From Roseobacter insulae (GTDB taxonomy: Bacteria > Pseudomonadota > Alphaproteobacteria > Rhodobacterales > Rhodobacteraceae): a stretch of 64,000 nucleotides of DNA. This document shows, piece after piece, positions 1 to 64,000 of this stretch (position 1 is the stretch's first letter; every line of letters begins with the position of its first letter). Location: positions 62,001-126,000 of the forward strand of contig NZ_JAHXDN010000006.1 of the NCBI RefSeq assembly GCF_019375555.1, read 5' to 3'. The notes beneath the pieces were generated by a model. The model made no database searches. It was not told where the DNA came from and worked only from the letters and a program-made list of their open reading frames with translations. A program made the position numbers and the translations under genes.

Positions 1-809
1 ATGATACCCCCCAGCGAATTGCGCAGGCCGGTCATCGAAAAGGCAATGTATATGGGCAGTGCCAGAACGATCATCGGCACCATGTAGATCAACAGGATCG
101 AACGCGAGAAGGCCGCCCGCCCCTTGAACCGCAGGCGCGCCACCGCATAGGCCCCGGGCACTGCAAAGAGCAGCGTGATAAACACGGTGAGTACCGAAAT
201 CAGGAACGAATTCAGCAGGTAGACGCCGAAATCGAACTGCATGAAGAGCTCGTTGTAGGAGCGGAAGAGCTCGGTGCCCTTGGACAGATCTATCGAGAAA
301 TCGAGCGGGTTCTGGATCAGCTCTGCCTGATTTTTCAGGCTGGTGAGCACCATCACGTAAAAGGGGATCAGCACGATGGCCGTAAAGAAGATATAGCCGA
401 AACCGGTGCAGAACCTGATCACCGCCGCTTCGAACGTGTGGCGGTTGATCGGCCCCATTTCCACCTCGTCCAGCATGATCCGCAGGCCCAGAGCTGCAAA
501 ACCTGCGGTTGCCAGCGCCCCGAGCAAAGAGGAGAAGATGGAGACGCCAGTGCCGGTCGCGATGGGGCCGAACCCGGCCATGGTGGCCGCGGCAACCACG
601 AGGGCCGTAACCGCGGCCTTCCAGTTCGGACCGGGCAGGCAGCCAAATCCAAGGGCGATGCCCCAGATCAGTGCGCCTGACCCGATGGGCCGGAATGCGG
701 CTCCCGTCGCAAAGCTCATGGAAATGGCGACGGTGGTGGCAATCACGAAGGTCCACATCACGCCCAGAACGGGCGCGGTAACGTACCCTCTGCGGATAAG
801 ATCCATCAT
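1..809 (-). CDS. Sugar-type ABC transporter permease, MalG-like (3' end outside window)
   Basis: Inner-membrane permease of a carbohydrate-type ABC importer; 269 residues are visible and the frame is still open at base 1. The ATG overlaps the previous permease stop by one base (TGATG) behind a strong AGGAGG. The usual MalG start, a hydrophobic helix followed by TSLKNQAELIQ, lies only at about residues 140-175. It is preceded by an unusual hydrophobic extension of about 130 residues with perhaps four membrane segments. The EAA loop that contacts the ATPase should lie beyond the edge, as should an ATPase gene, none being present here. Fourth gene of the LacI-led operon. The family call is firm from its position and core; the substrate is not readable. 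Confidence 0.85.
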   Translation of the reverse strand, partial: MMDLIRRGYVTAPVLGVMWTFVIATTVAISMSFATGAAFRPIGSGALIWGIALGFGCLPGPNWKAAVTALVVAAATMAGFGPIATGTGVSIFSSLLGALATAGFAALGLRIMLDEVEMGPINRHTFEAAVIRFCTGFGYIFFTAIVLIPFYVMVLTSLKNQAELIQNPLDFSIDLSKGTELFRSYNELFMQFDFGVYLLNSFLISVLTVFITLLFAVPGAYAVARLRFKGRAAFSRSILLIYMVPMIVLALPIYIAFSMTGLRNSLGGI

Positions 810-2053
810 CACAAACCCTCCTCCTGGCTGATGTAGCGAAAGAACAGGAAGCTGAAGAGCAGCAGGCAGCCGAAGATGACGACGGCCACAGCGGCGCCCG
901 CGCCGATGTTGGAAATCGCGAAGGCCTGTTCATAGACGTTCACGGTCAGGGTGCGGGTGCCCGCGTTCCCACCCGTCAACAGGAAGATGTCGTCGAACTT
1001 GTTGAAGGTCCAGATAAAGCGCAGCAGGAACAGCACCGACAGGATGCCCAGCAATTGCGGTACGCTCAGCGACCAGAACTTCTGAAACGGGGATGCGCCG
1101 TCCATGTCTGCGGCTTCGTACATATCGGAGTCGATCGACTGCATCCGTGCCAGAATGAACAGGAAGGACAGCGGGAAGTAGCGCCAGATTTCAAAGACCG
1201 TGACCATGATCAATGCCAGGGGGCGTTCGCCGAAGAAGTTGATGGATTGCTGCGTGACGCCCATCTGGATCAGCAAGGCGTTCGCACTGCCGGAAAACGG
1301 ATCGAAGAGCAGGATCCACGCAAAGGCAACCGCGATGATCGGGGACACATACGGAAAGAGGTAAAGCCCGCGCAGAATGCCCTGACCCCTAAATGACTTG
1401 TTGAGCAGGAGGGCCGCAAAAAGCCCGAAAAGCAGGGCGCCGACCGTGCCGAATACCGTGTAGAAGAGCGTTACCCACAGCACCGACCAGAACTCTGACC
1501 CATCGAAAACGCGGGCGAAGTTATCCAGCGTGAATGTGGCGTTTGTCAGCACGTTGGAGGCCCTGCCGGTGGTTGTGGCGGGGCTGTCTTTCGGGCGCTC
1601 GGCGTTGTCCAGATAGGCTTGTCCGACCGTAACCGGGATCATCAGGTTCTCGCGATACCCGCCTTCCCAGTCGCCCAGATCACAGGACAGGTCGCGCCCC
1701 TCCAGCGTGCAGCGCGGGTCAAGCTCGGTCACCGTCAGACCCTCCGGCAGCCTGTCGGTGAAGGTAACGCCGCGGATCGGCTGGTCCTGGGACGAGTTGC
1801 GCAACCGGTAGCGGATGTTCGCCTGATCACCGACCGCCTCGTCGTCGCCGCGGATGTCTTCGCGCAGAACAACTTCGGGTGCGCGCAAGTCAGCCAGGGC
1901 AACAGGCTTGAAACTGATCCAGAAGATTGCAAGCAAGGGCAGGATAACGACAAGCGCGACGGCAATGATCGTTGGTGCAAGCAGGCCCCATGCCAGTCGC
2001 GCCTCGATGCGCGCCAGTGGACCCGTGCCCTTCGGGGGGACGGCTTCGGTCAT
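809..2053 (-). CDS. Sugar-type ABC transporter permease, MalF-like, with a DUF11-like insert
   Basis: 414-residue inner-membrane permease. Membrane segment 1 is at about residues 23-50, and the core helices run from about 185 to 410. The EAA loop is visible as YEAADMDGASPFQKFWSLSV, ending in the usual proline-leucine. Between the first and second membrane segments is an insert of about 120 residues. Its pattern (VTFTDRLPEGLTVTE, then paired cysteines in RCTLEGRDLSCDLGDW) resembles DUF11-type beta-sandwich repeats, in the place where E. coli MalF carries its P2 loop. It follows the binding-protein gene after a 67-base spacer containing a hairpin and overlaps the next permease by one base. Start supported by GGAGC nine bases upstream. 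Confidence 0.9.
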   Translation of the reverse strand: MTEAVPPKGTGPLARIEARLAWGLLAPTIIAVALVVILPLLAIFWISFKPVALADLRAPEVVLREDIRGDDEAVGDQANIRYRLRNSSQDQPIRGVTFTDRLPEGLTVTELDPRCTLEGRDLSCDLGDWEGGYRENLMIPVTVGQAYLDNAERPKDSPATTTGRASNVLTNATFTLDNFARVFDGSEFWSVLWVTLFYTVFGTVGALLFGLFAALLLNKSFRGQGILRGLYLFPYVSPIIAVAFAWILLFDPFSGSANALLIQMGVTQQSINFFGERPLALIMVTVFEIWRYFPLSFLFILARMQSIDSDMYEAADMDGASPFQKFWSLSVPQLLGILSVLFLLRFIWTFNKFDDIFLLTGGNAGTRTLTVNVYEQAFAISNIGAGAAVAVVIFGCLLLFSFLFFRYISQEEGL

Positions 2054-2086
2054 CGGTCACATGCTCCGATTGATGTGCGAAGGGAA

Positions 2087-2106
2087 CGGGGCGGCGCACC
2101 GCCCCG
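2087..2106 (-). other. Intercistronic stem-loop between binding protein and permease
   Basis: Perfect 8-bp GC-rich stem (CGGGGCGG, loop CGCA, CCGCCCCG) in the gap after the binding-protein gene. There is no downstream T run, so it is more likely an mRNA-stabilising or processing element than a full terminator. Confidence 0.6.
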
Positions 2107-2120
2107 CGTGATTTTGCGCC

Positions 2121-3473
2121 CTAGTTGACGGCGGCGATAGCCTTGTTCAGTTCTGCCACCGTGGCAGCGGCATCGCGTTCGCCGTCAATGTATTCGCGCA
2201 CCAGCCGGTTGATAACCTGGCTGTTGATGATCTTGGATGCTGCCGCCAGCTGGCCATCGGAGACACCCCATCTTTGTGCCACGTCCAGACCGCCGACGAT
2301 CTCGTCGATCATCGCCTGTTCATATAGGTCGCCCAGCGGTGCCTTGCGGTCCACGCCGACATCGAGACCCGCCCAGAGATTGCTGAACTTGGCCGGATCA
2401 TCTGCGGTGCCCCGGCGCACCGGGAACTTGCCTTCCGGCGCAATGGCCAGGGTCTGTCCGTAGCCTTCGTTCATCGAGAACTGCACAAACTCCATCGCGG
2501 CATCGGTCTCGGCATCAGACGTGATCCCGAAGTAGCGGACGTCACCCCATGCCGCCCCGTCAGGATTGGACGGGCCGGAGAAATTGGTCACAACGCCGGT
2601 TGCCGCCGCCAGATCGCGTGTTTGCGGGTCATCGTTGATCGTGGGCGGGGCGCTGTCCCGCAGACCTGCCAGTTCGTCCAGAATGAAGGGCGACCAGATG
2701 ATCATTGCGGCGTTGCCGGAGAAATACAGCGTGCGCGACTGATCCCAGTACAGATCACCGGGCGGAGACGCTTCGGCGATGGCCTTGTAGAAATCGAGTA
2801 CCTCAACTGTCTTCGCCTCATCCAGGGGCTGGACCCCGTCGGGCCCGACAGGTGAAACGCCGTTCGCCAGAAATACATGCTCCAGCACCTGGCTCATGAA
2901 GTTCTCATCGATCTTGGTCGCAGCGACGAAACCATACATGGCGGGGGGGTTGTGCAGTTTTTCGATGGCGGCCAGCACGTTGGCGTAGGTCGATGGTGGC
3001 TCAAGCCCCATTTCCGCGAACTTGTCGGCGCGGTACACCAGCATCTGCGTCCAGCCGTCCACCGGCACCGATGCGAAACCGTCACCGGTTGCGGCCATCG
3101 CCAGGGCACCGGGTGCAAAAGTGTCCTCGCCGAGGTTTTCGATGACATCGGTTGCCGCGTCCGTATCCAGGATGCCGGCATCGGCCCAGGGCAGCGCGTA
3201 TTGCAGCGGATGATAGATCACGTCAGGCAGATCCCCGGCGGCAAACGCGGCCGTGGCCCGGGTGCCCAGATCAGTTTCGGTGACTGGGATCACCTCTACC
3301 GTATGGCCTGAGGCAGCGGCGAAATCGGCGGCCATTTGTTCCTGACGCGCAAGGCGTTCGGGCTGTTCTTCCGTTGTCCAGAAGCGCAGGTTTTCTGCAC
3401 TGGCTGTGAGCGTTGACATGATGAGCACGGTTGCGGCGCCCATCAGCATCTCGGCTTTTCTGTTCAGTTTCAT
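2121..3473 (-). CDS. ABC transporter extracellular solute-binding protein, family 1
   Basis: 450-residue periplasmic binding protein. The N terminus is a clear signal peptide: KLNRK, a hydrophobic core and cleavage after TASA. The mature part begins NLRFWTTEEQPERL, a typical opening of family 1 (sugar) binding proteins, and ends with the helical KIINSQVINRLV segment seen in many sugar-binding members. It captures the substrate for the two permeases downstream. The gene is 20 bases after the LacI regulator, with GGGAGG before the ATG. The order LacI-SBP-permease-permease resembles alpha-glucoside (Agl) type operons, but I cannot assign the sugar. Confidence 0.9.
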   Translation of the reverse strand: MKLNRKAEMLMGAATVLIMSTLTASAENLRFWTTEEQPERLARQEQMAADFAAASGHTVEVIPVTETDLGTRATAAFAAGDLPDVIYHPLQYALPWADAGILDTDAATDVIENLGEDTFAPGALAMAATGDGFASVPVDGWTQMLVYRADKFAEMGLEPPSTYANVLAAIEKLHNPPAMYGFVAATKIDENFMSQVLEHVFLANGVSPVGPDGVQPLDEAKTVEVLDFYKAIAEASPPGDLYWDQSRTLYFSGNAAMIIWSPFILDELAGLRDSAPPTINDDPQTRDLAAATGVVTNFSGPSNPDGAAWGDVRYFGITSDAETDAAMEFVQFSMNEGYGQTLAIAPEGKFPVRRGTADDPAKFSNLWAGLDVGVDRKAPLGDLYEQAMIDEIVGGLDVAQRWGVSDGQLAAASKIINSQVINRLVREYIDGERDAAATVAELNKAIAAVN

Positions 3474-3493
3474 GGTTTCCTCCCTTAGAAATT

Positions 3494-4609
3494 TCAGATC
3501 GTTTTGCCTTGGCCTCCGGCAGCAATTTTGCGCATAAGCTCATCGGACGTCAGTCGCGGCGGTCCCGCTGACCCGCGGTCAAGGAACGTTGCCCTGACGG
3601 TTTCCCGCAATGCCTCGGGGGCCTCGCCCTTGATGCGCCTGATCAACAGGGCGCTGAGCCGCTGACCCGAGGCCGTGTAGTCGACCGCGTAGGTGGACAG
3701 CGGCGGCGTGGCATGCGCGCCTTCCGGGATGCCATCGTAGGATATGACGGAGAGGTCAGAACCGATCTTCAGACCGAATTCCGCCGCGGCGCTGTAAACG
3801 CCAAGTGCCGCCTTGTCGACCGCGCAGACGATTGCTGTCGGCGGATGCGGCCTGCGCAGGATGTCCCGTGCGTAGGCCGCACCCATCTTTTCCGTCACCG
3901 CGCCTTCGCGCATATGCGCCACGGCGGGCGTCAGCCCGGCCGCTTGCATGGCCTTGAGGTAGCCATCGCGCCGAAGCGGGGCGTAGGTGTACTGCATGCC
4001 GCCGTTGATAAAGCCGATGCGCTCATGCCCCAGCTTTGCCAGATGGACCACTGCATCGGCCATGGCGTCTTCGCCCAGAACATCAAACCACGCACAGCCG
4101 GTCTGATCCGGGCATCGGCCAAACAGAACGAATGGCACGCCCGCGTTCCGCAAAAGCGAGACGCGGGGATCAACAACCATTGCCCGCGGCAGAATGAACC
4201 CGTCTGCCTTGCGGTTGCGGATCATGTCGTTGAAAACCGTCTCCGTGGCACTTGCACTGTCGGAGGCGGCGATGGTCAGTGTCCATCCCTCGGCGCTCGC
4301 GCCCTGGCTCAAACCGGCCAGAAACTCCGCCAGAAACGGACGATGCGCATCATGGTCGGCCATCTGTATGATCAGGCCCAACGACTTGGTCAGACCGGTG
4401 CGAATGGCCTGCGCATGGCTCAACGGGTGATAGCCCATTTTTTCGGCCATGCGACGGACTTTCAGGCGCGTGCCCTCAGAAATATCCGGGTAGTCGTTCA
4501 TTGCTCGGGACACCGTGGATTTCGTCAGCCCCAAGGCGTCAGAGACGTCTGATATCGTGACGCGCATCTGCCGGTTTTGATCGACTGTTGATTTGATTTG
4601 GACGGTCAC
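3494..4609 (-). CDS. LacI-family transcriptional regulator
   Basis: 371-residue repressor-type regulator of the downstream ABC operon. The N-terminal helix-turn-helix and hinge are at about residues 15-70 (TISDVSDALGLTKSTVSRAM, then a LacI-type hinge helix). A periplasmic-binding-protein-like ligand domain follows (GLIIQMADHD, FILPRAMVVDPRV, GFINGG). I chose GTG 4609 because GGAGG lies six bases upstream. An ATG at 4567 starts right at the helix-turn-helix but lacks a ribosome site. A longer frame to 4729 would place the palindromic operator inside the gene. Autoregulation through that operator is likely. Confidence 0.9.
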   Translation of the reverse strand: MTVQIKSTVDQNRQMRVTISDVSDALGLTKSTVSRAMNDYPDISEGTRLKVRRMAEKMGYHPLSHAQAIRTGLTKSLGLIIQMADHDAHRPFLAEFLAGLSQGASAEGWTLTIAASDSASATETVFNDMIRNRKADGFILPRAMVVDPRVSLLRNAGVPFVLFGRCPDQTGCAWFDVLGEDAMADAVVHLAKLGHERIGFINGGMQYTYAPLRRDGYLKAMQAAGLTPAVAHMREGAVTEKMGAAYARDILRRPHPPTAIVCAVDKAALGVYSAAAEFGLKIGSDLSVISYDGIPEGAHATPPLSTYAVDYTASGQRLSALLIRRIKGEAPEALRETVRATFLDRGSAGPPRLTSDELMRKIAAGGQGKTI

Positions 4610-4640
4610 CCGAATCCTCCCATACGACTCAGGCTGATCT

Positions 4641-4656
4641 CCGAAACCGGTTTCGG
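4641..4656. promoter_or_regulatory. LacI-type operator palindrome
   Basis: Perfect 16-bp palindrome CCGAAACCGGTTTCGG, 32 bases before the LacI start. It has the central C-G symmetry typical of LacI-family operators. A further half-site, GGTTTCGG, is at 4662-4669. It is probably bound by the LacI regulator encoded next to it, controlling the whole import operon. Confidence 0.8.
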
Positions 4657-4784
4657 CAAGAGGTTTCGGCCCCATTCCGCTCGGTATGGGCAAAATCACT
4701 GGCGGCAAACCGAAGCCAAAAAACGCCAATGTGCCCGCAATTCATGAGGGAAACGGTCCTCTTCGGCCGTCGCCAATCGGGTTA

Positions 4785-4830
4785 AAAAATACAAGTTTGC
4801 AGCAGGCAAAAGCACCCCGCCTGCTGTAAG
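4785..4830 (-). terminator. Probable terminator of the giant gene
   Basis: Stem CAGCAGGC (4800-4807) with GCCTGCTG (4819-4826). On the minus strand it is followed about nine bases later by a run of six T (4785-4790). It lies just beyond the stop of the 1464-residue gene and separates it from the LacI operon. The gap before the T run makes it imperfect. Confidence 0.5.
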
Positions 4831-4871
4831 GCAGGGGTATCAGGCAGGGCAAAACCGACCCTTGGCCCGCG

Positions 4872-7800
4872 TCAGCTCTCCAGCGAAATCTCATCGAGTG
4901 AGAGCGTTTCCATCCCGTCCTCGGTCCATGTCGCGGTGATCGAGGCGGCACCTGTCAGATCATCGGGCGGGCTGTAGATCACCTGCACGATGCCATTCTC
5001 TCCCGACATCGCCTGCGACAGGTTCAGCGATCCCGCGCCTTCCAGTTCGAAGTGGACCCGTGCCCCGGTCTTGAAATGACGGCCACGCGCAAGCTGATAC
5101 TGCATCACAACGTCCTGACCATTGGCAGCAGAGGGGCTGATCTCGAAAGCGGGTTCATCATGCGCCGTGTTCCAGCCTCCAAGAGACAGCAGCGTGAGGC
5201 CGCCCTTGACGACGACCTCGGTTGTTGCGGTCACCAGATTGCTGCCGGCCAGGCCGACGTTGACCGTCAGCACCAGATTATTGAGATCGCCGGTCTGCCA
5301 TGCCTCGGCCTTGCCGACAAAGGGAGCAAACTCGACCTGTGCGGCGAAGGGCGCATCCGCACGGGTCTGACCGGCGAGAACGGTCTGACCCGCCATCTCG
5401 AACGACCGGATTTCCACGTCGAACGTGTGATCGCGTTGTTTGGTGCCATCGGCACGCACAAGGGCAGCGCCGACCGTCAGATCGACCTTGTTTTGCGGAA
5501 AGATACCGTCTTGCGGCACATCAACCGGGTCAATCTGAACACTTATGTTCAGGTCGGCGATGCTGAACTCCGGGTCGAGTCCCAGCTGCAGCGCCTCCGC
5601 GTAATCCTTTGATAAGGTTTCGAGATCGCTCAGAATGCTTGAGCTGTTCTTGAGCTTCTCATTCGTTTTTTCAAGGTTGCCATCATAGGCTTTGGTCAGG
5701 CGTTCGCGCGCAAGGCTGTAGCGCGCGGACAGCGCGTCGGTGGTCTCAAGGCCGAGTTGAGCCACGGCATCGTACCAGGTCACGAACTCCCGCGCGGCAT
5801 CGTTTGTCCTGGGGCCCGGGTCATCTATTGCCTGCCCGATGCGCAGGCCGACCGCCTCGTCGAACCAGCGCCGCAGCTCCTGTGTGACCTTGTCACGATC
5901 ATAATCCGCGCCGTTTTCGTCGAGCTCATCGGCGATCAGCTGCAGCGCTTCCCGACCGCGCGCGCTGATGTCACCGGGGGTAAAGACGGGGGGGGTCTCG
6001 TCCCCGTCGGGTGAATCGGAATGTGGCCCGTCGGGCGCGCCGGAATCCGGTGACGGGTCAAAGGGTTGAACGGGCGGCGGGGAGGGATCGCCCGACCCGC
6101 CGGTCGTCGGTGGCGCGCTGCCGGGTCCGCTGCCGCTGCCCGAGGTGCCGCCTGACCCGCTGCCGCCATCATCCTCCGCTACCGGGATGCCTTCGCCGTC
6201 ACCGGTAGCCGCCGCTGTCTTCTTGCCGACGCCCTCGTCCTCGTTCTTGCTGCCTTCCTTGATCGCATCTGTGACCGCCTTGGTCGAGGCTGCCTTCTCT
6301 GTCGGATTCTTGGGGGGATCGGCCACTTGTCGCATCGACTGGCTGTGCAGTTGCTGCGCCAGCTTGGCCGCCGCCTCGCCGATTTGCACCGACGCTTTGA
6401 GGGCTTGTTCTGCCGCGTCCCCTGTCAGTTCCGCGGATGCCTTGCCCATTTCACCCGCAAGCTCGTTCAGGCTGGACATTGTCGACACCAGCTGGTCGGA
6501 TTTCGACATATCGCGGAACATATTGCCGTCGCGCACGGCGGCAAGGATGTTTTGCAGGCCGGTTGCGGCGGGGAAGCTGGGTGCGCCGGCGGGTTGCAAA
6601 TGTGGCGCCTGCACGTTGGGGTCGAGGCCGGAGGGTGTCTGGAAACCGCTTTGCAGCGACAGCGGGCTGATCGCAGGGGCCTGATGGGGGATCGGACTGT
6701 CCTGCCAGTTCCAATAGCGGTCGGGGACGACATATTCAGCACCGTTCGCGCGGCCCAGAATTGATTCCGCAAAGACGCCGGACGAGGGTAGATACACCAA
6801 GCCGGCCTTGCCCGCTTTTTCTTTCGCATCGGCGAATTTCTTGGCAATAACGGCGTGGTGCTTGATCAGCGTGCCCAGCGAGGCGACGGCATCGGCACCG
6901 TATTTCGCAACCAGGTCCTTGAAGCCCGTCAGCAAGGCGCTGTCACGCGCCAGATCCTGTTTGAGCCATAACACAATGGCGCCATCGGTGAACCCCAGAG
7001 GCCGCGTGTCCGCGATTTCATGCAAGGGCACGGTCGCGCCATCGCCCGCACCCGACCTGATTTGGATGGCATCGAGCAGCCGTGTAATCGCTGGACCGGC
7101 CGCCAATGTGAAAATCTGCCGGGTAAAGGCATAGCGGTGCCTGTTCAGGTGATCGACGATTTGATCGCGCCAGTCGTCGCGCATGGCTATGGATGTCTGA
7201 TAAGCATGGTCCGCCGCGGCATTGTCGGCTTCTATTTGCGCGATGTCGGCGACCTCAGTGTCATAGGCGTGCCACTCCGCGCGCAGCGCCGTCACAGGAT
7301 CAAAATCAAACAGACCGGTAAATATGTTGTCCTCACGGTCGAGCGGGTGCATGGGCAGTGTTCGGTTGGCATGGGTCTCCAGAAAGCTGGGGCCCGAGAC
7401 GATCATGTTATCGACCTCGACCTTCGCATTCACGGTGACGCCGGTCTCCAGCCCGGTCAGCTTTTCGAACATATCGCTTGCGGCGTCGGTAAAGGACTCC
7501 CTGTGGATCAGGCGCACGAAAATGCCGCGCAAGTCCCCGCTGATCGACGCGCCCGCCGGCAGGCCGAACGACATGGTGACCTGCCGACCGCTCAAAATCA
7601 GGTTCTGCGCGATCTGCGCGATATTGCTGACGTCCTTCAATCCGTGTCTCTGGCCGCCCTGGGTTTCGAGCGAGGTTTCGACAAGCGAAAAGAGCGATGC
7701 CAGCTGTGTCACATCGTTGATCAGCAGCTCGGCCAGCGTGATCGGGAAATCCAGGGTCACCGTCAGCATCGCGTTGCTGACCTTGAGGTCTGACAGTTTC

Positions 7801-9266
7801 GGCTCCGGGGCGTCGGGTGTGGCCGGAACAGGGGTCGGCACCGGTTGTTTCAGGGCCGGTGCCAAAAACAGCGCGTCGCCCCATGTCCGCATGTCGCCGT
7901 CGAAGCTGACCCGCAATGAGGTCCAGTAGCGGTCTGCCGTGTCGCCATCAAACAGGATCGGCGCGAAGGGCAGCACCAGCAGCGGGCGCATTTCAAACGG
8001 GCCGGTGTGCACCAGATACCGCTGCAACACCTCGAAATAGGTGATGTTGAGGGCGTGCATGTGATTGTAGTTTGTGACATTCGACGACATCAGGTTCTGG
8101 CTTTCCGATTGTTCGTCTGTGACCACTACGGCGGAGCGAAGCGAGCGCACGAAACTGGCCTGTTGCGCCGTGCTCTGCTGAATGCGCTGGCTGGTTTCGC
8201 CCATCACGTCACGCTCTCCGGCGCTTTCGGATTCAATGACACCCAGTGCGGTTGCACCGGAAAACAGCAGGCTGCCGGCCGCCACGCCCGCACCGGCACC
8301 AACGGCAGCGCCGATAGCCGTGCCGCCACCGGGTTCCACGGCCGTTCCGATCAGGCCACCCGCAATGCCGCCCACGGCCGCGCCGGCCATCACGAAGGAT
8401 CCGGCGGTCACCATGGAGCCTGCCATGGCCGATGTTCGGCCAAACTGCTGTTCTTCCGCGACGGCCTGCGCCACCTCATCCAGCGCGCGGTGATGCTGTT
8501 CGCGGTTGCGCAGCGTCTCTCCGGCCTCGGTCGCCTCTTTGCGGGCGGCCTGGCTTCGGCGGGTCCAGTCAACAACCGCCACGTTGCGGCTTTCGCCCGG
8601 CGCAAGGCTCAGCGTGTGCACGACCTCACCCAGCGCCGTGCCAAGCGCGTGCCACGATTGTTGGTACCCGGCCATGTACCCCAGCCGCAGGACCGGGCAG
8701 GGCAGCTTGTCGGACGTGATCAGAGTGGTGGCCAGAGGGCCGGGGCCGATCTGACCCCGTGGCGAGGGCGCAATCAGGTCAGCGGGCAGGCAGTCGATAT
8801 CGACCTGCAACCCCAGGTCGCGCAGATCGCGATCCACGACCCAGCTGGTAAAGCGCTTGTTGACATGCCCGCCGCCAGCCATTTCCGGCAATAGCTCGGC
8901 GGGGGCGGAGGGGGGTTCGGAAAATCCGTTCGCCGGAAAGGCGCTGTCCAGCAGGTCACTCAGCGCGTCCGGCAATCCTGCGAGATCCGCCAATGTCAGA
9001 ATACCCGCCTCCTTGAGCGTTTCGGCATCCCTGACAGACATGCCGTGCAGAACTTCGATGGGAAAATCCGATGGATGTCGCGCCTTGGCAGCGGCGGCGC
9101 GCCGGGCATCTATGAACGGCGCCAGCGCTTCGGCGGAACTGGCGCCCTCGCGTGACAGGCGGACAACGGACCGCGCGGCGATGATCGGCTGGTAATTCAT
9201 CAAGCCCCGGGCCGAGCGCAATCCAAGACGTTCAAGAAGGGAGGCATAGGGCACCGCAATCGACAT
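4872..9266 (-). CDS. Giant protein of unknown function (1464 aa)
   Basis: I do not recognise this family. Visible parts: a helix-hairpin-helix-like stretch at about residues 74-100 (MSVRDAETLKEAGILTLADL); a charged helical region at 235-275; a long glycine/alanine-rich hydrophobic zone at 282-342 that looks like glycine-zipper membrane helices; a conserved-looking NYNHMHALNITYFEVLQRYL at 399-418; a Ser/Gly/Pro/Asp linker encoded around 5980-6180; and a C-terminal beta-rich region resembling Ig-like modules. No signal peptide. The start at 9266 has AGGAA seven bases upstream; the frame continues 81 codons further without support. Divergent from the sigma factor gene. It could be a structural, toxin-like or injection-apparatus-linked protein; none of these is shown. 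Confidence 0.85.
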   Translation of the reverse strand: MSIAVPYASLLERLGLRSARGLMNYQPIIAARSVVRLSREGASSAEALAPFIDARRAAAAKARHPSDFPIEVLHGMSVRDAETLKEAGILTLADLAGLPDALSDLLDSAFPANGFSEPPSAPAELLPEMAGGGHVNKRFTSWVVDRDLRDLGLQVDIDCLPADLIAPSPRGQIGPGPLATTLITSDKLPCPVLRLGYMAGYQQSWHALGTALGEVVHTLSLAPGESRNVAVVDWTRRSQAARKEATEAGETLRNREQHHRALDEVAQAVAEEQQFGRTSAMAGSMVTAGSFVMAGAAVGGIAGGLIGTAVEPGGGTAIGAAVGAGAGVAAGSLLFSGATALGVIESESAGERDVMGETSQRIQQSTAQQASFVRSLRSAVVVTDEQSESQNLMSSNVTNYNHMHALNITYFEVLQRYLVHTGPFEMRPLLVLPFAPILFDGDTADRYWTSLRVSFDGDMRTWGDALFLAPALKQPVPTPVPATPDAPEPKLSDLKVSNAMLTVTLDFPITLAELLINDVTQLASLFSLVETSLETQGGQRHGLKDVSNIAQIAQNLILSGRQVTMSFGLPAGASISGDLRGIFVRLIHRESFTDAASDMFEKLTGLETGVTVNAKVEVDNMIVSGPSFLETHANRTLPMHPLDREDNIFTGLFDFDPVTALRAEWHAYDTEVADIAQIEADNAAADHAYQTSIAMRDDWRDQIVDHLNRHRYAFTRQIFTLAAGPAITRLLDAIQIRSGAGDGATVPLHEIADTRPLGFTDGAIVLWLKQDLARDSALLTGFKDLVAKYGADAVASLGTLIKHHAVIAKKFADAKEKAGKAGLVYLPSSGVFAESILGRANGAEYVVPDRYWNWQDSPIPHQAPAISPLSLQSGFQTPSGLDPNVQAPHLQPAGAPSFPAATGLQNILAAVRDGNMFRDMSKSDQLVSTMSSLNELAGEMGKASAELTGDAAEQALKASVQIGEAAAKLAQQLHSQSMRQVADPPKNPTEKAASTKAVTDAIKEGSKNEDEGVGKKTAAATGDGEGIPVAEDDGGSGSGGTSGSGSGPGSAPPTTGGSGDPSPPPVQPFDPSPDSGAPDGPHSDSPDGDETPPVFTPGDISARGREALQLIADELDENGADYDRDKVTQELRRWFDEAVGLRIGQAIDDPGPRTNDAAREFVTWYDAVAQLGLETTDALSARYSLARERLTKAYDGNLEKTNEKLKNSSSILSDLETLSKDYAEALQLGLDPEFSIADLNISVQIDPVDVPQDGIFPQNKVDLTVGAALVRADGTKQRDHTFDVEIRSFEMAGQTVLAGQTRADAPFAAQVEFAPFVGKAEAWQTGDLNNLVLTVNVGLAGSNLVTATTEVVVKGGLTLLSLGGWNTAHDEPAFEISPSAANGQDVVMQYQLARGRHFKTGARVHFELEGAGSLNLSQAMSGENGIVQVIYSPPDDLTGAASITATWTEDGMETLSLDEISLES

Positions 9267-9542
9267 AAATAATTCCTGTTCAAAAAATGCTTCAACCAAT
9301 GATGGAAAAAACCTTACCACAAAAGTCACCGTCGCGCACTTTGGCGGAGTGTGACGCCGCGAGGCGCTTGGCGGCGATCCAGCGGGGACGCGGGTCATTT
9401 CAAAACAATCCGGCGCACCGACAGCAGCGCGGGGTGCATTTTGTCGAGATAATTCAGTTTGCTGGCGGAACAGGTTTCGTGCTTGGAAGAAAATATCGAT
9501 CCTGTCCAAGGATCGCCCGAAGACCTGCGTCTAAAGAGGGAT
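9267..9542. other. Divergent intergenic region, giant gene / sigma factor
   Basis: 276 bases that must hold both divergent promoters. A GGAACAGG element at 9466-9473 could be an ECF-type -35, but I see no convincing -10 at the right spacing, so no promoter is called. Confidence 0.4.
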
Positions 9543-10091
9543 ATGCGATTGCAAGTTTCAGATGCTGAGTTGGCGCACCAAGCCGCTGCCGGAGATCGGG
9601 CGGCTTTTGGCGCATTGATTCATCGGCACTACGATCTGATTTTCCGCGTCGCCTTCCGGTTTTCGGGCCATCGTCAGGACGCCGAAGACCTTACACAGGA
9701 GATCTGCATTGGACTGGCGCGGAAAATAGCGCAGTGGCACGGGCAGGCGCAGCTTAAAACATGGCTCTACCGCGTGATCGTGAATGCCTGTCATGACAAA
9801 CGGCGGCGCGATGCCACGCAGGCAAAGGCCGCACTGGGGTGGGGCGAGCGGGAACTGGCTCTGCGGCAGGCAGCGTCCGAGGAAGCGGCAGCCCAGGATT
9901 GGTTGTGGTCAGCGATGGGCGGCCTGTCGCCGGTTTTGCGCGACACGGCCGCGCTGACCGTGGGTGAGGATCTGACCCATGCGCAGGCGGGTGAAATTCT
10001 GGGGGTGTCGGAAGGCACCATCTCATGGCGCATGTCCGAGGTGAAGAAACACCTGCGTGACCTGGCACAGAAAGAGACAGCAGATGGATAA
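9543..10091 (+). CDS. ECF-type RNA polymerase sigma factor
   Basis: 182-residue sigma-70 family protein with only regions 2 and 4. Region 2 is at about residues 10-75 (DLIFRVAFRFSGHRQDAEDL, then TQEICIGLARKI). Region 4 is at about 120-170, with a helix-turn-helix in THAQAGEILGVSEGTISWRM. The ATG at 9543 has GAGGG only two bases upstream; TTG 9549 would give better spacing and loses only two residues. Its end overlaps the next gene by 8 bases, suggesting translational coupling with a membrane-anchored partner. Confidence 0.93.
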   Translation: MRLQVSDAELAHQAAAGDRAAFGALIHRHYDLIFRVAFRFSGHRQDAEDLTQEICIGLARKIAQWHGQAQLKTWLYRVIVNACHDKRRRDATQAKAALGWGERELALRQAASEEAAAQDWLWSAMGGLSPVLRDTAALTVGEDLTHAQAGEILGVSEGTISWRMSEVKKHLRDLAQKETADG

Positions 10092-12027
10092 TGAGATCAA
10101 AACACTCAAGCGTGCCCTTGACCAGGCGACGCCGACGCCATCCGCGACGAAACGTGCGCGAGATCTGGAACTGGCCCTGAAAACCTTTAACGCCGCCCAA
10201 GGATCGACGGACCCGGCGCGTCTACCTCAGGACCCTGCGCCCAATGCGCGGGGATTTCTGAGAGGATTTAGGAATATGATCACCCGGTTGAACACCCCCA
10301 TGGCGCTTGCCGCCACCTCGTCGATTGCCGTTGCATCACTGGCGGCATTTGTTGTGCTGCCCAATCTGGACTTGAGCAATGCCCCGCCCGCGCCCATCCC
10401 GGCATCCGAAACGCGCAACCGGGCAGCGGTGGATAACGCAGCCGACCGATCCATTGTCTCAGCACCGCCAGAACCGGTTGTCGAGGCCCCCGTCGTGATA
10501 GAGGAACAGGCGGCGACGTTTGATGCGCTGTCAAATCTGAAGCGTGCGCCTCTCGCGTTTGAAAGAGCTCCTGCCTCCATGCGGACCGGGGACGAGATTT
10601 CTCGGCTCCAAGGTCCGGTGGCCAGTTCCGAACGGTTTGCCAATGATGTGGCACACGGTGTCACGGTGACGGCGGAAAACAGTGTTTCGACCTTCTCAAT
10701 CGACGTGGATACCGCGTCATACAGCGTCATCCGGTCGTCGCTGACGCAAGGCAGCTTGCCGCCCGCAGAGGCCGTACGCATTGAGGAAATGATCAATTAT
10801 TTCCCCTATGATTATGCCGGCCCTGAACGTGACGGCGCGGCATTTGCGCCCTCGGTCTCGGTTTTCGAGACGCCATGGAACAGCGGTACGCAATTGATGC
10901 GCATCGGTCTGCAGGGCGAACTGCCGATGCGCGACCGCAGGCCGCCGCTCAATCTCGTCTTTCTGATCGATACTTCGGGCTCGATGAACAGCCCGGACAA
11001 GTTACCGCTGCTCATCCAGTCCTTCGGCCTGATGCTGACGTCGCTGGCTCCGGAGGATGAAGTGGCCATCGTGACCTATGCCGGCGCCGCCGGCGAAGTG
11101 CTGGCACCAACCCCGGCAAACGACCGCGCAGCCATTCTCGGGGCCTTGCAAGGCTTGTCCGCTGGGGGCTCGACCGCCGGGCAGGCCGGATTGCAGCAGG
11201 CCTATTCGATCGCCGAGACCATGACCGAAGAGGGGGAGGTCAGCCGCGTCATCCTCGCCACGGATGGCGATTTCAACATCGGCATTTCTGATCCGGAAGC
11301 GCTTAAAAGCTACATCGCGCAGAAACGTGACGCGGGAACGTATCTGTCGGTTCTGGGCTTCGGGCGTGGTAACCTGAAAGACAGCGTCATGCAGGCTCTC
11401 GCACAGAACGGGAACGGCAATGCGGCTTACATTGACACGCTGTCCGAAGCGCAAAAGGTGCTGAACGATGAATTGTCCGGTGCGCTGTTCCCGATAGCGA
11501 ATGACGTGAAGGTACAGGTTGAATTTAATCCCGCACAGGTGTCCGAATATCGCCTGATCGGTTATGAAACCCGTCGCCTTGCACGGACGGATTTCAACAA
11601 TGATGCGGTCGACGCCGGCGAAATCGGTGCCGGGCACCAGGTGACCGCGCTTTACGAGATCACGCCCGTGGGATCAGCGGCCGCCCTCTCTGAACCGCTG
11701 CGGTATGGCGGGGGTCAAATAACAGGCGATCCGGCCTCGGACGAGATTGCTTTTGTCAAACTGCGCTACAAGGCACCCGGCAGTCAATCGAGCCGGTTGC
11801 TGGAGCTGCCGGTGACCAAGGACACCGTCACACCTGACACGGACGCGCGGTTTGCCGCCGCGATCGCCGGGTTTGGCCAGTTGTTGCGTGGTGGCGACCA
11901 CCTGGGACAGTGGGGATACCAGGAAGCGATTGATCTGGCCGCGCGGTCCCGGGGCAGCGATGCCTTTGGGTACCGGGCCGAGGCAGTCACCCTGATGCGC
12001 CTGGCGCAAACGCTGTCTGAGAAGTAA
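10084..12027 (+). CDS. YfbK-like von Willebrand factor A domain protein, possible anti-sigma partner
   Basis: 647 residues. The first 70 residues are helical and probably cytoplasmic. One membrane helix follows (about 72-94), then a long linker and the YfbK-type N-terminal domain (FSIDVDTASYSVIRSSL, EEMINYFPYDY; about 200-245). The VWA domain has a complete MIDAS start DTSGS at 296-300. The C-terminal region matches the DUF3520-type tail of this family. Topology predicts an N-terminal cytoplasmic segment with the VWA domain in the periplasm. The overlap with the sigma gene and the N-in anchor suggest it sequesters or reports to the sigma factor; this is inference. The start at 10084 is favoured over an earlier GTG because it begins the coupled overlap. 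Confidence 0.88.
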   Translation: MDNEIKTLKRALDQATPTPSATKRARDLELALKTFNAAQGSTDPARLPQDPAPNARGFLRGFRNMITRLNTPMALAATSSIAVASLAAFVVLPNLDLSNAPPAPIPASETRNRAAVDNAADRSIVSAPPEPVVEAPVVIEEQAATFDALSNLKRAPLAFERAPASMRTGDEISRLQGPVASSERFANDVAHGVTVTAENSVSTFSIDVDTASYSVIRSSLTQGSLPPAEAVRIEEMINYFPYDYAGPERDGAAFAPSVSVFETPWNSGTQLMRIGLQGELPMRDRRPPLNLVFLIDTSGSMNSPDKLPLLIQSFGLMLTSLAPEDEVAIVTYAGAAGEVLAPTPANDRAAILGALQGLSAGGSTAGQAGLQQAYSIAETMTEEGEVSRVILATDGDFNIGISDPEALKSYIAQKRDAGTYLSVLGFGRGNLKDSVMQALAQNGNGNAAYIDTLSEAQKVLNDELSGALFPIANDVKVQVEFNPAQVSEYRLIGYETRRLARTDFNNDAVDAGEIGAGHQVTALYEITPVGSAAALSEPLRYGGGQITGDPASDEIAFVKLRYKAPGSQSSRLLELPVTKDTVTPDTDARFAAAIAGFGQLLRGGDHLGQWGYQEAIDLAARSRGSDAFGYRAEAVTLMRLAQTLSEK

Positions 12028-12230
12028 CCGGCATCGGGCGGCGCAAAGCGCCCGGTCGTCATCTTGCGCATTGCCCGGAAGGTCGGGCGATGGGCGGGGT
12101 ATCGCACCTGCCACACGGCGCGGCCCAGCACCGGCGATGAGTCCGCCGCAAAAAGGAACCCGCGCCGGTGCCAGTGCCACGGCGCGGGGTTGTGCCCGAA
12201 GAGCTTTCAGATCAGGGCTCTGCGCTTTAT

Positions 12231-13199
12231 TCAGGCGGGTTCATGCGCCTTATGCGTGCAGGCACTGCTGATGCAATCGACGTGCCGATGGTCGGTTCCG
12301 CAACAACCCCCCACAACGGCGAGACCGGGCAGGATGCTCTGAAGCCGGCGGTAGTCCTGACCCAGTTCGTCCGGCTGACCGGCGTCCAGTTCCTCCGCTT
12401 CGTCCAGCTCGGCATGCGACATCCGCGAAGCATTTGCCCGAAGCCCCTTGAGACGGTGCAGCCAATCCCCGCCACGGCGCAGCGTTGGCTCAAAGTGATC
12501 GGGGTGGGCGCAGTTGATCATGTAGTAGGCCGGGGCGTTGCCGGTCTCTGCATCGACTTGCTCGATCGCGTCACCCAAGGGCTGCCCTGTCGGCAACTTG
12601 CCATCGGTTTCCACGGTGAAGGAGATCACCACGGGCATGCCCTCGGCGACCGCCGCGCGGGTCAGGCCAATTGCTTCCGGCGTGTTGGTCATGGTGATTG
12701 CGGTGATCATGTCCGCGCCCGCCTTGGCAAAGGCGCGGGCCTGCAGGCTATGATAGGCCTGTGCCGCATCCGCTGTCATAACGTCGCCGGGGTCATAGCC
12801 ATCGCCGCGCGGCCCGATACACCCGCTGATGACAATCGGTTGCGTCGCATCGGAGTTCGCGTTGCGCAGGGTCCGCATCAGAAAGATCGCGTCCTCGTTG
12901 GCAGCTGACATCTGCGCCTCGTTAAACCCGAGCAGTTTTCCCCAATCGGCACTGGCGCGCCACGTCGGACTTTCGAGGATGAAGCCCATGTCTTTCTGCA
13001 CGGCAATGTTGAGGTATTTTTGGAAATAGGCCTTCAGCGCGCCGGTCCCCCTGGTGTCGTTCAGCAGCGTGAACGCGGCAAAGTGGGGCAGGTCAAATCC
13101 GTCTTCGAAAATCAGGGTGGTTTCGATACCACCATCGGTCAGAAAAAGAGCGCCGTCCAATTGTGGCAAATGGGCACGGTAGCCGGTTGTGTGTGTCAC
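12231..13199 (-). CDS. Homocysteine S-methyltransferase family protein
   Basis: 322-residue TIM-barrel, zinc-dependent methyltransferase of the BHMT/MmuM type. It would transfer a methyl group from a methylated donor (betaine-, S-methylmethionine- or DMSP-like) to homocysteine, giving methionine. Zinc ligands are visible: the Cys in YMINCAHPDHF and the pair in VVGGCCGTDHRH. The DGGIETTLIF opening is typical. It starts at GTG 13199 behind GGAGA; an ATG a few bases before is out of frame. Divergent from the winged-helix/TPR regulator, which is its likely controller. Its methyl donor cannot be told from sequence. Confidence 0.9.
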   Translation of the reverse strand: MTHTTGYRAHLPQLDGALFLTDGGIETTLIFEDGFDLPHFAAFTLLNDTRGTGALKAYFQKYLNIAVQKDMGFILESPTWRASADWGKLLGFNEAQMSAANEDAIFLMRTLRNANSDATQPIVISGCIGPRGDGYDPGDVMTADAAQAYHSLQARAFAKAGADMITAITMTNTPEAIGLTRAAVAEGMPVVISFTVETDGKLPTGQPLGDAIEQVDAETGNAPAYYMINCAHPDHFEPTLRRGGDWLHRLKGLRANASRMSHAELDEAEELDAGQPDELGQDYRRLQSILPGLAVVGGCCGTDHRHVDCISSACTHKAHEPA

Positions 13200-13353
13200 G
13201 ACATAATCTCCATTTAAAAAACTACGATGATCGCTGCTTACACGCAGGTGCCGGCCAAGAGCTTGGAGATGGGGTGGAGAGTGTGTGGAGGTTCACTGAA
13301 GACCGCGTGCAATTACACTAGGTCTTGGTGGAAAAGCACCGAATCAGACTGAG

Positions 13354-14913
13354 ATGACATATCACTTCGACGATTTTTGCGTAGACACGGACCGCCGCGA
13401 GATCACCGGCGGCGGGCAGATGCTGCGCGCGGAGCCGCAGGTGTTCGACCTTCTGGTCCTGCTGATCAGCAATCATCACCGCTTCATCACCAAGGACGAA
13501 TTGCTCGAAAAGATCTGGCGCGGGCGGTTTGTCTCGGAATCCGCCCTGACAAGCCGGATCAAGTCGCTCCGGCAACTCCTTGGCGACAACGGGCAGGCGC
13601 AGAAAGTGATCCGTACCTTGCGCGGCAAGGGGTTTCGCTTCGTCGCCGACGTGAAAATGGTGGCGCCGGCGAAAGGCTCCGGTGATGGGGAAATCCTGGA
13701 CATCGGCGCCGAAAAGGACAAGGGGCAGTCCGCCCCGTCGATTGCCGTGCTGCCCTTTGATCTCATCGGGGACCCGGAAAAAGTGCCCGCAATCGGCGAG
13801 GCCATTCCCAGAGAGCTGATCGCCTCCCTTTCCAGTCTTCGGTGGCTCAAGGTCATCGCGCAGGGATCGACATTCCGGTTTCGCGGCAGCGGGACCGACG
13901 TTCGGCAACTCGGCGATATCCTGGGCGCACGGTACTGCCTGACCGGCAGTGTCGAAATCCTTGCGCAGGATGTCGTGATCGATGTCGAATTGTCCGACAC
14001 CCGCACCGCGCATGTCGTTTGGGCGATGCGCAAGCAGGCCCGGCTTGACCGTTTGCAGGAACTGCGGGCAGAGATTGTCGCCCATGTGATTTCCGTCGCC
14101 GAGCTGGAAATTCCGCAACACGAAGCGGCCCGCGTTCAATTCTCAGATGCCAGCAATTTGGATGCCTGGTCTGCCATGCACGTGGGCTTGCAAAAGATCT
14201 ACCAGTTCAGTGGTCAAGGCAACCTGATTGCCAAATCCATGTTCGAACGCGCCATCGCGCTTGAGCCGACGCTTGGTCGCGCCCATGCGGGCCTTGCCTT
14301 CGTTCATTTCCAGGCCGGGTTCATGCGGTACGAGGACGATGTGGAAAAGCAGCGGCTGGCGGCGCTGCGGGCGGCGGAGCGTGCAATCGAGTTGCAGCCC
14401 AGGGACCCATTCGCAAATTTCATGATGGGGCGGTGTCACTGGCTTGACGGCGATACCGAGGGCGGCAAACCCTGGTTCGAGCGTGCAACCCAGGCCAGTC
14501 CCAACTATGCGTTGGGCTATTACGGTGCCAGTTGGGCAAATATCTTTTCAGGTGATTACGACACCGGCATGGCAAACACCGACCGCGCGCTGTCGCTCAG
14601 CCCGCTTGATCCGATGCGCCCCGGCATGACCGGCGGAAAGATGTGGGTGAACATCGCAAGGGAGAATCTGCCGGAGGCCGTGAAATGGGCGGAGATTGCG
14701 GCGCATTCTCCGGGTGCACATGCCGGGATGGCGGTCTTCGCGGCGATGAGCCACTGGCTCAACGGCGATGCGCCCAATTCCGCCCGATGGCTGACAGAGG
14801 CCAAGCGCCGCAATCCGCAGCTTGCGTACCACAGTCTGGAGCGGCTGGTGCCCGCGTCCCATGCGGAGTTTCACGGGTTGGTCAGGCGCTTTTCCGATCG
14901 CGTGGGGCTCTGA
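13354..14913 (+). CDS. Winged-helix DNA-binding protein with TolB-like and TPR domains
   Basis: 519 residues. An OmpR/ToxR-type winged helix is at about 1-100 (KDELLEKIWRGRFVSESALT and the wing TLRGKGFRFV). A TolB-like N-terminal fold follows (SIAVLPFDLIGD, YCLTGSVEILAQD) at about 128-240. Tetratricopeptide-like repeats fill 265-510 (FERAIALEPTLGRAHAGLAF; AERAIELQPRDPFANFMMG). No receiver domain or membrane helix, so it probably senses a ligand or partner through the TolB/TPR part. Divergent from the methyltransferase with 154 bases between them, suggesting control of that gene. Convergent with the next gene, one base between the two stops. Confidence 0.9.
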   Translation: MTYHFDDFCVDTDRREITGGGQMLRAEPQVFDLLVLLISNHHRFITKDELLEKIWRGRFVSESALTSRIKSLRQLLGDNGQAQKVIRTLRGKGFRFVADVKMVAPAKGSGDGEILDIGAEKDKGQSAPSIAVLPFDLIGDPEKVPAIGEAIPRELIASLSSLRWLKVIAQGSTFRFRGSGTDVRQLGDILGARYCLTGSVEILAQDVVIDVELSDTRTAHVVWAMRKQARLDRLQELRAEIVAHVISVAELEIPQHEAARVQFSDASNLDAWSAMHVGLQKIYQFSGQGNLIAKSMFERAIALEPTLGRAHAGLAFVHFQAGFMRYEDDVEKQRLAALRAAERAIELQPRDPFANFMMGRCHWLDGDTEGGKPWFERATQASPNYALGYYGASWANIFSGDYDTGMANTDRALSLSPLDPMRPGMTGGKMWVNIARENLPEAVKWAEIAAHSPGAHAGMAVFAAMSHWLNGDAPNSARWLTEAKRRNPQLAYHSLERLVPASHAEFHGLVRRFSDRVGL

Positions 14914-14914
14914 C

Positions 14915-16369
14915 CTACCGCCGCATCGCCTGAGGCAGCGTCACGCTGAACGTCGCCCCGGGTGTGCCCTTGGGTATCAGTTCAATGGTTCCGCCATGGG
15001 CCGACACAACCCGGTGGCAAAACGCCAGCCCGACACCGGTGCCCCTGCCGACCTCTTTCGTGGTGAACAGCGGGTCGAAAATGCGCGTGACGATCTTGTC
15101 GTCCACGCCGGGGCCGTTGTCGGCAGTGATCAGCGTGACGCTTCCCGAGCCCGGCGCGGCAAAGCCCGTCACCGTGATCTTATCGCCGATGCCGCTGTCC
15201 TGAATGGCATGTACCGCATTGGTCAGCAGGTTGATCATCACCTGTGATATCTGCAGTTCATCCACCATCATGTCCGGCAGGTCGTCGGGCAGGTCAATCA
15301 AGACCTCCACAGGATGTTCGCTGACCAGCGTGCCGATTGCATCCTGCGCAGTTCTGAAGATCTCCCCGGCAGAGGTGGGTTTGGGGTGCAGGGGTTCCTG
15401 CCGGGCCATGGCCAGAAAGGAGCGAACGATCTTGACACATCGCTCTGCCGCACCGCCCATCTTGTCGATCCGACTTGTATGCGGCGTGCCGTCGAGGTCT
15501 TCTTTCAGCATCTCGGTATTGCCAACGATGATCGACAGCGGGTTGTTCAGCTCGTGCGCGACACCTGCAAGCAGTTCTCCCAGCGCGGACATCTTTTCGG
15601 CCTGAAAGACCTGCGTTCTTTTCTGCGCAAGCTCCGCCTGCACGGCAAGAATACTGCTGAGGTCCTCCATATTGGACACGATCACGTCTTCGCCACGGTA
15701 CTCGATCAGCCGCGCGGAAATCCCGGCCGGGAATTCGGACCCATCCGCGCGTATGCCGGTCACGCGCATGTCATCGACCCGGGCATCCGGCAACAGCGCG
15801 GTGATGAAATCCGCACGCTCCGCGCGTTTGGCGAAATGTGAGAAGCTGCTCTTGGCCTGTCCCAGCAACGCCGTCGCGGCGGGCGAGCGATAAATGATCT
15901 GGCCATCGCCGATCCGCGACATGGTCAGGCAGGCGGGGCAGGCTTCCAGCACCTTGCTGAGCAGGACCTCGACCTCGCTCTCGGCATCCCTTGCTCCCTC
16001 ATCTTCAAGCCTTTCCGTCTGGGTGAGGATGAATCCGTCGTCCGATCTGGCGGAGAGCCGAATGACAAAGGAATGACCCGGACCCGCGGGGGTAATGACC
16101 TGATGACCGTCATCCAATGTGCCCAGCAGGTCCGCCTCGATGATCGTCAGGCGCTTGCACACATCCTTTGGATAAATGCCCCTGATTTCCGCCTCGCGCA
16201 GCAGAATGTCCCAGGACGTGCCCTCGTTCAGCAGGTCTTCGAGCTTGGGGTTCATATCGCGGAACGCGCGATTGGCCGTGAGCAGCTGCGCATCCGCGTC
16301 AAACAACGCCACGCCGTCATTCAGACCGGCTAGGGTTTCAAGCAGGAGGGGCGTCACCGGGCCGGGCAT
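14915..16369 (-). CDS. PAS-domain sensor histidine kinase
   Basis: 484-residue soluble kinase without membrane helices. PAS-like domain 1 is at about 10-110 (GLNDGVALFDADAQLLTANR) and PAS 2 at about 138-245 (EACPACLTMSRIGDG). The dimerisation helix carries the phospho-acceptor His272 in [15 protein letters not shown]. The ATPase domain has the N box (NLLTNAVHAI), G1 (DNGPGVDD) and G2 (GRGTGVGLAFCH). There is no receiver domain and no adjacent response regulator. It is third in an operon after a globin and a cyclase-like gene (10-base gap), so redox or gas sensing is plausible. It is clearly related in its second PAS and kinase core to the hybrid kinase at 20958. Confidence 0.93.
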   Translation of the reverse strand: MPGPVTPLLLETLAGLNDGVALFDADAQLLTANRAFRDMNPKLEDLLNEGTSWDILLREAEIRGIYPKDVCKRLTIIEADLLGTLDDGHQVITPAGPGHSFVIRLSARSDDGFILTQTERLEDEGARDAESEVEVLLSKVLEACPACLTMSRIGDGQIIYRSPAATALLGQAKSSFSHFAKRAERADFITALLPDARVDDMRVTGIRADGSEFPAGISARLIEYRGEDVIVSNMEDLSSILAVQAELAQKRTQVFQAEKMSALGELLAGVAHELNNPLSIIVGNTEMLKEDLDGTPHTSRIDKMGGAAERCVKIVRSFLAMARQEPLHPKPTSAGEIFRTAQDAIGTLVSEHPVEVLIDLPDDLPDMMVDELQISQVMINLLTNAVHAIQDSGIGDKITVTGFAAPGSGSVTLITADNGPGVDDKIVTRIFDPLFTTKEVGRGTGVGLAFCHRVVSAHGGTIELIPKGTPGATFSVTLPQAMRR

Positions 16370-16379
16370 CGGAGCGCGA

Positions 16380-17414
16380 TCAGCCCGCGGCGGGCGCGGC
16401 GCTGCGTTCCGACACGCAGATCGACTTCACGCCGTCGACCGCGGGGCAGTCCTGGAAATCGAAAGTGTCGTCGAGAAATTCGGAGATCGCGGCATCGCCC
16501 CGAATGGACATGGGCGCGGCGACCCGGCGAAGCGACAGCGCGCGGGATACTGCCGGGCCGAAAACGTCGTAGATATAGCGCTGGACACCGACAACGGACC
16601 CCACAACCTCGCCCGCGGCGAGGCCGACACGTGGCTGCCATCGGATCGGATGGCTGTCATTGCGCTGTTTGAGATACCGCAGAAACCTGACCGCCGCGTT
16701 GGCGACCGCCATCGCGTGCTCGGGCTCGGCGTCCGGGACGCCTGAAACCGAGATATAGCTGTCACCGTGGGTGCGGATGCGCTGGCACCCGAACTGCTCG
16801 CCGATACGGTCCAGCGCGCTGTAGATATCATTCAGCTCACTGACGATCACGCCGGGTTCGTGCTTGGCGATCAGCGCGTCGAAATCGACAAAATCCAGCG
16901 CCAGCACGGACACAGGCTCAAAGACGCGCGGGGCAACGATGCCGAAAGACTTGTATTCTTCGTACGCGGAGCGCGGCATCATATCGAGCAACAGTTTTTC
17001 GACCTGATCCTTCTCGCGCTTTATTTCCCGGGTGTTGCGTTCGACCATGACCGAATAGCTGTCGATCATCGATTCCAGCTCTTTGATGCGGGTGATATTC
17101 TGGCAGACCAGAACGGCGATCGAGCCGCCCTGCTGTGCGGCGCGGTTGAATTCCATCGCGACGGTCATCGTGCGGCGACGCAGCTTGAAAGACGCCTCGG
17201 TGGTGTACCGGCCGGACGTCCTGAGGCTCTTCTGTATCTCGTCCATGTCGATGGCCGGGAAAAGCTCACCCAGTTTCGAGGAATTGTCCTGTGGTCCGAA
17301 CCATTCCGCGAAGGTATCGTTGCGAAAGCCCAGCGTCATGGTGCTGAGATCGACAAGGGCAACCCCGACACCGATGGCCCGCAGCAATTGTTCATTGATC
17401 GCTTCAATTGACAT
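16380..17414 (-). CDS. PAS domain plus class III adenylate/guanylate cyclase domain, degenerate site
   Basis: 344 residues: PAS-like domain at about 5-110, coiled linker at 110-148, class III cyclase fold at 160-335. The two metal aspartates are present (D174 in LALDFVDF and D218 in HGDSYISVSG), as is the purine-site aspartate (YDVFG, D283). But the substrate lysine is replaced by Arg214 (IRTHGD), and the transition-state Asn and Arg of the usual VNxASR are Ser290 and Ser294 (AVSRALSL). It may be inactive as a cyclase and act as a nucleotide-sensing or scaffold protein. It overlaps the upstream globin gene by 11 bases and precedes the kinase. Confidence 0.88.
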   Translation of the reverse strand: MSIEAINEQLLRAIGVGVALVDLSTMTLGFRNDTFAEWFGPQDNSSKLGELFPAIDMDEIQKSLRTSGRYTTEASFKLRRRTMTVAMEFNRAAQQGGSIAVLVCQNITRIKELESMIDSYSVMVERNTREIKREKDQVEKLLLDMMPRSAYEEYKSFGIVAPRVFEPVSVLALDFVDFDALIAKHEPGVIVSELNDIYSALDRIGEQFGCQRIRTHGDSYISVSGVPDAEPEHAMAVANAAVRFLRYLKQRNDSHPIRWQPRVGLAAGEVVGSVVGVQRYIYDVFGPAVSRALSLRRVAAPMSIRGDAAISEFLDDTFDFQDCPAVDGVKSICVSERSAAPAAG

Positions 17415-17793
17415 CGTCGGCCCTCACCAGCAGTCCGCGACGTTGCTCGAAGGCGTCAAGGACGGTTTCAATGTCCTGTTTTTCGATATTGAAGTCAGAT
17501 AGCGTTTCGTTGACCAGGACCTTCAGTTGATCGAACTGTGCGTCGTTGACCGTCAGGTGGCGATGCGCGCGTTCGATATGATCATCTGAGAAAGAGGCAG
17601 GCCCCCCCAGAAGCGCCGAGATGAACTTGGTCTGATGATCCACCAGTTTCGGCATGTCGACATCGTCAAAAAACGGGCCAACGGTATCGTCGTCCAGCAG
17701 CCGGTCGTAGAGGGACATCACTATTCGGCTGATGGTTGAAAAACCGCCATATTTGTCGAAGAGGGATTGCGCCACAGTGTTCACCTTGGACAT
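17404..17793 (-). CDS. Group 1 truncated hemoglobin-like protein
   Basis: 129-residue two-over-two globin. Visible: the B10 tyrosine in SLYDRLL, the CD1 phenylalanine in GPFFDDVD, the glycine pair in ALLGGP, and the proximal F8 histidine in ERAHRHLTV. It binds heme, and thus O2 or NO, in the cytoplasm. It is the first gene of a three-gene unit, with its stop inside the cyclase-like gene and the PAS kinase after that. This suggests a gas- or redox-sensing input rather than simple NO detoxification, which is inference. Confidence 0.88.
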   Translation of the reverse strand: MSKVNTVAQSLFDKYGGFSTISRIVMSLYDRLLDDDTVGPFFDDVDMPKLVDHQTKFISALLGGPASFSDDHIERAHRHLTVNDAQFDQLKVLVNETLSDFNIEKQDIETVLDAFEQRRGLLVRADDVN

Positions 17794-17808
17794 CTTGCGC
17801 GGCCAGAT

Positions 17809-18657
17809 TCAGGCCGCGCACCTATATTTCTGACATTCGTTACCTGCTTTGGCAAGAAACTCACCAATCATCGGCGTGACGATATCGGCGTGGGTGATCG
17901 GCACCATATGGCCAGCACCGGTGATGGTTTCGTGGTGAAAACAGGGAAGCTGTTGTGCCAGCAAGGACGTGATATCCCTGATTTCGACAGGCGACCTGTC
18001 GCCTGAAATACACAAAACCGGGCAGCCTGCGCGGGCGGCGTCTGCGGGCGTGAACCGGTCTGACACCAGGGCCACGAAATCGTCGTGGATTTGCGTTGCA
18101 TGCCGGGTCATCCTGGGGCGCTGGTCCGCGCCGATCCGGTGCCAGAAGCCGCTTCCGTTCCAGAAATCCGTAAAGATCGCCATGGCTTCGGTGGCATTGC
18201 CGGCCTTCAAGGCAACCCGGGATTGCCGAACGGTCTGGTTAAAGCGCGCCGTCTTGGGCGTCGATATCCCGCAGCTGTTCCAGATAACGTTGAACGCGGC
18301 GGGCTCGATCAGCGTCAGGCTGCGCACCTTGTCGGGGAACATGCTCGCCATCTTCAACGCGACCGCCCCCCCGAACGAATGGCCTACAAGATGGACGGGG
18401 TCCGCGTGGACCGCCACGTCCTGCATGATCTTTTTGGCGATTTGCGCCAGGATTTGCGGCCTGCCGGTTGATTGATCGTGGTCATCGCCATATCCGGGCA
18501 AGGCGGGTGTCACCACGGTGAGGTCACGCTGCAGCCCGGCTGCGAGGTGACGCCATTGCGATGGCGCGCTGGCAGAGCCATGCAGCGCGACAACCGTTTC
18601 CTGCGTTGGCGTGGTCCCTGCGGTTGCGGGAGAGGCGGGTGCAAACACGAAAGTCAT
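17809..18657 (-). CDS. Alpha/beta hydrolase
   Basis: 282-residue alpha/beta fold hydrolase. Oxyanion motif HGSASAPSQW, nucleophile elbow VGHSFGGAVAL, acidic residue in CISGDRSPVE, catalytic histidine in GAGHMVPITH. Start at 18657 is supported by AAGGA eight bases upstream; an upstream in-frame ATG at 18744 lacks support. Ends 15 bases before the globin gene on the same strand, so it may be cotranscribed with the sensing operon. Substrate unknown; members include esterases, haloperoxidases and lactonases. Confidence 0.88.
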   Translation of the reverse strand: MTFVFAPASPATAGTTPTQETVVALHGSASAPSQWRHLAAGLQRDLTVVTPALPGYGDDHDQSTGRPQILAQIAKKIMQDVAVHADPVHLVGHSFGGAVALKMASMFPDKVRSLTLIEPAAFNVIWNSCGISTPKTARFNQTVRQSRVALKAGNATEAMAIFTDFWNGSGFWHRIGADQRPRMTRHATQIHDDFVALVSDRFTPADAARAGCPVLCISGDRSPVEIRDITSLLAQQLPCFHHETITGAGHMVPITHADIVTPMIGEFLAKAGNECQKYRCAA

Positions 18658-19020
18658 TTCCTGATCCTTCTCGTTCTTTGGTTGTCGTTTTTTACCGTCG
18701 CTGCATTTCAACCCGATGTCTGAACCGCGCCTCTTGTGTTTCAAGTGTTTCAGGCGCGTCCTGGTGTCCGTGCCCGACCGATGGGGCGTCGCCGCGCCGC
18801 GCTTCGGGTTCTAAGGGATATTCGCCAACCGGTGGTATCCGCCGCGACGAAACATACGTTTGCACGGGAAGCGGTCCCGCATGGTCATACCCAACGGGGA
18901 CCGGGTGTCTGAAGACATACGAGAAACTACCACGATGGGGGGACGGCTCCGATCAGGCAATCTGATGCGATGCCGGAAATCAATGCCGCAGCCGGGGTGG
19001 CATCGGCTGCGGCGTAGCGC
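18658..19020. other. 363-base stretch without a gene
   Basis: No open frame with coding character. It should contain the promoter of the hydrolase/globin operon. At its right end a 10-bp stem (GCCGCAGCCG, 18985-18994, with CGGCTGCGGC, 19004-19013) follows the 49-residue gene on the minus strand. It has no T run and may be a weak terminator. Nothing else recognised. Confidence 0.5.
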
Positions 19021-19170
19021 CTAGCCGGAGGTTGGCCACACACCGAATTCTTCGAGGAATTCCCGCGCCTCGCGCGGCATCTGGCGCGGCCCGGGTGTGG
19101 GATATTTCTGCCCGGCATGTTGTGCCATCTGGGCTGCGGCGTGGCGATTGCTGTTGTAAAAGCGGGCCAT
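19021..19170 (-). CDS. Small hypothetical protein (49 aa)
   Basis: 49 residues starting MARFYNSNRHAAAQMAQHAG and ending EFLEEFGVWPTSG. No membrane segment. AAGGAG lies seven bases before the ATG, which is why I accept it despite its size; the frame upstream of this ATG runs into spacer and the cysteine synthase end. It follows cysteine synthase by 67 bases on the same strand and is probably cotranscribed. Function unknown. Confidence 0.65.
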   Translation of the reverse strand: MARFYNSNRHAAAQMAQHAGQKYPTPGPRQMPREAREFLEEFGVWPTSG

Positions 19171-19237
19171 GGCACGCTCCTTTTCTGCTGGAGTTGAGTA
19201 GCGGGGGGGAGGGGCAGGCGCGCCCGCCCGACCCTGG

Positions 19238-20341
19238 TCAGAGGGCGATACCGGCGGGCATGCTCGCATCGTCTGCCTGCCTGTCCGGCGCCGTGACATC
19301 GAAAAGCGCGCCCGGTGTGGACATCGACAACTCTTTTTCGTCATCGGTCATCTCTGCCGGGATGTCTTCGAACAGCGGGGTTGAGAGGTAGCGTTCGCCA
19401 GTATCGGGCAACATGGCAAGAATCCTGGCGCCGTCGGGTACGGATTTGGCAAGATCGACGGCGGCTGCAAAGGTTGCACCGCCACTGATGCCACAGAATA
19501 TCCCTTCCTCACGCGCCAGCGCCCTGGCCATCGCCACCGCCTGTGTGCCAGCGACGGTTTTCAGCTGGTCGATATCGCCTGCCTTCAGGGCGTCATGGGT
19601 CAATTTGGAGATGAAGTCGGGCGACCAGCCTTGCATCATATGGGGGTTGAACCCGGGATGGCTGGCCGCAGGGCTGCCATCCGGATTGAAAGGCTGGACC
19701 TCGCCGCTCGCCAGCAGATTTGCGTTATCGGGTTCGGCGACAACGATCTTCGTGCCCGGGCTCAGGCGCTTGAGGCCGCGGGCGACGCCATTGATCGTGC
19801 CGCCCGTGCCAAATCCCGAGACCCAGTAGTCCAGTCCGATGTCCTGAAAATCACGGGCGATTTCAACGGCCGTGGTCGCCTCGTGATAGGCGGCATTCGC
19901 AGGGTTTTCGAACTGGCGAGACTGGAACCAACCATGCATTTCGGCAAGTTCCTTTGCTCTTCTGACCATCCCGGTGCCCTTTTCGGCCGCAGGTGTCAGC
20001 ACGACCTTCGCACCGAGAAATCGCATCAGCTTGCGCCGTTCAACGCTGAAGCTTTCCGCCATGGTCACCACGAGCGGGTATCCCTTTTGCGCACAGACCA
20101 TCGCAAGGCCAATGCCGGTATTGCCACTGGTTGCCTCGACAACCGTCTGGCCGGGCTTCAGCGATCCGTCGCGTTCGGCCGCTTCGATGACACCGATTGC
20201 TAGCCGGTCCTTAACGGACCCCATGGGATTGAAGGCTTCAAGCTTCACGTAGATCTCGACGTTGTCGGGGCCCAGCTTGTTGATGCGGACTACCGGGGTG
20301 TTCCCGATGGTGTCGAGTATCGAATTATGTCTCTTCGTCAT
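19238..20341 (-). CDS. cysK: Cysteine synthase (O-acetylserine sulfhydrylase)
   Basis: 367-residue fold-type II PLP enzyme making cysteine from O-acetylserine and sulfide. Schiff-base lysine K44 in NPMGSVKDR; substrate loop TSGNTGIGLA; phosphate-binding glycine-rich GFGTGGTINGV; C-terminal PDTGERYLSTPLF. The core matches CysK. A tail of about 40 residues after PLF extends beyond usual CysK length (about 310-325). Start at 20341 has a purine-rich AGAAAGAGAAG just upstream; the open frame continues 58 codons into non-conserved sequence. Lies between two small genes on the same strand. Confidence 0.93.
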   Translation of the reverse strand: MTKRHNSILDTIGNTPVVRINKLGPDNVEIYVKLEAFNPMGSVKDRLAIGVIEAAERDGSLKPGQTVVEATSGNTGIGLAMVCAQKGYPLVVTMAESFSVERRKLMRFLGAKVVLTPAAEKGTGMVRRAKELAEMHGWFQSRQFENPANAAYHEATTAVEIARDFQDIGLDYWVSGFGTGGTINGVARGLKRLSPGTKIVVAEPDNANLLASGEVQPFNPDGSPAASHPGFNPHMMQGWSPDFISKLTHDALKAGDIDQLKTVAGTQAVAMARALAREEGIFCGISGGATFAAAVDLAKSVPDGARILAMLPDTGERYLSTPLFEDIPAEMTDDEKELSMSTPGALFDVTAPDRQADDASMPAGIAL

Positions 20342-20429
20342 GATCTTCTCTTTCTGAAAACGTGTTTCCAATGCGGCAATCATCCGGGCGATGGGGCGGC
20401 GGACGGGCACCGTGAACAGCCCCGTGGCC

Positions 20430-20669
20430 TTACCAGAAGGGGCGGTGGGCGATTGCCTCAAAAGCCTCCCGATCGCTCGGCCGCATGACACATTCCGGGT
20501 TGAGACCGATGTCACTCAGCATCCGGTCATCAAGGCGCGTGACGTCATTTGACACGCCGGGCTCGATTGCGATCTGAGCAACTGTTTTGACGACCTTAAC
20601 CGCGGCAGCAACCGCGTCGGCAGCCGCGTTGAAGGATATGGGTCTTGGCAAAAAACTGGTCACAGTCAT
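20430..20669 (-). CDS. DUF1127 (YjiS-like) small protein
   Basis: 79 residues. The C-terminal half has the DUF1127 signature LDDRMLSDIGLNPECV, an arginine-rich-type short helical domain linked in alphaproteobacteria to RNA binding and phosphate or carbon metabolism control. The N-terminal half is alanine/valine-rich. Start at 20669 is set by GGAG eight bases upstream. It is 88 bases before cysteine synthase on the same strand and may be the first gene of that unit. Confidence 0.82.
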   Translation of the reverse strand: MTVTSFLPRPISFNAAADAVAAAVKVVKTVAQIAIEPGVSNDVTRLDDRMLSDIGLNPECVMRPSDREAFEAIAHRPFW

Positions 20670-20957
20670 GGCACTCACTCCGTTTTGGTGGCGAACCACC
20701 GGTCGTATGGTCTGATTTGTTGTGTTGCGATGGGGCTTGTTTTGCCCGTGTGATGTTGCAGTCGGATGTCTGCACCGGCCCGATCGTGTTTCAGTTTCGT
20801 TTTTCTGACGGGTGCGCTGTGAGGTTCAAAAGTCACCCCGTTTTCAACCACTTGGTGAGCGTGACGCAGCGGGTCGCGGGGCAGGGGCAGAAACAATTGA
20901 AACATTTGAGCGCATGCGGGAAAATCAACTGAAACAATCCGGGGATACTGTGCCATC
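20670..20957. other. Divergent intergenic region, DUF1127 / hybrid kinase
   Basis: 288 bases between two divergent starts; no coding signal. It should hold both promoters; I could not pick a convincing -35/-10 pair. Confidence 0.4.
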
Positions 20958-23189
20958 ATGAACAAGGCCGTCAGCTCCAATGATCACGAAGATCCCCGAC
21001 CGCTGCGTGACGCATTGGAAGCCCTGACGGAAGGTGTCGCGGTTTTTGACCGGAACATGATCCTCGTCGCCTGCAATCAACGCTACGTGGATCAGTTTCC
21101 CCGGGCCGCGGATGTGATCGTGCCCGGGGTGCATTGGGACGACATGCTGACCGCCTGCCTTGAGCGGGGCGAATATGACGACCGGTTTGACGACACGCAG
21201 GCGTTTCTGAATCGCGCGTCGCATCACAGGGTCAATTTTGACCGCGATGTCATTGCCGAGCACTCCGACGGTCGGGCCTACCAGGTCAGGTTCCAGCCGA
21301 CGTCCGACGGCGGCCATGTCGTGATGCGCCGCGATGTGACCGAGCATCATGCGGTCGATACCATGGTGCACGACCGCGAAACCCTGCTGGCAACCGTGAT
21401 GGACACCAGCCCCGTGGCGATCGTGATGTCACATCTGGACGATGGCAAGATCACGTATCGGTCGCAGGAAGCGCGGGCAATCTTCGGGGAAACCAAATTC
21501 GCGGTCGAGCACCACCCGAGCAAAGAGGCATATGAGACCTTCATCGAGGCACTGGTGCGGGGTGATGCCACGGGAGCAAGCCATGTTACCTGTCAGCGCA
21601 AGGACGGCACCACGTTCGAGGCATCGTTTGCCGGCCGGATCGTGGAGTTTACGGGACGCGATTTCGTGGTGACGGCCCTTACCGACATTACGGAACAGCT
21701 GGAGCGGGACGCTCTGATCCGCCAGGTGTTGCAGGCCTGTCCGGCCCCGATCCGGATGATCTATGTCGACACCGGCGAGACGCTGTTCTGCAGCCCCGAA
21801 ACGCAAGCGCTGTTTGGCGATGCTGTCTCCATCGAAGACTATTATGTCGATCCCGCGGATCGTGATCGCTACCTTCAGGAATTATACGAGAACGGAACCG
21901 TCAAGGAGTTCAAGGCCCAGTACTACAATCGGCATCGCAAGCCGTTCTGGTGTGCTGTTTCGGCCCGCCTGATCCGCTATAACGGGCGGGACGCGATTGT
22001 GTCCCACTCGCGCGATCTGACAGAGGAATTGAAGATCGAGGCGGAACTCAATTCGCAAAGAGAGAAAATCTACCAGACCGAGAAAATGTCGGCCCTGGGG
22101 GAGTTGCTGGCAGGCGTCGCCCACGAGTTGAACAACCCGCTGTCCGTTGTTGTCGGTCATTCGCTGATGCTGCGCGAAGACACTGCCGATCCGGATGTTC
22201 TGCGCCAGGTGACCAAGATTGGCAGCGCTGCGGAGCGGTGTGCAAAGATCGTCAAAACATTTCTGTCCATGGCGCGACAACAGCCATCGCGCACCGAAGA
22301 AGCGGACATCAATGAAATCATCCAGATTGCCGTTGACGTCGCGAGATACGGCGATCTTGGCAATACGCTGGATATTACCTGCGACTTGTCACCGGATTTG
22401 CCGACATGCATGGCGGACGGTGATCAGGTGACGCAGGTGGTAGTGAACCTGCTGCTGAACGCTGCACAAGCCATGCATGGCAGCAATACCGGCGACCGGG
22501 TTGTGGTCGCCACGCGGAAAAATGATCAGTCCGGTGATATCGTGATTACCGTTGAGGACAATGGCCCCGGGATCCCGAAGGCGCAACAAAGCCGTGTTTT
22601 CGAGCCGTTCTTCACAACCAAGGACGTGGGCAACGGCACCGGGATCGGGTTGACCCTGTGCCACCGTATCGTGCTGTCTCACAACGGAAATATCTGGATC
22701 GACAAGAAGTTCACGGACGGCACGCGTTTCGTGATCGAGCTTCCTGCTCACCACGAAAAGCGCAGCGGCGACCAGAAAGAAGCTCAGGTGCCCACACATG
22801 CGCCGAAAGCGGCGAAGGTTCTGATCGTTGATGATGAAATCGACGTGGCCGAGCTTAATGCCGAAATCCTGATGCGCGCGGGTTACGAGGTTGACGTGGC
22901 CAACAAGGCGAAACGGGGCATCGAGCTTTTGGGAAGCGGCCCCTATGATCTGATCCTGAGCGACCTGAACATGCCGGAAATAGACGGGCGCGGCTTCTTC
23001 GAGGCGATCAAAGCTGATTTTCCGCATCTTATCAACAGGATAGGATTCGTCACGGGGGATACGATGGGCACCTCCTCCCAGACCTTTCTCAAGGAAGCGA
23101 AAAGCCCGTTTCTGGAAAAACCTGTCTCGCCAAACGAGCTGAGATCATTCGTGGCAGGTATTCTGCAAGCAGCCGGAGGCGACGCATGA
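20958..23189 (+). CDS. Hybrid sensor histidine kinase with three PAS domains and a receiver
   Basis: 743-residue soluble kinase. PAS 1 at about 15-130 ([20 protein letters not shown]), PAS 2 at 140-248, PAS 3 at 256-358 ([17 protein letters not shown]). Phospho-acceptor His389 in [15 protein letters not shown]. ATPase domain with [18 protein letters not shown] and [14 protein letters not shown]-terminal receiver from about 615 has [11 protein letters not shown] and the phospho-acceptor Asp in [11 protein letters not shown]. The architecture allows an intramolecular relay or a phosphate sink. It overlaps the following OmpR-type regulator by four bases, its obvious partner. Kinase core and PAS 3 are close to the kinase at 14915. 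Confidence 0.95.
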
Positions 23190-23899
23190 CCGACAAGATC
23201 CCTACAATTCTGGTATGTGACGACGAGCCGGACGTGCGTGAAATGCTGGAAGAATACCTCAAACGCAGGGGCTTTGCCGTGGTTCTGGCGCAAGACAGCG
23301 ACTCCCTGCGTGCAGGGATCGAAGCGCACCCGGTTGACCTGATCTTGCTCGACATCAACATGCCGGGCGAAGACGGCCTGTCGATCCTGCGCAGCCTGCG
23401 GCCGGAAAACGACGTGGCGGTCGTGATGTTGACCGCCGCCGGTGAAGTGATTGACCGAATTCTCGGGCTTGAAATGGGCGCTGATGACTATCTGGCCAAG
23501 CCGGTGGATCTGCGCGAACTCGAGGCCCGCATCAAGGCCGTGCTGCGCAGAAAGCAGGCCCCGGCGGCTGCGACCCCCGGGAGCTCGGCAGGCGGACGCA
23601 CGGTCCGGTTTGGCACGTTCACGCTGGATATTGATGCCGCCAAGCTCTTTTCCGCAGACGGGGACGACATCCCGCTGACCGCGATGGAGTTCAGCTTGCT
23701 CAAGGTGTTTTCTGAGAACAAGTCACGTGTATTGAACCGGGATCAATTGTTGGAACAGGCGCATGACCGCTCTTGGGATCCGTTTGATCGCAGCATCGAC
23801 ATCCGGATATCCCGGCTGCGGCGCAAAATCGAAGCCAATCCGCAAAAACCTTCTATTATCAGGACGGTACGCGGTATCGGATACATCTATGATGGATGA
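23186..23899 (+). CDS. OmpR/PhoB-family response regulator
   Basis: 237 residues. Receiver at about 6-120 with acidic pocket CDDEPD, phospho-acceptor D56 in LLDINMP and the conserved lysine in YLAKPVD. The C-terminal winged helix at about 140-237 ends in the wing RTVRGIGYIYDG. It should be phosphorylated by the hybrid kinase whose gene it overlaps (ATGA). Target genes unknown. Convergent with the next gene, two bases apart. Confidence 0.95.
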   Translation: MTDKIPTILVCDDEPDVREMLEEYLKRRGFAVVLAQDSDSLRAGIEAHPVDLILLDINMPGEDGLSILRSLRPENDVAVVMLTAAGEVIDRILGLEMGADDYLAKPVDLRELEARIKAVLRRKQAPAAATPGSSAGGRTVRFGTFTLDIDAAKLFSADGDDIPLTAMEFSLLKVFSENKSRVLNRDQLLEQAHDRSWDPFDRSIDIRISRLRRKIEANPQKPSIIRTVRGIGYIYDG

Positions 23900-23901
23900 A
23901 T

Positions 23902-24645
23902 TCAAGCGCCTTTAAGCAGATCGCCGGGCAGGACGTCCGCACCGATAACGCCTGCGCATTGCAGCAGGTGCCAGCCCAGGACAAGGTTGCTGGAGATCAC
24001 CGGAATCCCTGCGGCCCGTTCCAGATCGGGGACGACGTCCAGCGTGCGCAGGTTCGTACAGGACAAAAAAAGCGCATCCGCCTGTGCATTCTCCAGCGTC
24101 TGCAGGGCGGCGGCGTGAATGGATGGGCCGTCTATGCGCGCGACCTTTGCCTCCTCGGCTTCCGCAAAGGTGCCCAAAACAGGCGCGTCGATACCGTTGT
24201 CCGCCAGAACCCGGCGCAGGGTATCCGACACGCTCTCGATATAGGGGGATAACAGCGCAATCCGCTTTGCCCCCAGCGCGGCACAGGCGGCAAGAAGCGC
24301 TGAAACAGGTTCGGTCACGGCGGCGGTGCGTGTCCCATCCCGCACACAGGTCGCTATGCGCTCCACGCCGATCTGCGCGGTGCCGGACGTGCAGCCATAT
24401 CCAACGGCGTCAAAAGCCAGATTGCGCGGAAACAGCGCTGCCGCATCGCTCAGATGGTGTTCCATCCGGGCCAGCGTCTCAGAAGTGACTTCGCGGGCGG
24501 AAGGCAGGCGGGTGACAAGCAGCCGCACCGAATGGGGGATGAGCCGCCGCATGTCGTCTTCCAGTGTCTCGTCGGATTGCAGGACCACCAAGCCGATCTG
24601 CGGCGGAGTGGTCTGTGTCATCGTGTAGGCATGGGCAGGGGTCAT
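23902..24645 (-). CDS. Asp/Glu racemase superfamily protein, maleate isomerase / EutA-like
   Basis: 247 residues. Two active-site cysteines typical of maleate isomerase and arylmalonate decarboxylase relatives: C85 in GYGCTSGT and C196 in FLSCTNLRT. Similar proteins include EutA of ectoine-use clusters. ATG 24645 follows the M24 peptidase stop directly (TAAATG) with GAGG ten bases upstream, so the two genes are coupled. No other ectoine genes are present, so I name only the superfamily. Confidence 0.82.
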   Translation of the reverse strand: MTPAHAYTMTQTTPPQIGLVVLQSDETLEDDMRRLIPHSVRLLVTRLPSAREVTSETLARMEHHLSDAAALFPRNLAFDAVGYGCTSGTAQIGVERIATCVRDGTRTAAVTEPVSALLAACAALGAKRIALLSPYIESVSDTLRRVLADNGIDAPVLGTFAEAEEAKVARIDGPSIHAAALQTLENAQADALFLSCTNLRTLDVVPDLERAAGIPVISSNLVLGWHLLQCAGVIGADVLPGDLLKGA

Positions 24646-25806
24646 TTACATCAGCCTCGGCAGGTCTCTGGGAGCAGGCGCGGAAAGATATTCTGCACCC
24701 GTGCCCGAAACAACGATATTCTCTTCATGGACGAGCGTTTGCCCCGGCGCAATCTCGATGCCGGGCTCAAGTGTCAGCACCATCCCGGGTTCCAGCACGG
24801 TATCATCCTGCGGGATCAAGGACGGCCATTCGGTCAATTGCATGCCAAGCCCGTGCCCCAACCGCCCTGCGTCAGAGCCACCCTCGCCGCCGCTGACGAT
24901 CCTGTCCATTGCATGAAAAAGATCGGCCGCCGTGGCGCCGGGCCGGGCGATCTCGAAAGCGGCGTCGGTGGCCTCGATCAGCCGCGCATAGGCATCATCG
25001 ACGTCCCGAGGTACCGATCCGACCGCGTAGTTGCGATCAAAATCGCAGAAGTAGCCGTCCCAGACGACGCCTGTGTCCAGCATGAGCACGTCGCCCGACG
25101 CAAGTTCGCGGGAGACGGCAGGCGTGATGACGTCACCATAGCCGCCCGGGCCTGCGCCGCCGGCGAGGTAGCCGACCCAATCGGCCCCTTCCTCCAGACA
25201 CAGCATTTGAAAGCGGCGAAAAACTTCGTCAAGCGTGACCCCGGTTCGTGCAATATCGCGGACCCGCGCAAAGCTGCGATCGGCAATCGTGCAGGCGTGA
25301 CAGATCTTGGAAATTTCCGCATCGGTTTTGACCGATCGCAAGCGGCGCATGATCAGCTTGTCAGCGACGAGACGTTCCGGCCCAAGCGCATCCTGAAGCC
25401 GCGCGTAATCCGAAAGCGGCATGCGAAGATGCGATTCCAGCGCGCTGGGCACGCCGATTTTACCGCTGGGTGGGACCAGTTCCTTGAAGGCATCAGTTAA
25501 AAGCGAGAGTCCATCGTCACCATAATCGGGTGACCGCCAGGTTCGGATATCGGTGATCCAGCTTTGACCCATCAGATGGGCGCCGATGGAAGGAATAACG
25601 GCAACAGGCCTGCCCGCGGCCGGCAGGATCAGAAACCACGGGCGGGTGGGGCTTTCCCAAAACCGCGTGAGAAAGCCGGTGAAATACCGCACTTCGGGCT
25701 CGGTCGTCAGCAACAGGGCTGCCAGACCGGCCTCCGCCATGAGCCGTTGGGCCTTACCGACCCTTGCTTCGTACTCGGACGTCGGGAACCCACGCTGCAC
25801 TGTCAT
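24646..25806 (-). CDS. M24-family metallopeptidase (Xaa-Pro dipeptidase / ectoine hydrolase-like)
   Basis: 386 residues in the creatinase/aminopeptidase P fold. All five metal ligands are visible: Asp in MLDTGVVWDG, Asp in FCDFDRNYAVG, His in GRLGHGLGMQL, Glu in TLEPGIEI and Glu in LVHEENIVV. The N-terminal domain (FPTSEYEARVGKAQRLM) is typical. It hydrolyses an amide-like bond, perhaps a modified amino acid as in ectoine hydrolase (DoeA/EutD). Start could be ATG 25806 or the GTG one codon earlier. Directly upstream of, and coupled to, the maleate isomerase-like gene. Confidence 0.88.
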   Translation of the reverse strand: MTVQRGFPTSEYEARVGKAQRLMAEAGLAALLLTTEPEVRYFTGFLTRFWESPTRPWFLILPAAGRPVAVIPSIGAHLMGQSWITDIRTWRSPDYGDDGLSLLTDAFKELVPPSGKIGVPSALESHLRMPLSDYARLQDALGPERLVADKLIMRRLRSVKTDAEISKICHACTIADRSFARVRDIARTGVTLDEVFRRFQMLCLEEGADWVGYLAGGAGPGGYGDVITPAVSRELASGDVLMLDTGVVWDGYFCDFDRNYAVGSVPRDVDDAYARLIEATDAAFEIARPGATAADLFHAMDRIVSGGEGGSDAGRLGHGLGMQLTEWPSLIPQDDTVLEPGMVLTLEPGIEIAPGQTLVHEENIVVSGTGAEYLSAPAPRDLPRLM

Positions 25807-25831
25807 CACCCTTTCTGCGCCTTGCCTGTGA

Positions 25832-26860
25832 TCAGGTCGGTGCGTCTTCGCGCATCAATCCCCTGGCTTTCAGATCGTCCCAGAGTGCGCCGGGAATGTC
25901 TGCGGCCGCCGCCTGCAGATTTGCCGTCATTTCACTCACACCCTGGCCACCGGGAACGACCGCCACATGCGCGGGATGCAGCAGCGGGAACTGGAAGGCC
26001 GCGTCAACCATGCGCACCCCGTGGTCGGTGCAGACCGCTTCGATGGCATTGACGCGGTCCATGATGTCCTGTGACGCGGGTTCGTAGTTGTAATACGCCC
26101 CCGGTTTTGCGCCCGTGGCAAGAATGCCCGAGTTGTAGGGGCCGCCGGTAACGATGCCGATGCCGCGCGCCTCGCAAAGCGGCAGAAAGCTGTCCAGCGC
26201 CTTCTGCTCTAGAAGCGTGTAGCGCCCTGCGAGCAAAAACAGGTCAAAATCGCCGCGTTCCGCCAGAGTCTGGCAGACCTCCCATTCATTGATGCCGCCG
26301 CCGATGGCCTGAATCATGCCCTGATCGCGCAGCGAGATCATCGCATCATACCCGCGCCCGCCAAAGAACTCTTCGATTCGCATGTCCGAGACCTCCTTGG
26401 AACCATGCGAGAAGATACACAGGTCATGCACATAGAGGATGTCGATCCGGTCCACGCCGAGGCGGGAGAATGAATGCTCCACCGACCGCATGACCCCGTC
26501 ATAGGTGTAATCGTACTGTTCGCGGCGCTGCGGCACCTCGAACCACTTGCCGACCCCGGACCGGTGCTCCGGCGCGCAGTGCTGCATCAGGCGCCCTACC
26601 TTGGTCGACAGCACGTAGTCCTCACGCGGCTTGTCGCGTAAAAAGGGGTTCAGCCGGGTTTCCGACAATCCCATCCCGTAAAGCGGCGCAGTATCATAGT
26701 AACGCACGCCACCCTCCCAGGCCGCGTCCAGCGTCGCGCGCGCCTCCTCGTCAGATATCGCTTTGTAAAGATTTCCCAGCGGTGCCGTGCCAAAGCCTAT
26801 TTCCGTGAAGGTGAGCCCACCGTTGCCAATGCGGTCCCAGTGTCGTGTTTTCAAAGCCAT
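25832..26860 (-). CDS. Aldo/keto reductase (D-threo-aldose 1-dehydrogenase-like)
   Basis: 342-residue NAD(P)-dependent oxidoreductase with a TIM barrel. Catalytic tetrad visible: Asp and Tyr in YYDTAPLYG, Lys in STKVGR, His in LYVHDL. The GFGTAPLGNLYKAISDEEA opening fits the galactose/fucose/aldose dehydrogenase group. Good ribosome site GAGGGAGAG before ATG 26860. Twenty-five bases before the M24 gene on the same strand, making a three-gene unit. Substrate not determined. Confidence 0.88.
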   Translation of the reverse strand: MALKTRHWDRIGNGGLTFTEIGFGTAPLGNLYKAISDEEARATLDAAWEGGVRYYDTAPLYGMGLSETRLNPFLRDKPREDYVLSTKVGRLMQHCAPEHRSGVGKWFEVPQRREQYDYTYDGVMRSVEHSFSRLGVDRIDILYVHDLCIFSHGSKEVSDMRIEEFFGGRGYDAMISLRDQGMIQAIGGGINEWEVCQTLAERGDFDLFLLAGRYTLLEQKALDSFLPLCEARGIGIVTGGPYNSGILATGAKPGAYYNYEPASQDIMDRVNAIEAVCTDHGVRMVDAAFQFPLLHPAHVAVVPGGQGVSEMTANLQAAAADIPGALWDDLKARGLMREDAPT

Positions 26861-27023
26861 GATGTCTCTCCCTCGGTGATCGGGGGATACTTAGCGCAGT
26901 TTCCCTTTGCCTGAACAGGGGACAAAACCTACTGTCGTGCAGAAGTGACCGCCAATGTGGTGCCGGTCGTCACGCGCAACGCCTGATCGACCTGTCGCCC
27001 CCGACAAGGAACAGACCTGCCCG

Positions 27024-27674
27024 ATGGCACCGCGCACCGTATTATGCTTTGGCGACAGCAATACACATGGCACCTTGGCGATGCGGTCAAACGCGAACCG
27101 CCCGCGGCTTGCAGGGGCGGAGCGTTGGCCGTCTGTCATGGCGCAGGCCCTGGGCGCCGATTGGGAGGTGATTGCGGAGGGGCATCCGGGACGCACGGCT
27201 GTCTTTGACGACCCCATCGACGGTCTGCACAAAAACGGGCTGCGATCGTTACATGCCATTCTTGAAAGCCACCGGCCCATCGATCTTGTTGTGGTGATGC
27301 TGGGGACCAATGATCTGAAATCGCATTTTGGCGCGTCGGCCTTTGACATCGCCGCTGGCCTTGGACGGCTGGCAAAGGAAATCCGCAGATGCGACAGCGG
27401 ACCGGACGGCACGGCACCTGCGGTCCTTCTGGCAGCCCCGGTGCCGGTGCTGGAAACCGGCATTTTCGTCGACAGTTTTGCCGGCGCGGCCGAAAAATCC
27501 AGACAGTTGCCGCGCCACCTGCGGAAGGTCGCCAGGGAATTGAGCGTGGGCTGCATCGATCTTGCGCAGGTGGCGCAGGTTGATCCCGTGGATGGCGTTC
27601 ATCTGGATGCGAAGTCACATCACGATATCGGGCTGGCGATGGCGGATGCTGTCAAAGCTGAATTGAGGGTCTGA
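27024..27674 (+). CDS. SGNH/GDSL-family hydrolase
   Basis: 216 residues. SGNH blocks: nucleophile in CFGDSNTHG, Asn in MLGTNDLK, and the Asp/His pair in DGVHLDAKSHH. Arylesterase or acyl-CoA thioesterase type. I place the start at ATG 27024, just before the conserved block; the only purine-rich element is 14 bases away, so this is uncertain. Its stop is immediately followed by the GTG of the molybdenum enzyme, so the two are coupled. Confidence 0.87.
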   Translation: MAPRTVLCFGDSNTHGTLAMRSNANRPRLAGAERWPSVMAQALGADWEVIAEGHPGRTAVFDDPIDGLHKNGLRSLHAILESHRPIDLVVVMLGTNDLKSHFGASAFDIAAGLGRLAKEIRRCDSGPDGTAPAVLLAAPVPVLETGIFVDSFAGAAEKSRQLPRHLRKVARELSVGCIDLAQVAQVDPVDGVHLDAKSHHDIGLAMADAVKAELRV

Positions 27675-29966
27675 GTGCCGCGCAGGCCGCACAGGCTGAC
27701 GGCCAGCCATTGGGGCGCCGGTGTGGTCGAAACCCACGCTGACCGTATTGTCGCCGTGCACCCGCATCCCGATGACCCGCATCCGTCGCTGATCAACCAG
27801 AACATCGCTAGCAGCCTGAACGGTCGCGCGCGGGTATTGCGGCCTGCGGTTCGCAGTGGGTGGCTGGAAAATGGCCCGGGCGGTGGCACCCGCGGCGAGG
27901 ACAGTTTTGTCGAGGTGAGTTGGGACAGGGCGCTCGACCTTGTTGCAGCAGAGCTGACGCGGGTGCGCGACTTGCATGGCAATGGCGCACTCTTTGCCGG
28001 ATCCTACGGGTGGTCAAGCGCCGGCCGGGTGCATCACGCGCAAAGCCAGCTGAAACGGTTTCTGAATTGTCAGGGCGGGTTTGTGCGCTCGAAAGGCAAC
28101 TACAGCTACAACGCGGCGCTGGTCCTGATGCCTTACATCGTGGGGCCGTACCGTGATCATGTGGCGCAAGCCACGCGCTGGTCGGTTATTGCGGAACACA
28201 GTGATCTGGTGGTGATGTTCGGCGGCATGGCGGGGCGCAATACCCAGGTGTCGGACGGTGGCGTGGCCCGACACAGGATGCGGGACAACCTCGCGGCCTG
28301 TCACACGCAGGGTGTCCGGTTCGTCAATCTCAGCCCTATGAAAAGAGATGCCGACGCCGAGCTTGACGCGGAGTGGCTGCCGCCGCGCCCCGGAACAGAT
28401 ACCGCCGTCATGCTGGGCCTTGCGCATTCCCTGTTGGTGCAGGGTCTGTGTGACCGGGATTTTCTGGATCGCTATACCATCGGTTTCAACCGTGTTGAGC
28501 GATACATTCTGGGCAGGGACGACGGAGTGCCAAAAGATGCCCAATGGGCCGGGGATATTAGCGGCATTCCGGCAGAACGCCTCATCGCGCTGGCCCGTGA
28601 CATGGCGCATTCGCGGACAATAATTACCTGTGCGGCAGGCGTGCAGCGCGCGGATTTCGGCGAGCAACCGTTGTGGATGACCGTGACCCTTGCCGCGATG
28701 CTCGGCCAGATCGGTCTGCCCGGCGGTGGCTATACCATCGGCTACGGGGTCAACGCCAATATCGGCAATATCGAACGCCCCTTCCGGTCGGGCACGCTGC
28801 CGCAGGGGACCAACGCAGTGGATAAATTCGTTCCGGTGGCGATGATTTCGGACATGTTGCTGAACCCCGGCGCGCGATATGATTATGATGGCGCGCAGCG
28901 GCAGTTTCCAGACATCCGGCTTGTCTGGTGGGCCGGTGGCAACCCGTTTCACCACCATCAGGATCTCAACAAGTTGCGCAGGGCGTTCCAGAAACCGGAG
29001 ACGGTGATCGTGAACGAGCTGAATTGGACGGCAACCGCGCGGCATGCGGATATCGTGCTTCCGGTCGCCGCACCGCAGGAGCGGACGGATTTCGGCGCCG
29101 GCAAGTCCGACAATGCGCTTGTGCCCATGCCCGCGCATGTTGCACCACCGGGAGAGGCGCGTATCGAATATGACATCTATGCCGATCTATCGGCGCGGTT
29201 GGGCACGGCCGATCACTTCACCGAAGGGCGCGACATCGAGGCCTGGACCCGGGAAATCTGGACAACTACGCAGACCGAGGCGCGCCGCCATGGCGTATCA
29301 CTTCCCGATTGGGAGGCCTTCTTGGCCGGTGACGTGCTGACATTGCCCGACCCCTCGGCAAATCAGGTGTTTTTGGCGGATTTCCGGGCCGATCCCGTCG
29401 CACACCCGCTGCCAACCCCAAGCGGCCGTATCGAGCTGTTCTCGCATGCGATTGCCGGTTTTGCCCTCAACGATTGTCACGGCCACGCAAGCTGGATGCC
29501 GCCCCGCGATCAGCCCTCGGCCCTCTATCCCCTCAACCTGCTGTCGGGCCAGCCCGGCACGCGCCTGCACTCGCAACTGGACAATGGCGCGTTCAGTCTC
29601 AGCCGGAAAATACGGGGACGTGAACCGGTGATCCTGCACCCCGGCGATGCCGCAGCGCGAGGTATCGTCGATGGCGACGTGGTCGAGATATGGAATGCTC
29701 GCGGACGCTGCCTCGCGGGCGCGGTGGTCAGCGACGCCATTCTTCAAGGCTGCGCCTTCTTGTGGACCGGCGCATGGTATGATCCCGATTTCGATGCAGA
29801 GCAGCATCGGGACCGCCATGGCAACCCGAACGTTCTGACCCACGATCTGCGCACATCTTCCCTGAGCCAGGGTCCCGCCGCGCATTCCGCAACGGTTCAG
29901 GTTGCGCGCTTCGAAGGCGTGGTACCTGATGTTCTGGCGCATGATCCGCCACGTTTTTCGCCCTGA
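27675..29966 (+). CDS. Molybdopterin-dependent S-/N-oxide reductase, BisC-like
   Basis: 763 residues of the DMSO reductase family using bis-MGD. The serine expected to bind molybdenum lies in GSYGWSSAGRVHHAQSQ; cofactor segments include SKGNYSYNAALV, MFGGMAGRNTQV and the C-terminal GNPNVLTHD. There is no N-terminal iron-sulfur cysteine set and no twin-arginine signal, so it is probably cytoplasmic like biotin or methionine sulfoxide reductases, not periplasmic TorA/DmsA. Starts at GTG 27675 directly after the hydrolase stop with GAGGG five bases upstream. A molybdate importer lies 0.8 kb downstream. Confidence 0.92.
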   Translation: MPRRPHRLTASHWGAGVVETHADRIVAVHPHPDDPHPSLINQNIASSLNGRARVLRPAVRSGWLENGPGGGTRGEDSFVEVSWDRALDLVAAELTRVRDLHGNGALFAGSYGWSSAGRVHHAQSQLKRFLNCQGGFVRSKGNYSYNAALVLMPYIVGPYRDHVAQATRWSVIAEHSDLVVMFGGMAGRNTQVSDGGVARHRMRDNLAACHTQGVRFVNLSPMKRDADAELDAEWLPPRPGTDTAVMLGLAHSLLVQGLCDRDFLDRYTIGFNRVERYILGRDDGVPKDAQWAGDISGIPAERLIALARDMAHSRTIITCAAGVQRADFGEQPLWMTVTLAAMLGQIGLPGGGYTIGYGVNANIGNIERPFRSGTLPQGTNAVDKFVPVAMISDMLLNPGARYDYDGAQRQFPDIRLVWWAGGNPFHHHQDLNKLRRAFQKPETVIVNELNWTATARHADIVLPVAAPQERTDFGAGKSDNALVPMPAHVAPPGEARIEYDIYADLSARLGTADHFTEGRDIEAWTREIWTTTQTEARRHGVSLPDWEAFLAGDVLTLPDPSANQVFLADFRADPVAHPLPTPSGRIELFSHAIAGFALNDCHGHASWMPPRDQPSALYPLNLLSGQPGTRLHSQLDNGAFSLSRKIRGREPVILHPGDAAARGIVDGDVVEIWNARGRCLAGAVVSDAILQGCAFLWTGAWYDPDFDAEQHRDRHGNPNVLTHDLRTSSLSQGPAAHSATVQVARFEGVVPDVLAHDPPRFSP

Positions 29967-30097
29967 GCGCGCCCCACGGCCGGGCTTCGGCACCGCAGTT
30001 AGCGCTATCTTGAGTATTTGCGTGGCTTCTGGCATAGGATGGCTCAGCCAGAACACCCCGGTTTTGCGCCGTTCAGAATCTGCGAAAGAGACTTGAG

Positions 30098-30763
30098 ATG
30101 AACCGTTCCGACGTCAATGAAATCCTCAAGGAAGGGGATGCCTTCATTCGCAGTTTCGGTCACATTCTGCCGCCCTTTGCCTATTGGGACCCCGACAGAA
30201 TGCGCAGCGTCGAGGCCGCACCGCTGCGTGCGCGGGGTCTTGGATGGGACATCACCGATTACGGTGAGGGACGTTTTGACGAGATGGGATTGTTTCTGTT
30301 CACAACCCGCAACGGTACGGTCGAAGACCTCGGGCAGGGGCGTGGCATGCTCTACGCCGAGAAGATCATGATCACGCGGGAAAAGCAGTTGTCCCCGATG
30401 CATCGGCACAACATCAAGGCCGAGGATATTATCAACCGGGGCGGCGGCGAGTTGATCATCGAACTGTTTGCGCCGGATGCGGCGGGCAATATCGACCGGG
30501 CGGCGGATGTGACAGTGCCCTGTGACGGCGTTGAACGAAGGCTGCAGGCGGGGGCTCACCTGCGGTTATTGCCGGGGGAAAGTGTGACGCTGATGCCCGG
30601 CGTGTGGCATGCGTTCTGGGCGGAAAAGGGCGATTGTTTGGTGGGAGAAGTCTCCACCGTGAACGACGACCGTACGGACAACGTCTTCGAAATGCCGATC
30701 GGACGTTTCTCCGACATTACCGAAAACGAACCACCGCTGCATTTGCTGGTGTCCGATTACTAG
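30098..30763 (+). CDS. D-lyxose/D-mannose isomerase family protein
   Basis: 221-residue cupin-fold sugar isomerase, close to the usual length of about 225. Metal ligands are visible: two histidines and a glutamate in SPMHRHNIKAEDI and a histidine in PGVWHAFWA. It interconverts lyxose with xylulose or mannose with fructose. It stands alone, 131 bases after the molybdenum enzyme and convergent with modC (one base between stops). Confidence 0.88.
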   Translation: MNRSDVNEILKEGDAFIRSFGHILPPFAYWDPDRMRSVEAAPLRARGLGWDITDYGEGRFDEMGLFLFTTRNGTVEDLGQGRGMLYAEKIMITREKQLSPMHRHNIKAEDIINRGGGELIIELFAPDAAGNIDRAADVTVPCDGVERRLQAGAHLRLLPGESVTLMPGVWHAFWAEKGDCLVGEVSTVNDDRTDNVFEMPIGRFSDITENEPPLHLLVSDY

Positions 30764-30764
30764 C

Positions 30765-31862
30765 TCAGGTCCGGTTCATCACATCGCCTACCGCGTCTCT
30801 GGGCAAGGATACCGCCTTCAGAACGGCAAAGACACTCTGTCCGGGGTGAAGGTTCAGCGCCTCCGCAGACCGGCGCGTTACCCGCGCGAGCAGCACCGAG
30901 CGTCCAAAGCTCAGCTGCACGATCACACCCGGCCCGGTGCCGACCCTGAGGTCCCGGATCGTCACATCCAGAATGTTGAGCGCGGAAATCCCGTCGGGCC
31001 GGACGATTGCCAGCATGACATCCTGCGCACCGATCCACAGCCGCACATCCGTTCCTTCTGGTTGCGTCACGCGTGGCATCAGCAAATCGCTGCCTTCCGC
31101 CCGCAACGTGCTCAGCCCGTCAGCATGATGCGCCGTGACCCGCGCCGTGATCATCGCACCGGCGGCACGCACGCCCAGCGGGGTGACGGCAGGATCGCTG
31201 AGCACCTCGGCCGCCGGGCCCTGACCGGTGACCCGCCCCTTGTCCAGCGCAACAACCGATGTCGCGATGCGGGCCACTTCGGTCGCCGCGTGACTGACGT
31301 ACAGGATCGGCACTTTGGTCTCGTCACGCAGGCGCTCGAAATATGGCAGGATCTCTGCCTTGCGCGCCTCATCGAGAGAGGACAGAGGTTCATCCGCCAG
31401 AATGAGGCGGGGGCAGGCCAGAAGCGCGCGGCCAATGGCAACGCGTTGTTTTTCGCCACCCGACAGGGCCGCAGGCCGCCTTGAAAGCAGGTCACCCAGC
31501 CCGAGCATGTCCACGATCCGGCTCATATCTTCGCGCGGTGCCGATTTTGGCGCAAACCACTGCCCATAGGCGAGGTTCTGGCGCACGGTCAGATGCGGAA
31601 ACAGGCGCGCATCCTGAAAAATGTATCCCAACCGGCGTTTATGCGGGGGCACCCAATGGTTGGTGCTGGTGTCAAAAAGCACCCAGTCCTCTGTCGCGAC
31701 GCGCCCTTCATCCGGTTTAAGAAGCCCGGCTACTGCATTGATGATAGTTGTCTTGCCGGTGCCGGAGCGACCGAACAACACGGTAATCCCCGGCGGCGCG
31801 TCAAACGCCACATCCAGTTCGAAACCCTCGAACCGGTGGCGAAGTATGACACCAAGCGTCAC
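30765..31862 (-). CDS. modC: Molybdate ABC transporter ATP-binding protein
   Basis: 365-residue ATPase energising molybdate import. Walker A GRSGTGKTT, signature LSGGEKQRVAIGRALL, Walker B LILADEPLSSLD, then a switch histidine. The C-terminal TOBE/Mop domain (RLWIGAQDVMLA, LNILDVTIRDL) binds oxyanions and marks ModC. I chose GTG 31862, which overlaps the modB stop (GTGA), over an upstream ATG that reads through modB. Confidence 0.94.
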   Translation of the reverse strand: MTLGVILRHRFEGFELDVAFDAPPGITVLFGRSGTGKTTIINAVAGLLKPDEGRVATEDWVLFDTSTNHWVPPHKRRLGYIFQDARLFPHLTVRQNLAYGQWFAPKSAPREDMSRIVDMLGLGDLLSRRPAALSGGEKQRVAIGRALLACPRLILADEPLSSLDEARKAEILPYFERLRDETKVPILYVSHAATEVARIATSVVALDKGRVTGQGPAAEVLSDPAVTPLGVRAAGAMITARVTAHHADGLSTLRAEGSDLLMPRVTQPEGTDVRLWIGAQDVMLAIVRPDGISALNILDVTIRDLRVGTGPGVIVQLSFGRSVLLARVTRRSAEALNLHPGQSVFAVLKAVSLPRDAVGDVMNRT

Positions 31863-32551
31863 GCAGCCACCCGCCGGTTGGCCCGTCTGGCCAGCCACTC
31901 TGAGATCAACAGCGCTGACATGGCGATGATGACACTGACGATCACGAGGCGCCATGCCGAGCTTTCACCGCCCGGGACCTGCAGGAACGCATAGATGGCA
32001 GAAGGGACGGTCTGGGTCTGACCGGGGATGTTGGAGACGAAAGTGATCGTGGCGCCGAATTCCCCCATTGCCTTGGCAAATGCGAGGATCGCGCCCGCGA
32101 GGATGCCCGGCAGGATAAGCGGCAGGGTGACCGTCACGAAAACCCAGGCGCGGGAGGCGCCAAGTGTCGCGGCGGCCTGCTCCAGCTTGGGGTCTACCGC
32201 CTCGATGGACAGCCGCATCGCGCGGACCATCAGCGGAAACGCCATCACCGCCGCCGCAAGTGCGGCCCCCGTCCAGCGAAAGGCAAAGACAATTCCGAAA
32301 GGTTCCAGCAGGCGACCGACCGGACCCTGGGTGCCGAAGGAGGTCAGGAGCAGGTAGCCCGTGACCACCGGCGGCAGGATCAGGGGCAGATGGACAAGCC
32401 CGTTGATCACCTGTTTGCCGGCAAAGTCGCGACGTGCCAGAAGATGCGCCACCCATAGACCAAAAGGCAGGCTGAGACAGGTCGCCCAGAAGGACACCTT
32501 CAGGGACAAGGCGACCGCGCGCCACTCATCGGGGCCGAGCCAGTCTGTCAT
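31859..32551 (-). CDS. modB: Molybdate ABC transporter permease
   Basis: 230-residue inner-membrane protein with about five helices. The ATPase-contact loop is recognisable in EQAAATLGASRAWVFVTVTL; the GEFGATITFVSNIPGQTQT stretch is typical of ModB. Overlaps modA and modC by four bases each, so the three are translated together. Confidence 0.95.
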   Translation of the reverse strand: MTDWLGPDEWRAVALSLKVSFWATCLSLPFGLWVAHLLARRDFAGKQVINGLVHLPLILPPVVTGYLLLTSFGTQGPVGRLLEPFGIVFAFRWTGAALAAAVMAFPLMVRAMRLSIEAVDPKLEQAAATLGASRAWVFVTVTLPLILPGILAGAILAFAKAMGEFGATITFVSNIPGQTQTVPSAIYAFLQVPGGESSAWRLVIVSVIIAMSALLISEWLARRANRRVAA

Positions 32552-33333
32552 GACGCCCCGTTGACCACGGCAAAGCCCTGTCGCTCAAACATGTCGCGCG
32601 ATGCCGGAACACGCAGATAGTCAAAAAACGCCCGAGCAGCAGGCGTGTCGCGTCCCTCGATCAACGCTGCGGGATAGGTGATCTGTGGATGGCTCGATGG
32701 CGGGAAGGTCGCAATCACGCTGACACGCGGCTCGGCGATGGCGTCAGATTTATAGACCACGCCGAATTTGGCCTCGCCAAGGGCGACCAGCGCAAGGGCT
32801 GCCCGCACGTTGTCGGTTTGCACAATCCGCGTTTCAAGCATGTGCCAGACACCGAAATACGACAACGCCGATTTGCCGTAAATCCCGGCAGGTACCGCAT
32901 CAACAAGCGCCATCGCGATGCGGGCGTCCCCGAGACGCGCCACCAATGCGCTTGGTTTGAGATCGACTGCCTCGTCGGTGCCATGGGCAATCAGCACGAG
33001 ATCGTTGGTCAGCAGGTCCTGCCTGCTTTGGGGCACAAGGCTGCCGCGCGCCTCTGCCCAGTCCATCCAGTCGGGATTGGCCGAGATGAAGATATCGGCA
33101 GGCGCTCCGAGCGCTATGTGACGCGCCAGAACCGGGGTTCCGGCATAAGACACTGTCACCACGTGCCCGGTATCGGCCTCGAATGCGCCTGCAATTGCGT
33201 CCAGAGCGGTTTTTAGGCTGGCGGCAGCAAAAACCGTAACGTCATCCGCGCGGGCGCTACCGGGACCCAGAGCGCTCAGACCCGCGCTCAGAAAGAGCGC
33301 TGCGCAAAACTGCCACGCAAAGCTGTGCCGCAT
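32548..33333 (-). CDS. modA: Molybdate-binding periplasmic protein
   Basis: 261 residues with a signal peptide ending near GSARA. ModA blocks: VTVFAAASLKTALDAIAGAF, YAGTPVLARHIALGAPADIF, ISANPDWMDWAE, and a C-terminal YLRVPASRDMFERQGF. It binds molybdate for ModBC. First gene of the operon; the promoter should lie in the 223 bases before the DNA glycosylase gene on the other strand. No nearby modE. Confidence 0.95.
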   Translation of the reverse strand: MRHSFAWQFCAALFLSAGLSALGPGSARADDVTVFAAASLKTALDAIAGAFEADTGHVVTVSYAGTPVLARHIALGAPADIFISANPDWMDWAEARGSLVPQSRQDLLTNDLVLIAHGTDEAVDLKPSALVARLGDARIAMALVDAVPAGIYGKSALSYFGVWHMLETRIVQTDNVRAALALVALGEAKFGVVYKSDAIAEPRVSVIATFPPSSHPQITYPAALIEGRDTPAARAFFDYLRVPASRDMFERQGFAVVNGAS

Positions 33334-33556
33334 TCAAACAGGCCCTTCGTTGTTTGCATTTCTCTGTGAACATATCGCCTTGGGGTCCCGGTCTTGCAAG
33401 CGTCATCTCCTGCACGGGCCTGCGCGCATCCGGCGCGATCCGCCTGCACAGGTCGGTTTCGGGGGTGCGTTTTATGCACAACCGGCTGTGATGCAATCGC
33501 TGTATCGCGCCGGTGCGGCAGCAATTATGGTACCCCCTTGAAAAGAAGGAGGGAAC

Positions 33557-34225
33557 ATGCGCAGCTTGGAAGATATTCTTGCCATCAGTGTGGGGCGCAA
33601 GGGGTCGGTCGAGGCGATTTTCGAGGGGTTCGCGCCGTCGAAAACACCGGCGGAACTGGCAGCGCAGCCTGATGATCGTTGGCTCTCCGCGATGACCCGC
33701 GCGATTTTCAACGCCGGTTTCAACTGGAAAGTCGTGGAGTCAATGTGGCCCGGTTTTGAAGCGGCTTTCGAGGGGTTTGCACCGGGTCGCTGTTCGATGA
33801 TGGATGATACGTGGTTTGATGCGTTGGTGACCAACAAGGCGATTGTGCGCCACGGCCCCAAGATCCGCGCCGTGCAGGAGAACGCGGTTTTTATCCGCGA
33901 GGTGGCGGACAGCCACGGCGGTTTTGGCACGTTTGTCGCTGGTTGGGATGTAACCGAATTCGCGGGGCTGCTCGCCCATCTGAAATCGAACGGCACACGG
34001 CTGGGCGGCACCACCGGTCAGTATTTCCTGCGCTCCATGGGGGTGGATGGGTTCATTCTGTCGCGCGACGTCGTGGCCCGGCTGATCGCCGAAGGGGTGA
34101 TTGACAAACCGCCAACCTCAAAGGGCGCCATGACCGCTGTCCAGACCGCTTTTTCCGAATGGCACCGGACATCGGGCCGATCGCTGAAGGAGATCAGCCG
34201 GATATTGGCCACCAGCACAGGTTAG
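33557..34225 (+). CDS. DNA-3-methyladenine glycosylase I family protein
   Basis: 222 residues of the helix-hairpin-helix glycosylase superfamily, Tag-like: DRWLSAMTRAIFNAGFNW, VRHGPKIRAVQENA, and a C-terminal helical block. It excises alkylated adenine in base repair. GGAGGGAAC just before the ATG. Divergent from modA. Its stop codon overlaps the arsJ stop on the other strand by three bases. Confidence 0.85.
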   Translation: MRSLEDILAISVGRKGSVEAIFEGFAPSKTPAELAAQPDDRWLSAMTRAIFNAGFNWKVVESMWPGFEAAFEGFAPGRCSMMDDTWFDALVTNKAIVRHGPKIRAVQENAVFIREVADSHGGFGTFVAGWDVTEFAGLLAHLKSNGTRLGGTTGQYFLRSMGVDGFILSRDVVARLIAEGVIDKPPTSKGAMTAVQTAFSEWHRTSGRSLKEISRILATSTG

Positions 34226-35475
34226 ACCGGTTGCGGTGCAAGCGGGCGCAGCCGCGACGCGCCGTAGACGCTTGCCGCCAGCAGCAGCGCGGCGGTTCCC
34301 AGGCAAAGCGGCAGGCCTCCGATCTGGTAGCTCAGCCCCGACAGGACGGTCCCGAGCAAGCGCCCGGCGGCGTTCGCCATGTAGTAAAACCCGACATCCA
34401 TGGTCACCCGGTTGCCGGAACTGAAGGCGAGGATCAGGTAGGAGTGCAGGGCGGAATTTACAGCAAATATACCGCCGAAAATCAGCAGGCCGACGATCAG
34501 CGCGGTGGTAAGCCACGTGGTTGGGGTGGGCGTGGCCAAGCTCAGACTCGCCAGAACTGCCGGGACGATGATCAGCAAAGCCCCCCATCGTTGCGCGCTC
34601 ATGATGATCTGGTCTTCGCTGCGCGTTGCAGCCTTCATCAGCCGGGGAGCCGCTGCCTGAACCGCCCCGTAAAGGATGATCCACAGCGCCATGAAACTGC
34701 CGATCGTGAAAAACGCGGTGCGGTTGCCCGCCTCCGTCCCGTCCGACAACACGGCATAGAAATAGATGGGAATGCCGACGACGAACCAGACATCGCGCGC
34801 CGCGAAAAGAAACACGCGCGCGAAACTCAGCCAGTTGATGTTGGCATTTCCGGAGAGGACGTCGCGGAATTTTGCATCCTTGCGGCCCACCGGCAGGCCC
34901 GAGGGCATCTTCAGAACTACCGCCACCAGGATCACCGCCAGAACGGCTGCCATCCCCAGGACCGCAGCCTTGAGACCCACCACGCCGAGCAGAACAGCGC
35001 CGATCAGAAAGCCACATCCCTTGACCGCATTCTTGGAACCCGTCAGCAGCGCAACCCACCGAAAAAGCCCGCCCCGCGCGGTCGGGGCAAGCAGCTTCAC
35101 GGCGGACTTTGCGCTCATCTTCGCGAGGTCCTTCGCAACACCGGACGCCCCCTGGACAGCCATGACGAACACCACGGAGGCGGTGATCGTCCACGCGGGA
35201 TCAAGCTGCGCCAGCGCGATCAGCGCGGCCACCTGCAGCGCCAGACCGGCATAGAGTGTGGAGGTCAGGCCAAAGCGCGCGGCAATCCAGCCTGCGCTGA
35301 GGTTGGTCACGATCCCGGCGATCTCGTAGAGCACAAAGAGATACGCAAGCTGCACCGGCGAGAACCCGAGCGTGTGGAAATGCAGCAGAACCAGCATCCG
35401 CAACGCGCCATCGGTCAGCATGAACGCCCAGTAGGCGGCGGTCACGGCGACATAGGCGGCGCCCGCGCGCGGCAT
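34222..35475 (-). CDS. arsJ: Organoarsenical efflux MFS transporter ArsJ
   Basis: 417-residue, 12-helix major facilitator. The start (YVAVTAAYWAFMLTDGALRM) and LVLLHFHTLGFSPVQLA are hallmarks of ArsJ. It exports 1-arseno-3-phosphoglycerate made by the adjacent GAPDH from arsenate. I start it at ATG 35475, two bases after the GAPDH stop; an in-frame ATG at 35535 lies inside the GAPDH gene. Third gene of the arsenate operon. Confidence 0.93.
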   Translation of the reverse strand: MPRAGAAYVAVTAAYWAFMLTDGALRMLVLLHFHTLGFSPVQLAYLFVLYEIAGIVTNLSAGWIAARFGLTSTLYAGLALQVAALIALAQLDPAWTITASVVFVMAVQGASGVAKDLAKMSAKSAVKLLAPTARGGLFRWVALLTGSKNAVKGCGFLIGAVLLGVVGLKAAVLGMAAVLAVILVAVVLKMPSGLPVGRKDAKFRDVLSGNANINWLSFARVFLFAARDVWFVVGIPIYFYAVLSDGTEAGNRTAFFTIGSFMALWIILYGAVQAAAPRLMKAATRSEDQIIMSAQRWGALLIIVPAVLASLSLATPTPTTWLTTALIVGLLIFGGIFAVNSALHSYLILAFSSGNRVTMDVGFYYMANAAGRLLGTVLSGLSYQIGGLPLCLGTAALLLAASVYGASRLRPLAPQPV

Positions 35476-35477
35476 GC

Positions 35478-36476
35478 TCACAACGACTTGCCTACCATGA
35501 AGGCCACATCGACGAGCCGGTTCGCATAGCCCCACTCGTTGTCGTACCAGACATAGACTTTGAGCTGTGTGCCATTGACAACCATTGTCGACGGCCCGTC
35601 AACGATGCCCGAGCGGGGGTCGTTCGTGTAATCGGCGCTGACCAGCGGTTTGGTCTCGTAGCCAAGGATGCCCTTGAGTGGTCCCTTTGTCGCGGCCTCA
35701 AAGAGGGCGTTGGCCTCTTCCACCGTGGTGGCGCGTTCCAGTTCAAAAACGCAATCCGTGAGCGAGGCGTTCAGCAGGGGCACCCGCACCGCATGCCCGT
35801 TCAGACGCCCGGTGAGTTCCGGGTAGATCAGGGTGATCGCCGTGGCGCTTCCGGTCGTTGTGGGGATCAGGGAATTCAGCGCAGACCGCGCCCGCCGCAG
35901 GTCCTTGGCGGGACGGTCCACGATCGTCTGGGTATTCGTCACATCGTGAATTGTGGTGATAGATCCGTGTTTTATGCCAATGTTCTCATGGACCACCTTA
36001 ACCACGGGCGCGAGGCAGTTCGTAGTGCAACTGGCCGCGGTGACAATGCTGTGCCGGGTGGGGTCGTAGACATCGTTGTTTACGCCAAAGACGACATTGG
36101 CCGTCGGCCCGTCCTTGACAGGCGCGGAAACCACCACCTTCTTCACACCGGCGGCAAAGTAAGGGGCCAGTGCTGCGTCGGTCTTGAAGGCGCCGGTACA
36201 GTCGATGACCACATCGATGCCTTCCAGTGGCAGGCGATCCAGCCTCGTTTCGCCGTGAACCGGCAGCCGCATGCCGTCGATGGTGAGGCTCTCGCTGTCT
36301 GCATCAAACGCGGCGGGCCAGCGCCCGTGAACGGTGTCGTATTCCAGCAGATGTGCGTGCATCGCGGGGTCGCCCACCGCATCGTTTATCCAGGCAATTT
36401 CTGCGCCCCGTTCGAGCAATGGCCGCAGGGCAAGCTTGCCAATGCGACCCATTCCGTTAAGGGCGTAAACAGTCAT
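35478..36476 (-). CDS. Glyceraldehyde-3-phosphate dehydrogenase of the arsenate operon
   Basis: 332 residues, type I GAPDH. NAD site [15 protein letters not shown]; catalytic Cys150 in [13 protein letters not shown]; the C-terminal [14 protein letters not shown] block. In operons with ArsJ this enzyme makes the arseno-analogue of 1,3-bisphosphoglycerate, which ArsJ removes. It overlaps the ArsR-ArsC gene by four bases. The glycolytic copy is presumably elsewhere. Confidence 0.94.
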
Positions 36477-37321
36477 TCAGGAGTTCCTTCCAATTCATCC
36501 GCGCCGATTCTGTCGACGGCGGCTTGCAGCGATATGCGGTTGTGAGTTTCGATGGGCAGGGCCGCAAAGGCCTTGATGCGGTTACTAAGGGCGCCGTAGG
36601 CCTGCTGGAAAGCCAGACGACGTTCCGCGAGACTGCCTTCGGCCTTGACCGGGTCCGGCAGGCCCCAGTGGCCGCTGATCGGTTGTCCTTCCCATGCCGG
36701 GCATTCCTCGTTCGCGGCGCGATTACAGACGGTGAACACGAAATCCATCTTCGGGGCATCGGGGGTCTGGAATTCGGAAATATGCTTGGACCGCAATATC
36801 GATGTGTCATGGCCTTTCGAGGTCAGCATCTCCATCGCGAGGGGGTTCAGATCGGAACCGGGCCTGGTCCCGGCCGAGTAAGCTGCGAACCTAGATCCTT
36901 CCAGATCGCGCAATATCGATTCCGCAAAAATGGATCTTGCGGAGTTGCCCGTGCAGATAAAGAGAACGTTGTAGGGGGTGTCAGTCATCGTCAGCGCTCC
37001 TTTTTGGGGGGAAAGTGAGAACGGCGGGCACAGATCCGGCCGTCCACGACAGCAATCGGTGAACAGGTAGTCAATAAGCTCGGCCGCTGCCGCAGTATGG
37101 GCGCGGTACCGCAGGGACGTTCCGAGGCGCTGCTGCGTGATCAGTCTCGCGTCGCTCAGAACTGACAGGTAGACAGATGTGGTTGACGCCTTGAGGTCCA
37201 GTGCCGCGGCGATTTCGCCTGCGGGCACCGCGTCCGGAAAGCGGCGCATCAGCAACCGGAATACGCTCAGGCGCTGCGGGTGGCTAAGGGCGGACAGGCG
37301 GGTAAGGGATTCTATTTCCAT
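36473..37321 (-). CDS. ArsR regulator fused to arsenate reductase ArsC
   Basis: 282 residues in two parts. Residues 1-110 are an ArsR/SmtB winged helix ([31 protein letters not shown]) with a cysteine cluster C90, C91, C98 likely to sense arsenite. Residues 115-255 form a low-molecular-weight-phosphatase-type arsenate reductase with the loop C123-TGNSA-R129 and further cysteines in [15 protein letters not shown]. One protein would sense arsenite and reduce arsenate. First gene of the arsR/C-gap-arsJ operon. The fusion is in one clean frame, with no sign of a lost stop. Confidence 0.92.
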
Positions 37322-37322
37322 A

Positions 37323-37332
37323 ATTCATGAAT
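37323..37332. promoter_or_regulatory. Candidate ArsR operator
   Basis: Perfect 10-bp palindrome ATTCATGAAT immediately before the ArsR-ArsC start codon, in an AT-rich stretch. Its position would block initiation; ArsR-type autorepression is the likely use. Confidence 0.4.
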
Positions 37333-37370
37333 ATTGGAAATATAGGTTGATGCAACCCCTATTCGGCCCC

Positions 37371-37408
37371 CCAAAAAGAAACAGCGCACCCGGCGTCGGG
37401 TGCGCTGT
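37371..37408 (-). terminator. Rho-independent terminator of the TRAP/usp operon
   Basis: On the minus strand an 11-bp perfect stem (ACAGCGCACCC, loop GACGCC, GGGTGCGCTGT) is followed by TTCTTTTTGG. It lies 21 bases after the universal stress gene. Confidence 0.9.
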
Positions 37409-37429
37409 CATTGTCAAAAGCAGGTCGCC

Positions 37430-37861
37430 CTATCGGACGACATGCACGCTGCAGTTTGAGTGGCGCACGACACGGGCAGCATTGGGCCCGAGTAAATAAT
37501 CCTTGAAATCGGGTTTATGCGCCCCGATCACAATCAGCCCACAATCGGTTTCCTGCGCGACATGCAGGATTTCCTCGTATGCACTCCCCGTCGCCACGAC
37601 ATGGCGCACCATGGCGTCGGTGTCCGCCCCGAGGCTTGCGGTGATCTCGTCGCTCAGCAGTTGCCGGGCTTCGGCAACGGCCTTCTCGTGGTGATCCGAC
37701 TCAAAGTAGGTGCTGACGATGCTTTGTCCGAAATCCGGCACCACCGTCACCACGTCCAGCGACGCCCCATCCAGATCGGCGAGTTTCTTGGCCATTTTCA
37801 GAACAGCGGCATCGCGGCCTTTGTGACTGACATCAATCGCACAAAGTACAGAACGGCTCAT
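37430..37861 (-). CDS. Universal stress protein UspA family
   Basis: 143 residues, single Usp domain: VLCAIDVSHKGRDAA start, DCGLIVIGAHKPDFKDYLL, and the nucleotide-loop-like LLGPNAARVVRHSNCSVHVV. Probably binds ATP. Start overlaps the TRAP permease stop by four bases. Usp genes often end TRAP operons, where they may adjust transport; that role is inferred. Confidence 0.93.
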   Translation of the reverse strand: MSRSVLCAIDVSHKGRDAAVLKMAKKLADLDGASLDVVTVVPDFGQSIVSTYFESDHHEKAVAEARQLLSDEITASLGADTDAMVRHVVATGSAYEEILHVAQETDCGLIVIGAHKPDFKDYLLGPNAARVVRHSNCSVHVVR

Positions 37862-40476
37862 GCGGGGACTCCTTCTTGTTTTTCTTCTTTGCCCGCGCGG
37901 CCGCGCTGCAGCAGGATGATCAGCCCGAGGAACAACAGCGCCGGCAGGAACACCAATTCCTTGGGCATCTGATCTGCCGGGGCCTTCACGGCTTTGACGG
38001 TCACGAATTCGTCGCCGTAAAAGTCATAGCCCTGGAAGGTCTCCGCATAGGGTGTGCCAAAGAGCGGCTCTTCCAAGGTGATCTCGTCACCCTCTTCGAC
38101 GGTCAGCAGGCCGTAAGCCTCCATCCGGGTGCCTTCAGCTTCGTCACCGATGGGCACCAGCAGCGTGGTTTCCTTGGTCTCGCCGGTGTCAAAGTCAGGG
38201 CCGCTGACGATCACCCGGAATTCACGCCCCACGGGCGCGCTCTCCACCTTTTCGGCAAAGTTGGCCGGGGCGATATCCTCAAACGGAGGCTGCAGGCGGT
38301 CCATGAAGAAATCCGGACGGAAGAGCATGAAGGCGATGAACACCAGGGCGACGCTTTCGTAGATGCGGCTGCGGGTCAGGAAGTAGCCCATGGTGCCTGC
38401 CGTGAAGACCAGGATCGCGATGGTCGCCGTGATGAAGACCAGTATCCCCTGGGCCCATCCCACATCGATCAGCAGCAAGTCCGTGTTGAAGATGAAGACG
38501 AAGGGCAGGGCGACCGTGCGCAGGGAATAGAAGAACGCAATGAAGCCGGTACGGATCGCGTCCCCGCCCGAGACGGCGGCAGCGGCGAAACTGGCAAGCC
38601 CCACGGGCGGCGTCACATCCGCCATGATCCCGAAGTAGAAGACGAAGAGGTGCACCGCGATCAGAGGCACGATCAGCCCCGATTGCGCGCCCAGTTCGAC
38701 AACCACCCCGGCCATCAGCGACGAGACCACGATGTAGTTCGCCGTGGTGGGCAGTCCCATGCCCAAGATGAGGCTCAGGAGCGCCACCATGATCAGCATC
38801 AGGATCAGATTGCCGCCCGACAGGAACTCCACCAGGTTGGCCATGACCTGTCCCACGCCGGTCAGCGTCACCGTGCCCACGATCACACCGGCGGTGGCCG
38901 TCGCAAGGCCGATGCCGATCATATTGCGCGCACCGTCGATGAGGCCCTGCAGCAGGTCCACGACACCATCACGGAACGCATTCACCATATCGTTTTCACC
39001 GCGGAAGATGGACTTGAGCGGTTTCTGCGTGAGCAGGATGAAGAACAGCAGCATGGTGGCCCAGAAGGCTGAGAGGCCGGGGGACTTCTGTTCGATCATC
39101 AGGAAGTAGACCAGCACGATGATCGGCAGCAGATAGTAGAGACCCGCCTTGTAGATTTCCCCGATAACCGGCAATTCGACATGTTCGGCGTTCGGATCAT
39201 CCGGCATGAGGTCTGGCACCTGTGCGGCCAGCGCCAGCAGCAGAATATACACGCCACAGACAATCGCGGTCATGATCAGCCCGGCGGAACTCGGTGCCCA
39301 GGCGGTCACAGCCTCGACCGGGAACTGCGAGCCATAGCAAAGCCCGGCAAAGACAAGGAAGAAGGAGAGCATCCCGACAACGGTTTTCACCATGGACACT
39401 TCGCGATCGCCCAGGGTCGGCATGTTGTTCTTCACCGCTTCGAGATGCACGATATAGACCAGCGCGATGTAGGAAATCGTCGCGGGCAGGAAGGCGTGGG
39501 TGATCACCTCGACATAGGAAATGCCGACGTATTCCACCATAAGGAAGGCCGCAGCCCCCATGACCGGTGGCATGATCTGGCCGTTGACCGAAGAGGCCAC
39601 CTCGACCGCTCCGCCTTTCTCAGACGAGAAGCCCACGCGTTTCATCAGCGGGATGGTGAAGGTGCCGGTGGTGACCACATTGGCGATGGACGACCCGGAG
39701 ATGAGGCCGGTCGCAGCAGAGCCGACCACGGCGGCCTTTGCCGGACCACCGCGCAGGTGACCCAGCGCGCCAAAGGCCATCTTGATGAAGTAGTTGCCCG
39801 CGCCCGCCTTATCGAGCAGGGCCCCAAAGAGCACGAAGAGAAAGACGAATTTCGTCGAGACCCCGAGCGCGATGCCAAAGACCCCTTCGGAGGTGATCCA
39901 CATGTGGCTCATCGCCTTTTGCAAGCTCGCGCCTTTCCAGCGGATCACGTCCGGAACCGCCTGTGAGGCGCCAAAGAAGACGTAGAGCAGGAAGATCGTG
40001 GCAATGATCGCCATGGCAGGCCCAAGTGCGCGGCGCGCGCCTTCAAAGAGGATGATCAGGCCAACCAGCGCAAACCACTTGTCGGTGTCATCGGCGAGGC
40101 CGCCGGAATTCACGATCTTGTCGTAAAAGATATAGCCATAGAGCGCGATGAACGCGCCCCCCAGCGCCAGAAGCCAGTCGTGGACCGGGATGTAATGGCG
40201 CGGGCTGGATTTCAGCATCGGGTAGGCCATGAAGGCGAGGAAAATGGCAAAGGCCAGGTGGATCTGGCGCGAGTTGTTGATCACGGAACCCGGCAGCAAC
40301 TGATTGGACAGCGGCGAGGCCAGCATGACCTGAAACAGCGACCAGACGATTGCGACAATCGCCAGAAAGGTGCCGACGGACCCGGCCGGGTTGCGGGCGC
40401 CTGCGTCCGACGAGGAGACGAGGTCCTGAAGTTCTTCTTCGGTCAGCGCACGGCCGCCGCTTGTCTTATCTGCCAT
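37858..40476 (-). CDS. TRAP transporter fused permease (TAXI type)
   Basis: 872 residues: the DctQ-like and DctM-like membrane parts are fused in one chain, as in TAXI-TRAP systems. Many helices from about 28 to 700 with the large-subunit blocks GLISGSSIANVVTTGTFTIP and LGMGLPTTANYIVVSSLMAG. A hydrophilic C-terminal domain of about 130 residues (SGPDFDTGETKETTLLVPIG) precedes a last helix near the end. It uses the ion gradient to import the ligand of the adjacent binding protein. AGGGAGA before ATG 40476. Confidence 0.94.
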   Translation of the reverse strand: MADKTSGGRALTEEELQDLVSSSDAGARNPAGSVGTFLAIVAIVWSLFQVMLASPLSNQLLPGSVINNSRQIHLAFAIFLAFMAYPMLKSSPRHYIPVHDWLLALGGAFIALYGYIFYDKIVNSGGLADDTDKWFALVGLIILFEGARRALGPAMAIIATIFLLYVFFGASQAVPDVIRWKGASLQKAMSHMWITSEGVFGIALGVSTKFVFLFVLFGALLDKAGAGNYFIKMAFGALGHLRGGPAKAAVVGSAATGLISGSSIANVVTTGTFTIPLMKRVGFSSEKGGAVEVASSVNGQIMPPVMGAAAFLMVEYVGISYVEVITHAFLPATISYIALVYIVHLEAVKNNMPTLGDREVSMVKTVVGMLSFFLVFAGLCYGSQFPVEAVTAWAPSSAGLIMTAIVCGVYILLLALAAQVPDLMPDDPNAEHVELPVIGEIYKAGLYYLLPIIVLVYFLMIEQKSPGLSAFWATMLLFFILLTQKPLKSIFRGENDMVNAFRDGVVDLLQGLIDGARNMIGIGLATATAGVIVGTVTLTGVGQVMANLVEFLSGGNLILMLIMVALLSLILGMGLPTTANYIVVSSLMAGVVVELGAQSGLIVPLIAVHLFVFYFGIMADVTPPVGLASFAAAAVSGGDAIRTGFIAFFYSLRTVALPFVFIFNTDLLLIDVGWAQGILVFITATIAILVFTAGTMGYFLTRSRIYESVALVFIAFMLFRPDFFMDRLQPPFEDIAPANFAEKVESAPVGREFRVIVSGPDFDTGETKETTLLVPIGDEAEGTRMEAYGLLTVEEGDEITLEEPLFGTPYAETFQGYDFYGDEFVTVKAVKAPADQMPKELVFLPALLFLGLIILLQRGRAGKEEKQEGVPA

Positions 40477-40551
40477 TTAACTGTCTCCCTGACGCGCCAC
40501 GTTATTTTTTATGCGGCTTTATTGTCGTTTGGTGTGCCCGGTGGCGGGCTT

Positions 40552-40575
40552 CAAGGGGCGGCGGACCGCCCCTTG
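40552..40575 (-). other. Intercistronic stem-loop between TAXI protein and permease
   Basis: 10-bp perfect stem with loop CGGA, GC-rich, without a following T run, 17 bases beyond the binding-protein stop. Probably protects or processes the binding-protein mRNA. Confidence 0.6.
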
Positions 40576-40592
40576 CACTGGCTAAAGCCGGA

Positions 40593-41561
40593 TTATTCGA
40601 TCCAGCCTTTTTCCTTGTAATACTTCGCGGCACCGGGGTGCAGCGGCGCGGACAGACCTGCCGTCGCCATTTCTTCCGCTGTCAGGTTGGCGAATGCGGG
40701 GTGCAGCTTCTTGAAATCCTCGAAGTTGTCAAAGACCGCCGAGACAACCGCGTAGACCGCATCTTCCGATACAGAAGCAGAGGTCACGAAGGTTGCGCCC
40801 ACACCGAATGTGGCCACGTCACTATCGGTGCCGCGGTACATGCCACCGGGGATCTTGGCGGAGCGGTAGTAGGAGTTGTCGCCAATCAGCGCGTCGATCT
40901 CGGCACCGGACACTTCAACCAGCACGGAATCGCAGGCCGTTGTCGCTTCCTGGATGGAACCCGACGGGTGACCCACGGTGTAGATCATCGCATCGATCTG
41001 GTTGTCGCACAGCGCCGCGGACTGCTCTGCCGCCTTCAGCTCGGACGCCAAGGCCAGATCGGATGTGCTCCAGCCCATCTTCTCCATCACCACTTCCATG
41101 GTGCCACGCTGACCTGATCCGGGGTTGCCGATGTTCACGCGCTTGCCTTTCAGATCGGCAAAGCTGGTGATACCCGCATCTGCGCGGGCCACCACGGTGA
41201 AGGGTTCGGGGTGCACGGAGAACACCGCCCGCAGGTCTTCGAACGGGCCTTGTTCCTCAAAGCGCGAGGTGCCCTTGTAGGCGTGGTACTGCCAGTCGGA
41301 CTGGGCCACTCCGAACTCCAGCTCGCCCGCGCGGATCGTGTTGATGTTGTAGACCGACCCGCCAGTCGATTCGACCGAGCAGCGGATGCCGTGCTCTTTC
41401 CGGCCCTTGTTCACCAGACGGCAGATCGCGCCACCCGTGGGGTAGTAAACCCCGGTCACGCCACCGGTACCGATGGTGATGAATTCCTCGGCCATTGCCA
41501 CCGGCGCCGTCAACATCGCCAGTGCCGCACCAGCGGCCGTCATTTTTAATCCATTGAACAT
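40593..41561 (-). CDS. TAXI-family TRAP transporter solute-binding protein
   Basis: 322 residues with a signal peptide ([20 protein letters not shown], cleaved after VAMA). The mature start [20 protein letters not shown] is the TAXI hallmark. Periplasmic receptor delivering its ligand (amino acids or dicarboxylates in known members) to the fused permease. GGGAGA before the ATG. Preceded by the RpiR regulator, 33 bases away. Confidence 0.95.
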
Positions 41562-41594
41562 TGTTGTCTCCCTTTTTGGATTATTGGTGGTAGA

Positions 41595-42458
41595 TTAGCC
41601 GTCTAATATTTCTTGTAAACGGCGGTTACTTATTTCCACCTCCGCAATGCGTTTTCGTGATCGTTCGCCGCCGATCTGGGCAAGCATCCCGATCAGCGTT
41701 TCCACGAAAAACAAAGTGGCGGTGTAAGACGAAAAGAAATGCGGGCTTCTGGACGGAATTATAAAGCTGGCGGACGCATGTTTGAGCGCGGGGCAGGCGT
41801 GCGTGTCAGTAATAACCACCACGAAGGCCCCGTTGTCGCGCGCCAGTTCCGCCGCCCGGACGGGCCGGGGCGAATAGGGGGTTTGCGTGATCAGGATCAG
41901 AACATCGGTTTCATCCAGTCCCGCGAGCCCTGCACCCAGCGACGAGCCCATGCGCCCCGCCATGCTCCAGTTATCGAACAACAGGCTGGCCATGTAGTTG
42001 AGATGTTCGGCCACACCGGTGGAACTGAGCGTCCCGAACACCAGCACGCTCCGGGCTTTCTGCAGTTTGGCGACCGATTGTTTCAACTGTGTGCCGCTCA
42101 GCCCGTCGGCCAATGTGTGGATGTTGTCGGCGCAGGCGCTGACATAGGCCGCGACGAAATCGGCCTTCCCATCCTGTTGCAGGGTGGAGAGCTGACGCGC
42201 CCGCTGTGACCCGGCGTTGACGCGACGATCAATGGAGGTGCGAATGTCGCCCCGCAGCGAGCCGAAATCATCATACCCAAGGGCGCGGGCGAGGCGCGAG
42301 AATGACGCGGGTGCGATATTGCTTTGCTCGGCAACCGAGCGCAGTGACCGGGTTGCCACGTCAATCTGGTTTTCCACAAGATAATCGGCGGCCTGCTTCA
42401 GCTTGCCGCTCAGGTCGTCGTAGCTTGCAGATATCCTGATATCGAGTGGCTCCGCCAC
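41595..42458 (-). CDS. MurR/RpiR-family transcriptional regulator
   Basis: 287 residues: N-terminal helix-turn-helix (LRSVAEQSNIAPASFSRLA) and a C-terminal SIS sugar-phosphate-binding domain (VLVFGTLSSTGVAEHL; DVLILITQTPYSPRP). I chose GTG 42458 (first residues MAEPLDIRI) because GGGGG lies seven bases upstream and a TTGACA-17-AATCAT promoter overlaps the longer frame to 42512. First gene of the TAXI-TRAP-Usp operon, divergent from the aminotransferase, and likely regulator of both. Confidence 0.88.
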   Translation of the reverse strand: MAEPLDIRISASYDDLSGKLKQAADYLVENQIDVATRSLRSVAEQSNIAPASFSRLARALGYDDFGSLRGDIRTSIDRRVNAGSQRARQLSTLQQDGKADFVAAYVSACADNIHTLADGLSGTQLKQSVAKLQKARSVLVFGTLSSTGVAEHLNYMASLLFDNWSMAGRMGSSLGAGLAGLDETDVLILITQTPYSPRPVRAAELARDNGAFVVVITDTHACPALKHASASFIIPSRSPHFFSSYTATLFFVETLIGMLAQIGGERSRKRIAEVEISNRRLQEILDG

Positions 42459-42500
42459 ACACACGCCCCCAAAATCGTTACGAATCCCTCGGAGATGATT

Positions 42501-42544
42501 CATTTGTTTCACCGCATTGTCAACGAAAGCGCCATGTGTTTCAA
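42501..42544. promoter_or_regulatory. Paired direct repeats in the RpiR/aminotransferase control region
   Basis: CATTTGTTTCAC (42501-42512) and CATGTGTTTCAA (42533-42544) match at 10 of 12 positions, 32 bases apart (three helical turns), between the divergent starts. Candidate RpiR binding sites. Confidence 0.45.
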
Positions 42545-42573
42545 AAGAGGCAGGCCCCAGCGGAGGAATACCG

Positions 42574-43890
42574 ATGTCTCATGTCTTTGCACGACACTCA
42601 AAAACACCCATGCGGCGCGCGTCCACCGGCAAGGGAGTTTACCTTTATGACGCCGAGGGGAAGAAATATTTTGATGGCTCGGGCGGGGCGGCGGTGTCCT
42701 GTCTGGGACATGGCGACCCGGATGTGATCGCGGCGATTCAGGCGCAGGTGGCGCAACTGGCCTACGCGCATACAAGCTTCTTTACCTCCGATCCGGCAGA
42801 GGAACTGGCGGACCGGCTGGTGAATGAAGCACCGGGCGATCTGGACAAGGTCTACTTCGTCTCCGGCGGATCCGAGGCGATCGAAGCGGCGCTGAAACTG
42901 GCGCGTCAGTATTTTGTGGAAATCGGCCAGTCGGAGCGGCGGCATTTCATCGCGCGGCGGCAAAGCTATCACGGCAACACCCTTGGCGCTCTGGCGACCG
43001 GCGGCAACGTCTGGCGCAAGCAGGCCTTTGCGCCGATCATGGTGGAAACCTCGCTGATATCTCCCTGTTACGCTTATCGCGGACAACAGGAGGGGGAGAG
43101 TGCTTTTGACTATGGCCAGCGTGTCGCCAACGAGCTGGAAACCGAAGTGCTGCGCCTTGGGCCGGAGACTGTCATCGGATTTGTCGCCGAACCGGTGGTC
43201 GGGGCGACGCTGGGTGCCGTGCCGCCGGTGGAGGGGTATTTCAAACGGGTGCGCGAAATCTGCGACCAATACGGCCTCCTGCTGATCCTGGACGAGGTGA
43301 TGTGCGGGATGGGGCGCACGGGCAGTCTTTTTGCCCATGAGCAGGAGGGGATCACCGCGGATATCGTGACCATCGCCAAGGGGCTGGGCGCGGGCTACCA
43401 ACCCATCGGCGCGATGATGTGCACTGCCGGGATCCATCAGGCCATTGCCGACGGTTCGGGGTTTTTCCAGCACGGGCATACCTACATCGGCCACCCGACC
43501 GCCTGCGCGGCCGGCAATGCGGTTGTCAAAAAACTGACGGGCGGGCTGGTGGACCGATGCGCCGGTATGGGGCCAAAACTGAAGGGTGCGTTGCAGGCGG
43601 AATTCGGACAGCACCCGCATATCGGAGATATTCGCGGTTGCGGCCTGTTTCTGGGGCTGGAGATCGTGGCGGACCGCGGCACGAAGGCACCCTTTGCGGC
43701 CGCGGACGGGGTCAACAAGAAGATCAAGCAAACGGCGATGTCCAACGGCTTGGCCTGCTATCCCATGGGGGGCACTGTGGATGGGCAGAGCGGCGATCAC
43801 GTTCTGCTGGCGCCACCGTTTATCATGGAAGACACGCATGTCGACGAGATCGTATCGAAGCTGAAAAAAACATTTGATGAAGTGCTTTAG
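42574..43890 (+). CDS. Class III PLP-dependent aminotransferase
   Basis: 438 residues, fold type I, omega-amino-acid transaminase group. PLP lysine K269 in TIAKGLGAGYQPIG; cofactor phosphate contacts in VSGGSEAIEAALKLAR; catalytic Asp in LILDEVMCGMGRTG. GGAGG eight bases before ATG 42574; an in-frame ATG 57 bases earlier lacks such a site. It transfers an amino group from an unknown amine or amino acid to a keto acid. Divergent from the RpiR operon, so its substrate may be what the TAXI-TRAP system imports. Confidence 0.92.
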   Translation: MSHVFARHSKTPMRRASTGKGVYLYDAEGKKYFDGSGGAAVSCLGHGDPDVIAAIQAQVAQLAYAHTSFFTSDPAEELADRLVNEAPGDLDKVYFVSGGSEAIEAALKLARQYFVEIGQSERRHFIARRQSYHGNTLGALATGGNVWRKQAFAPIMVETSLISPCYAYRGQQEGESAFDYGQRVANELETEVLRLGPETVIGFVAEPVVGATLGAVPPVEGYFKRVREICDQYGLLLILDEVMCGMGRTGSLFAHEQEGITADIVTIAKGLGAGYQPIGAMMCTAGIHQAIADGSGFFQHGHTYIGHPTACAAGNAVVKKLTGGLVDRCAGMGPKLKGALQAEFGQHPHIGDIRGCGLFLGLEIVADRGTKAPFAAADGVNKKIKQTAMSNGLACYPMGGTVDGQSGDHVLLAPPFIMEDTHVDEIVSKLKKTFDEVL

Positions 43891-43899
43891 AAGCGGTTC

Positions 43900-44688
43900 C
43901 TAATCCAGTTTGAAACCAATGCGGCGTATGAACTCAGCAAAGTCGGTGCGCTGCGGGGCGGCATACATTTTGGCTTTCGCTTCCGACCAGCCGGGCGATT
44001 TGTCGTCTTTCAGCCGCCTCGCATCGTAGCCGACGATCTGTTCTGGCCTGGTCTCGTGGAACCGGTTGTGATGCACCGTGGCGTTCAAGGACAAGCGGGG
44101 GCTGACGGCGCTCGCCTGCGCCGGATATCCCACCGCAAGCCCCGCAACGGGGAAAACATGGTCCGGCAGTTCCAGCAGTTCCGCAACCTGATCAAGATGG
44201 TTGCGAATGGTGCTGATCGGGCAACACCCCAGTCCCGCGCTCTCGGCGGCAGCCATGAAGAAGGCAAGGGCTATCCCGGCATCCAGACTGGCATTGAAGA
44301 AGGCATCGAGGTGATCATTGGGGAAGGGTTGCCCATGCAGATCCTGCACTTGTCGTTGCCGCCGGTTATTTGCCAGAAACACGACCATCGCAGGCGCTCC
44401 TTCGATCCATGCCTGCGCGCGCAGAAGTGATTTCAGCTGGCGCAGAACCGCGGCATCCGACACGATGACGATATCGCGCTGCTGCAGATCACTCTTGGAG
44501 GGCGCGCAGAGCGCTGCGGCGCATAACGTCTCCAGCGTATTGGTATCAGGACCCTGCGGAGCAAAAGCGCGGCACGAACTCCGGCGGGCGATGTTATTCA
44601 GAATCCGGTGCTCTCGCAGCGCCTCCGGCACCGTCGGGGCCTGACCAAAGCGATCTGCAAACAGTGTCTTCAAGGAAGGTTCAGCCAC
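43900..44688 (-). CDS. Nitroreductase-family flavoprotein
   Basis: 262-residue NfsA/FRP-like oxidoreductase using FMN. FMN contacts in the ARRSSCRAFAPQGP opening; the central AGIALAFFMAAAESAGLG and CPISTIRNH are typical; the C terminus follows NfsA-type members. Starts at GTG 44688 with no clear ribosome site. Convergent with the aminotransferase, nine bases between the stops. Divergent from the next operon. Confidence 0.85.
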   Translation of the reverse strand: MAEPSLKTLFADRFGQAPTVPEALREHRILNNIARRSSCRAFAPQGPDTNTLETLCAAALCAPSKSDLQQRDIVIVSDAAVLRQLKSLLRAQAWIEGAPAMVVFLANNRRQRQVQDLHGQPFPNDHLDAFFNASLDAGIALAFFMAAAESAGLGCCPISTIRNHLDQVAELLELPDHVFPVAGLAVGYPAQASAVSPRLSLNATVHHNRFHETRPEQIVGYDARRLKDDKSPGWSEAKAKMYAAPQRTDFAEFIRRIGFKLD

Positions 44689-44812
44689 CGGGCAAGGTTC
44701 CCATTTCGTAAGAGATTCTTACAGAAAGCATAAGAACATATTCCTTCTCGTTAGCATTGCTGGCCGTTATATCATAAATGCAACGCCATCTTCGACAAGT
44801 CAGGAACGCCGA

Positions 44813-45541
44813 TTGGACGGTCAAAAAGACACTTTGGAAGTCTCTGTCTGGCGCGGAACGTCTTCGGGTGGCGATTTTGAGCGCTACGAGGTGCCTGCCG
44901 AGGAAAACCAGACCATTCTGGATGTCGTCTCCTGGATACAGCACTATGCGGATGCCACGTTGACCTATCGGTTTGCCTGCCGCGTGGGGATGTGCGGATC
45001 CTGTGCGATGATGGTGAATGGACGACCGCGATGGACATGTCGAACGCACGTCCGGAAAGTGTTGCAGGGGCGCCGGGTGGAGATTGCGCCATTGCGTAAT
45101 CTGCCAGTAATCAAAGACTTGGCTGCCGACATGGATGTTTTCTTTGATAAGTGGGTGGCCGCCGGCGGCGCGCATGCTCCCACTGCCGGTCGCAACGATC
45201 CGATCCCCCCCGTCGATCCGCAAGACAGCACCCGGGTTACCGCGAGCGCCGGTATCGAATGCATCAACTGCGCGATCTGCTATGCCGCCTGTGACACGGT
45301 TACCGGAAACGCCGATTATCTGGGGCCAGCCGCGCTCCAGCGGGCATGGACACTCTTCAACGATTCAAAGCACGACAGGCGGGCCGGTATTCTGGACGCC
45401 GTGTCAGGCTCCGGCGGGTGCCATAATTGCCATTCGATGGGCAGTTGCACGGTTTTCTGCCCCAATGATCTCGACCCGATGTCAGCCATCGCCGGGCTGA
45501 AACGGGAAACCTCGCGACGCTTCTGGCGCAAGGGCGGATAA
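44813..45541 (+). CDS. Succinate dehydrogenase/fumarate reductase-like iron-sulfur subunit
   Basis: 242 residues. [2Fe-2S] ligands in FACRVGMCGSCAMMVNG and RPRWTC. The second ferredoxin-like half carries CINCAICYAAC and CHNCHSMGSCTVFCP for a [4Fe-4S] and a [3Fe-4S] centre. It passes electrons between the flavoprotein and the membrane anchors. TTG start at 44813 behind AGGA; no in-frame ATG or GTG fits. First gene of a B-anchor-anchor-A order that differs from the usual sdhCDAB. Confidence 0.9.
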   Translation: MDGQKDTLEVSVWRGTSSGGDFERYEVPAEENQTILDVVSWIQHYADATLTYRFACRVGMCGSCAMMVNGRPRWTCRTHVRKVLQGRRVEIAPLRNLPVIKDLAADMDVFFDKWVAAGGAHAPTAGRNDPIPPVDPQDSTRVTASAGIECINCAICYAACDTVTGNADYLGPAALQRAWTLFNDSKHDRRAGILDAVSGSGGCHNCHSMGSCTVFCPNDLDPMSAIAGLKRETSRRFWRKGG

Positions 45542-45545
45542 CCTC

Positions 45546-45887
45546 ATGCTCGACCTGCGCCTTTACATGCTGCAACGGATCTCGGCGCTGGTCATGGCAC
45601 CGCTGACGCTGGGCCATATCGCGGTGATGATCTATGCGGTACAGGGCGGTCTGAGCGCCGAGGAGATATTGGGGCGCACGCAGGGGTCCGCTTTCTGGTT
45701 TCTGTTTTATGGCTCCTTTGTGCTGGCAGTATCCGTGCATGCGGCGATCGGGCTGCGCGTGATCGTGCACGAGACATTCGGTCTGCGCGGCGTCAGACTG
45801 ACCAGCGTGACATGGGGCATCGGCCTGCTGCTGCTGAGCCTGGGCGCGCAAGCACTTGTTGCGGTGACATGGCCGGGGGCCGTATGA
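45546..45887 (+). CDS. SDH/FRD-like membrane anchor subunit 1
   Basis: 113 residues with three membrane helices. MLQRISALVMAPLTLGHI and VHAAIGLRVIVHE resemble the heme-binding helices of SdhC/FrdC; a histidine sits in each. It anchors the complex and handles quinone. Four bases after the iron-sulfur subunit. Confidence 0.82.
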   Translation: MLDLRLYMLQRISALVMAPLTLGHIAVMIYAVQGGLSAEEILGRTQGSAFWFLFYGSFVLAVSVHAAIGLRVIVHETFGLRGVRLTSVTWGIGLLLLSLGAQALVAVTWPGAV

Positions 45888-46222
45888 GACCCTCCCGCGC
45901 GCATCCGCTCTGGCTGGCCTATGTTCTGCATCGGGTGTCCGGGCTGGGCCTTGCGCTCTTTCTGCCGCTGCACTTCTGGGTGCTTTCCTGGGCGCTGACA
46001 CAGCCCCAGAAGCTGAACCAATTTCTGAGCTTCGCCGAGCAACCTGTTGTAAAAATTTCAGAGTTCGGATTGGTGTTTCTGTTGGCTGTACATGTCTTTG
46101 GCGGTCTGCGGCTGATGGCAATGGAATGGTTGCCGTGGTCCGCGCCACAAAAGACACTGGCGGCCGGCGCGGTGGGTGTGGCCTTCCTTGTGTCAGGCAC
46201 GTTCTTTCTTCAGGTGGTGTGA
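45884..46222 (+). CDS. SDH/FRD-like membrane anchor subunit 2
   Basis: 112 residues with three helices. LAYVLHRVSGLGLALFLPLH matches the quinone/heme-site helix of cytochrome b556 subunits; HVFGGLRLMAMEW matches the later one. ATG overlaps the previous stop (ATGA), which fixes the start; a longer in-frame start at 45812 is inside the previous gene. Partner of subunit 1. Confidence 0.82.
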   Translation: MRPSRAHPLWLAYVLHRVSGLGLALFLPLHFWVLSWALTQPQKLNQFLSFAEQPVVKISEFGLVFLLAVHVFGGLRLMAMEWLPWSAPQKTLAAGAVGVAFLVSGTFFLQVV

Positions 46223-46225
46223 CGC

Positions 46226-47983
46226 ATGACGAGAGACATTGAATGGCATGACACCGATATCCTGATCCTCGGGACGGGCGGCGCGGGCCTTTTCGCGGCA
46301 CTGCATGCGCAACAGGCGGCCCCAACCGGCACCCGGATCACCATCGCGGTGAAGGGGCTTATCGGCAAATGCGGCTGCACGCGCATGGTGCAGGGCGGCT
46401 ACAATGTGGCTCTCGGCACAGGCGACACGGTCGCGCGTCACTTCATGGATACGATCGAAGGCGGCAAATGGCTGCCCAACCAGGAGATGGCCTGGCGGCT
46501 TTGCGAGCAGGCTGTGGTACGCATTCGCGAGCTGGAAAACGAGATCGGATGTTTTTTCGACCGGAACCCTGATGGGACGCTGCACCAGAAGGCTTTTGCC
46601 GGGCAGACGGCGGACCGAACGGTGCACAAGGGTGACCTGACCGGTATCGAAATCATCAATCGCCTGATGGAGCAGGTGCTGAGCCGGCCGGTTGAAAAGC
46701 TGCAGGAGCATCGGGCAATCGGTCTGATCCCGACAAAAGACGGCAGCGCGCTGGCCGGTGTGTTGATGATCGACATGCGCACGGGGCGTTTCCGGTTCGT
46801 GCGCGCCAAAACGGTTCTGATGGCAACAGGTGGCGGCCCGACGATGTACAAATACCACACGCCGAGCGGTGACAAGACGATGGATGGGCTGGCAATGGCG
46901 CTGAGGGCAGGGCTGCCGCTGCGCGACATGGAAATGGTGCAATTCCACCCCACCGGTCTTCTGGCGGGGGAGCACAGCCGCATGACCGGCACGGTGCTCG
47001 AAGAAGGCCTGCGGGGCGCGGGCGGGCAGTTGCTGAACGCTGCCGGGCAACGGTTCATGTTCGATTACGATGACAAGGGGGAGCGCGCCACGCGCGATGT
47101 CGTCAGCCGCGGGATCTATGCGGAGATGCGTAAAAGCAACGACCCCGATCAGGTGGGAATGTTCATCTCGATGGCCCATCTTGGCCCTGACACCGTGCGC
47201 AAGAAGTTCACGGGTATGGTCAAGCGGTGTGAAGACAGCGGGTTCGATCTGGCGGGTGGCCTCGTCGAAGTCGTGCCCACGGCCCATTACTTCATGGGCG
47301 GGGTCATGGTCGATGTTGATACGCGCACGGCTCTGGAAGGGCTTTACGTTGCAGGGGAGGATGCGGGCGGGGCGCATGGCTCGAATCGCCTGGGCGGAAA
47401 CGGTGTGGCGAATTCGACCGTCTACGGCGGGATTGCCGGTGACACGATGGGCAAAGACATCCGGTCGATGAGGTGCCTGCGCGACCCGGATGACGCGGTG
47501 CTGATGGCAGAATACGACAGGGCGGTGCATCCGCTGCGGCAAACGCCCGATCTGGTGCAACCGCTGCGCAATCGTCTGCAGGAAGCGATGTGGGAGGATG
47601 TCGGGGTCATGCGGACCGCCGACAGCATGCGCCGTGGCCTTGATCGTATCGCCGGTATCCGGCAGGATCTGATGCAGGTTGGCGTGGCGTCGGACAATCT
47701 GGCGTTCAATCTGACGTGGCATGATTGGCTGAACATGGCCAGCCTGTGCGATGTCTCCGACGTGATCGCAAGGGCGGGGCTGGCGCGGGAGAATTCCCGC
47801 GGGGCGCATTTCCGCGAGGATTACCCGGCGCCGGGCGATATGAAGGCGTCCTATTTCACGATCGCACAACAGGCCGGCGACAAGGTGAATGTCACACGTG
47901 AAGCTGTTGAATTCTCTATCGTTAAACCCGGCGAGACGATCTTGCCGGACGGCGAACCCGAAACTCTGGTGGCGGCGCAATGA
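46226..47983 (+). CDS. SDH/FRD-like flavoprotein subunit without the FAD-linking histidine
   Basis: 585 residues. FAD-binding LILGTGGAGLFAALHAQQ at the N terminus; catalytic residues in MVQFHPTGL, EEGLRGAGG and VPTAHYFMGG; GSNRLGGNGVANS near the end of the FAD domain. Where SdhA/FrdA has a histidine bound covalently to FAD (HTVxAxGG) this protein has Cys51 (GKCGCTRMVQGG), so the FAD is probably not attached through His. It should oxidise a succinate-like acid or reduce a fumarate-like one. Three bases after anchor 2; overlaps the hydratase by four bases. Confidence 0.88.
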   Translation: MTRDIEWHDTDILILGTGGAGLFAALHAQQAAPTGTRITIAVKGLIGKCGCTRMVQGGYNVALGTGDTVARHFMDTIEGGKWLPNQEMAWRLCEQAVVRIRELENEIGCFFDRNPDGTLHQKAFAGQTADRTVHKGDLTGIEIINRLMEQVLSRPVEKLQEHRAIGLIPTKDGSALAGVLMIDMRTGRFRFVRAKTVLMATGGGPTMYKYHTPSGDKTMDGLAMALRAGLPLRDMEMVQFHPTGLLAGEHSRMTGTVLEEGLRGAGGQLLNAAGQRFMFDYDDKGERATRDVVSRGIYAEMRKSNDPDQVGMFISMAHLGPDTVRKKFTGMVKRCEDSGFDLAGGLVEVVPTAHYFMGGVMVDVDTRTALEGLYVAGEDAGGAHGSNRLGGNGVANSTVYGGIAGDTMGKDIRSMRCLRDPDDAVLMAEYDRAVHPLRQTPDLVQPLRNRLQEAMWEDVGVMRTADSMRRGLDRIAGIRQDLMQVGVASDNLAFNLTWHDWLNMASLCDVSDVIARAGLARENSRGAHFREDYPAPGDMKASYFTIAQQAGDKVNVTREAVEFSIVKPGETILPDGEPETLVAAQ

Positions 47984-48936
47984 TCTCACTTGACCTGATA
48001 CAGAAAACCGCAGAGGCGCTGATGGACAAAGCCGCCATCGAGATCCCGCAGGACTATCTGGATGGGTTGCGGGCGGCCGCGAAAACGGAGGATGGCGACT
48101 TATCCTCCTTCGTCTTGCAGGCCATGCTGGACAACTACGAGGCCGCAAAGGAAGACCGTCGCGCCATGTGCGGCGACACCGGCGTGCCGCGGTGGTACGT
48201 CAAGATGGGCAACGACGCGCGCATCGAGGGGGGGCCGGTCGCGCTGGAGGCGGCACTGCGCCGCGCCACCGCCAACGCAACCTCGGGCGTGCCGCTCCGG
48301 CCCAATCGTGTGCACCCCCTATGGCGGACCGACCATAACAACAACGTCGGGATCGGAGCGCCGGAGATCGAATACGGGTTCGAGCCCGGGGGAGAGTGGG
48401 TTGATCTGATCACGGTGCACAAAGGCGGGCTCTTTGGCACGGATTACCGGATGTTGTTTCCCTCCGATGGTATCCAGGGCATCAAGCGGTTCTACCTCGA
48501 CAGTCTCGTCGCCTTTGGCAAGCGCGGCCTCGCCTGCCAGCCTGCGATTATCGGGATTGGCCTCGGAGGCTCCAAGGACACCTGTATGGTGCTGGGCAAA
48601 CGCGCCTCGGTGCTGCGCACGGTGGGCAGTCGGAACTCGGACCCGAAAATTGCCGCGATGGAGGAGGAGTTCAAGGAACTGGGCAACTCGATTGGCATGG
48701 GGGCCATGGGATTCGTCGGCAAAAACATGGTGATAGATTGTAACATTGAAGTTGGTTACTGCCATACGGGCGGCATGCAGATGTCTGTGCATGCCTTCTG
48801 TCTGTCGTCCCGTCGCGCGGTGGCGCGTCTGTTTCCGGATGGGCGGGTCGAGCACCGGACAGACCCGGACTGGTTCACGGATTACCAACGCCGTGACAGT
48901 GTTGAGTGGGAAATGGGATTGGAGGTCGCAGAATGA
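47980..48936 (+). CDS. Class I fumarate hydratase / tartrate dehydratase-like, alpha subunit
   Basis: 318 residues, [4Fe-4S] hydro-lyase. Iron-sulfur cysteines are visible in RRAMCGDTGVPRW, SKDTCMVLGKR and VGYCHTGGMQ. The two-subunit form is seen in L(+)-tartrate dehydratase and archaeal fumarase. It hydrates or dehydrates a fumarate-like acid. Its gene overlaps the flavoprotein gene, so oxidation and hydration probably follow each other on one substrate. Confidence 0.9.
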   Translation: MISLDLIQKTAEALMDKAAIEIPQDYLDGLRAAAKTEDGDLSSFVLQAMLDNYEAAKEDRRAMCGDTGVPRWYVKMGNDARIEGGPVALEAALRRATANATSGVPLRPNRVHPLWRTDHNNNVGIGAPEIEYGFEPGGEWVDLITVHKGGLFGTDYRMLFPSDGIQGIKRFYLDSLVAFGKRGLACQPAIIGIGLGGSKDTCMVLGKRASVLRTVGSRNSDPKIAAMEEEFKELGNSIGMGAMGFVGKNMVIDCNIEVGYCHTGGMQMSVHAFCLSSRRAVARLFPDGRVEHRTDPDWFTDYQRRDSVEWEMGLEVAE

Positions 48937-49601
48937 AAATCCGCGAGGTCACGCTTTCCACAACCCCCAGTGCAGAGGCCATCGCTGACCTGCGGCTGGG
49001 CGACATCGTCTATCTGGATGGGCTGATCTACACGGCGCGCGAAGGGGTCTACATGCGCGCGCTGGAGGACAAGGCGAACATCCCGATGGAACTGCCATCA
49101 CAGAGCGCCGCGAATTTTCATTGCTCACCCGCCGCCGTGATCCGCGAGGACGGGTCCTTTGATCTGGGCGCGGTCACGGCCACGGCAAGTTTCCGTTTTG
49201 CCAAGTGGCTGCCGGAGTGGATGGCGAAGACCGGCGCGCGCCTGATCATCGGAAAAGGCGGCATGTCTTCAAAGGACTACAAGGAGTACTTTGTGCCAAA
49301 CGGGGCTGTTTACCTGTCGACGGTCGGCTACGGAACCGGGGCTTTGCTGGGGCGCGGTGTCGAGACCGTCGAGGCCGTGCATTGGCATGAGGAGCTTGGC
49401 ATCGCGCAGGCCATGTGGGTGATCCGTGCGCGCCGCATGGGGCCGTTTATCGTCGCGTCCGACCTGCAGGGCGCGTGCCTTTTCGAGCGGGAAAACGCCA
49501 AGATCGTGCAGAATCTCGACAAGGTCTATGAGGGCACGAAGCCTGCGGTGCTGAAACGGTACGGCGAAACCGATGACCGGTCAGATGAAGTGATCGGCTA
49601 G
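48933..49601 (+). CDS. Class I fumarate hydratase / tartrate dehydratase-like, beta subunit
   Basis: 222 residues. LRLGDIVYLDGLIYTARE and KTGARLIIGKGGMSS are the swivelling beta-domain blocks; a Cys lies in SAANFHCSPAAVI. Start at 48933 with GGAGG upstream and ATGA overlap with the alpha subunit. Last gene of the operon. Confidence 0.9.
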   Translation: MKIREVTLSTTPSAEAIADLRLGDIVYLDGLIYTAREGVYMRALEDKANIPMELPSQSAANFHCSPAAVIREDGSFDLGAVTATASFRFAKWLPEWMAKTGARLIIGKGGMSSKDYKEYFVPNGAVYLSTVGYGTGALLGRGVETVEAVHWHEELGIAQAMWVIRARRMGPFIVASDLQGACLFERENAKIVQNLDKVYEGTKPAVLKRYGETDDRSDEVIG

Positions 49602-49652
49602 GCGGCGCAGCTTCAGGGCCGATCCGTCGCTGACGCGCCGAAAGGCCCGGCG

Positions 49653-50396
49653 CTACAGCATTTCCCTGAGCAACAGGACGGTACCCGAGACAAAGCAGAT
49701 CGCGATCAGCAGACGCCTGAAGGTATCATCGCTCAGTCGGCGGAACACGAAAATTCCCACCTGGGCAGAGATCATCGCGGTTGGTACCGCGATCGCAAGA
49801 AAGATGAGCGTGCGGGTCTGATAGGCGCCATTGAACGCCAGCATGATCGCCGTCAGTGCCAGGACGGTGACATTGAAGGGCTGCAGGACAGCGCGTGTTT
49901 CGACCTTGGGCCAGGCGCGCATTGCGCACCACATGGTGGGCAAGGCGCCGGACAAGGAAGCCGCTCCCCCCAGGATGCCGGCAAGAAAACCGACGCAGCA
50001 GTCCATGATCGGCGTGGGATGGTTGATCTTCGGCAGCGTGCGCCTGAGCGTGAAAAATCCGCCGTAGAGAATGAGAAAGAAGGCAATCAGCAGTTTGAGA
50101 ACGCTCGCGTCAATCTGCTTGAGGGACGCGATGCCCAGCGGAATACCGACAATGGCGGGCACCAGAAACCGGGCCAGCCTGCGTGGGTTGTTCCGGATCG
50201 ACCTGCGGACAATCCACAGGCCCTGCAGACCGCTTGCCACGGAGATGACGACGATGATGGCCACAGCCTCCAGGGCGGGCATCACGGTCAGGAAAAAACC
50301 AAGTGCGAACAGGGATGTACCGAAAGCAGCTAATCCGTTTATGAAGCCACCTGCAATGGATCCGACAACAAGATAGAGGAGCTGATCCGATGTCAT
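49653..50396 (-). CDS. TauE/SafE-family membrane exporter
   Basis: 247 residues with about eight helices; the repeated glycine/proline motif GGFINGLAAFGTSLFALGFF and FLAGILGGAASLSGALP is typical of the family (sulfite or organic anion exporters). Its ATG overlaps the LysR stop by four bases, so it is regulated with that gene. In this context it may export a side product of the nearby catabolism. Substrate unknown. Confidence 0.88.
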   Translation of the reverse strand: MTSDQLLYLVVGSIAGGFINGLAAFGTSLFALGFFLTVMPALEAVAIIVVISVASGLQGLWIVRRSIRNNPRRLARFLVPAIVGIPLGIASLKQIDASVLKLLIAFFLILYGGFFTLRRTLPKINHPTPIMDCCVGFLAGILGGAASLSGALPTMWCAMRAWPKVETRAVLQPFNVTVLALTAIMLAFNGAYQTRTLIFLAIAVPTAMISAQVGIFVFRRLSDDTFRRLLIAICFVSGTVLLLREML

Positions 50397-51304
50397 CCGG
50401 CGGTGTCCGCTTCGGTCCTTGCGCCGAACGCGCCGATTGCGACGGCCCGCAGGCACACGCTATGCAGTTCGGACAGAACGCGCCCATGCACCGTGTCACG
50501 CGGAAAGAGCAAACCCAGTCTGCGGACCGGCGCATCATCACCCAGCGACAGTCTCTTGAGCGGCAGCGGGTGGTAGGGTTGCACCGATCTTTTGGGGGCG
50601 ATGGCCACGCCCAGATTGGCGAAGACCATGCTGGAAATGGCTTCCAGCCCATCCAACTCCATCGCCTCGTTGACCCGGATGTTTTTGCTTTGCAGCCAGC
50701 TTTCGATCATGTGGCCCACAACCGCATCCCGGTTGAATCTGATGAAGGGATGCCGCGCGATGAGCTCGTAGGGGTCATCGCTGTCAGTCTCAAGAGAGGC
50801 GATCAGCTGCAACGGCTCCTCGGCAATTTCGAGAAACTCGACGCCTGCCGGCAAGAGTTGCGGACGCGACACCAACACCGCATCCAGCGCCCCCCGTTCC
50901 ACTTGCGAGATCAGCTGAGTGGTCAGGCCGGGAAACAGACGTACCCGCACTTGCGGGTAGGTATGCACCAACATGGAGATCGCCGAAGGCACCAGCGTCG
51001 TCAGCGTTGTCGGCAGCGCGCCCAGGGCCACGTCACCGCTGACGCCGCTTTCCCCCAGCACCGACGGCAGCATCTGATCATAGGCTCTGACGACCTCTTT
51101 CGCCTTGACCACCAGCGCGCGGCCAAGCGGGGTCAGCTCCGGGGTTCTTCGCGACCGGTCGAAAAGCTGAATGCCCCAGTTCTCCTCAAGCGTTCGCATC
51201 TGCTGGCTGACCGCGGCATGGGTGACACAGACGGCATCCGCCGCTGCGCTGAACGTCTTGTGATCATGCACGGCGATGAGGGTGCGTAGGATGCGGATCG
51301 ACAT
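50393..51304 (-). CDS. LysR-family transcriptional regulator
   Basis: 303 residues: helix-turn-helix at about 1-60 (KTFSAAADAVCVTHAAVSQQ) and a PBP-like effector domain (GDVALGALPTTLTTLVPSAI). ATG 51304 has AAGG nine bases upstream; a GTG one codon earlier is also possible. Divergent from tctC with two dyads between them, so it most likely controls the transporter and its own gene with TauE. Confidence 0.92.
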   Translation of the reverse strand: MSIRILRTLIAVHDHKTFSAAADAVCVTHAAVSQQMRTLEENWGIQLFDRSRRTPELTPLGRALVVKAKEVVRAYDQMLPSVLGESGVSGDVALGALPTTLTTLVPSAISMLVHTYPQVRVRLFPGLTTQLISQVERGALDAVLVSRPQLLPAGVEFLEIAEEPLQLIASLETDSDDPYELIARHPFIRFNRDAVVGHMIESWLQSKNIRVNEAMELDGLEAISSMVFANLGVAIAPKRSVQPYHPLPLKRLSLGDDAPVRRLGLLFPRDTVHGRVLSELHSVCLRAVAIGAFGARTEADTAG

Positions 51305-51321
51305 CACTCCGTGCCTTTTTT

Positions 51322-51358
51322 GTTAGCAATACTAACGCAATGTGTAATTTATTATTAC
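51322..51358. promoter_or_regulatory. Two phased LysR-type operator dyads
   Basis: GTTAGCAATACTAAC (51322-51336) and GTAATTTATTATTAC (51344-51358) are both perfect 5-5-5 inverted repeats with the T-N11-A form. Their centres are 22 bases apart (two helical turns), as expected for recognition and activation sites of a LysR tetramer. Confidence 0.8.
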
Positions 51359-51453
51359 TTCTTTAAAGCATGCCTTAACGTTACCAATTGTGCAAGAGCG
51401 TGCGCGGCATTGGCCCCACGGCTCAAAAGGATCGATCGAACGGGGAGAAATCA

Positions 51454-52428
51454 ATGTCAATCAAATCAATCAGTGCGGTCTGTGCCGTGAGCCTTGGCCT
51501 CGCGGGCGCGGCTTTTGCAGAGTATCCTGAACGGCCCATCAACATGGTCATTCCATACGGTGCCGGAGGGGCCACGGACATCTCTGCCCGTACAATCGCG
51601 GAACCGCTGGGCGCTGCCGTCGGCAAACCGCTTGTCATGGCCAATGTGACCGGCGCGGGGGGGGCAACGGGGTCCGTTGCGGTTCAGAATGCAAAGGAAG
51701 ATGGCTATACGATGCTGTTTGCGCGGGTCGGATCACATTCCGTGAACCCGGCGATGAAGGCAACGCTTCCCTACGGCCTCGATGATTTTCGCTTCGTGAC
51801 AGTATATGAAATCAACCCGGTCGCCTGTGCTGTCAGCCCGTCATCGGGCATTACATCGATGGATGATCTGGTTGCCAAGGTGAACGAAGGCGGTGTGACC
51901 TATTCCTCCTCCGGGGTCGGATCGCTGTTGCATCTGGCGGCGGTCATGGTGCTGAAGGAGTTCGGCGTCGAGGAACCGCTGACCCAGACAACGCATATTC
52001 CGCAAAAGGGCGGCGGGGCCGCGGCAACGGCGGTGTTGAATGGCACCGCGACATTCCTGTGCACCAACTCATCGGCCATTTCGAGCTTCGTGGCCAATAA
52101 GCAACTGGTGCCCCTGATGGTGACGACGAAGGAACCTGTAGCAGGGTTTGACGTCCCGACCGCCGCAGATCTGGGCAAGCCCGCCCTGCATCAACTGGTC
52201 GGCTGGACAGGGATCGCCGGCCCGGACGGGCTGCCCGATGATGTGGCCGACAAATGGGGTACCTGGATGGCCGCGGCCACGCAGGATGCCGAATTCCTCG
52301 AAAAGATGACGGCCCGCGGCTCGGTCATTGAACTGATGTCCCCCGAAGACGCCAATGCCTTCATCGAAGGCCAGTACAACACCTTCCGGAAACTTGTTGA
52401 CGAATTAGGCATGAGGATTGAAGGCTAG
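51454..52428 (+). CDS. tctC: Tripartite tricarboxylate transporter binding protein
   Basis: 324 residues with a signal peptide (MSIKSISAVCAVSLGLAGAA, cleaved near FAEYP). TctC/Bug hallmarks: YPERPINMVIPYGAGGATDI, then GAGGATGSVAVQNAKEDGYT. It captures a carboxylate in the periplasm. GGGGAGA before ATG 51454. A terminator-like hairpin follows before tctB. Confidence 0.93.
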   Translation: MSIKSISAVCAVSLGLAGAAFAEYPERPINMVIPYGAGGATDISARTIAEPLGAAVGKPLVMANVTGAGGATGSVAVQNAKEDGYTMLFARVGSHSVNPAMKATLPYGLDDFRFVTVYEINPVACAVSPSSGITSMDDLVAKVNEGGVTYSSSGVGSLLHLAAVMVLKEFGVEEPLTQTTHIPQKGGGAAATAVLNGTATFLCTNSSAISSFVANKQLVPLMVTTKEPVAGFDVPTAADLGKPALHQLVGWTGIAGPDGLPDDVADKWGTWMAAATQDAEFLEKMTARGSVIELMSPEDANAFIEGQYNTFRKLVDELGMRIEG

Positions 52429-52458
52429 GGCGAAGACCGGCCTTGACGCAGACAGCAA

Positions 52459-52487
52459 CGCCGGGCGAGCAACAGCCCGGCGTTTTT
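52459..52487 (+). terminator. Terminator or attenuator after tctC
   Basis: 8-bp perfect stem CGCCGGGC/GCCCGGCG followed by TTTTT. Partial termination here would give more binding protein than membrane subunits. Confidence 0.8.
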
Positions 52488-52519
52488 CATGAGACCCGGA
52501 ACGGGCACGAGGGGAGCAT

Positions 52520-53011
52520 ATGACGCAGCGACAGGTGCAGATGCGGCTGGGAACAGGCGCCCTTTTGGTTGCCATTTTTCTGATCATCTACGCCATTCCG
52601 CAGTGGGTCTCCTCGCCAAGCAATGTGGGGAACATCATCCTTTCGCCGCTCTTCTGGCCCTATGCGCTGGCCGGGTTTACCGGGTTGGCTGGCTTGGGTC
52701 TGATATTTTCGGGCGTGAGGATGGCACCTGACGGCCCGCGGGTCGACGCCCCCTGCGACACGCCGGGTCTGGCCTGGCTGCGCCTTGCAGGAATGGCCGC
52801 CATTATGGTGGTTACGATGGTCTTGCTGCCGCGTCTGGGCATGGTGCTGACCTGCATGCTGGTGTTCCTCGCCTCCGCCTTTCTGGTCCGCACGCGGCAT
52901 CCCGTCACCGCCGTGGTCTGTGCGGTGATCATTCCGCTCGTGCTTTATGCCTTTTTTGCCCACATTGCCGGGGTTGCGATCCCGCAGGGCGAGATCCTGA
53001 GGTTGCCGTGA
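52520..53011 (+). CDS. tctB: Tripartite tricarboxylate transporter small membrane subunit
   Basis: 163 residues with four helices, matching TctB in size and layout (QVQMRLGTGALLVAIFLIIY; ILRLP end). Works with TctA in proton- or sodium-coupled uptake. AGGGGAG before ATG 52520. Confidence 0.88.
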   Translation: MTQRQVQMRLGTGALLVAIFLIIYAIPQWVSSPSNVGNIILSPLFWPYALAGFTGLAGLGLIFSGVRMAPDGPRVDAPCDTPGLAWLRLAGMAAIMVVTMVLLPRLGMVLTCMLVFLASAFLVRTRHPVTAVVCAVIIPLVLYAFFAHIAGVAIPQGEILRLP

Positions 53012-54522
53012 GCTTTCTGGACAGTATTGCCGCGGGTCTCGCCCTTGTTGGCAACATCGAATCCTTCCTTGCGCTTTTTGCCGGGGTTGCCATCGGTGTG
53101 ATCGGCGGCGCGATCCCCGGCATGTCGGCCACGATGGCGGTTGCTCTTACCTTGCCCTTCACCTTCGCCATGCAGCCGATCACCGGCATCCTGTTGCTTC
53201 TGGGGGTCTACAAGGGCGGCATCTTCGGTGGTTCCATTCCCGCCATTCTGATCAAAACGCCGGGCACGCCCGCGTCTTCGGCAACCATCCTCGATGGCTA
53301 TCCGATGGCGGAGAAGGGCGAGGCGGGGCGCGCGCTTGGCATGGCGCTCTGGGCGTCCTGCACGGCGGATGTGATCTCCAACCTGTCGCTGATCCTGTTC
53401 GCCGGATGGCTTGCCTCCTTTGCGCTAAGCTTTGGCCCGCCGGAGTTCTTCACGTTGATCCTGTTTTCGCTCACGATCATCGCCGGGGTGTCCGGCGAAA
53501 GCCTGCTGCGCGGGGCCTTGTCGGCGCTTCTGGGGCTGTTGCTGGCCACCATCGGGCTTGACCTTGTCTATGGCACAAACCGGTTTACCTTCGGCGATCC
53601 GAACATGATGGGCGGGCTGAATTTCATCGCCGTTCTCATCGGTCTCTTCGCGATCCCGGAAATCCTCGCCATGGTCTGGAATCCGACCGCGCATGTGGGC
53701 AAGGCGCGCAGTCTGGGCAAGAACTGGGTGAGTTTCGCCGAATACCGGCGCAGCTTCAAATCCATCGTCCGGGGCAGTTTCATCGGCGTCTTTCTGGGCT
53801 CGATCCCCGGCATTGGCGCCGCGCCTTCCGCTTTCCTGAGCTATTCCGAAGCGCGCCGCACCTCGAAGAACAAAGAGAACTTCGGCAAGGGCGAGATCGA
53901 AGGCGTGGCCGCCGCAGAGGCGGGCAACAACGGCGTTGCCGGGGCCACGCTGATCCCGCTGTTGGCGCTGGGGGTGCCGGGCGACGTGATCACCGCGATC
54001 ATCATCGGCGCCTTCATGATCCACGGGCTGCAGCCCGGCCCGATGATGTTCATTCTGAACGTCGACATCATCTATGGTCTCTTCATCGGGCTGATCGTCA
54101 GCTCGGTGTTTCTGTTCCTCATCGGCTCCGTTGCTATTCGCGGGTTCAAATATGTCGCCGACATCCCCAAACGCATCCTGATCCCCGCTGTGCTGGTACT
54201 CTGCATCTATGGGGTCTTCGCGGTGAACAACAACATTTTCGATGTCGGGGTGATGTTCGTGATGGGATGGGTCGGGTACCTGATGGTGCGCTATCACATC
54301 CCGGCGGCACCGTTCCTGATCGCCTTCATTCTCGGGCCCCTGCTCGAAGACAATTTCCGCCAGTCGATGCTGATGTCCGGCAGCGATCCGATGATCCTGC
54401 TGCGGGGTCCGATCACGTGGTTTTTCTGGACACTTACCGTGCTGACGGTCATCGCCATAGCGCGGGCCGGTGTGCGCGCGGTGCGCGGGGCGGCGGTGCT
54501 CTCGGGTGATCTTGACGACTGA
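53008..54522 (+). CDS. tctA: Tripartite tricarboxylate transporter large membrane subunit
   Basis: 504 residues, about 11-12 helices. TctA motifs: IGGAIPGMSATMAVALTLPF near the start and GSIPGIGAAPSAFLSYSEAR in the middle, the two inverted-repeat loops. GTG start overlaps the tctB stop (GTGA). Imports the carboxylate bound by TctC. Confidence 0.95.
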   Translation: MSFLDSIAAGLALVGNIESFLALFAGVAIGVIGGAIPGMSATMAVALTLPFTFAMQPITGILLLLGVYKGGIFGGSIPAILIKTPGTPASSATILDGYPMAEKGEAGRALGMALWASCTADVISNLSLILFAGWLASFALSFGPPEFFTLILFSLTIIAGVSGESLLRGALSALLGLLLATIGLDLVYGTNRFTFGDPNMMGGLNFIAVLIGLFAIPEILAMVWNPTAHVGKARSLGKNWVSFAEYRRSFKSIVRGSFIGVFLGSIPGIGAAPSAFLSYSEARRTSKNKENFGKGEIEGVAAAEAGNNGVAGATLIPLLALGVPGDVITAIIIGAFMIHGLQPGPMMFILNVDIIYGLFIGLIVSSVFLFLIGSVAIRGFKYVADIPKRILIPAVLVLCIYGVFAVNNNIFDVGVMFVMGWVGYLMVRYHIPAAPFLIAFILGPLLEDNFRQSMLMSGSDPMILLRGPITWFFWTLTVLTVIAIARAGVRAVRGAAVLSGDLDD

Positions 54523-54711
54523 TTGTTCGGCCTCGCAGAGTGACGCAATAAAACAACAATTTGCGAATATCCGCGCACCGCGCGCGGAATCTGGAAAACG
54601 TGATTTGGCGAGATATAACCTGACAATGCACCTTGGCCCGAAGAACGCGGGGTTGCACAGCGTGGCTTTCGCGCAGACCACCGGCGGACGATCACAGGTG
54701 AAGGACAAGTT

Positions 54712-56322
54712 ATGACGCCCACTTCCATCGCGACACTCAGTGCTCTGCCCGACCGTGATCCGCAGTATGCGCTTGTGGGGGAGGTGGATCTGGTCGTGGT
54801 CCGTTTTGACGATGAGGTGTCGGTGTTTTATGGGCGTTGCCTGCATCGCGGCGCCTTGATGTCGGATGGACACGTGCGCGGCAAGGACCTGATCTGCGGC
54901 GTGCACAACTGGGACTACCGGTTGGACAGCGGCGTGTCATCCTATGCCAATGACGAGGCCTTGCCGAAGTTCAGCTCATGGGTCGAAGGCGACGACATCA
55001 TGGTCGATGCGGATGAAATCATCCGGTGGGGATACGACAACCCGCAGCCGTATGACCGCAACACGTACCTGGGGCTTTATGCGGACCCCAGCCACGGCGA
55101 CACGGGCGAGCCCTATACCGGGCTGATCCAGCAATACGCCCGCGACGGGCTCAGCAAGACCGGACATCACGGCGTGGTGGATGCGATGGGCGTGTTGCGG
55201 GCTGAGGTGCCGGATTGGGACGATATCCAGATTCTGACGGCGCAGCTTGCAAAGGCGCCGCTGCTGGATGATGACCCGGTCGGGACGGAGGTGGTGATCG
55301 GTCCAAACGCGCAAAAACCGCTGCGCCTGAAAATCCCGCTGTTTGTGTCGGACATGTCCTTTGGCGCGCTGTCGGAACCCGCCAAGGTTGCGCTCGCCAA
55401 GGGGGCCGAAATGGCGGGCACGGGTATCTGTTCCGGCGAAGGCGGCATGCTGCCCGAAGAGCAGGCAGCCAACTCGCGCTATTTCTATGAACTGGCGTCC
55501 GCCCGGTTCGGATTCAGCTGGGACAAGCTGGAAAAGGTTCAGGCCTTTCATTTCAAGGGTGGGCAGGGGGCCAAGACCGGTACCGGCGGGCATCTGCCCG
55601 GCGCAAAGGTCACGGGCAAGATCGCCGAAGTGCGCAACCTGGACGATGGGCAGGATGCCATCTCGCCACCGCGGTTCCCCGACTGGACGGACCCGTCGCA
55701 GATCAAGCAGTTTGCGGATGAGGTGCGCGACCGTACGGGCGGGATTCCCATCGGCTACAAGCTGAGCGCGCAGCACATCGAAAAAGACATCGATGCAGCC
55801 CTGCAGGTGGGGGTCGACTATATCATCCTTGATGGTCGCGGCGGCGGTACCGGTGCCGCCCCCGTCATCTTCCGCGACAACATCTCTGTCCCCACGATCC
55901 CCGCCCTGGCCCGTGCCCGCGCCCACCTCGACCGGCTGGAGCGGAACGACGTATCGCTGGTGATCACCGGCGGCCTGCGCAAACCGGCCGATTTCATCAA
56001 GGCGATGGCCTTGGGTGCCGATGCGATCGCCGTTTCCAACGCGGCCATGCAGGCGATCGGCTGCTTGGCCATGCGGGCCTGCCACACCAACAACTGCCCG
56101 GTGGGCATCGCGACGCAAAAGCCACATCTGGTCAGCCGGATCATCGTGGATAAATCCGCGCGACAGCTGGCCAATTTCTTTGAGGCGTCAGTGGAGCTGA
56201 TGCAGGTCATGGCGCGGGCCTGCGGGCACAGCCACCTGTCGCACTTCACCCAGAGCGACCTGACCACGTGGAAGAAGGATATGGCCGAAATTTCCGGTGT
56301 TGCGTTTGGAGGCGCTGCATGA
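54712..56322 (+). CDS. Rieske [2Fe-2S] domain fused to GltB-type FMN (glutamate synthase-like) domain
   Basis: 536 residues. The Rieske domain at about 5-110 has both ligand pairs: C43-x-H45 (GRCLHRGAL) and C62-x2-H65 (ICGVHNWDY). Residues 140-520 are an FMN-binding glutamate-synthase-like barrel: KIPLFVSDMSFGALSEPAKV, GTGICSGEGGMLPEEQ, IILDGRGGGTGAAPVIF and ACHTNNCPVGIATQ. There is no amidotransferase domain, so it is not a complete glutamate synthase. It is likely a flavin oxidoreductase exchanging electrons through the Rieske centre. First gene of a six-gene coupled operon; AAGGA upstream of ATG 54712. The combination is unfamiliar to me. Confidence 0.88.
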   Translation: MTPTSIATLSALPDRDPQYALVGEVDLVVVRFDDEVSVFYGRCLHRGALMSDGHVRGKDLICGVHNWDYRLDSGVSSYANDEALPKFSSWVEGDDIMVDADEIIRWGYDNPQPYDRNTYLGLYADPSHGDTGEPYTGLIQQYARDGLSKTGHHGVVDAMGVLRAEVPDWDDIQILTAQLAKAPLLDDDPVGTEVVIGPNAQKPLRLKIPLFVSDMSFGALSEPAKVALAKGAEMAGTGICSGEGGMLPEEQAANSRYFYELASARFGFSWDKLEKVQAFHFKGGQGAKTGTGGHLPGAKVTGKIAEVRNLDDGQDAISPPRFPDWTDPSQIKQFADEVRDRTGGIPIGYKLSAQHIEKDIDAALQVGVDYIILDGRGGGTGAAPVIFRDNISVPTIPALARARAHLDRLERNDVSLVITGGLRKPADFIKAMALGADAIAVSNAAMQAIGCLAMRACHTNNCPVGIATQKPHLVSRIIVDKSARQLANFFEASVELMQVMARACGHSHLSHFTQSDLTTWKKDMAEISGVAFGGAA

Positions 56323-56696
56323 ACCAGGCAGAAATGATCCTGATGGGCTTGCGGATCTGGGGAAGCATCGGCGCGTTGGTTGCGGGCGTTTTCCTGACCG
56401 TCGGCATGGACCGGATCGATGAAGACGCGCGGGAGGCTTACATATTTCGGCCCCTTCTGATCCCCGGCATTCTGGTGATCTGGCCGCTGGTCCTGTGGCG
56501 CTGGTATCTCTACGAGACCGGGCGCGAGGTCTGGGCGCGCCGTTACGATCCCCCCCGCAGGGCGCATTTCGCGGTGGGGTGGATGCTGCCGCTTGGCATC
56601 TGTGCGATCATTGTCACGGGCCTGAGCATCCGTCAGCAATGGCCGGCTGACATCGCGCCCGAGCGTCTTTCTGCCCCGGCGGAGGTCAGCCAATGA
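56319..56696 (+). CDS. Small membrane protein of the Rieske operon (125 aa)
   Basis: 125 residues, three predicted helices (about 8-24, 44-62 and 84-104), with charged DRIDEDAREAYIFRP between the first two. Family not recognised. GGAGG before ATG 56319, which overlaps the previous stop by four bases; the next ATG overlaps its own stop the same way. Probably an assembly or anchoring subunit of the redox system. Confidence 0.8.
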   Translation: MNQAEMILMGLRIWGSIGALVAGVFLTVGMDRIDEDAREAYIFRPLLIPGILVIWPLVLWRWYLYETGREVWARRYDPPRRAHFAVGWMLPLGICAIIVTGLSIRQQWPADIAPERLSAPAEVSQ

Positions 56697-57754
56697 GCGT
56701 CAAATACATCCCCGTCCAGTGGAACTCCAACAAGTACATCTACGATGCCGTGATGCTGCTGGGGGTGGCGTTGTTTCTTTACATCTTCCTTTACGCCGCG
56801 CCGGGTCTGCTGAGCCATGAGCGTCCGATCAACCCGCAGGTGCATAACGCGCGGGCCTTCGGGGCCTGCGCCTTTGTCATGCTGACCGTGATCCTGTGTA
56901 TCGGCCCGCTGGCGCGGCTCGACAAACGGTACCTGCCGCTGCTGTACAACCGGCGCCATTTCGGCGTGATGACGGTCTTTGTTGCCTTGACCCACGCCGG
57001 TTACATCCTTGACTGGTATTTTGCCTTCTCAATGTCCGACAAGAACGAGGCGCTGCTCTTTGCCAACACCAGCTATGGCCAGCTTGCCGGGTTCCCGTTC
57101 GAAGCCTTCGGCATTTTCAGCCTCTTCACGTTGATCCTGCTCGCCGCCACCAGCCATGATTTCTGGATGAAATTTCTGAGCCCGCCGGTATGGAAACGCA
57201 TCCATTACCTGATCTACCCGGCCTACCTGTCGGTGGTGGCCCATGTGTCTTTCGGCATCTTGCAGGACCAGCAGAACCACGTCTTTACCGTGATCTTCAT
57301 CGGCGGAGCGGCGGCGGTGGGCGGTCTGCACCTTTTGGCGGCGCTGCACGAACGGCGGGCTGATCAGGCGCTCAGCGCAGAGGCCGCCGACTGGGTTCCG
57401 GTCTGCGATGTCTCTGAGATGACGGAGGGGTTCGCCAAGATCAGGCTGCTGGCGAATGGCGACCGCGTGGCCGTCTATCTGAATGACGGTAAGCTCAGTG
57501 CGATCTCGAACGCCTGCGCGCATCAGAACGGCCCCCTGGGCGAAGGCAGGATCATCGACTGTCTGGTTACCTGCCCGTGGCACGGTTTCCAATATGACGT
57601 CACCTCCGGCCGTTCGCCGGCGCCGTTCACTGAAAAAGTGCCGACCTATAATCTCAAGATCGAGGGGACCGATGTGCTGGTAGACCCAAAGGCAAACCCG
57701 CCCGGCACCTATGTTGAACCTCTGATCGCACCCAAAGCGGGAGGCACAGCATGA
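56693..57754 (+). CDS. Ferric-reductase-like membrane protein with C-terminal Rieske domain
   Basis: 353 residues. The N-terminal part has about six helices in the ferric reductase/MsrQ style, with histidines in RRHFGVMTVFVALTHAGYIL, KRIHYLIYPAYLSVVAHVSF and nearby that could hold b-type hemes. The C-terminal 100 residues are a soluble Rieske domain with ACAHQNGPLGEGR and TCPWHGFQYD. This puts a [2Fe-2S] centre next to a possible quinone- or heme-handling membrane module. No flavin/NAD domain as in true ferric reductases. Overlaps neighbours by four bases on each side. Confidence 0.85.
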   Translation: MSVKYIPVQWNSNKYIYDAVMLLGVALFLYIFLYAAPGLLSHERPINPQVHNARAFGACAFVMLTVILCIGPLARLDKRYLPLLYNRRHFGVMTVFVALTHAGYILDWYFAFSMSDKNEALLFANTSYGQLAGFPFEAFGIFSLFTLILLAATSHDFWMKFLSPPVWKRIHYLIYPAYLSVVAHVSFGILQDQQNHVFTVIFIGGAAAVGGLHLLAALHERRADQALSAEAADWVPVCDVSEMTEGFAKIRLLANGDRVAVYLNDGKLSAISNACAHQNGPLGEGRIIDCLVTCPWHGFQYDVTSGRSPAPFTEKVPTYNLKIEGTDVLVDPKANPPGTYVEPLIAPKAGGTA

Positions 57755-58512
57755 GCGACAAGGACACACCCTTTTTCGTCGGCTACCTGCCGGTTCCCAA
57801 GGGGCTGCGGGGTCTTTTACTGGCAGTCTGTGTGCTGTTCATTTCCGGGTTGGCGGGCTTTGGTCTGGCGCTCGGGGTGGCGCAGGATGATCCGGGCGAG
57901 GGCGCCTTTCGGTTCGATTACGGTCGCCAGACGGTCACCGGCGTGGTCGAACTGACGCCCTATCCCCTGCTGCGCGTGACGGAAGGCAACGAGCGTATCC
58001 CGGCGGGTCACACGCTGATGCTGGCGGGGGGCGGCAAGACCAATGTCGAGAGACGCGCGATTCCGCTGGAAGGGCAGTTGGCCAGGGCCTCCGGCGTGCT
58101 CCTGCAGCGGGGCGATCTGGACATGATGCAACTGCGCGGCGGGCGCAACGGCCTCGGCCCGGCCGAGGGCGTTGCGCCGGAACTGCCCACCGAACCCTTG
58201 GGGCGCTGGAAACTGGCGGGTGAGATCTGCGATGGTAAATGCCTTGCCGGTGCGATGCGCCCCGGGCGCGGGCTGGCGCATAAAGCCTGCGCCAATCTCT
58301 GCCTGATCGGGAAAGTGCCACCGGTTTTTGTCTCAAGCCAACCGGTGGACGGGCACGAGTTTCTTCTGATCACCGGGCCGGACGGCGGCCATTTTCCCGA
58401 AAGCGCCTATCACTACGTGGCGCAATTCGTCTCGCTGGAAGGCGAAGTTGAACGCCGCGGCGATCTGCTGGTGTTGCGTATCGACCCCGAAACGCTGGAG
58501 GTACTGGACTGA
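57751..58512 (+). CDS. Membrane-anchored protein of the Rieske operon (253 aa)
   Basis: 253 residues with one membrane helix at about 20-45 and the rest soluble, probably periplasmic. Four closely placed cysteines in CDGKCLAGAMRPG and ACANLCLIGK suggest disulfides or a metal site, though there is no CxxCH heme motif. Family not recognised. Overlaps the gene before by four bases and the next by one. Confidence 0.8.
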   Translation: MSDKDTPFFVGYLPVPKGLRGLLLAVCVLFISGLAGFGLALGVAQDDPGEGAFRFDYGRQTVTGVVELTPYPLLRVTEGNERIPAGHTLMLAGGGKTNVERRAIPLEGQLARASGVLLQRGDLDMMQLRGGRNGLGPAEGVAPELPTEPLGRWKLAGEICDGKCLAGAMRPGRGLAHKACANLCLIGKVPPVFVSSQPVDGHEFLLITGPDGGHFPESAYHYVAQFVSLEGEVERRGDLLVLRIDPETLEVLD

Positions 58513-58796
58513 TGCGCCGCGTGCTGATGCTTGCCATCGTCATCTGCATGGCTGCGGTGATGTTTTACCTCTCGCGCTTCTGGTACCTGTCACTGTGGAG
58601 CCGTGACGGCCTTTTGGGACAGGAAGCCCTGCGCCCACAGGGAGACCTGGTCAGCGTCTGGCTGCGGGGCACCGATGCCGCGCCCTTCGAGTTGCTGATC
58701 TGGGCGCTTGGCTGCTTCGCGCTGCTGACCGTTGCCCAGAAGCTTTATGACCTATTGACCAAGCCAACCGACGCAGGAGAGCCCGATGACGGATGA
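58512..58796 (+). CDS. Small membrane protein of the Rieske operon (94 aa)
   Basis: 94 residues, two helices (about 5-22 and 57-75). ATG overlaps the previous stop by one base (TGATG), and its 3' end overlaps the next gene by 11 bases. Family not recognised; likely a further anchor subunit. Confidence 0.75.
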   Translation: MRRVLMLAIVICMAAVMFYLSRFWYLSLWSRDGLLGQEALRPQGDLVSVWLRGTDAAPFELLIWALGCFALLTVAQKLYDLLTKPTDAGEPDDG

Positions 58797-60765
58797 AACA
58801 CGTGACTGGATCAGTGTGGGCCATATCGATGACCTGCCCGAAGGGCGGGTCAAAACCGTCACCGCGCGGACCACGTCGATCTGCCTGGTGCATTTCGATG
58901 GCCAATGGGCGGCGATGAACAACCATTGCCCGCATCAGCGCGGGCCGCTGGGCGAGGGATCCATCGAGAAGGGCGTCGATGACAAGTGCTGGATCCGCTG
59001 CCCCTGGCACGGGTGGGATTTCGACCCGCTGACCGGCAAGCCGCCGGGCGGGCACGAGGACAGCGGTCAGGATATGTACCCGGTCGAGATCCGCGAAGGC
59101 GAGATTTTCGTCGGCATCGCACCCGAGCCCCCGCATGAACGCACGGTGACGGATGTGATGGTTGAAACGCTCAGCAACTGGGGTGTGCAATCGGTTTTCG
59201 GCATGGTCGGGCATTCCAACCTCGGTCTGTCGGATGCCATCCGGCTCGCTGTCGGTGACGGCAAGATGACATATTTCGGTATCCGCCACGAAGGGGCCGC
59301 CGCCTTTGCGGCCTCCGCCTATGGCAAACTGACGGGCACGCCCGCGGCCTGTCTGACAATTGCAGGTCCCGGTGCGACAAACCTGCTGACCGGTCTGTGG
59401 GATGCGAAGGTCGACCGCGCGCCGGTGCTGGCGCTGACGGGGCAGGTGCAGACACAGGTCATGGGGCCGGGGGCCTTTCAGGATATCGACCTGTTGTCGG
59501 CCTTTCAGGCCGTGACCAGCTTTTCGCAACCGGTACTGGGCAGTTCCAACCATGCGGAACTGGCGGCGCTCGCCTGCAAAACGGCGATCGTGGAACAAAA
59601 TGTGGCACATCTGATCTTTCCCGATGATGTGCAGACCAATCCATCCGATCAGCCCGCCAGCGCGCCCGAGGGCCGTGTTACCGCGGCACCCGTGATCCCT
59701 GCCCAAAGCGAGATCGACAAGGCCGCGGCAATGATCAAATCGGCCAGGCGCCCGATCATCATCGTGGGCCACGGCGCCTATCCGATGCGCGATGACATCG
59801 CGTCGCTGGCCGAGCAAATGGGTATGCCGGTGCTGACGACGTTCAAGGCCAAGGGGCTGCTGCCGGACAGTCACAGATGCGCGGGCGGTGTGCTGGGCCG
59901 TTCCGGCACGCCAATTGCCAGCTGGTTCATGAACGAGGCGGACCTGATCATCGCGCTCGGCACCAGCTTTTCCAATCACACCGGGATCGAGCGCAGCAAG
60001 GAAATCATTCAGGTCGATCACGAGCGCATGCAATTGGGCAAATTCCATCCTGTCGCGCTGCCCATCTGGGGCGATGTCGGCGCCTTTTGCGAGGCCATCG
60101 CGCGGGCGGACTGTCAAAATCCGGGGGCTGACGACCAGATATCGGAACTGGCCGACCGGTGGGACATCTGGCGGCGCGAGAAACAGCAGCGCCTGCAGGA
60201 GGACCTTGGCAAGGGCATCCACTCCTTTGCGATCTTCGAGGCCCTGGGCCGCCTTGTGCCGGACAACACCATCTTTGCCGTGGACGTCGGCAACAACACC
60301 TACTCCTTCGGCCGCTATCTGGAGACCAAGGGCAGCCAGCGCGTGCTGATGTCGGGTTATCTTGGCTCCATCGGGTTCGGGCTGCCGGCGGCCATGGGGG
60401 CGTGGGCAGCAACCCAGGACAAGGCCGCGCTGAAAGGGTGCAAGGTCGTATCGATTTCGGGTGACGGGGGCTTTGGCCAATACCCCATGGAGTTCACCAC
60501 GGCGGTGAAATACGGCATGAATATTACTCATATCCTGTTGCACAATGGCGAATTGGGTAAAATTTCCAAGGAACAGCGTTCCGGCGAATGGCCGGTCTGG
60601 GAGACCGATCTGCAAAACCCCGGCTTTGCGGCGTTTGCACGTCTCTGCGGTGGGCATGGCGTCAAGGTGACCGATCCGGCCGACATCGAGGCGGCGATCC
60701 GCGAGGCGCTCGATCACGATGGGCCTGCGCTGGTGGAAATCATGACGGATGCGGATCTGGTCTGA
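58786..60765 (+). CDS. Rieske [2Fe-2S] domain fused to thiamine-diphosphate enzyme
   Basis: 659 residues. Rieske domain at about 8-112 with C48-x-H50 (NHCPHQRGPLGEG) and C72-x2-H75 (RCPWHGWDFD). From about 118 it is a complete ThDP enzyme of the pyruvate oxidase/acetolactate synthase type. The catalytic Glu169 lies in GIRHEGAAAFAASAYG. A central domain follows (about 310-440), and the ThDP/Mg motif starts at ISGDGGFGQYPMEF and ends in LLHNGELG. The N-terminal Rieske could take electrons from the cofactor-bound intermediate, giving an oxidative decarboxylase linked to the membrane. AGGAGA before ATG 58786. Last gene of the coupled operon. Confidence 0.9.
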   Translation: MTDETRDWISVGHIDDLPEGRVKTVTARTTSICLVHFDGQWAAMNNHCPHQRGPLGEGSIEKGVDDKCWIRCPWHGWDFDPLTGKPPGGHEDSGQDMYPVEIREGEIFVGIAPEPPHERTVTDVMVETLSNWGVQSVFGMVGHSNLGLSDAIRLAVGDGKMTYFGIRHEGAAAFAASAYGKLTGTPAACLTIAGPGATNLLTGLWDAKVDRAPVLALTGQVQTQVMGPGAFQDIDLLSAFQAVTSFSQPVLGSSNHAELAALACKTAIVEQNVAHLIFPDDVQTNPSDQPASAPEGRVTAAPVIPAQSEIDKAAAMIKSARRPIIIVGHGAYPMRDDIASLAEQMGMPVLTTFKAKGLLPDSHRCAGGVLGRSGTPIASWFMNEADLIIALGTSFSNHTGIERSKEIIQVDHERMQLGKFHPVALPIWGDVGAFCEAIARADCQNPGADDQISELADRWDIWRREKQQRLQEDLGKGIHSFAIFEALGRLVPDNTIFAVDVGNNTYSFGRYLETKGSQRVLMSGYLGSIGFGLPAAMGAWAATQDKAALKGCKVVSISGDGGFGQYPMEFTTAVKYGMNITHILLHNGELGKISKEQRSGEWPVWETDLQNPGFAAFARLCGGHGVKVTDPADIEAAIREALDHDGPALVEIMTDADLV

Positions 60766-60845
60766 TCTGATTGCGCAAAGACCGGGCATGTCTTAGGACG
60801 ATGCAACCAAAGTCTGAACGCGTTGCACATGAACCGGCCTGAAAC

Positions 60846-61550
60846 ATGAATGACATCTACGAAGGGCTGGTTTCCGCGTTCTGGCTGGTGGTGACCCTGG
60901 ATCAGGACCTGATGCAGATCAGTCTGCGTTCCCTTCAGGTCAGCCTGTCTGCGCTGGTGATTGCCTCGGTGCTGGCGTTGCCGTTGGGCACGTTCCTCGC
61001 GATCAGGCGGTTTCGCTACCGGCGGCTGACGATCTCGCTGCTGAACGCGCTGATGGGTCTGCCGCCGGTGGTGGTTGGTCTGATTGTCTACATTCTGTTG
61101 TCGCGATCCGGGCCTTTCGGGGTGTTTGGTCTGCTGTTTACGCCGACGGCCATGATCATTGCGCAGGTGATTATCATCACGCCGCTGATTGCCTCCATCA
61201 CGCATCAGGCGATGCGCGAACTATGGGCGGAATATCATGATCTGCTGATCTCTCTGAACACCTCCAACTGGCAACGCATCAAGACGCTGATCTGGGATGG
61301 GCGGCGCAACCTGCTGACCGCCTCGCTGGCGGGGTTCGGGCGCGCGATTGGCGAAGTGGGCGCAATTATGATCGTGGGTGGCAATATCGACAATGCCACG
61401 CGGGTGCTGACCACCGCCATCGCGCTGGAGACCGGCAAGGGCGATTTCGCGCTCGCGCTGGCCCTTGGCTTTGTGCTGATCGCGCTGGCCATCGGCATCA
61501 ACATCTGCATCCACTGGTTGTCGCGCACCGAACGGGAGGGACGGTGGTGA
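60846..61550 (+). CDS. tupB: Tungstate ABC transporter permease
   Basis: 234 residues, five or six helices; the ATPase-contact loop is in LNTSNWQRIKTLIWDGRRNL, followed by GFGRAIGEVGAIMIVGGNID, typical of TupB. Eighty bases after the ThDP gene with no strong ribosome site. Overlaps tupC by four bases. Confidence 0.88.
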   Translation: MNDIYEGLVSAFWLVVTLDQDLMQISLRSLQVSLSALVIASVLALPLGTFLAIRRFRYRRLTISLLNALMGLPPVVVGLIVYILLSRSGPFGVFGLLFTPTAMIIAQVIIITPLIASITHQAMRELWAEYHDLLISLNTSNWQRIKTLIWDGRRNLLTASLAGFGRAIGEVGAIMIVGGNIDNATRVLTTAIALETGKGDFALALALGFVLIALAIGINICIHWLSRTEREGRW

Positions 61551-62260
61551 GCACAATTCTGCCTTTGACGCTCAAGGACGTGGCGGTACGCCGGCGCGGC
61601 AAACGCCTGCTCGGTCCGGTTGACCTGACCCTGGATCCCGACGGGCTCACGATGATCATCGGCCCGAATGGCAGCGGCAAGACCACACTGCTGCGCGTCA
61701 TGCACGGGGTTGAGCGGCTCAGCACCGGAACGGCGACATGGGCGGTGCCGGAGGAGGAGGCGCGGCACCGGCAATCCTATGTCTTCCAGACGCCGATCAT
61801 GTTGCGCCGGACCGTGGCCGACAATCTGGGATATCCGCTGCGGTTGCTCAACGCCCCGCGCGCACAGGTGAATGCGCGTGTCCGCCACTGGGCCGAACGG
61901 ATCGGACTTGCGGACCGCCTGAGCCTGCAGGCCACCCGGCTGTCGGGGGGCGAAAAACAAAAACTGGCCCTTGCCCGCGCCTTGATCCGCAAGCCCGATG
62001 TGCTGTTTCTGGATGAACCCTGCGCCAACCTCGACGGTGCCTCGACACGCGACATCGAAAGCATTCTGCAAACCGCCCTGTCTGAAAAAACCCGCATAAT
62101 CATGACAACACATGATCTGGGTCAAGCCAGACGCCTTGCAAGTGATGCAGTCTTCATGCTGCATGGCGTTGTGCATGAAAGGGGTCCGGCTTCGCGCTTC
62201 TTCGGCGCGGCGCAAACCGCCGAATTGCAGGCATTTTTCAGAGGAGACATCATCGCATGA
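61547..62260 (+). CDS. tupC: Tungstate ABC transporter ATP-binding protein
   Basis: 237 residues. Walker A IGPNGSGKTTLLRVM, signature RLSGGEKQKLALARALI, Walker B VLFLDEPCANLDG, H-loop TTHDLGQA. No TOBE tail, as in TupC. GTG 61547 overlaps the tupB stop and has GGGAGGG six bases upstream. Confidence 0.9.
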   Translation: MSTILPLTLKDVAVRRRGKRLLGPVDLTLDPDGLTMIIGPNGSGKTTLLRVMHGVERLSTGTATWAVPEEEARHRQSYVFQTPIMLRRTVADNLGYPLRLLNAPRAQVNARVRHWAERIGLADRLSLQATRLSGGEKQKLALARALIRKPDVLFLDEPCANLDGASTRDIESILQTALSEKTRIIMTTHDLGQARRLASDAVFMLHGVVHERGPASRFFGAAQTAELQAFFRGDIIA

Positions 62261-63063
62261 TCACGCGCGCATTTGCACTTTTGACCGCAGCATTCATGGG
62301 TACCGCCGCGCTGGCGGAGGACATCAAGCTGGCGGTCACGACGTCATTTGAGAATTCGGGCCTTGCGGACGTGCTTTTGCCCGCCATCAAGCAGGACCTC
62401 GATCTGGACGTGCAGTTGCTCGTCGTGGGCACGGGGCAGGCGCTGCGTCTGGGACAGGCCGGGGACGTTGACGCGATTCTCGTGCACTCGCGCAGTGCCG
62501 AGGAAAAATTCGTGGCCGAAGGCTATGGCACCTATCGGCGCGAGATCATGTACAATGATTTCGTCTTCATCGGGCCGCGGGACGACCCGGCCGGTGTGGC
62601 CAAATCAGGGTCCGCCGCAGAAGCTTTGAAACGCATTGGCGTGACCAAGCCCGCCTTCGTCAGCCGCGGTGATGACAGCGGCACACATAAGAAGGAAATC
62701 GCGCTCTGGCGGGCCGCCGATCTGGCGCCCGAAACATTTGGCGCGTGGTATCGGGCTGTGGGGGCCGGTATGGGCGCGAGCCTCAACACCGCCGCGGGGC
62801 TGGACGCCTATATTCTGGCCGACCGCGCCAGCTGGCTGAATTTCGGCAACAAGGCCAGTCTTGCGCTGCTCTACGCCGGGGATGCCGCGCTGTTCAATCA
62901 ATACGCCTTTCTCGCCGTGAACCCGGAAAAACATGCCCATGTGCGCAACGATCTGGCCGTGCAGCTGGAAAACTGGCTCACCAGCCCGCGTGCAGCGGAG
63001 CTGATCAATGCCTACACCATCAACGGCGAGACGCTCTTTATCTTCAACGCCAAACCTGAGTAA
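62257..63063 (+). CDS. tupA: Tungstate-binding periplasmic protein
   Basis: 268 residues with a signal peptide ending near AALA. TupA motifs: AVTTSFENSGLADVLLPAI, VGTGQALRLGQAGDVDAILV, HSRSAEEKFVAEGYG, and SRGDDSGTHKKE. It binds tungstate with high selectivity in known members. Last gene of the tup operon (B-C-A order), ATGA overlap with tupC. Confidence 0.93.
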   Translation: MITRAFALLTAAFMGTAALAEDIKLAVTTSFENSGLADVLLPAIKQDLDLDVQLLVVGTGQALRLGQAGDVDAILVHSRSAEEKFVAEGYGTYRREIMYNDFVFIGPRDDPAGVAKSGSAAEALKRIGVTKPAFVSRGDDSGTHKKEIALWRAADLAPETFGAWYRAVGAGMGASLNTAAGLDAYILADRASWLNFGNKASLALLYAGDAALFNQYAFLAVNPEKHAHVRNDLAVQLENWLTSPRAAELINAYTINGETLFIFNAKPE

Positions 63064-63068
63064 GCAGA

Positions 63069-63101
63069 GCGCCCCGGCTGTCAACGGGACAGCTTGGGCG
63101 C
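63069..63101 (+). terminator. Possible terminator hairpin after tupA
   Basis: Two-part stem (GCGCCC/GGGCGC and GCTGTC/GACAGC with a two-base internal mismatch) starting six bases after the tupA stop. No T run, so efficiency is uncertain. The 199 bases between it and the next gene show nothing else. Confidence 0.45.
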
Positions 63102-63300
63102 ACCAAGGGCCTAGAGCCCAAAGTGCACGATTGCTGCAGTCGCTCAGGTGTCGGCGTTTTCCGGCTGCCAGGAACGTGACCAACTCAAAGACAGTTTCGA
63201 CTAGGAATTGCATCGGAAGGTTTTTCAGTGCTCTTGGTCGGCCAGCTCGGAGTGACATAAACGACCGATATTGGTGAAAAACTCCAGCGTTGACCGAAAA

Positions 63301-64000
63301 TCAGTCTGAGTTCGCAGACAAGAACAGTATCAGCGGTTTTGCGTGCTCATCTTCGGTGAGGTAGGTCAAATCCCCAACGTCGTGGAAGCAGATGCTCATA
63401 GAACTTGTATTTGCGTCTACAGGGTAGATGCTCTCACAAAGTTCTGCACGCGCTTGTTCGCCAAAGGACAAGCCGAGAGCGTGAATAGTGGCCCCGTAGC
63501 TGTCGGTTAGCCTTTGATCGGTTTGAGCGTCTTCGAACCAACCTCCGCGGGCGTAAAAGTTGGCACGTGCAATCTCAATGAATGCCAATTTGATTTCAGG
63601 TTTGGGTTCGAGCACGGTGCCGATGAAGGTTGTTTGGCGGCATGCGTGTCCGGCAGCTTGATGTTGGAAGGCCATCCAATTCCTTGTGATAGGCAACACC
63701 GGCACAAGGTTCGTGAACGCCAGCATTGCGACGATGCCGTGATCCACTCGGTCGGACAGCTCTTCGAAGTAGTTCCAAGTGAATACGGTTTTGAGAGCGC
63801 CGTCCCGCATTAAGTTTGGTCGCTTCGCTGACTCATGCAATTCGGCTAGAAGTTCCGGATAGTCCGTGTATTTATACCGACCACCGCGTTCTGGCTTCAG
63901 TCGGCAGAGACCGTCTTCCCCTCGGAATGCGGTCAGCATTTTTTCTTCGATCAACATGCGAACTGGATAACTCGAATCTGAGACCCTGTCGAACTTGCAA
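63301..64000 (-). CDS. Hypothetical protein, N terminus outside window
   Basis: At least 232 residues; the frame is open through base 64000, so ATG 63957 need not be the start. Soluble, no recognised domain. Features: FTWNYFEELSDRVDHGIVAM, MSICFHDVGDLTYLTEDEHA near the C terminus. GC content is near half, clearly lower than the rest of the window, and codon choice is less biased, suggesting acquisition by transfer. Function unknown. Confidence 0.7.
   Translation of the reverse strand, partial: CKFDRVSDSSYPVRMLIEEKMLTAFRGEDGLCRLKPERGGRYKYTDYPELLAELHESAKRPNLMRDGALKTVFTWNYFEELSDRVDHGIVAMLAFTNLVPVLPITRNWMAFQHQAAGHACRQTTFIGTVLEPKPEIKLAFIEIARANFYARGGWFEDAQTDQRLTDSYGATIHALGLSFGEQARAELCESIYPVDANTSSMSICFHDVGDLTYLTEDEHAKPLILFLSANSD

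Follow-up and report, generated by a model that had tools for sequence, protein, structure and literature searches.

We have found in Roseobacter insulae an operon of six overlapping genes, designated A to F in their order along the DNA (positions 54712–60765 of the window, i.e., the whole stretch of 64,000 nucleotides analyzed; all on the + strand), in which complete Rieske domains are carried by a GltB-type FMN protein (A), by a ferric reductase-like membrane protein (C) and by a pyruvate oxidase-like ThDP enzyme (F). Our preferred, still tentative, reading is that the six genes specify a membrane electron-transfer system wired through Rieske domains, in which C is the hub, F and A feed C and the electrons are exported, perhaps to D. 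The operon divides most naturally into two modules, the two enzymes A and F and a membrane core formed by B, C, D and, at part of the loci, E, which is missing from some of them.

The six genes and their Rieske domains

Successive ORFs overlap by 4, 4, 4, 1 and 11 bases, which confirms the run of six overlapping genes (overlaps of 1–11 bases) claimed by a preceding interpretation of the letters, here called the sequence-only reading. The first gene, A (54712–56322), codes for an N-terminal Rieske domain followed by a GltB-type FMN domain, as judged by Pfam, an alignment of nine A proteins and a PDB profile alignment to GltS. B (56319–56696) is a small membrane protein of 125 aa with a conserved FRPLLxPGxxxIWPxVxxR motif; the listed ORF begins at 56268, and the ATG at 56319 was chosen as the start, in agreement with the aligned relatives. 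C (56693–57754) has a six-helix ferric-reductase/STEAP-type membrane domain and a C-terminal Rieske domain (Pfam, alignment of 24 proteins, structural model and fold comparison), and D (57751–58512) is predicted to have one N-terminal helix and two OB-like barrels (alignment of 28 proteins, model and fold comparison). E (58512–58796) is another small membrane protein, of 94 aa, and F (58786–60765) combines an N-terminal Rieske domain with a pyruvate-oxidase-like ThDP enzyme (Pfam, NCBIfam, alignment of 12 proteins). A Pfam search with B, D and E gave zero families above cut-off. The description of these three as unrecognized small membrane proteins therefore holds for the missing family, but as to size and type only for B and E, since D, with 253 aa, is predicted to contain a single helix and otherwise has a sizable folded portion.

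The Pfam Rieske model matched A, C and F with 43.1, 58.5 and 61.8 bits (cut-off 20.3), and all three have both the CxH and the CxxH pair. The ligands are invariant among the aligned relatives, i.e., C43/H45/C62/H65 in the nine A proteins, C275/H277/C294/H297 in the 24 C proteins and C48/H50/C72/H75 in the 12 F proteins, so that the full ligand sets already read on these three proteins are confirmed. The operon holds three of the six PF00355 matches in the whole genome. The sequence-only reading had also taken the domains to be of high potential. High-potential Rieske proteins of the bc1 type have an additional cysteine in each ligand motif, the two forming a disulfide, and the Rieske ferredoxins of the dioxygenase type are of low potential. 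None of the motifs in the operon (CLHRG and CGVHN in A, CAHQN and CPWHG in C, CPHQR and CPWHG in F) contains such an extra cysteine and the matches found were dioxygenase-type ferredoxins; a bc1-type identity was rejected for all three, and the assumption of high potential falls with it.

As criterion for the ferric reductase superfamily we used a Ferric_reduct domain together with heme histidines on TM3 and TM5. C has the domain (46.8 bits in Pfam), H101, H171 and H184 are invariant in the 24 aligned proteins and the fold agrees, placing C in this superfamily with predicted heme binding. Its predicted structure joins a STEAP/NOX-type membrane domain to a ferredoxin-type Rieske domain. The model of D (pLDDT 88.4) predicts the helix and the two OB-like barrels, and C164, H177, C180 and C184 are invariant in the 28 aligned proteins; the role of this Cys-His-Cys-Cys site may be no more than a structural one or the binding of a metal.

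The FMN part of A matched the Pfam Glu_synthase domain with 306 bits, and Cys451, Cys457 and Cys462 line up with conserved cysteines of GltB, which we take to be the [3Fe-4S] ligands there. A glutamate synthase, i.e., a full GltB with its amidotransferase domain, was nevertheless rejected as an identity for A, the FMN (synthase) domain alone being matched and the GltB equivalog model giving 137 bits vs a cut-off of 1047. F contains three TPP_enzyme domains (111–119 bits), among them the middle one (TPP_enzyme_M), E169 and D560 are invariant in the 12 aligned proteins, and position 587 is Asn in eight and Asp in the four haloarchaeal ones. The catalytic Glu and the Mg-binding Asp and Asn, along with the three domains, identify F as a predicted ThDP-dependent enzyme with predicted cofactor binding.

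The operon lies between transporter genes, all named from sequence. Upstream (49653–54522) are a TSUP-type permease, a LysR regulator and a tripartite tricarboxylate (TTT) transporter, and directly 3' (60846–63063) three genes resembling the tungstate-type ABC transporter TupB, TupC and TupA.

Co-occurrence and neighborhoods

In 198 genomes of the family (198 genera by tally), F was found in 13 (E <= 1e-150), C in 20 (E <= 1e-40) and D in 21. A matches were tallied in 36, 21 of them extending over the Rieske end (complete in 19, truncated in G098 and G157), 14 beginning only at about residue 132 and one a fragment (G184). F and C were together in 12 of the 198 genomes (expected 1.3) and so were F and A (expected 1.4), with hypergeometric p values of 3e-13 and 7e-13 that treat as independent genomes that are not. 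One genome has F without C (G126), another F without A (G194), and A occurs without F in nine. In five of the shared genomes (G001, G029, G125, G171 and G194) F and C are unlinked, on other contigs or hundreds of kb apart. B and C stood beside D at all 19 D loci fetched, A at seven and F at six. Among 385 genomes of the class, F was present in 15, C in 18 and both in seven (expected 0.7). The idea of a conserved redox unit that combines a membrane component with a ThDP enzyme resembling pyruvate oxidase is supported, but the NCBIfam match of F lies below the cut-off.

F has relatives that are by no means rare. When genome contigs were scanned with two patterns, a step that selects irrespective of the Rieske domain, at least 569 stretches were confirmed, of which the best 80 F loci, from named genomes, were examined, many of them on short contigs. 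An A homolog was present in 54 of the best 80, four of these in a CDGSH form, and C in 39, with D in the same 39. Of these 80 of at least 569, 15 had the layout A-core-F, eight A-F-core, three core-A-F and two F-A-core; four were divergent, seven had the core or a divergent arrangement but lacked A, 22 had A and lacked the core, and 19 had neither. At the 51 of the best 80 loci with more than 6 kb on each side, A was found in 39 and C in 31. A quickly built tree with 84 F proteins and some long branches required at least 17 changes in core adjacency, 17 in A adjacency and 32 in layout; it includes 78 of these loci, all but L093 and L131.

For the 41 of the best 80 loci (of at least 569) that lack a nearby C, 15 genomes carry it elsewhere, so that C is present in 54 of the 80 and was not found at E <= 1e-60 in 26. 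Of the 26 without A, 22 genomes were searched beyond the locus (L071, L081, L114 and L128 left out; in L081 and L128 the contig breaks off within A), with A elsewhere in seven and nowhere in 15. The test named by the sequence-only reading, co-occurrence of all six genes in other genomes, came out largely in its favor, but the six do not form a fixed set, given the 15 cases of the A-core-F order, the 26 genomes without C and the 15 of 22 without A anywhere. F is sometimes an orphan gene and often lacks C or A.

The nearest relative (L052) retains TctA, the core, F and Tup, and has no A nearby (ca. 5785–7550) or elsewhere in its genome at E <= 1e-100. This is the only one of the best 80 loci (of at least 569) with a closely similar TctA and Tup genes (TupB/TupA) beside F, and the link to the neighboring TTT importer drawn by the sequence-only reading is not supported; another of the 80 (L117) has a TctA-like gene of distant similarity (36%). 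In two loci (L113 and L116) F is found in MAGs labeled Campylobacteraceae and Thermoleophilia, where binning errors are possible.

The enzymes next to F and C are partly exchangeable, as seen at a few loci and without a survey, many core loci having no such neighbor in view. In L097, L100 and L101 the GltB partner directly 5' of F has two CDGSH-like motifs instead of a Rieske domain, and L108 has such a protein ca. 8 kb from F; Pfam detects zf-CDGSH on a related Vibrio protein. This CDGSH-bearing partner is the type 5 CISD of PMC3174974. In L142 (5204–7384) and L147 (3359–5530) C is followed by a fusion of Rieske and FMN_red, and in L145 B-C-D is followed by A, so that some of the recurrent neighbors of C, although different as enzymes, have a Rieske domain in common. 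A short B-like membrane ORF is located upstream of C in both L142 and L147.

F-like enzymes (57–59% identity) are also carried by four haloarchaeal plasmids, three of which have A as well (61%), i.e., A and F co-occur across domains. On these plasmids (L028, L029, L031 and L134) F and A lie amid genes annotated as DsrE, rhodanese, TauE, merA and DHFR. Mycobacterial relatives of F are likewise plasmid-borne. An antiporter, which Pfam assigns to Na_H_Exchanger for one member, accompanies 29 of the best 80 F loci of at least 569, 27 of them with A, and by annotation an antiporter adjoins F on a Halorarius plasmid and is ca. 3 kb from F on a Mycobacteroides plasmid. A cluster of sigma-70-type genes (Pfam on one member, L075) is represented in nine of the 80, and in L067, L075, L088 and L090 the sigma gene, transcribed away from the antiporter, precedes the gene of a small protein with HxxxCxxC, a motif of zinc-binding anti-sigma factors. 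In the window neither such a pair nor an antiporter was found near the operon, and no such antiporter was found in its genome.

Other neighbors recur. DUF5996 (Pfam on two members) was present in 12 of the best 80 loci of at least 569, 11 of them without a membrane core nearby; it is encoded next to F in L081, L088, L090, L118, L120–L127 and others. A membrane protein of ca. 220 aa, without a Pfam family for the L088 member, is clustered 3' of F or DUF5996 in six loci (e.g., L067 7579–8238, L061 2650–3294, L088 12874–13557, L126 11922–12689). YHS-domain proteins lie near the core in L148 (5425–5889, over the Pfam cut-off) and L047 (11018–11536, just under), and Pirin-like genes, named from sequence, near cores without F in L049 (6803–7741), L050 (11751–12719) and L051 (10453–11403). 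On a Rhizobium plasmid (L133, 7503–13264) B-C-D is beside genes annotated as TetR, sigma-70 family, DUF1109/NrsF and chlorite dismutase family.

Possible directions of electron flow

In the preferred wiring, C would be the hub, with a STEAP/MsrQ-like putative b-heme domain and a cytoplasmic Rieske domain in place of the NAD(P)H/flavin part. F would use ThDP to oxidize pyruvate or a similar 2-oxo acid, A would act as a GltB-like FMN enzyme on an amino- or imino-acid-like compound, and single electrons would pass from either enzyme to its own Rieske domain, by contact to that of C, and through the heme(s) across the membrane to the outer face. There D, with its Cys-His-Cys-Cys site, would be the likely acceptor or relay, and B and E may be small membrane partners. 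The outward direction is proposed by analogy with STEAP/NOX proteins and FMN reductases. Counting against this wiring, eight of the 20 C-bearing family genomes lack F; where F has no C or is an orphan, it would need another partner or route.

An unlikely alternative, close to what the sequence-only reading had in mind, is a respiratory feed, with F working like PoxB, A as a quinone-linked amino-acid dehydrogenase, C passing electrons to the quinone pool and D, B and E structural. It would fit the pyruvate oxidases and PoxB as closest relatives of F, and also MsrQ, a member of the superfamily of C (matched through PRK05419) that deals with quinones. However, to our knowledge PoxB requires no membrane hub, and D accompanies C in 39 of the 39 C-bearing loci (among the best 80 of at least 569) with its Cys/His site conserved. 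Besides, the passages of PMC3591440 on the superfamily have electrons usually moving from the cytoplasm to the outside.

The opposite flow, from quinol through C and the Rieske domains to A and F as reductases or synthases, with A forming an amino acid in the manner of GltB, we regard as improbable. GltB-type FMN domains do run reductively in glutamate synthase and ferredoxin-type Rieske domains are as a rule electron donors, but PoxB-like ThDP enzymes oxidize, and the Rieske-FMN reductase beside C suggests input from the cytosol. Least probable of all is a mobile cassette of separate co-traveling stress enzymes with private Rieske roles and no electron exchange. The finding of every module also alone and the plasmid-borne haloarchaeal and mycobacterial F relatives would suit it; against it are the five family genomes in which F and C occur together without being linked, the repeated re-joining of modules in differing layouts and the Rieske domains on both the hub and its differing neighbors.

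Under the hub wiring, the operon would probably maintain part of the envelope in a reduced state, perhaps during redox or electrophile stress, instead of being dedicated to a single catabolic pathway; the stress role is suggested by the sigma/anti-sigma-like pair beside the antiporter (four loci) and by the antiporter itself (29 of the best 80 loci of at least 569). More doubtfully, this could be a general bacterial plug-and-socket arrangement, in which a hub with a Rieske socket takes electrons from unrelated Rieske-plugged enzymes (ThDP oxidase, GltB-type FMN enzyme, FMN reductase) and passes them outward to D, a new periplasmic family of Cys/His proteins; the whole would be a redox-stress system with an enzyme part that archaea also have. 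If true, fused Rieske domains would provide a modular way of connecting oxidations in the cytosol with the membrane or envelope, and there would be testable roles for families recorded as “thiamine pyrophosphate-binding protein” and “glutamate synthase-related protein” and for the nameless membrane protein family D.

Comparison with known systems

The components come from known families, and a general wiring principle behind the set is plausible but unproven; our search of the open-access literature turned up neither the A-F pair nor D nor the operon as a whole. F resembles pyruvate oxidase and PoxB in its three TPP domains, E169 and D560, and its best NCBIfam match is the pyruvate oxidase PRK08611, although with 374 bits it misses the 742-bit equivalog cut-off, and the identity was rejected on that account; F differs as well by its N-terminal Rieske domain. 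Dioxygenase-type Rieske ferredoxins are the closest solved relatives of the Rieske domain of C, but they are free proteins and those of the operon are fused to enzymes or to a membrane domain.

The combination of ferric reductase and Rieske domains seen in C was listed in 2013 as model M4 in a figure legend of PMC3591440; M4 has in addition an FMN domain, and the passages on it give no operon, partner or function. Unlike STEAP and YedZ/MsrQ, C has a C-terminal Rieske domain, no NADPH/flavin domain, and shares its operon with ThDP and FMN enzymes; its partner is D instead of MsrP, and MsrQ itself was rejected (PRK05419, 31.4 bits vs a cut-off of 130). The type 5 CISD combines tandem CDGSH motifs with a glutamate synthase FMN domain (PMC3174974), and the FMN domain of A is 68% identical to that of a Vibrio CDGSH-GltB protein. 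Both front this domain with a His-ligated [2Fe-2S] plug, but A was rejected as a type 5 CISD because it bears a Rieske domain where the latter has its CDGSH motifs.
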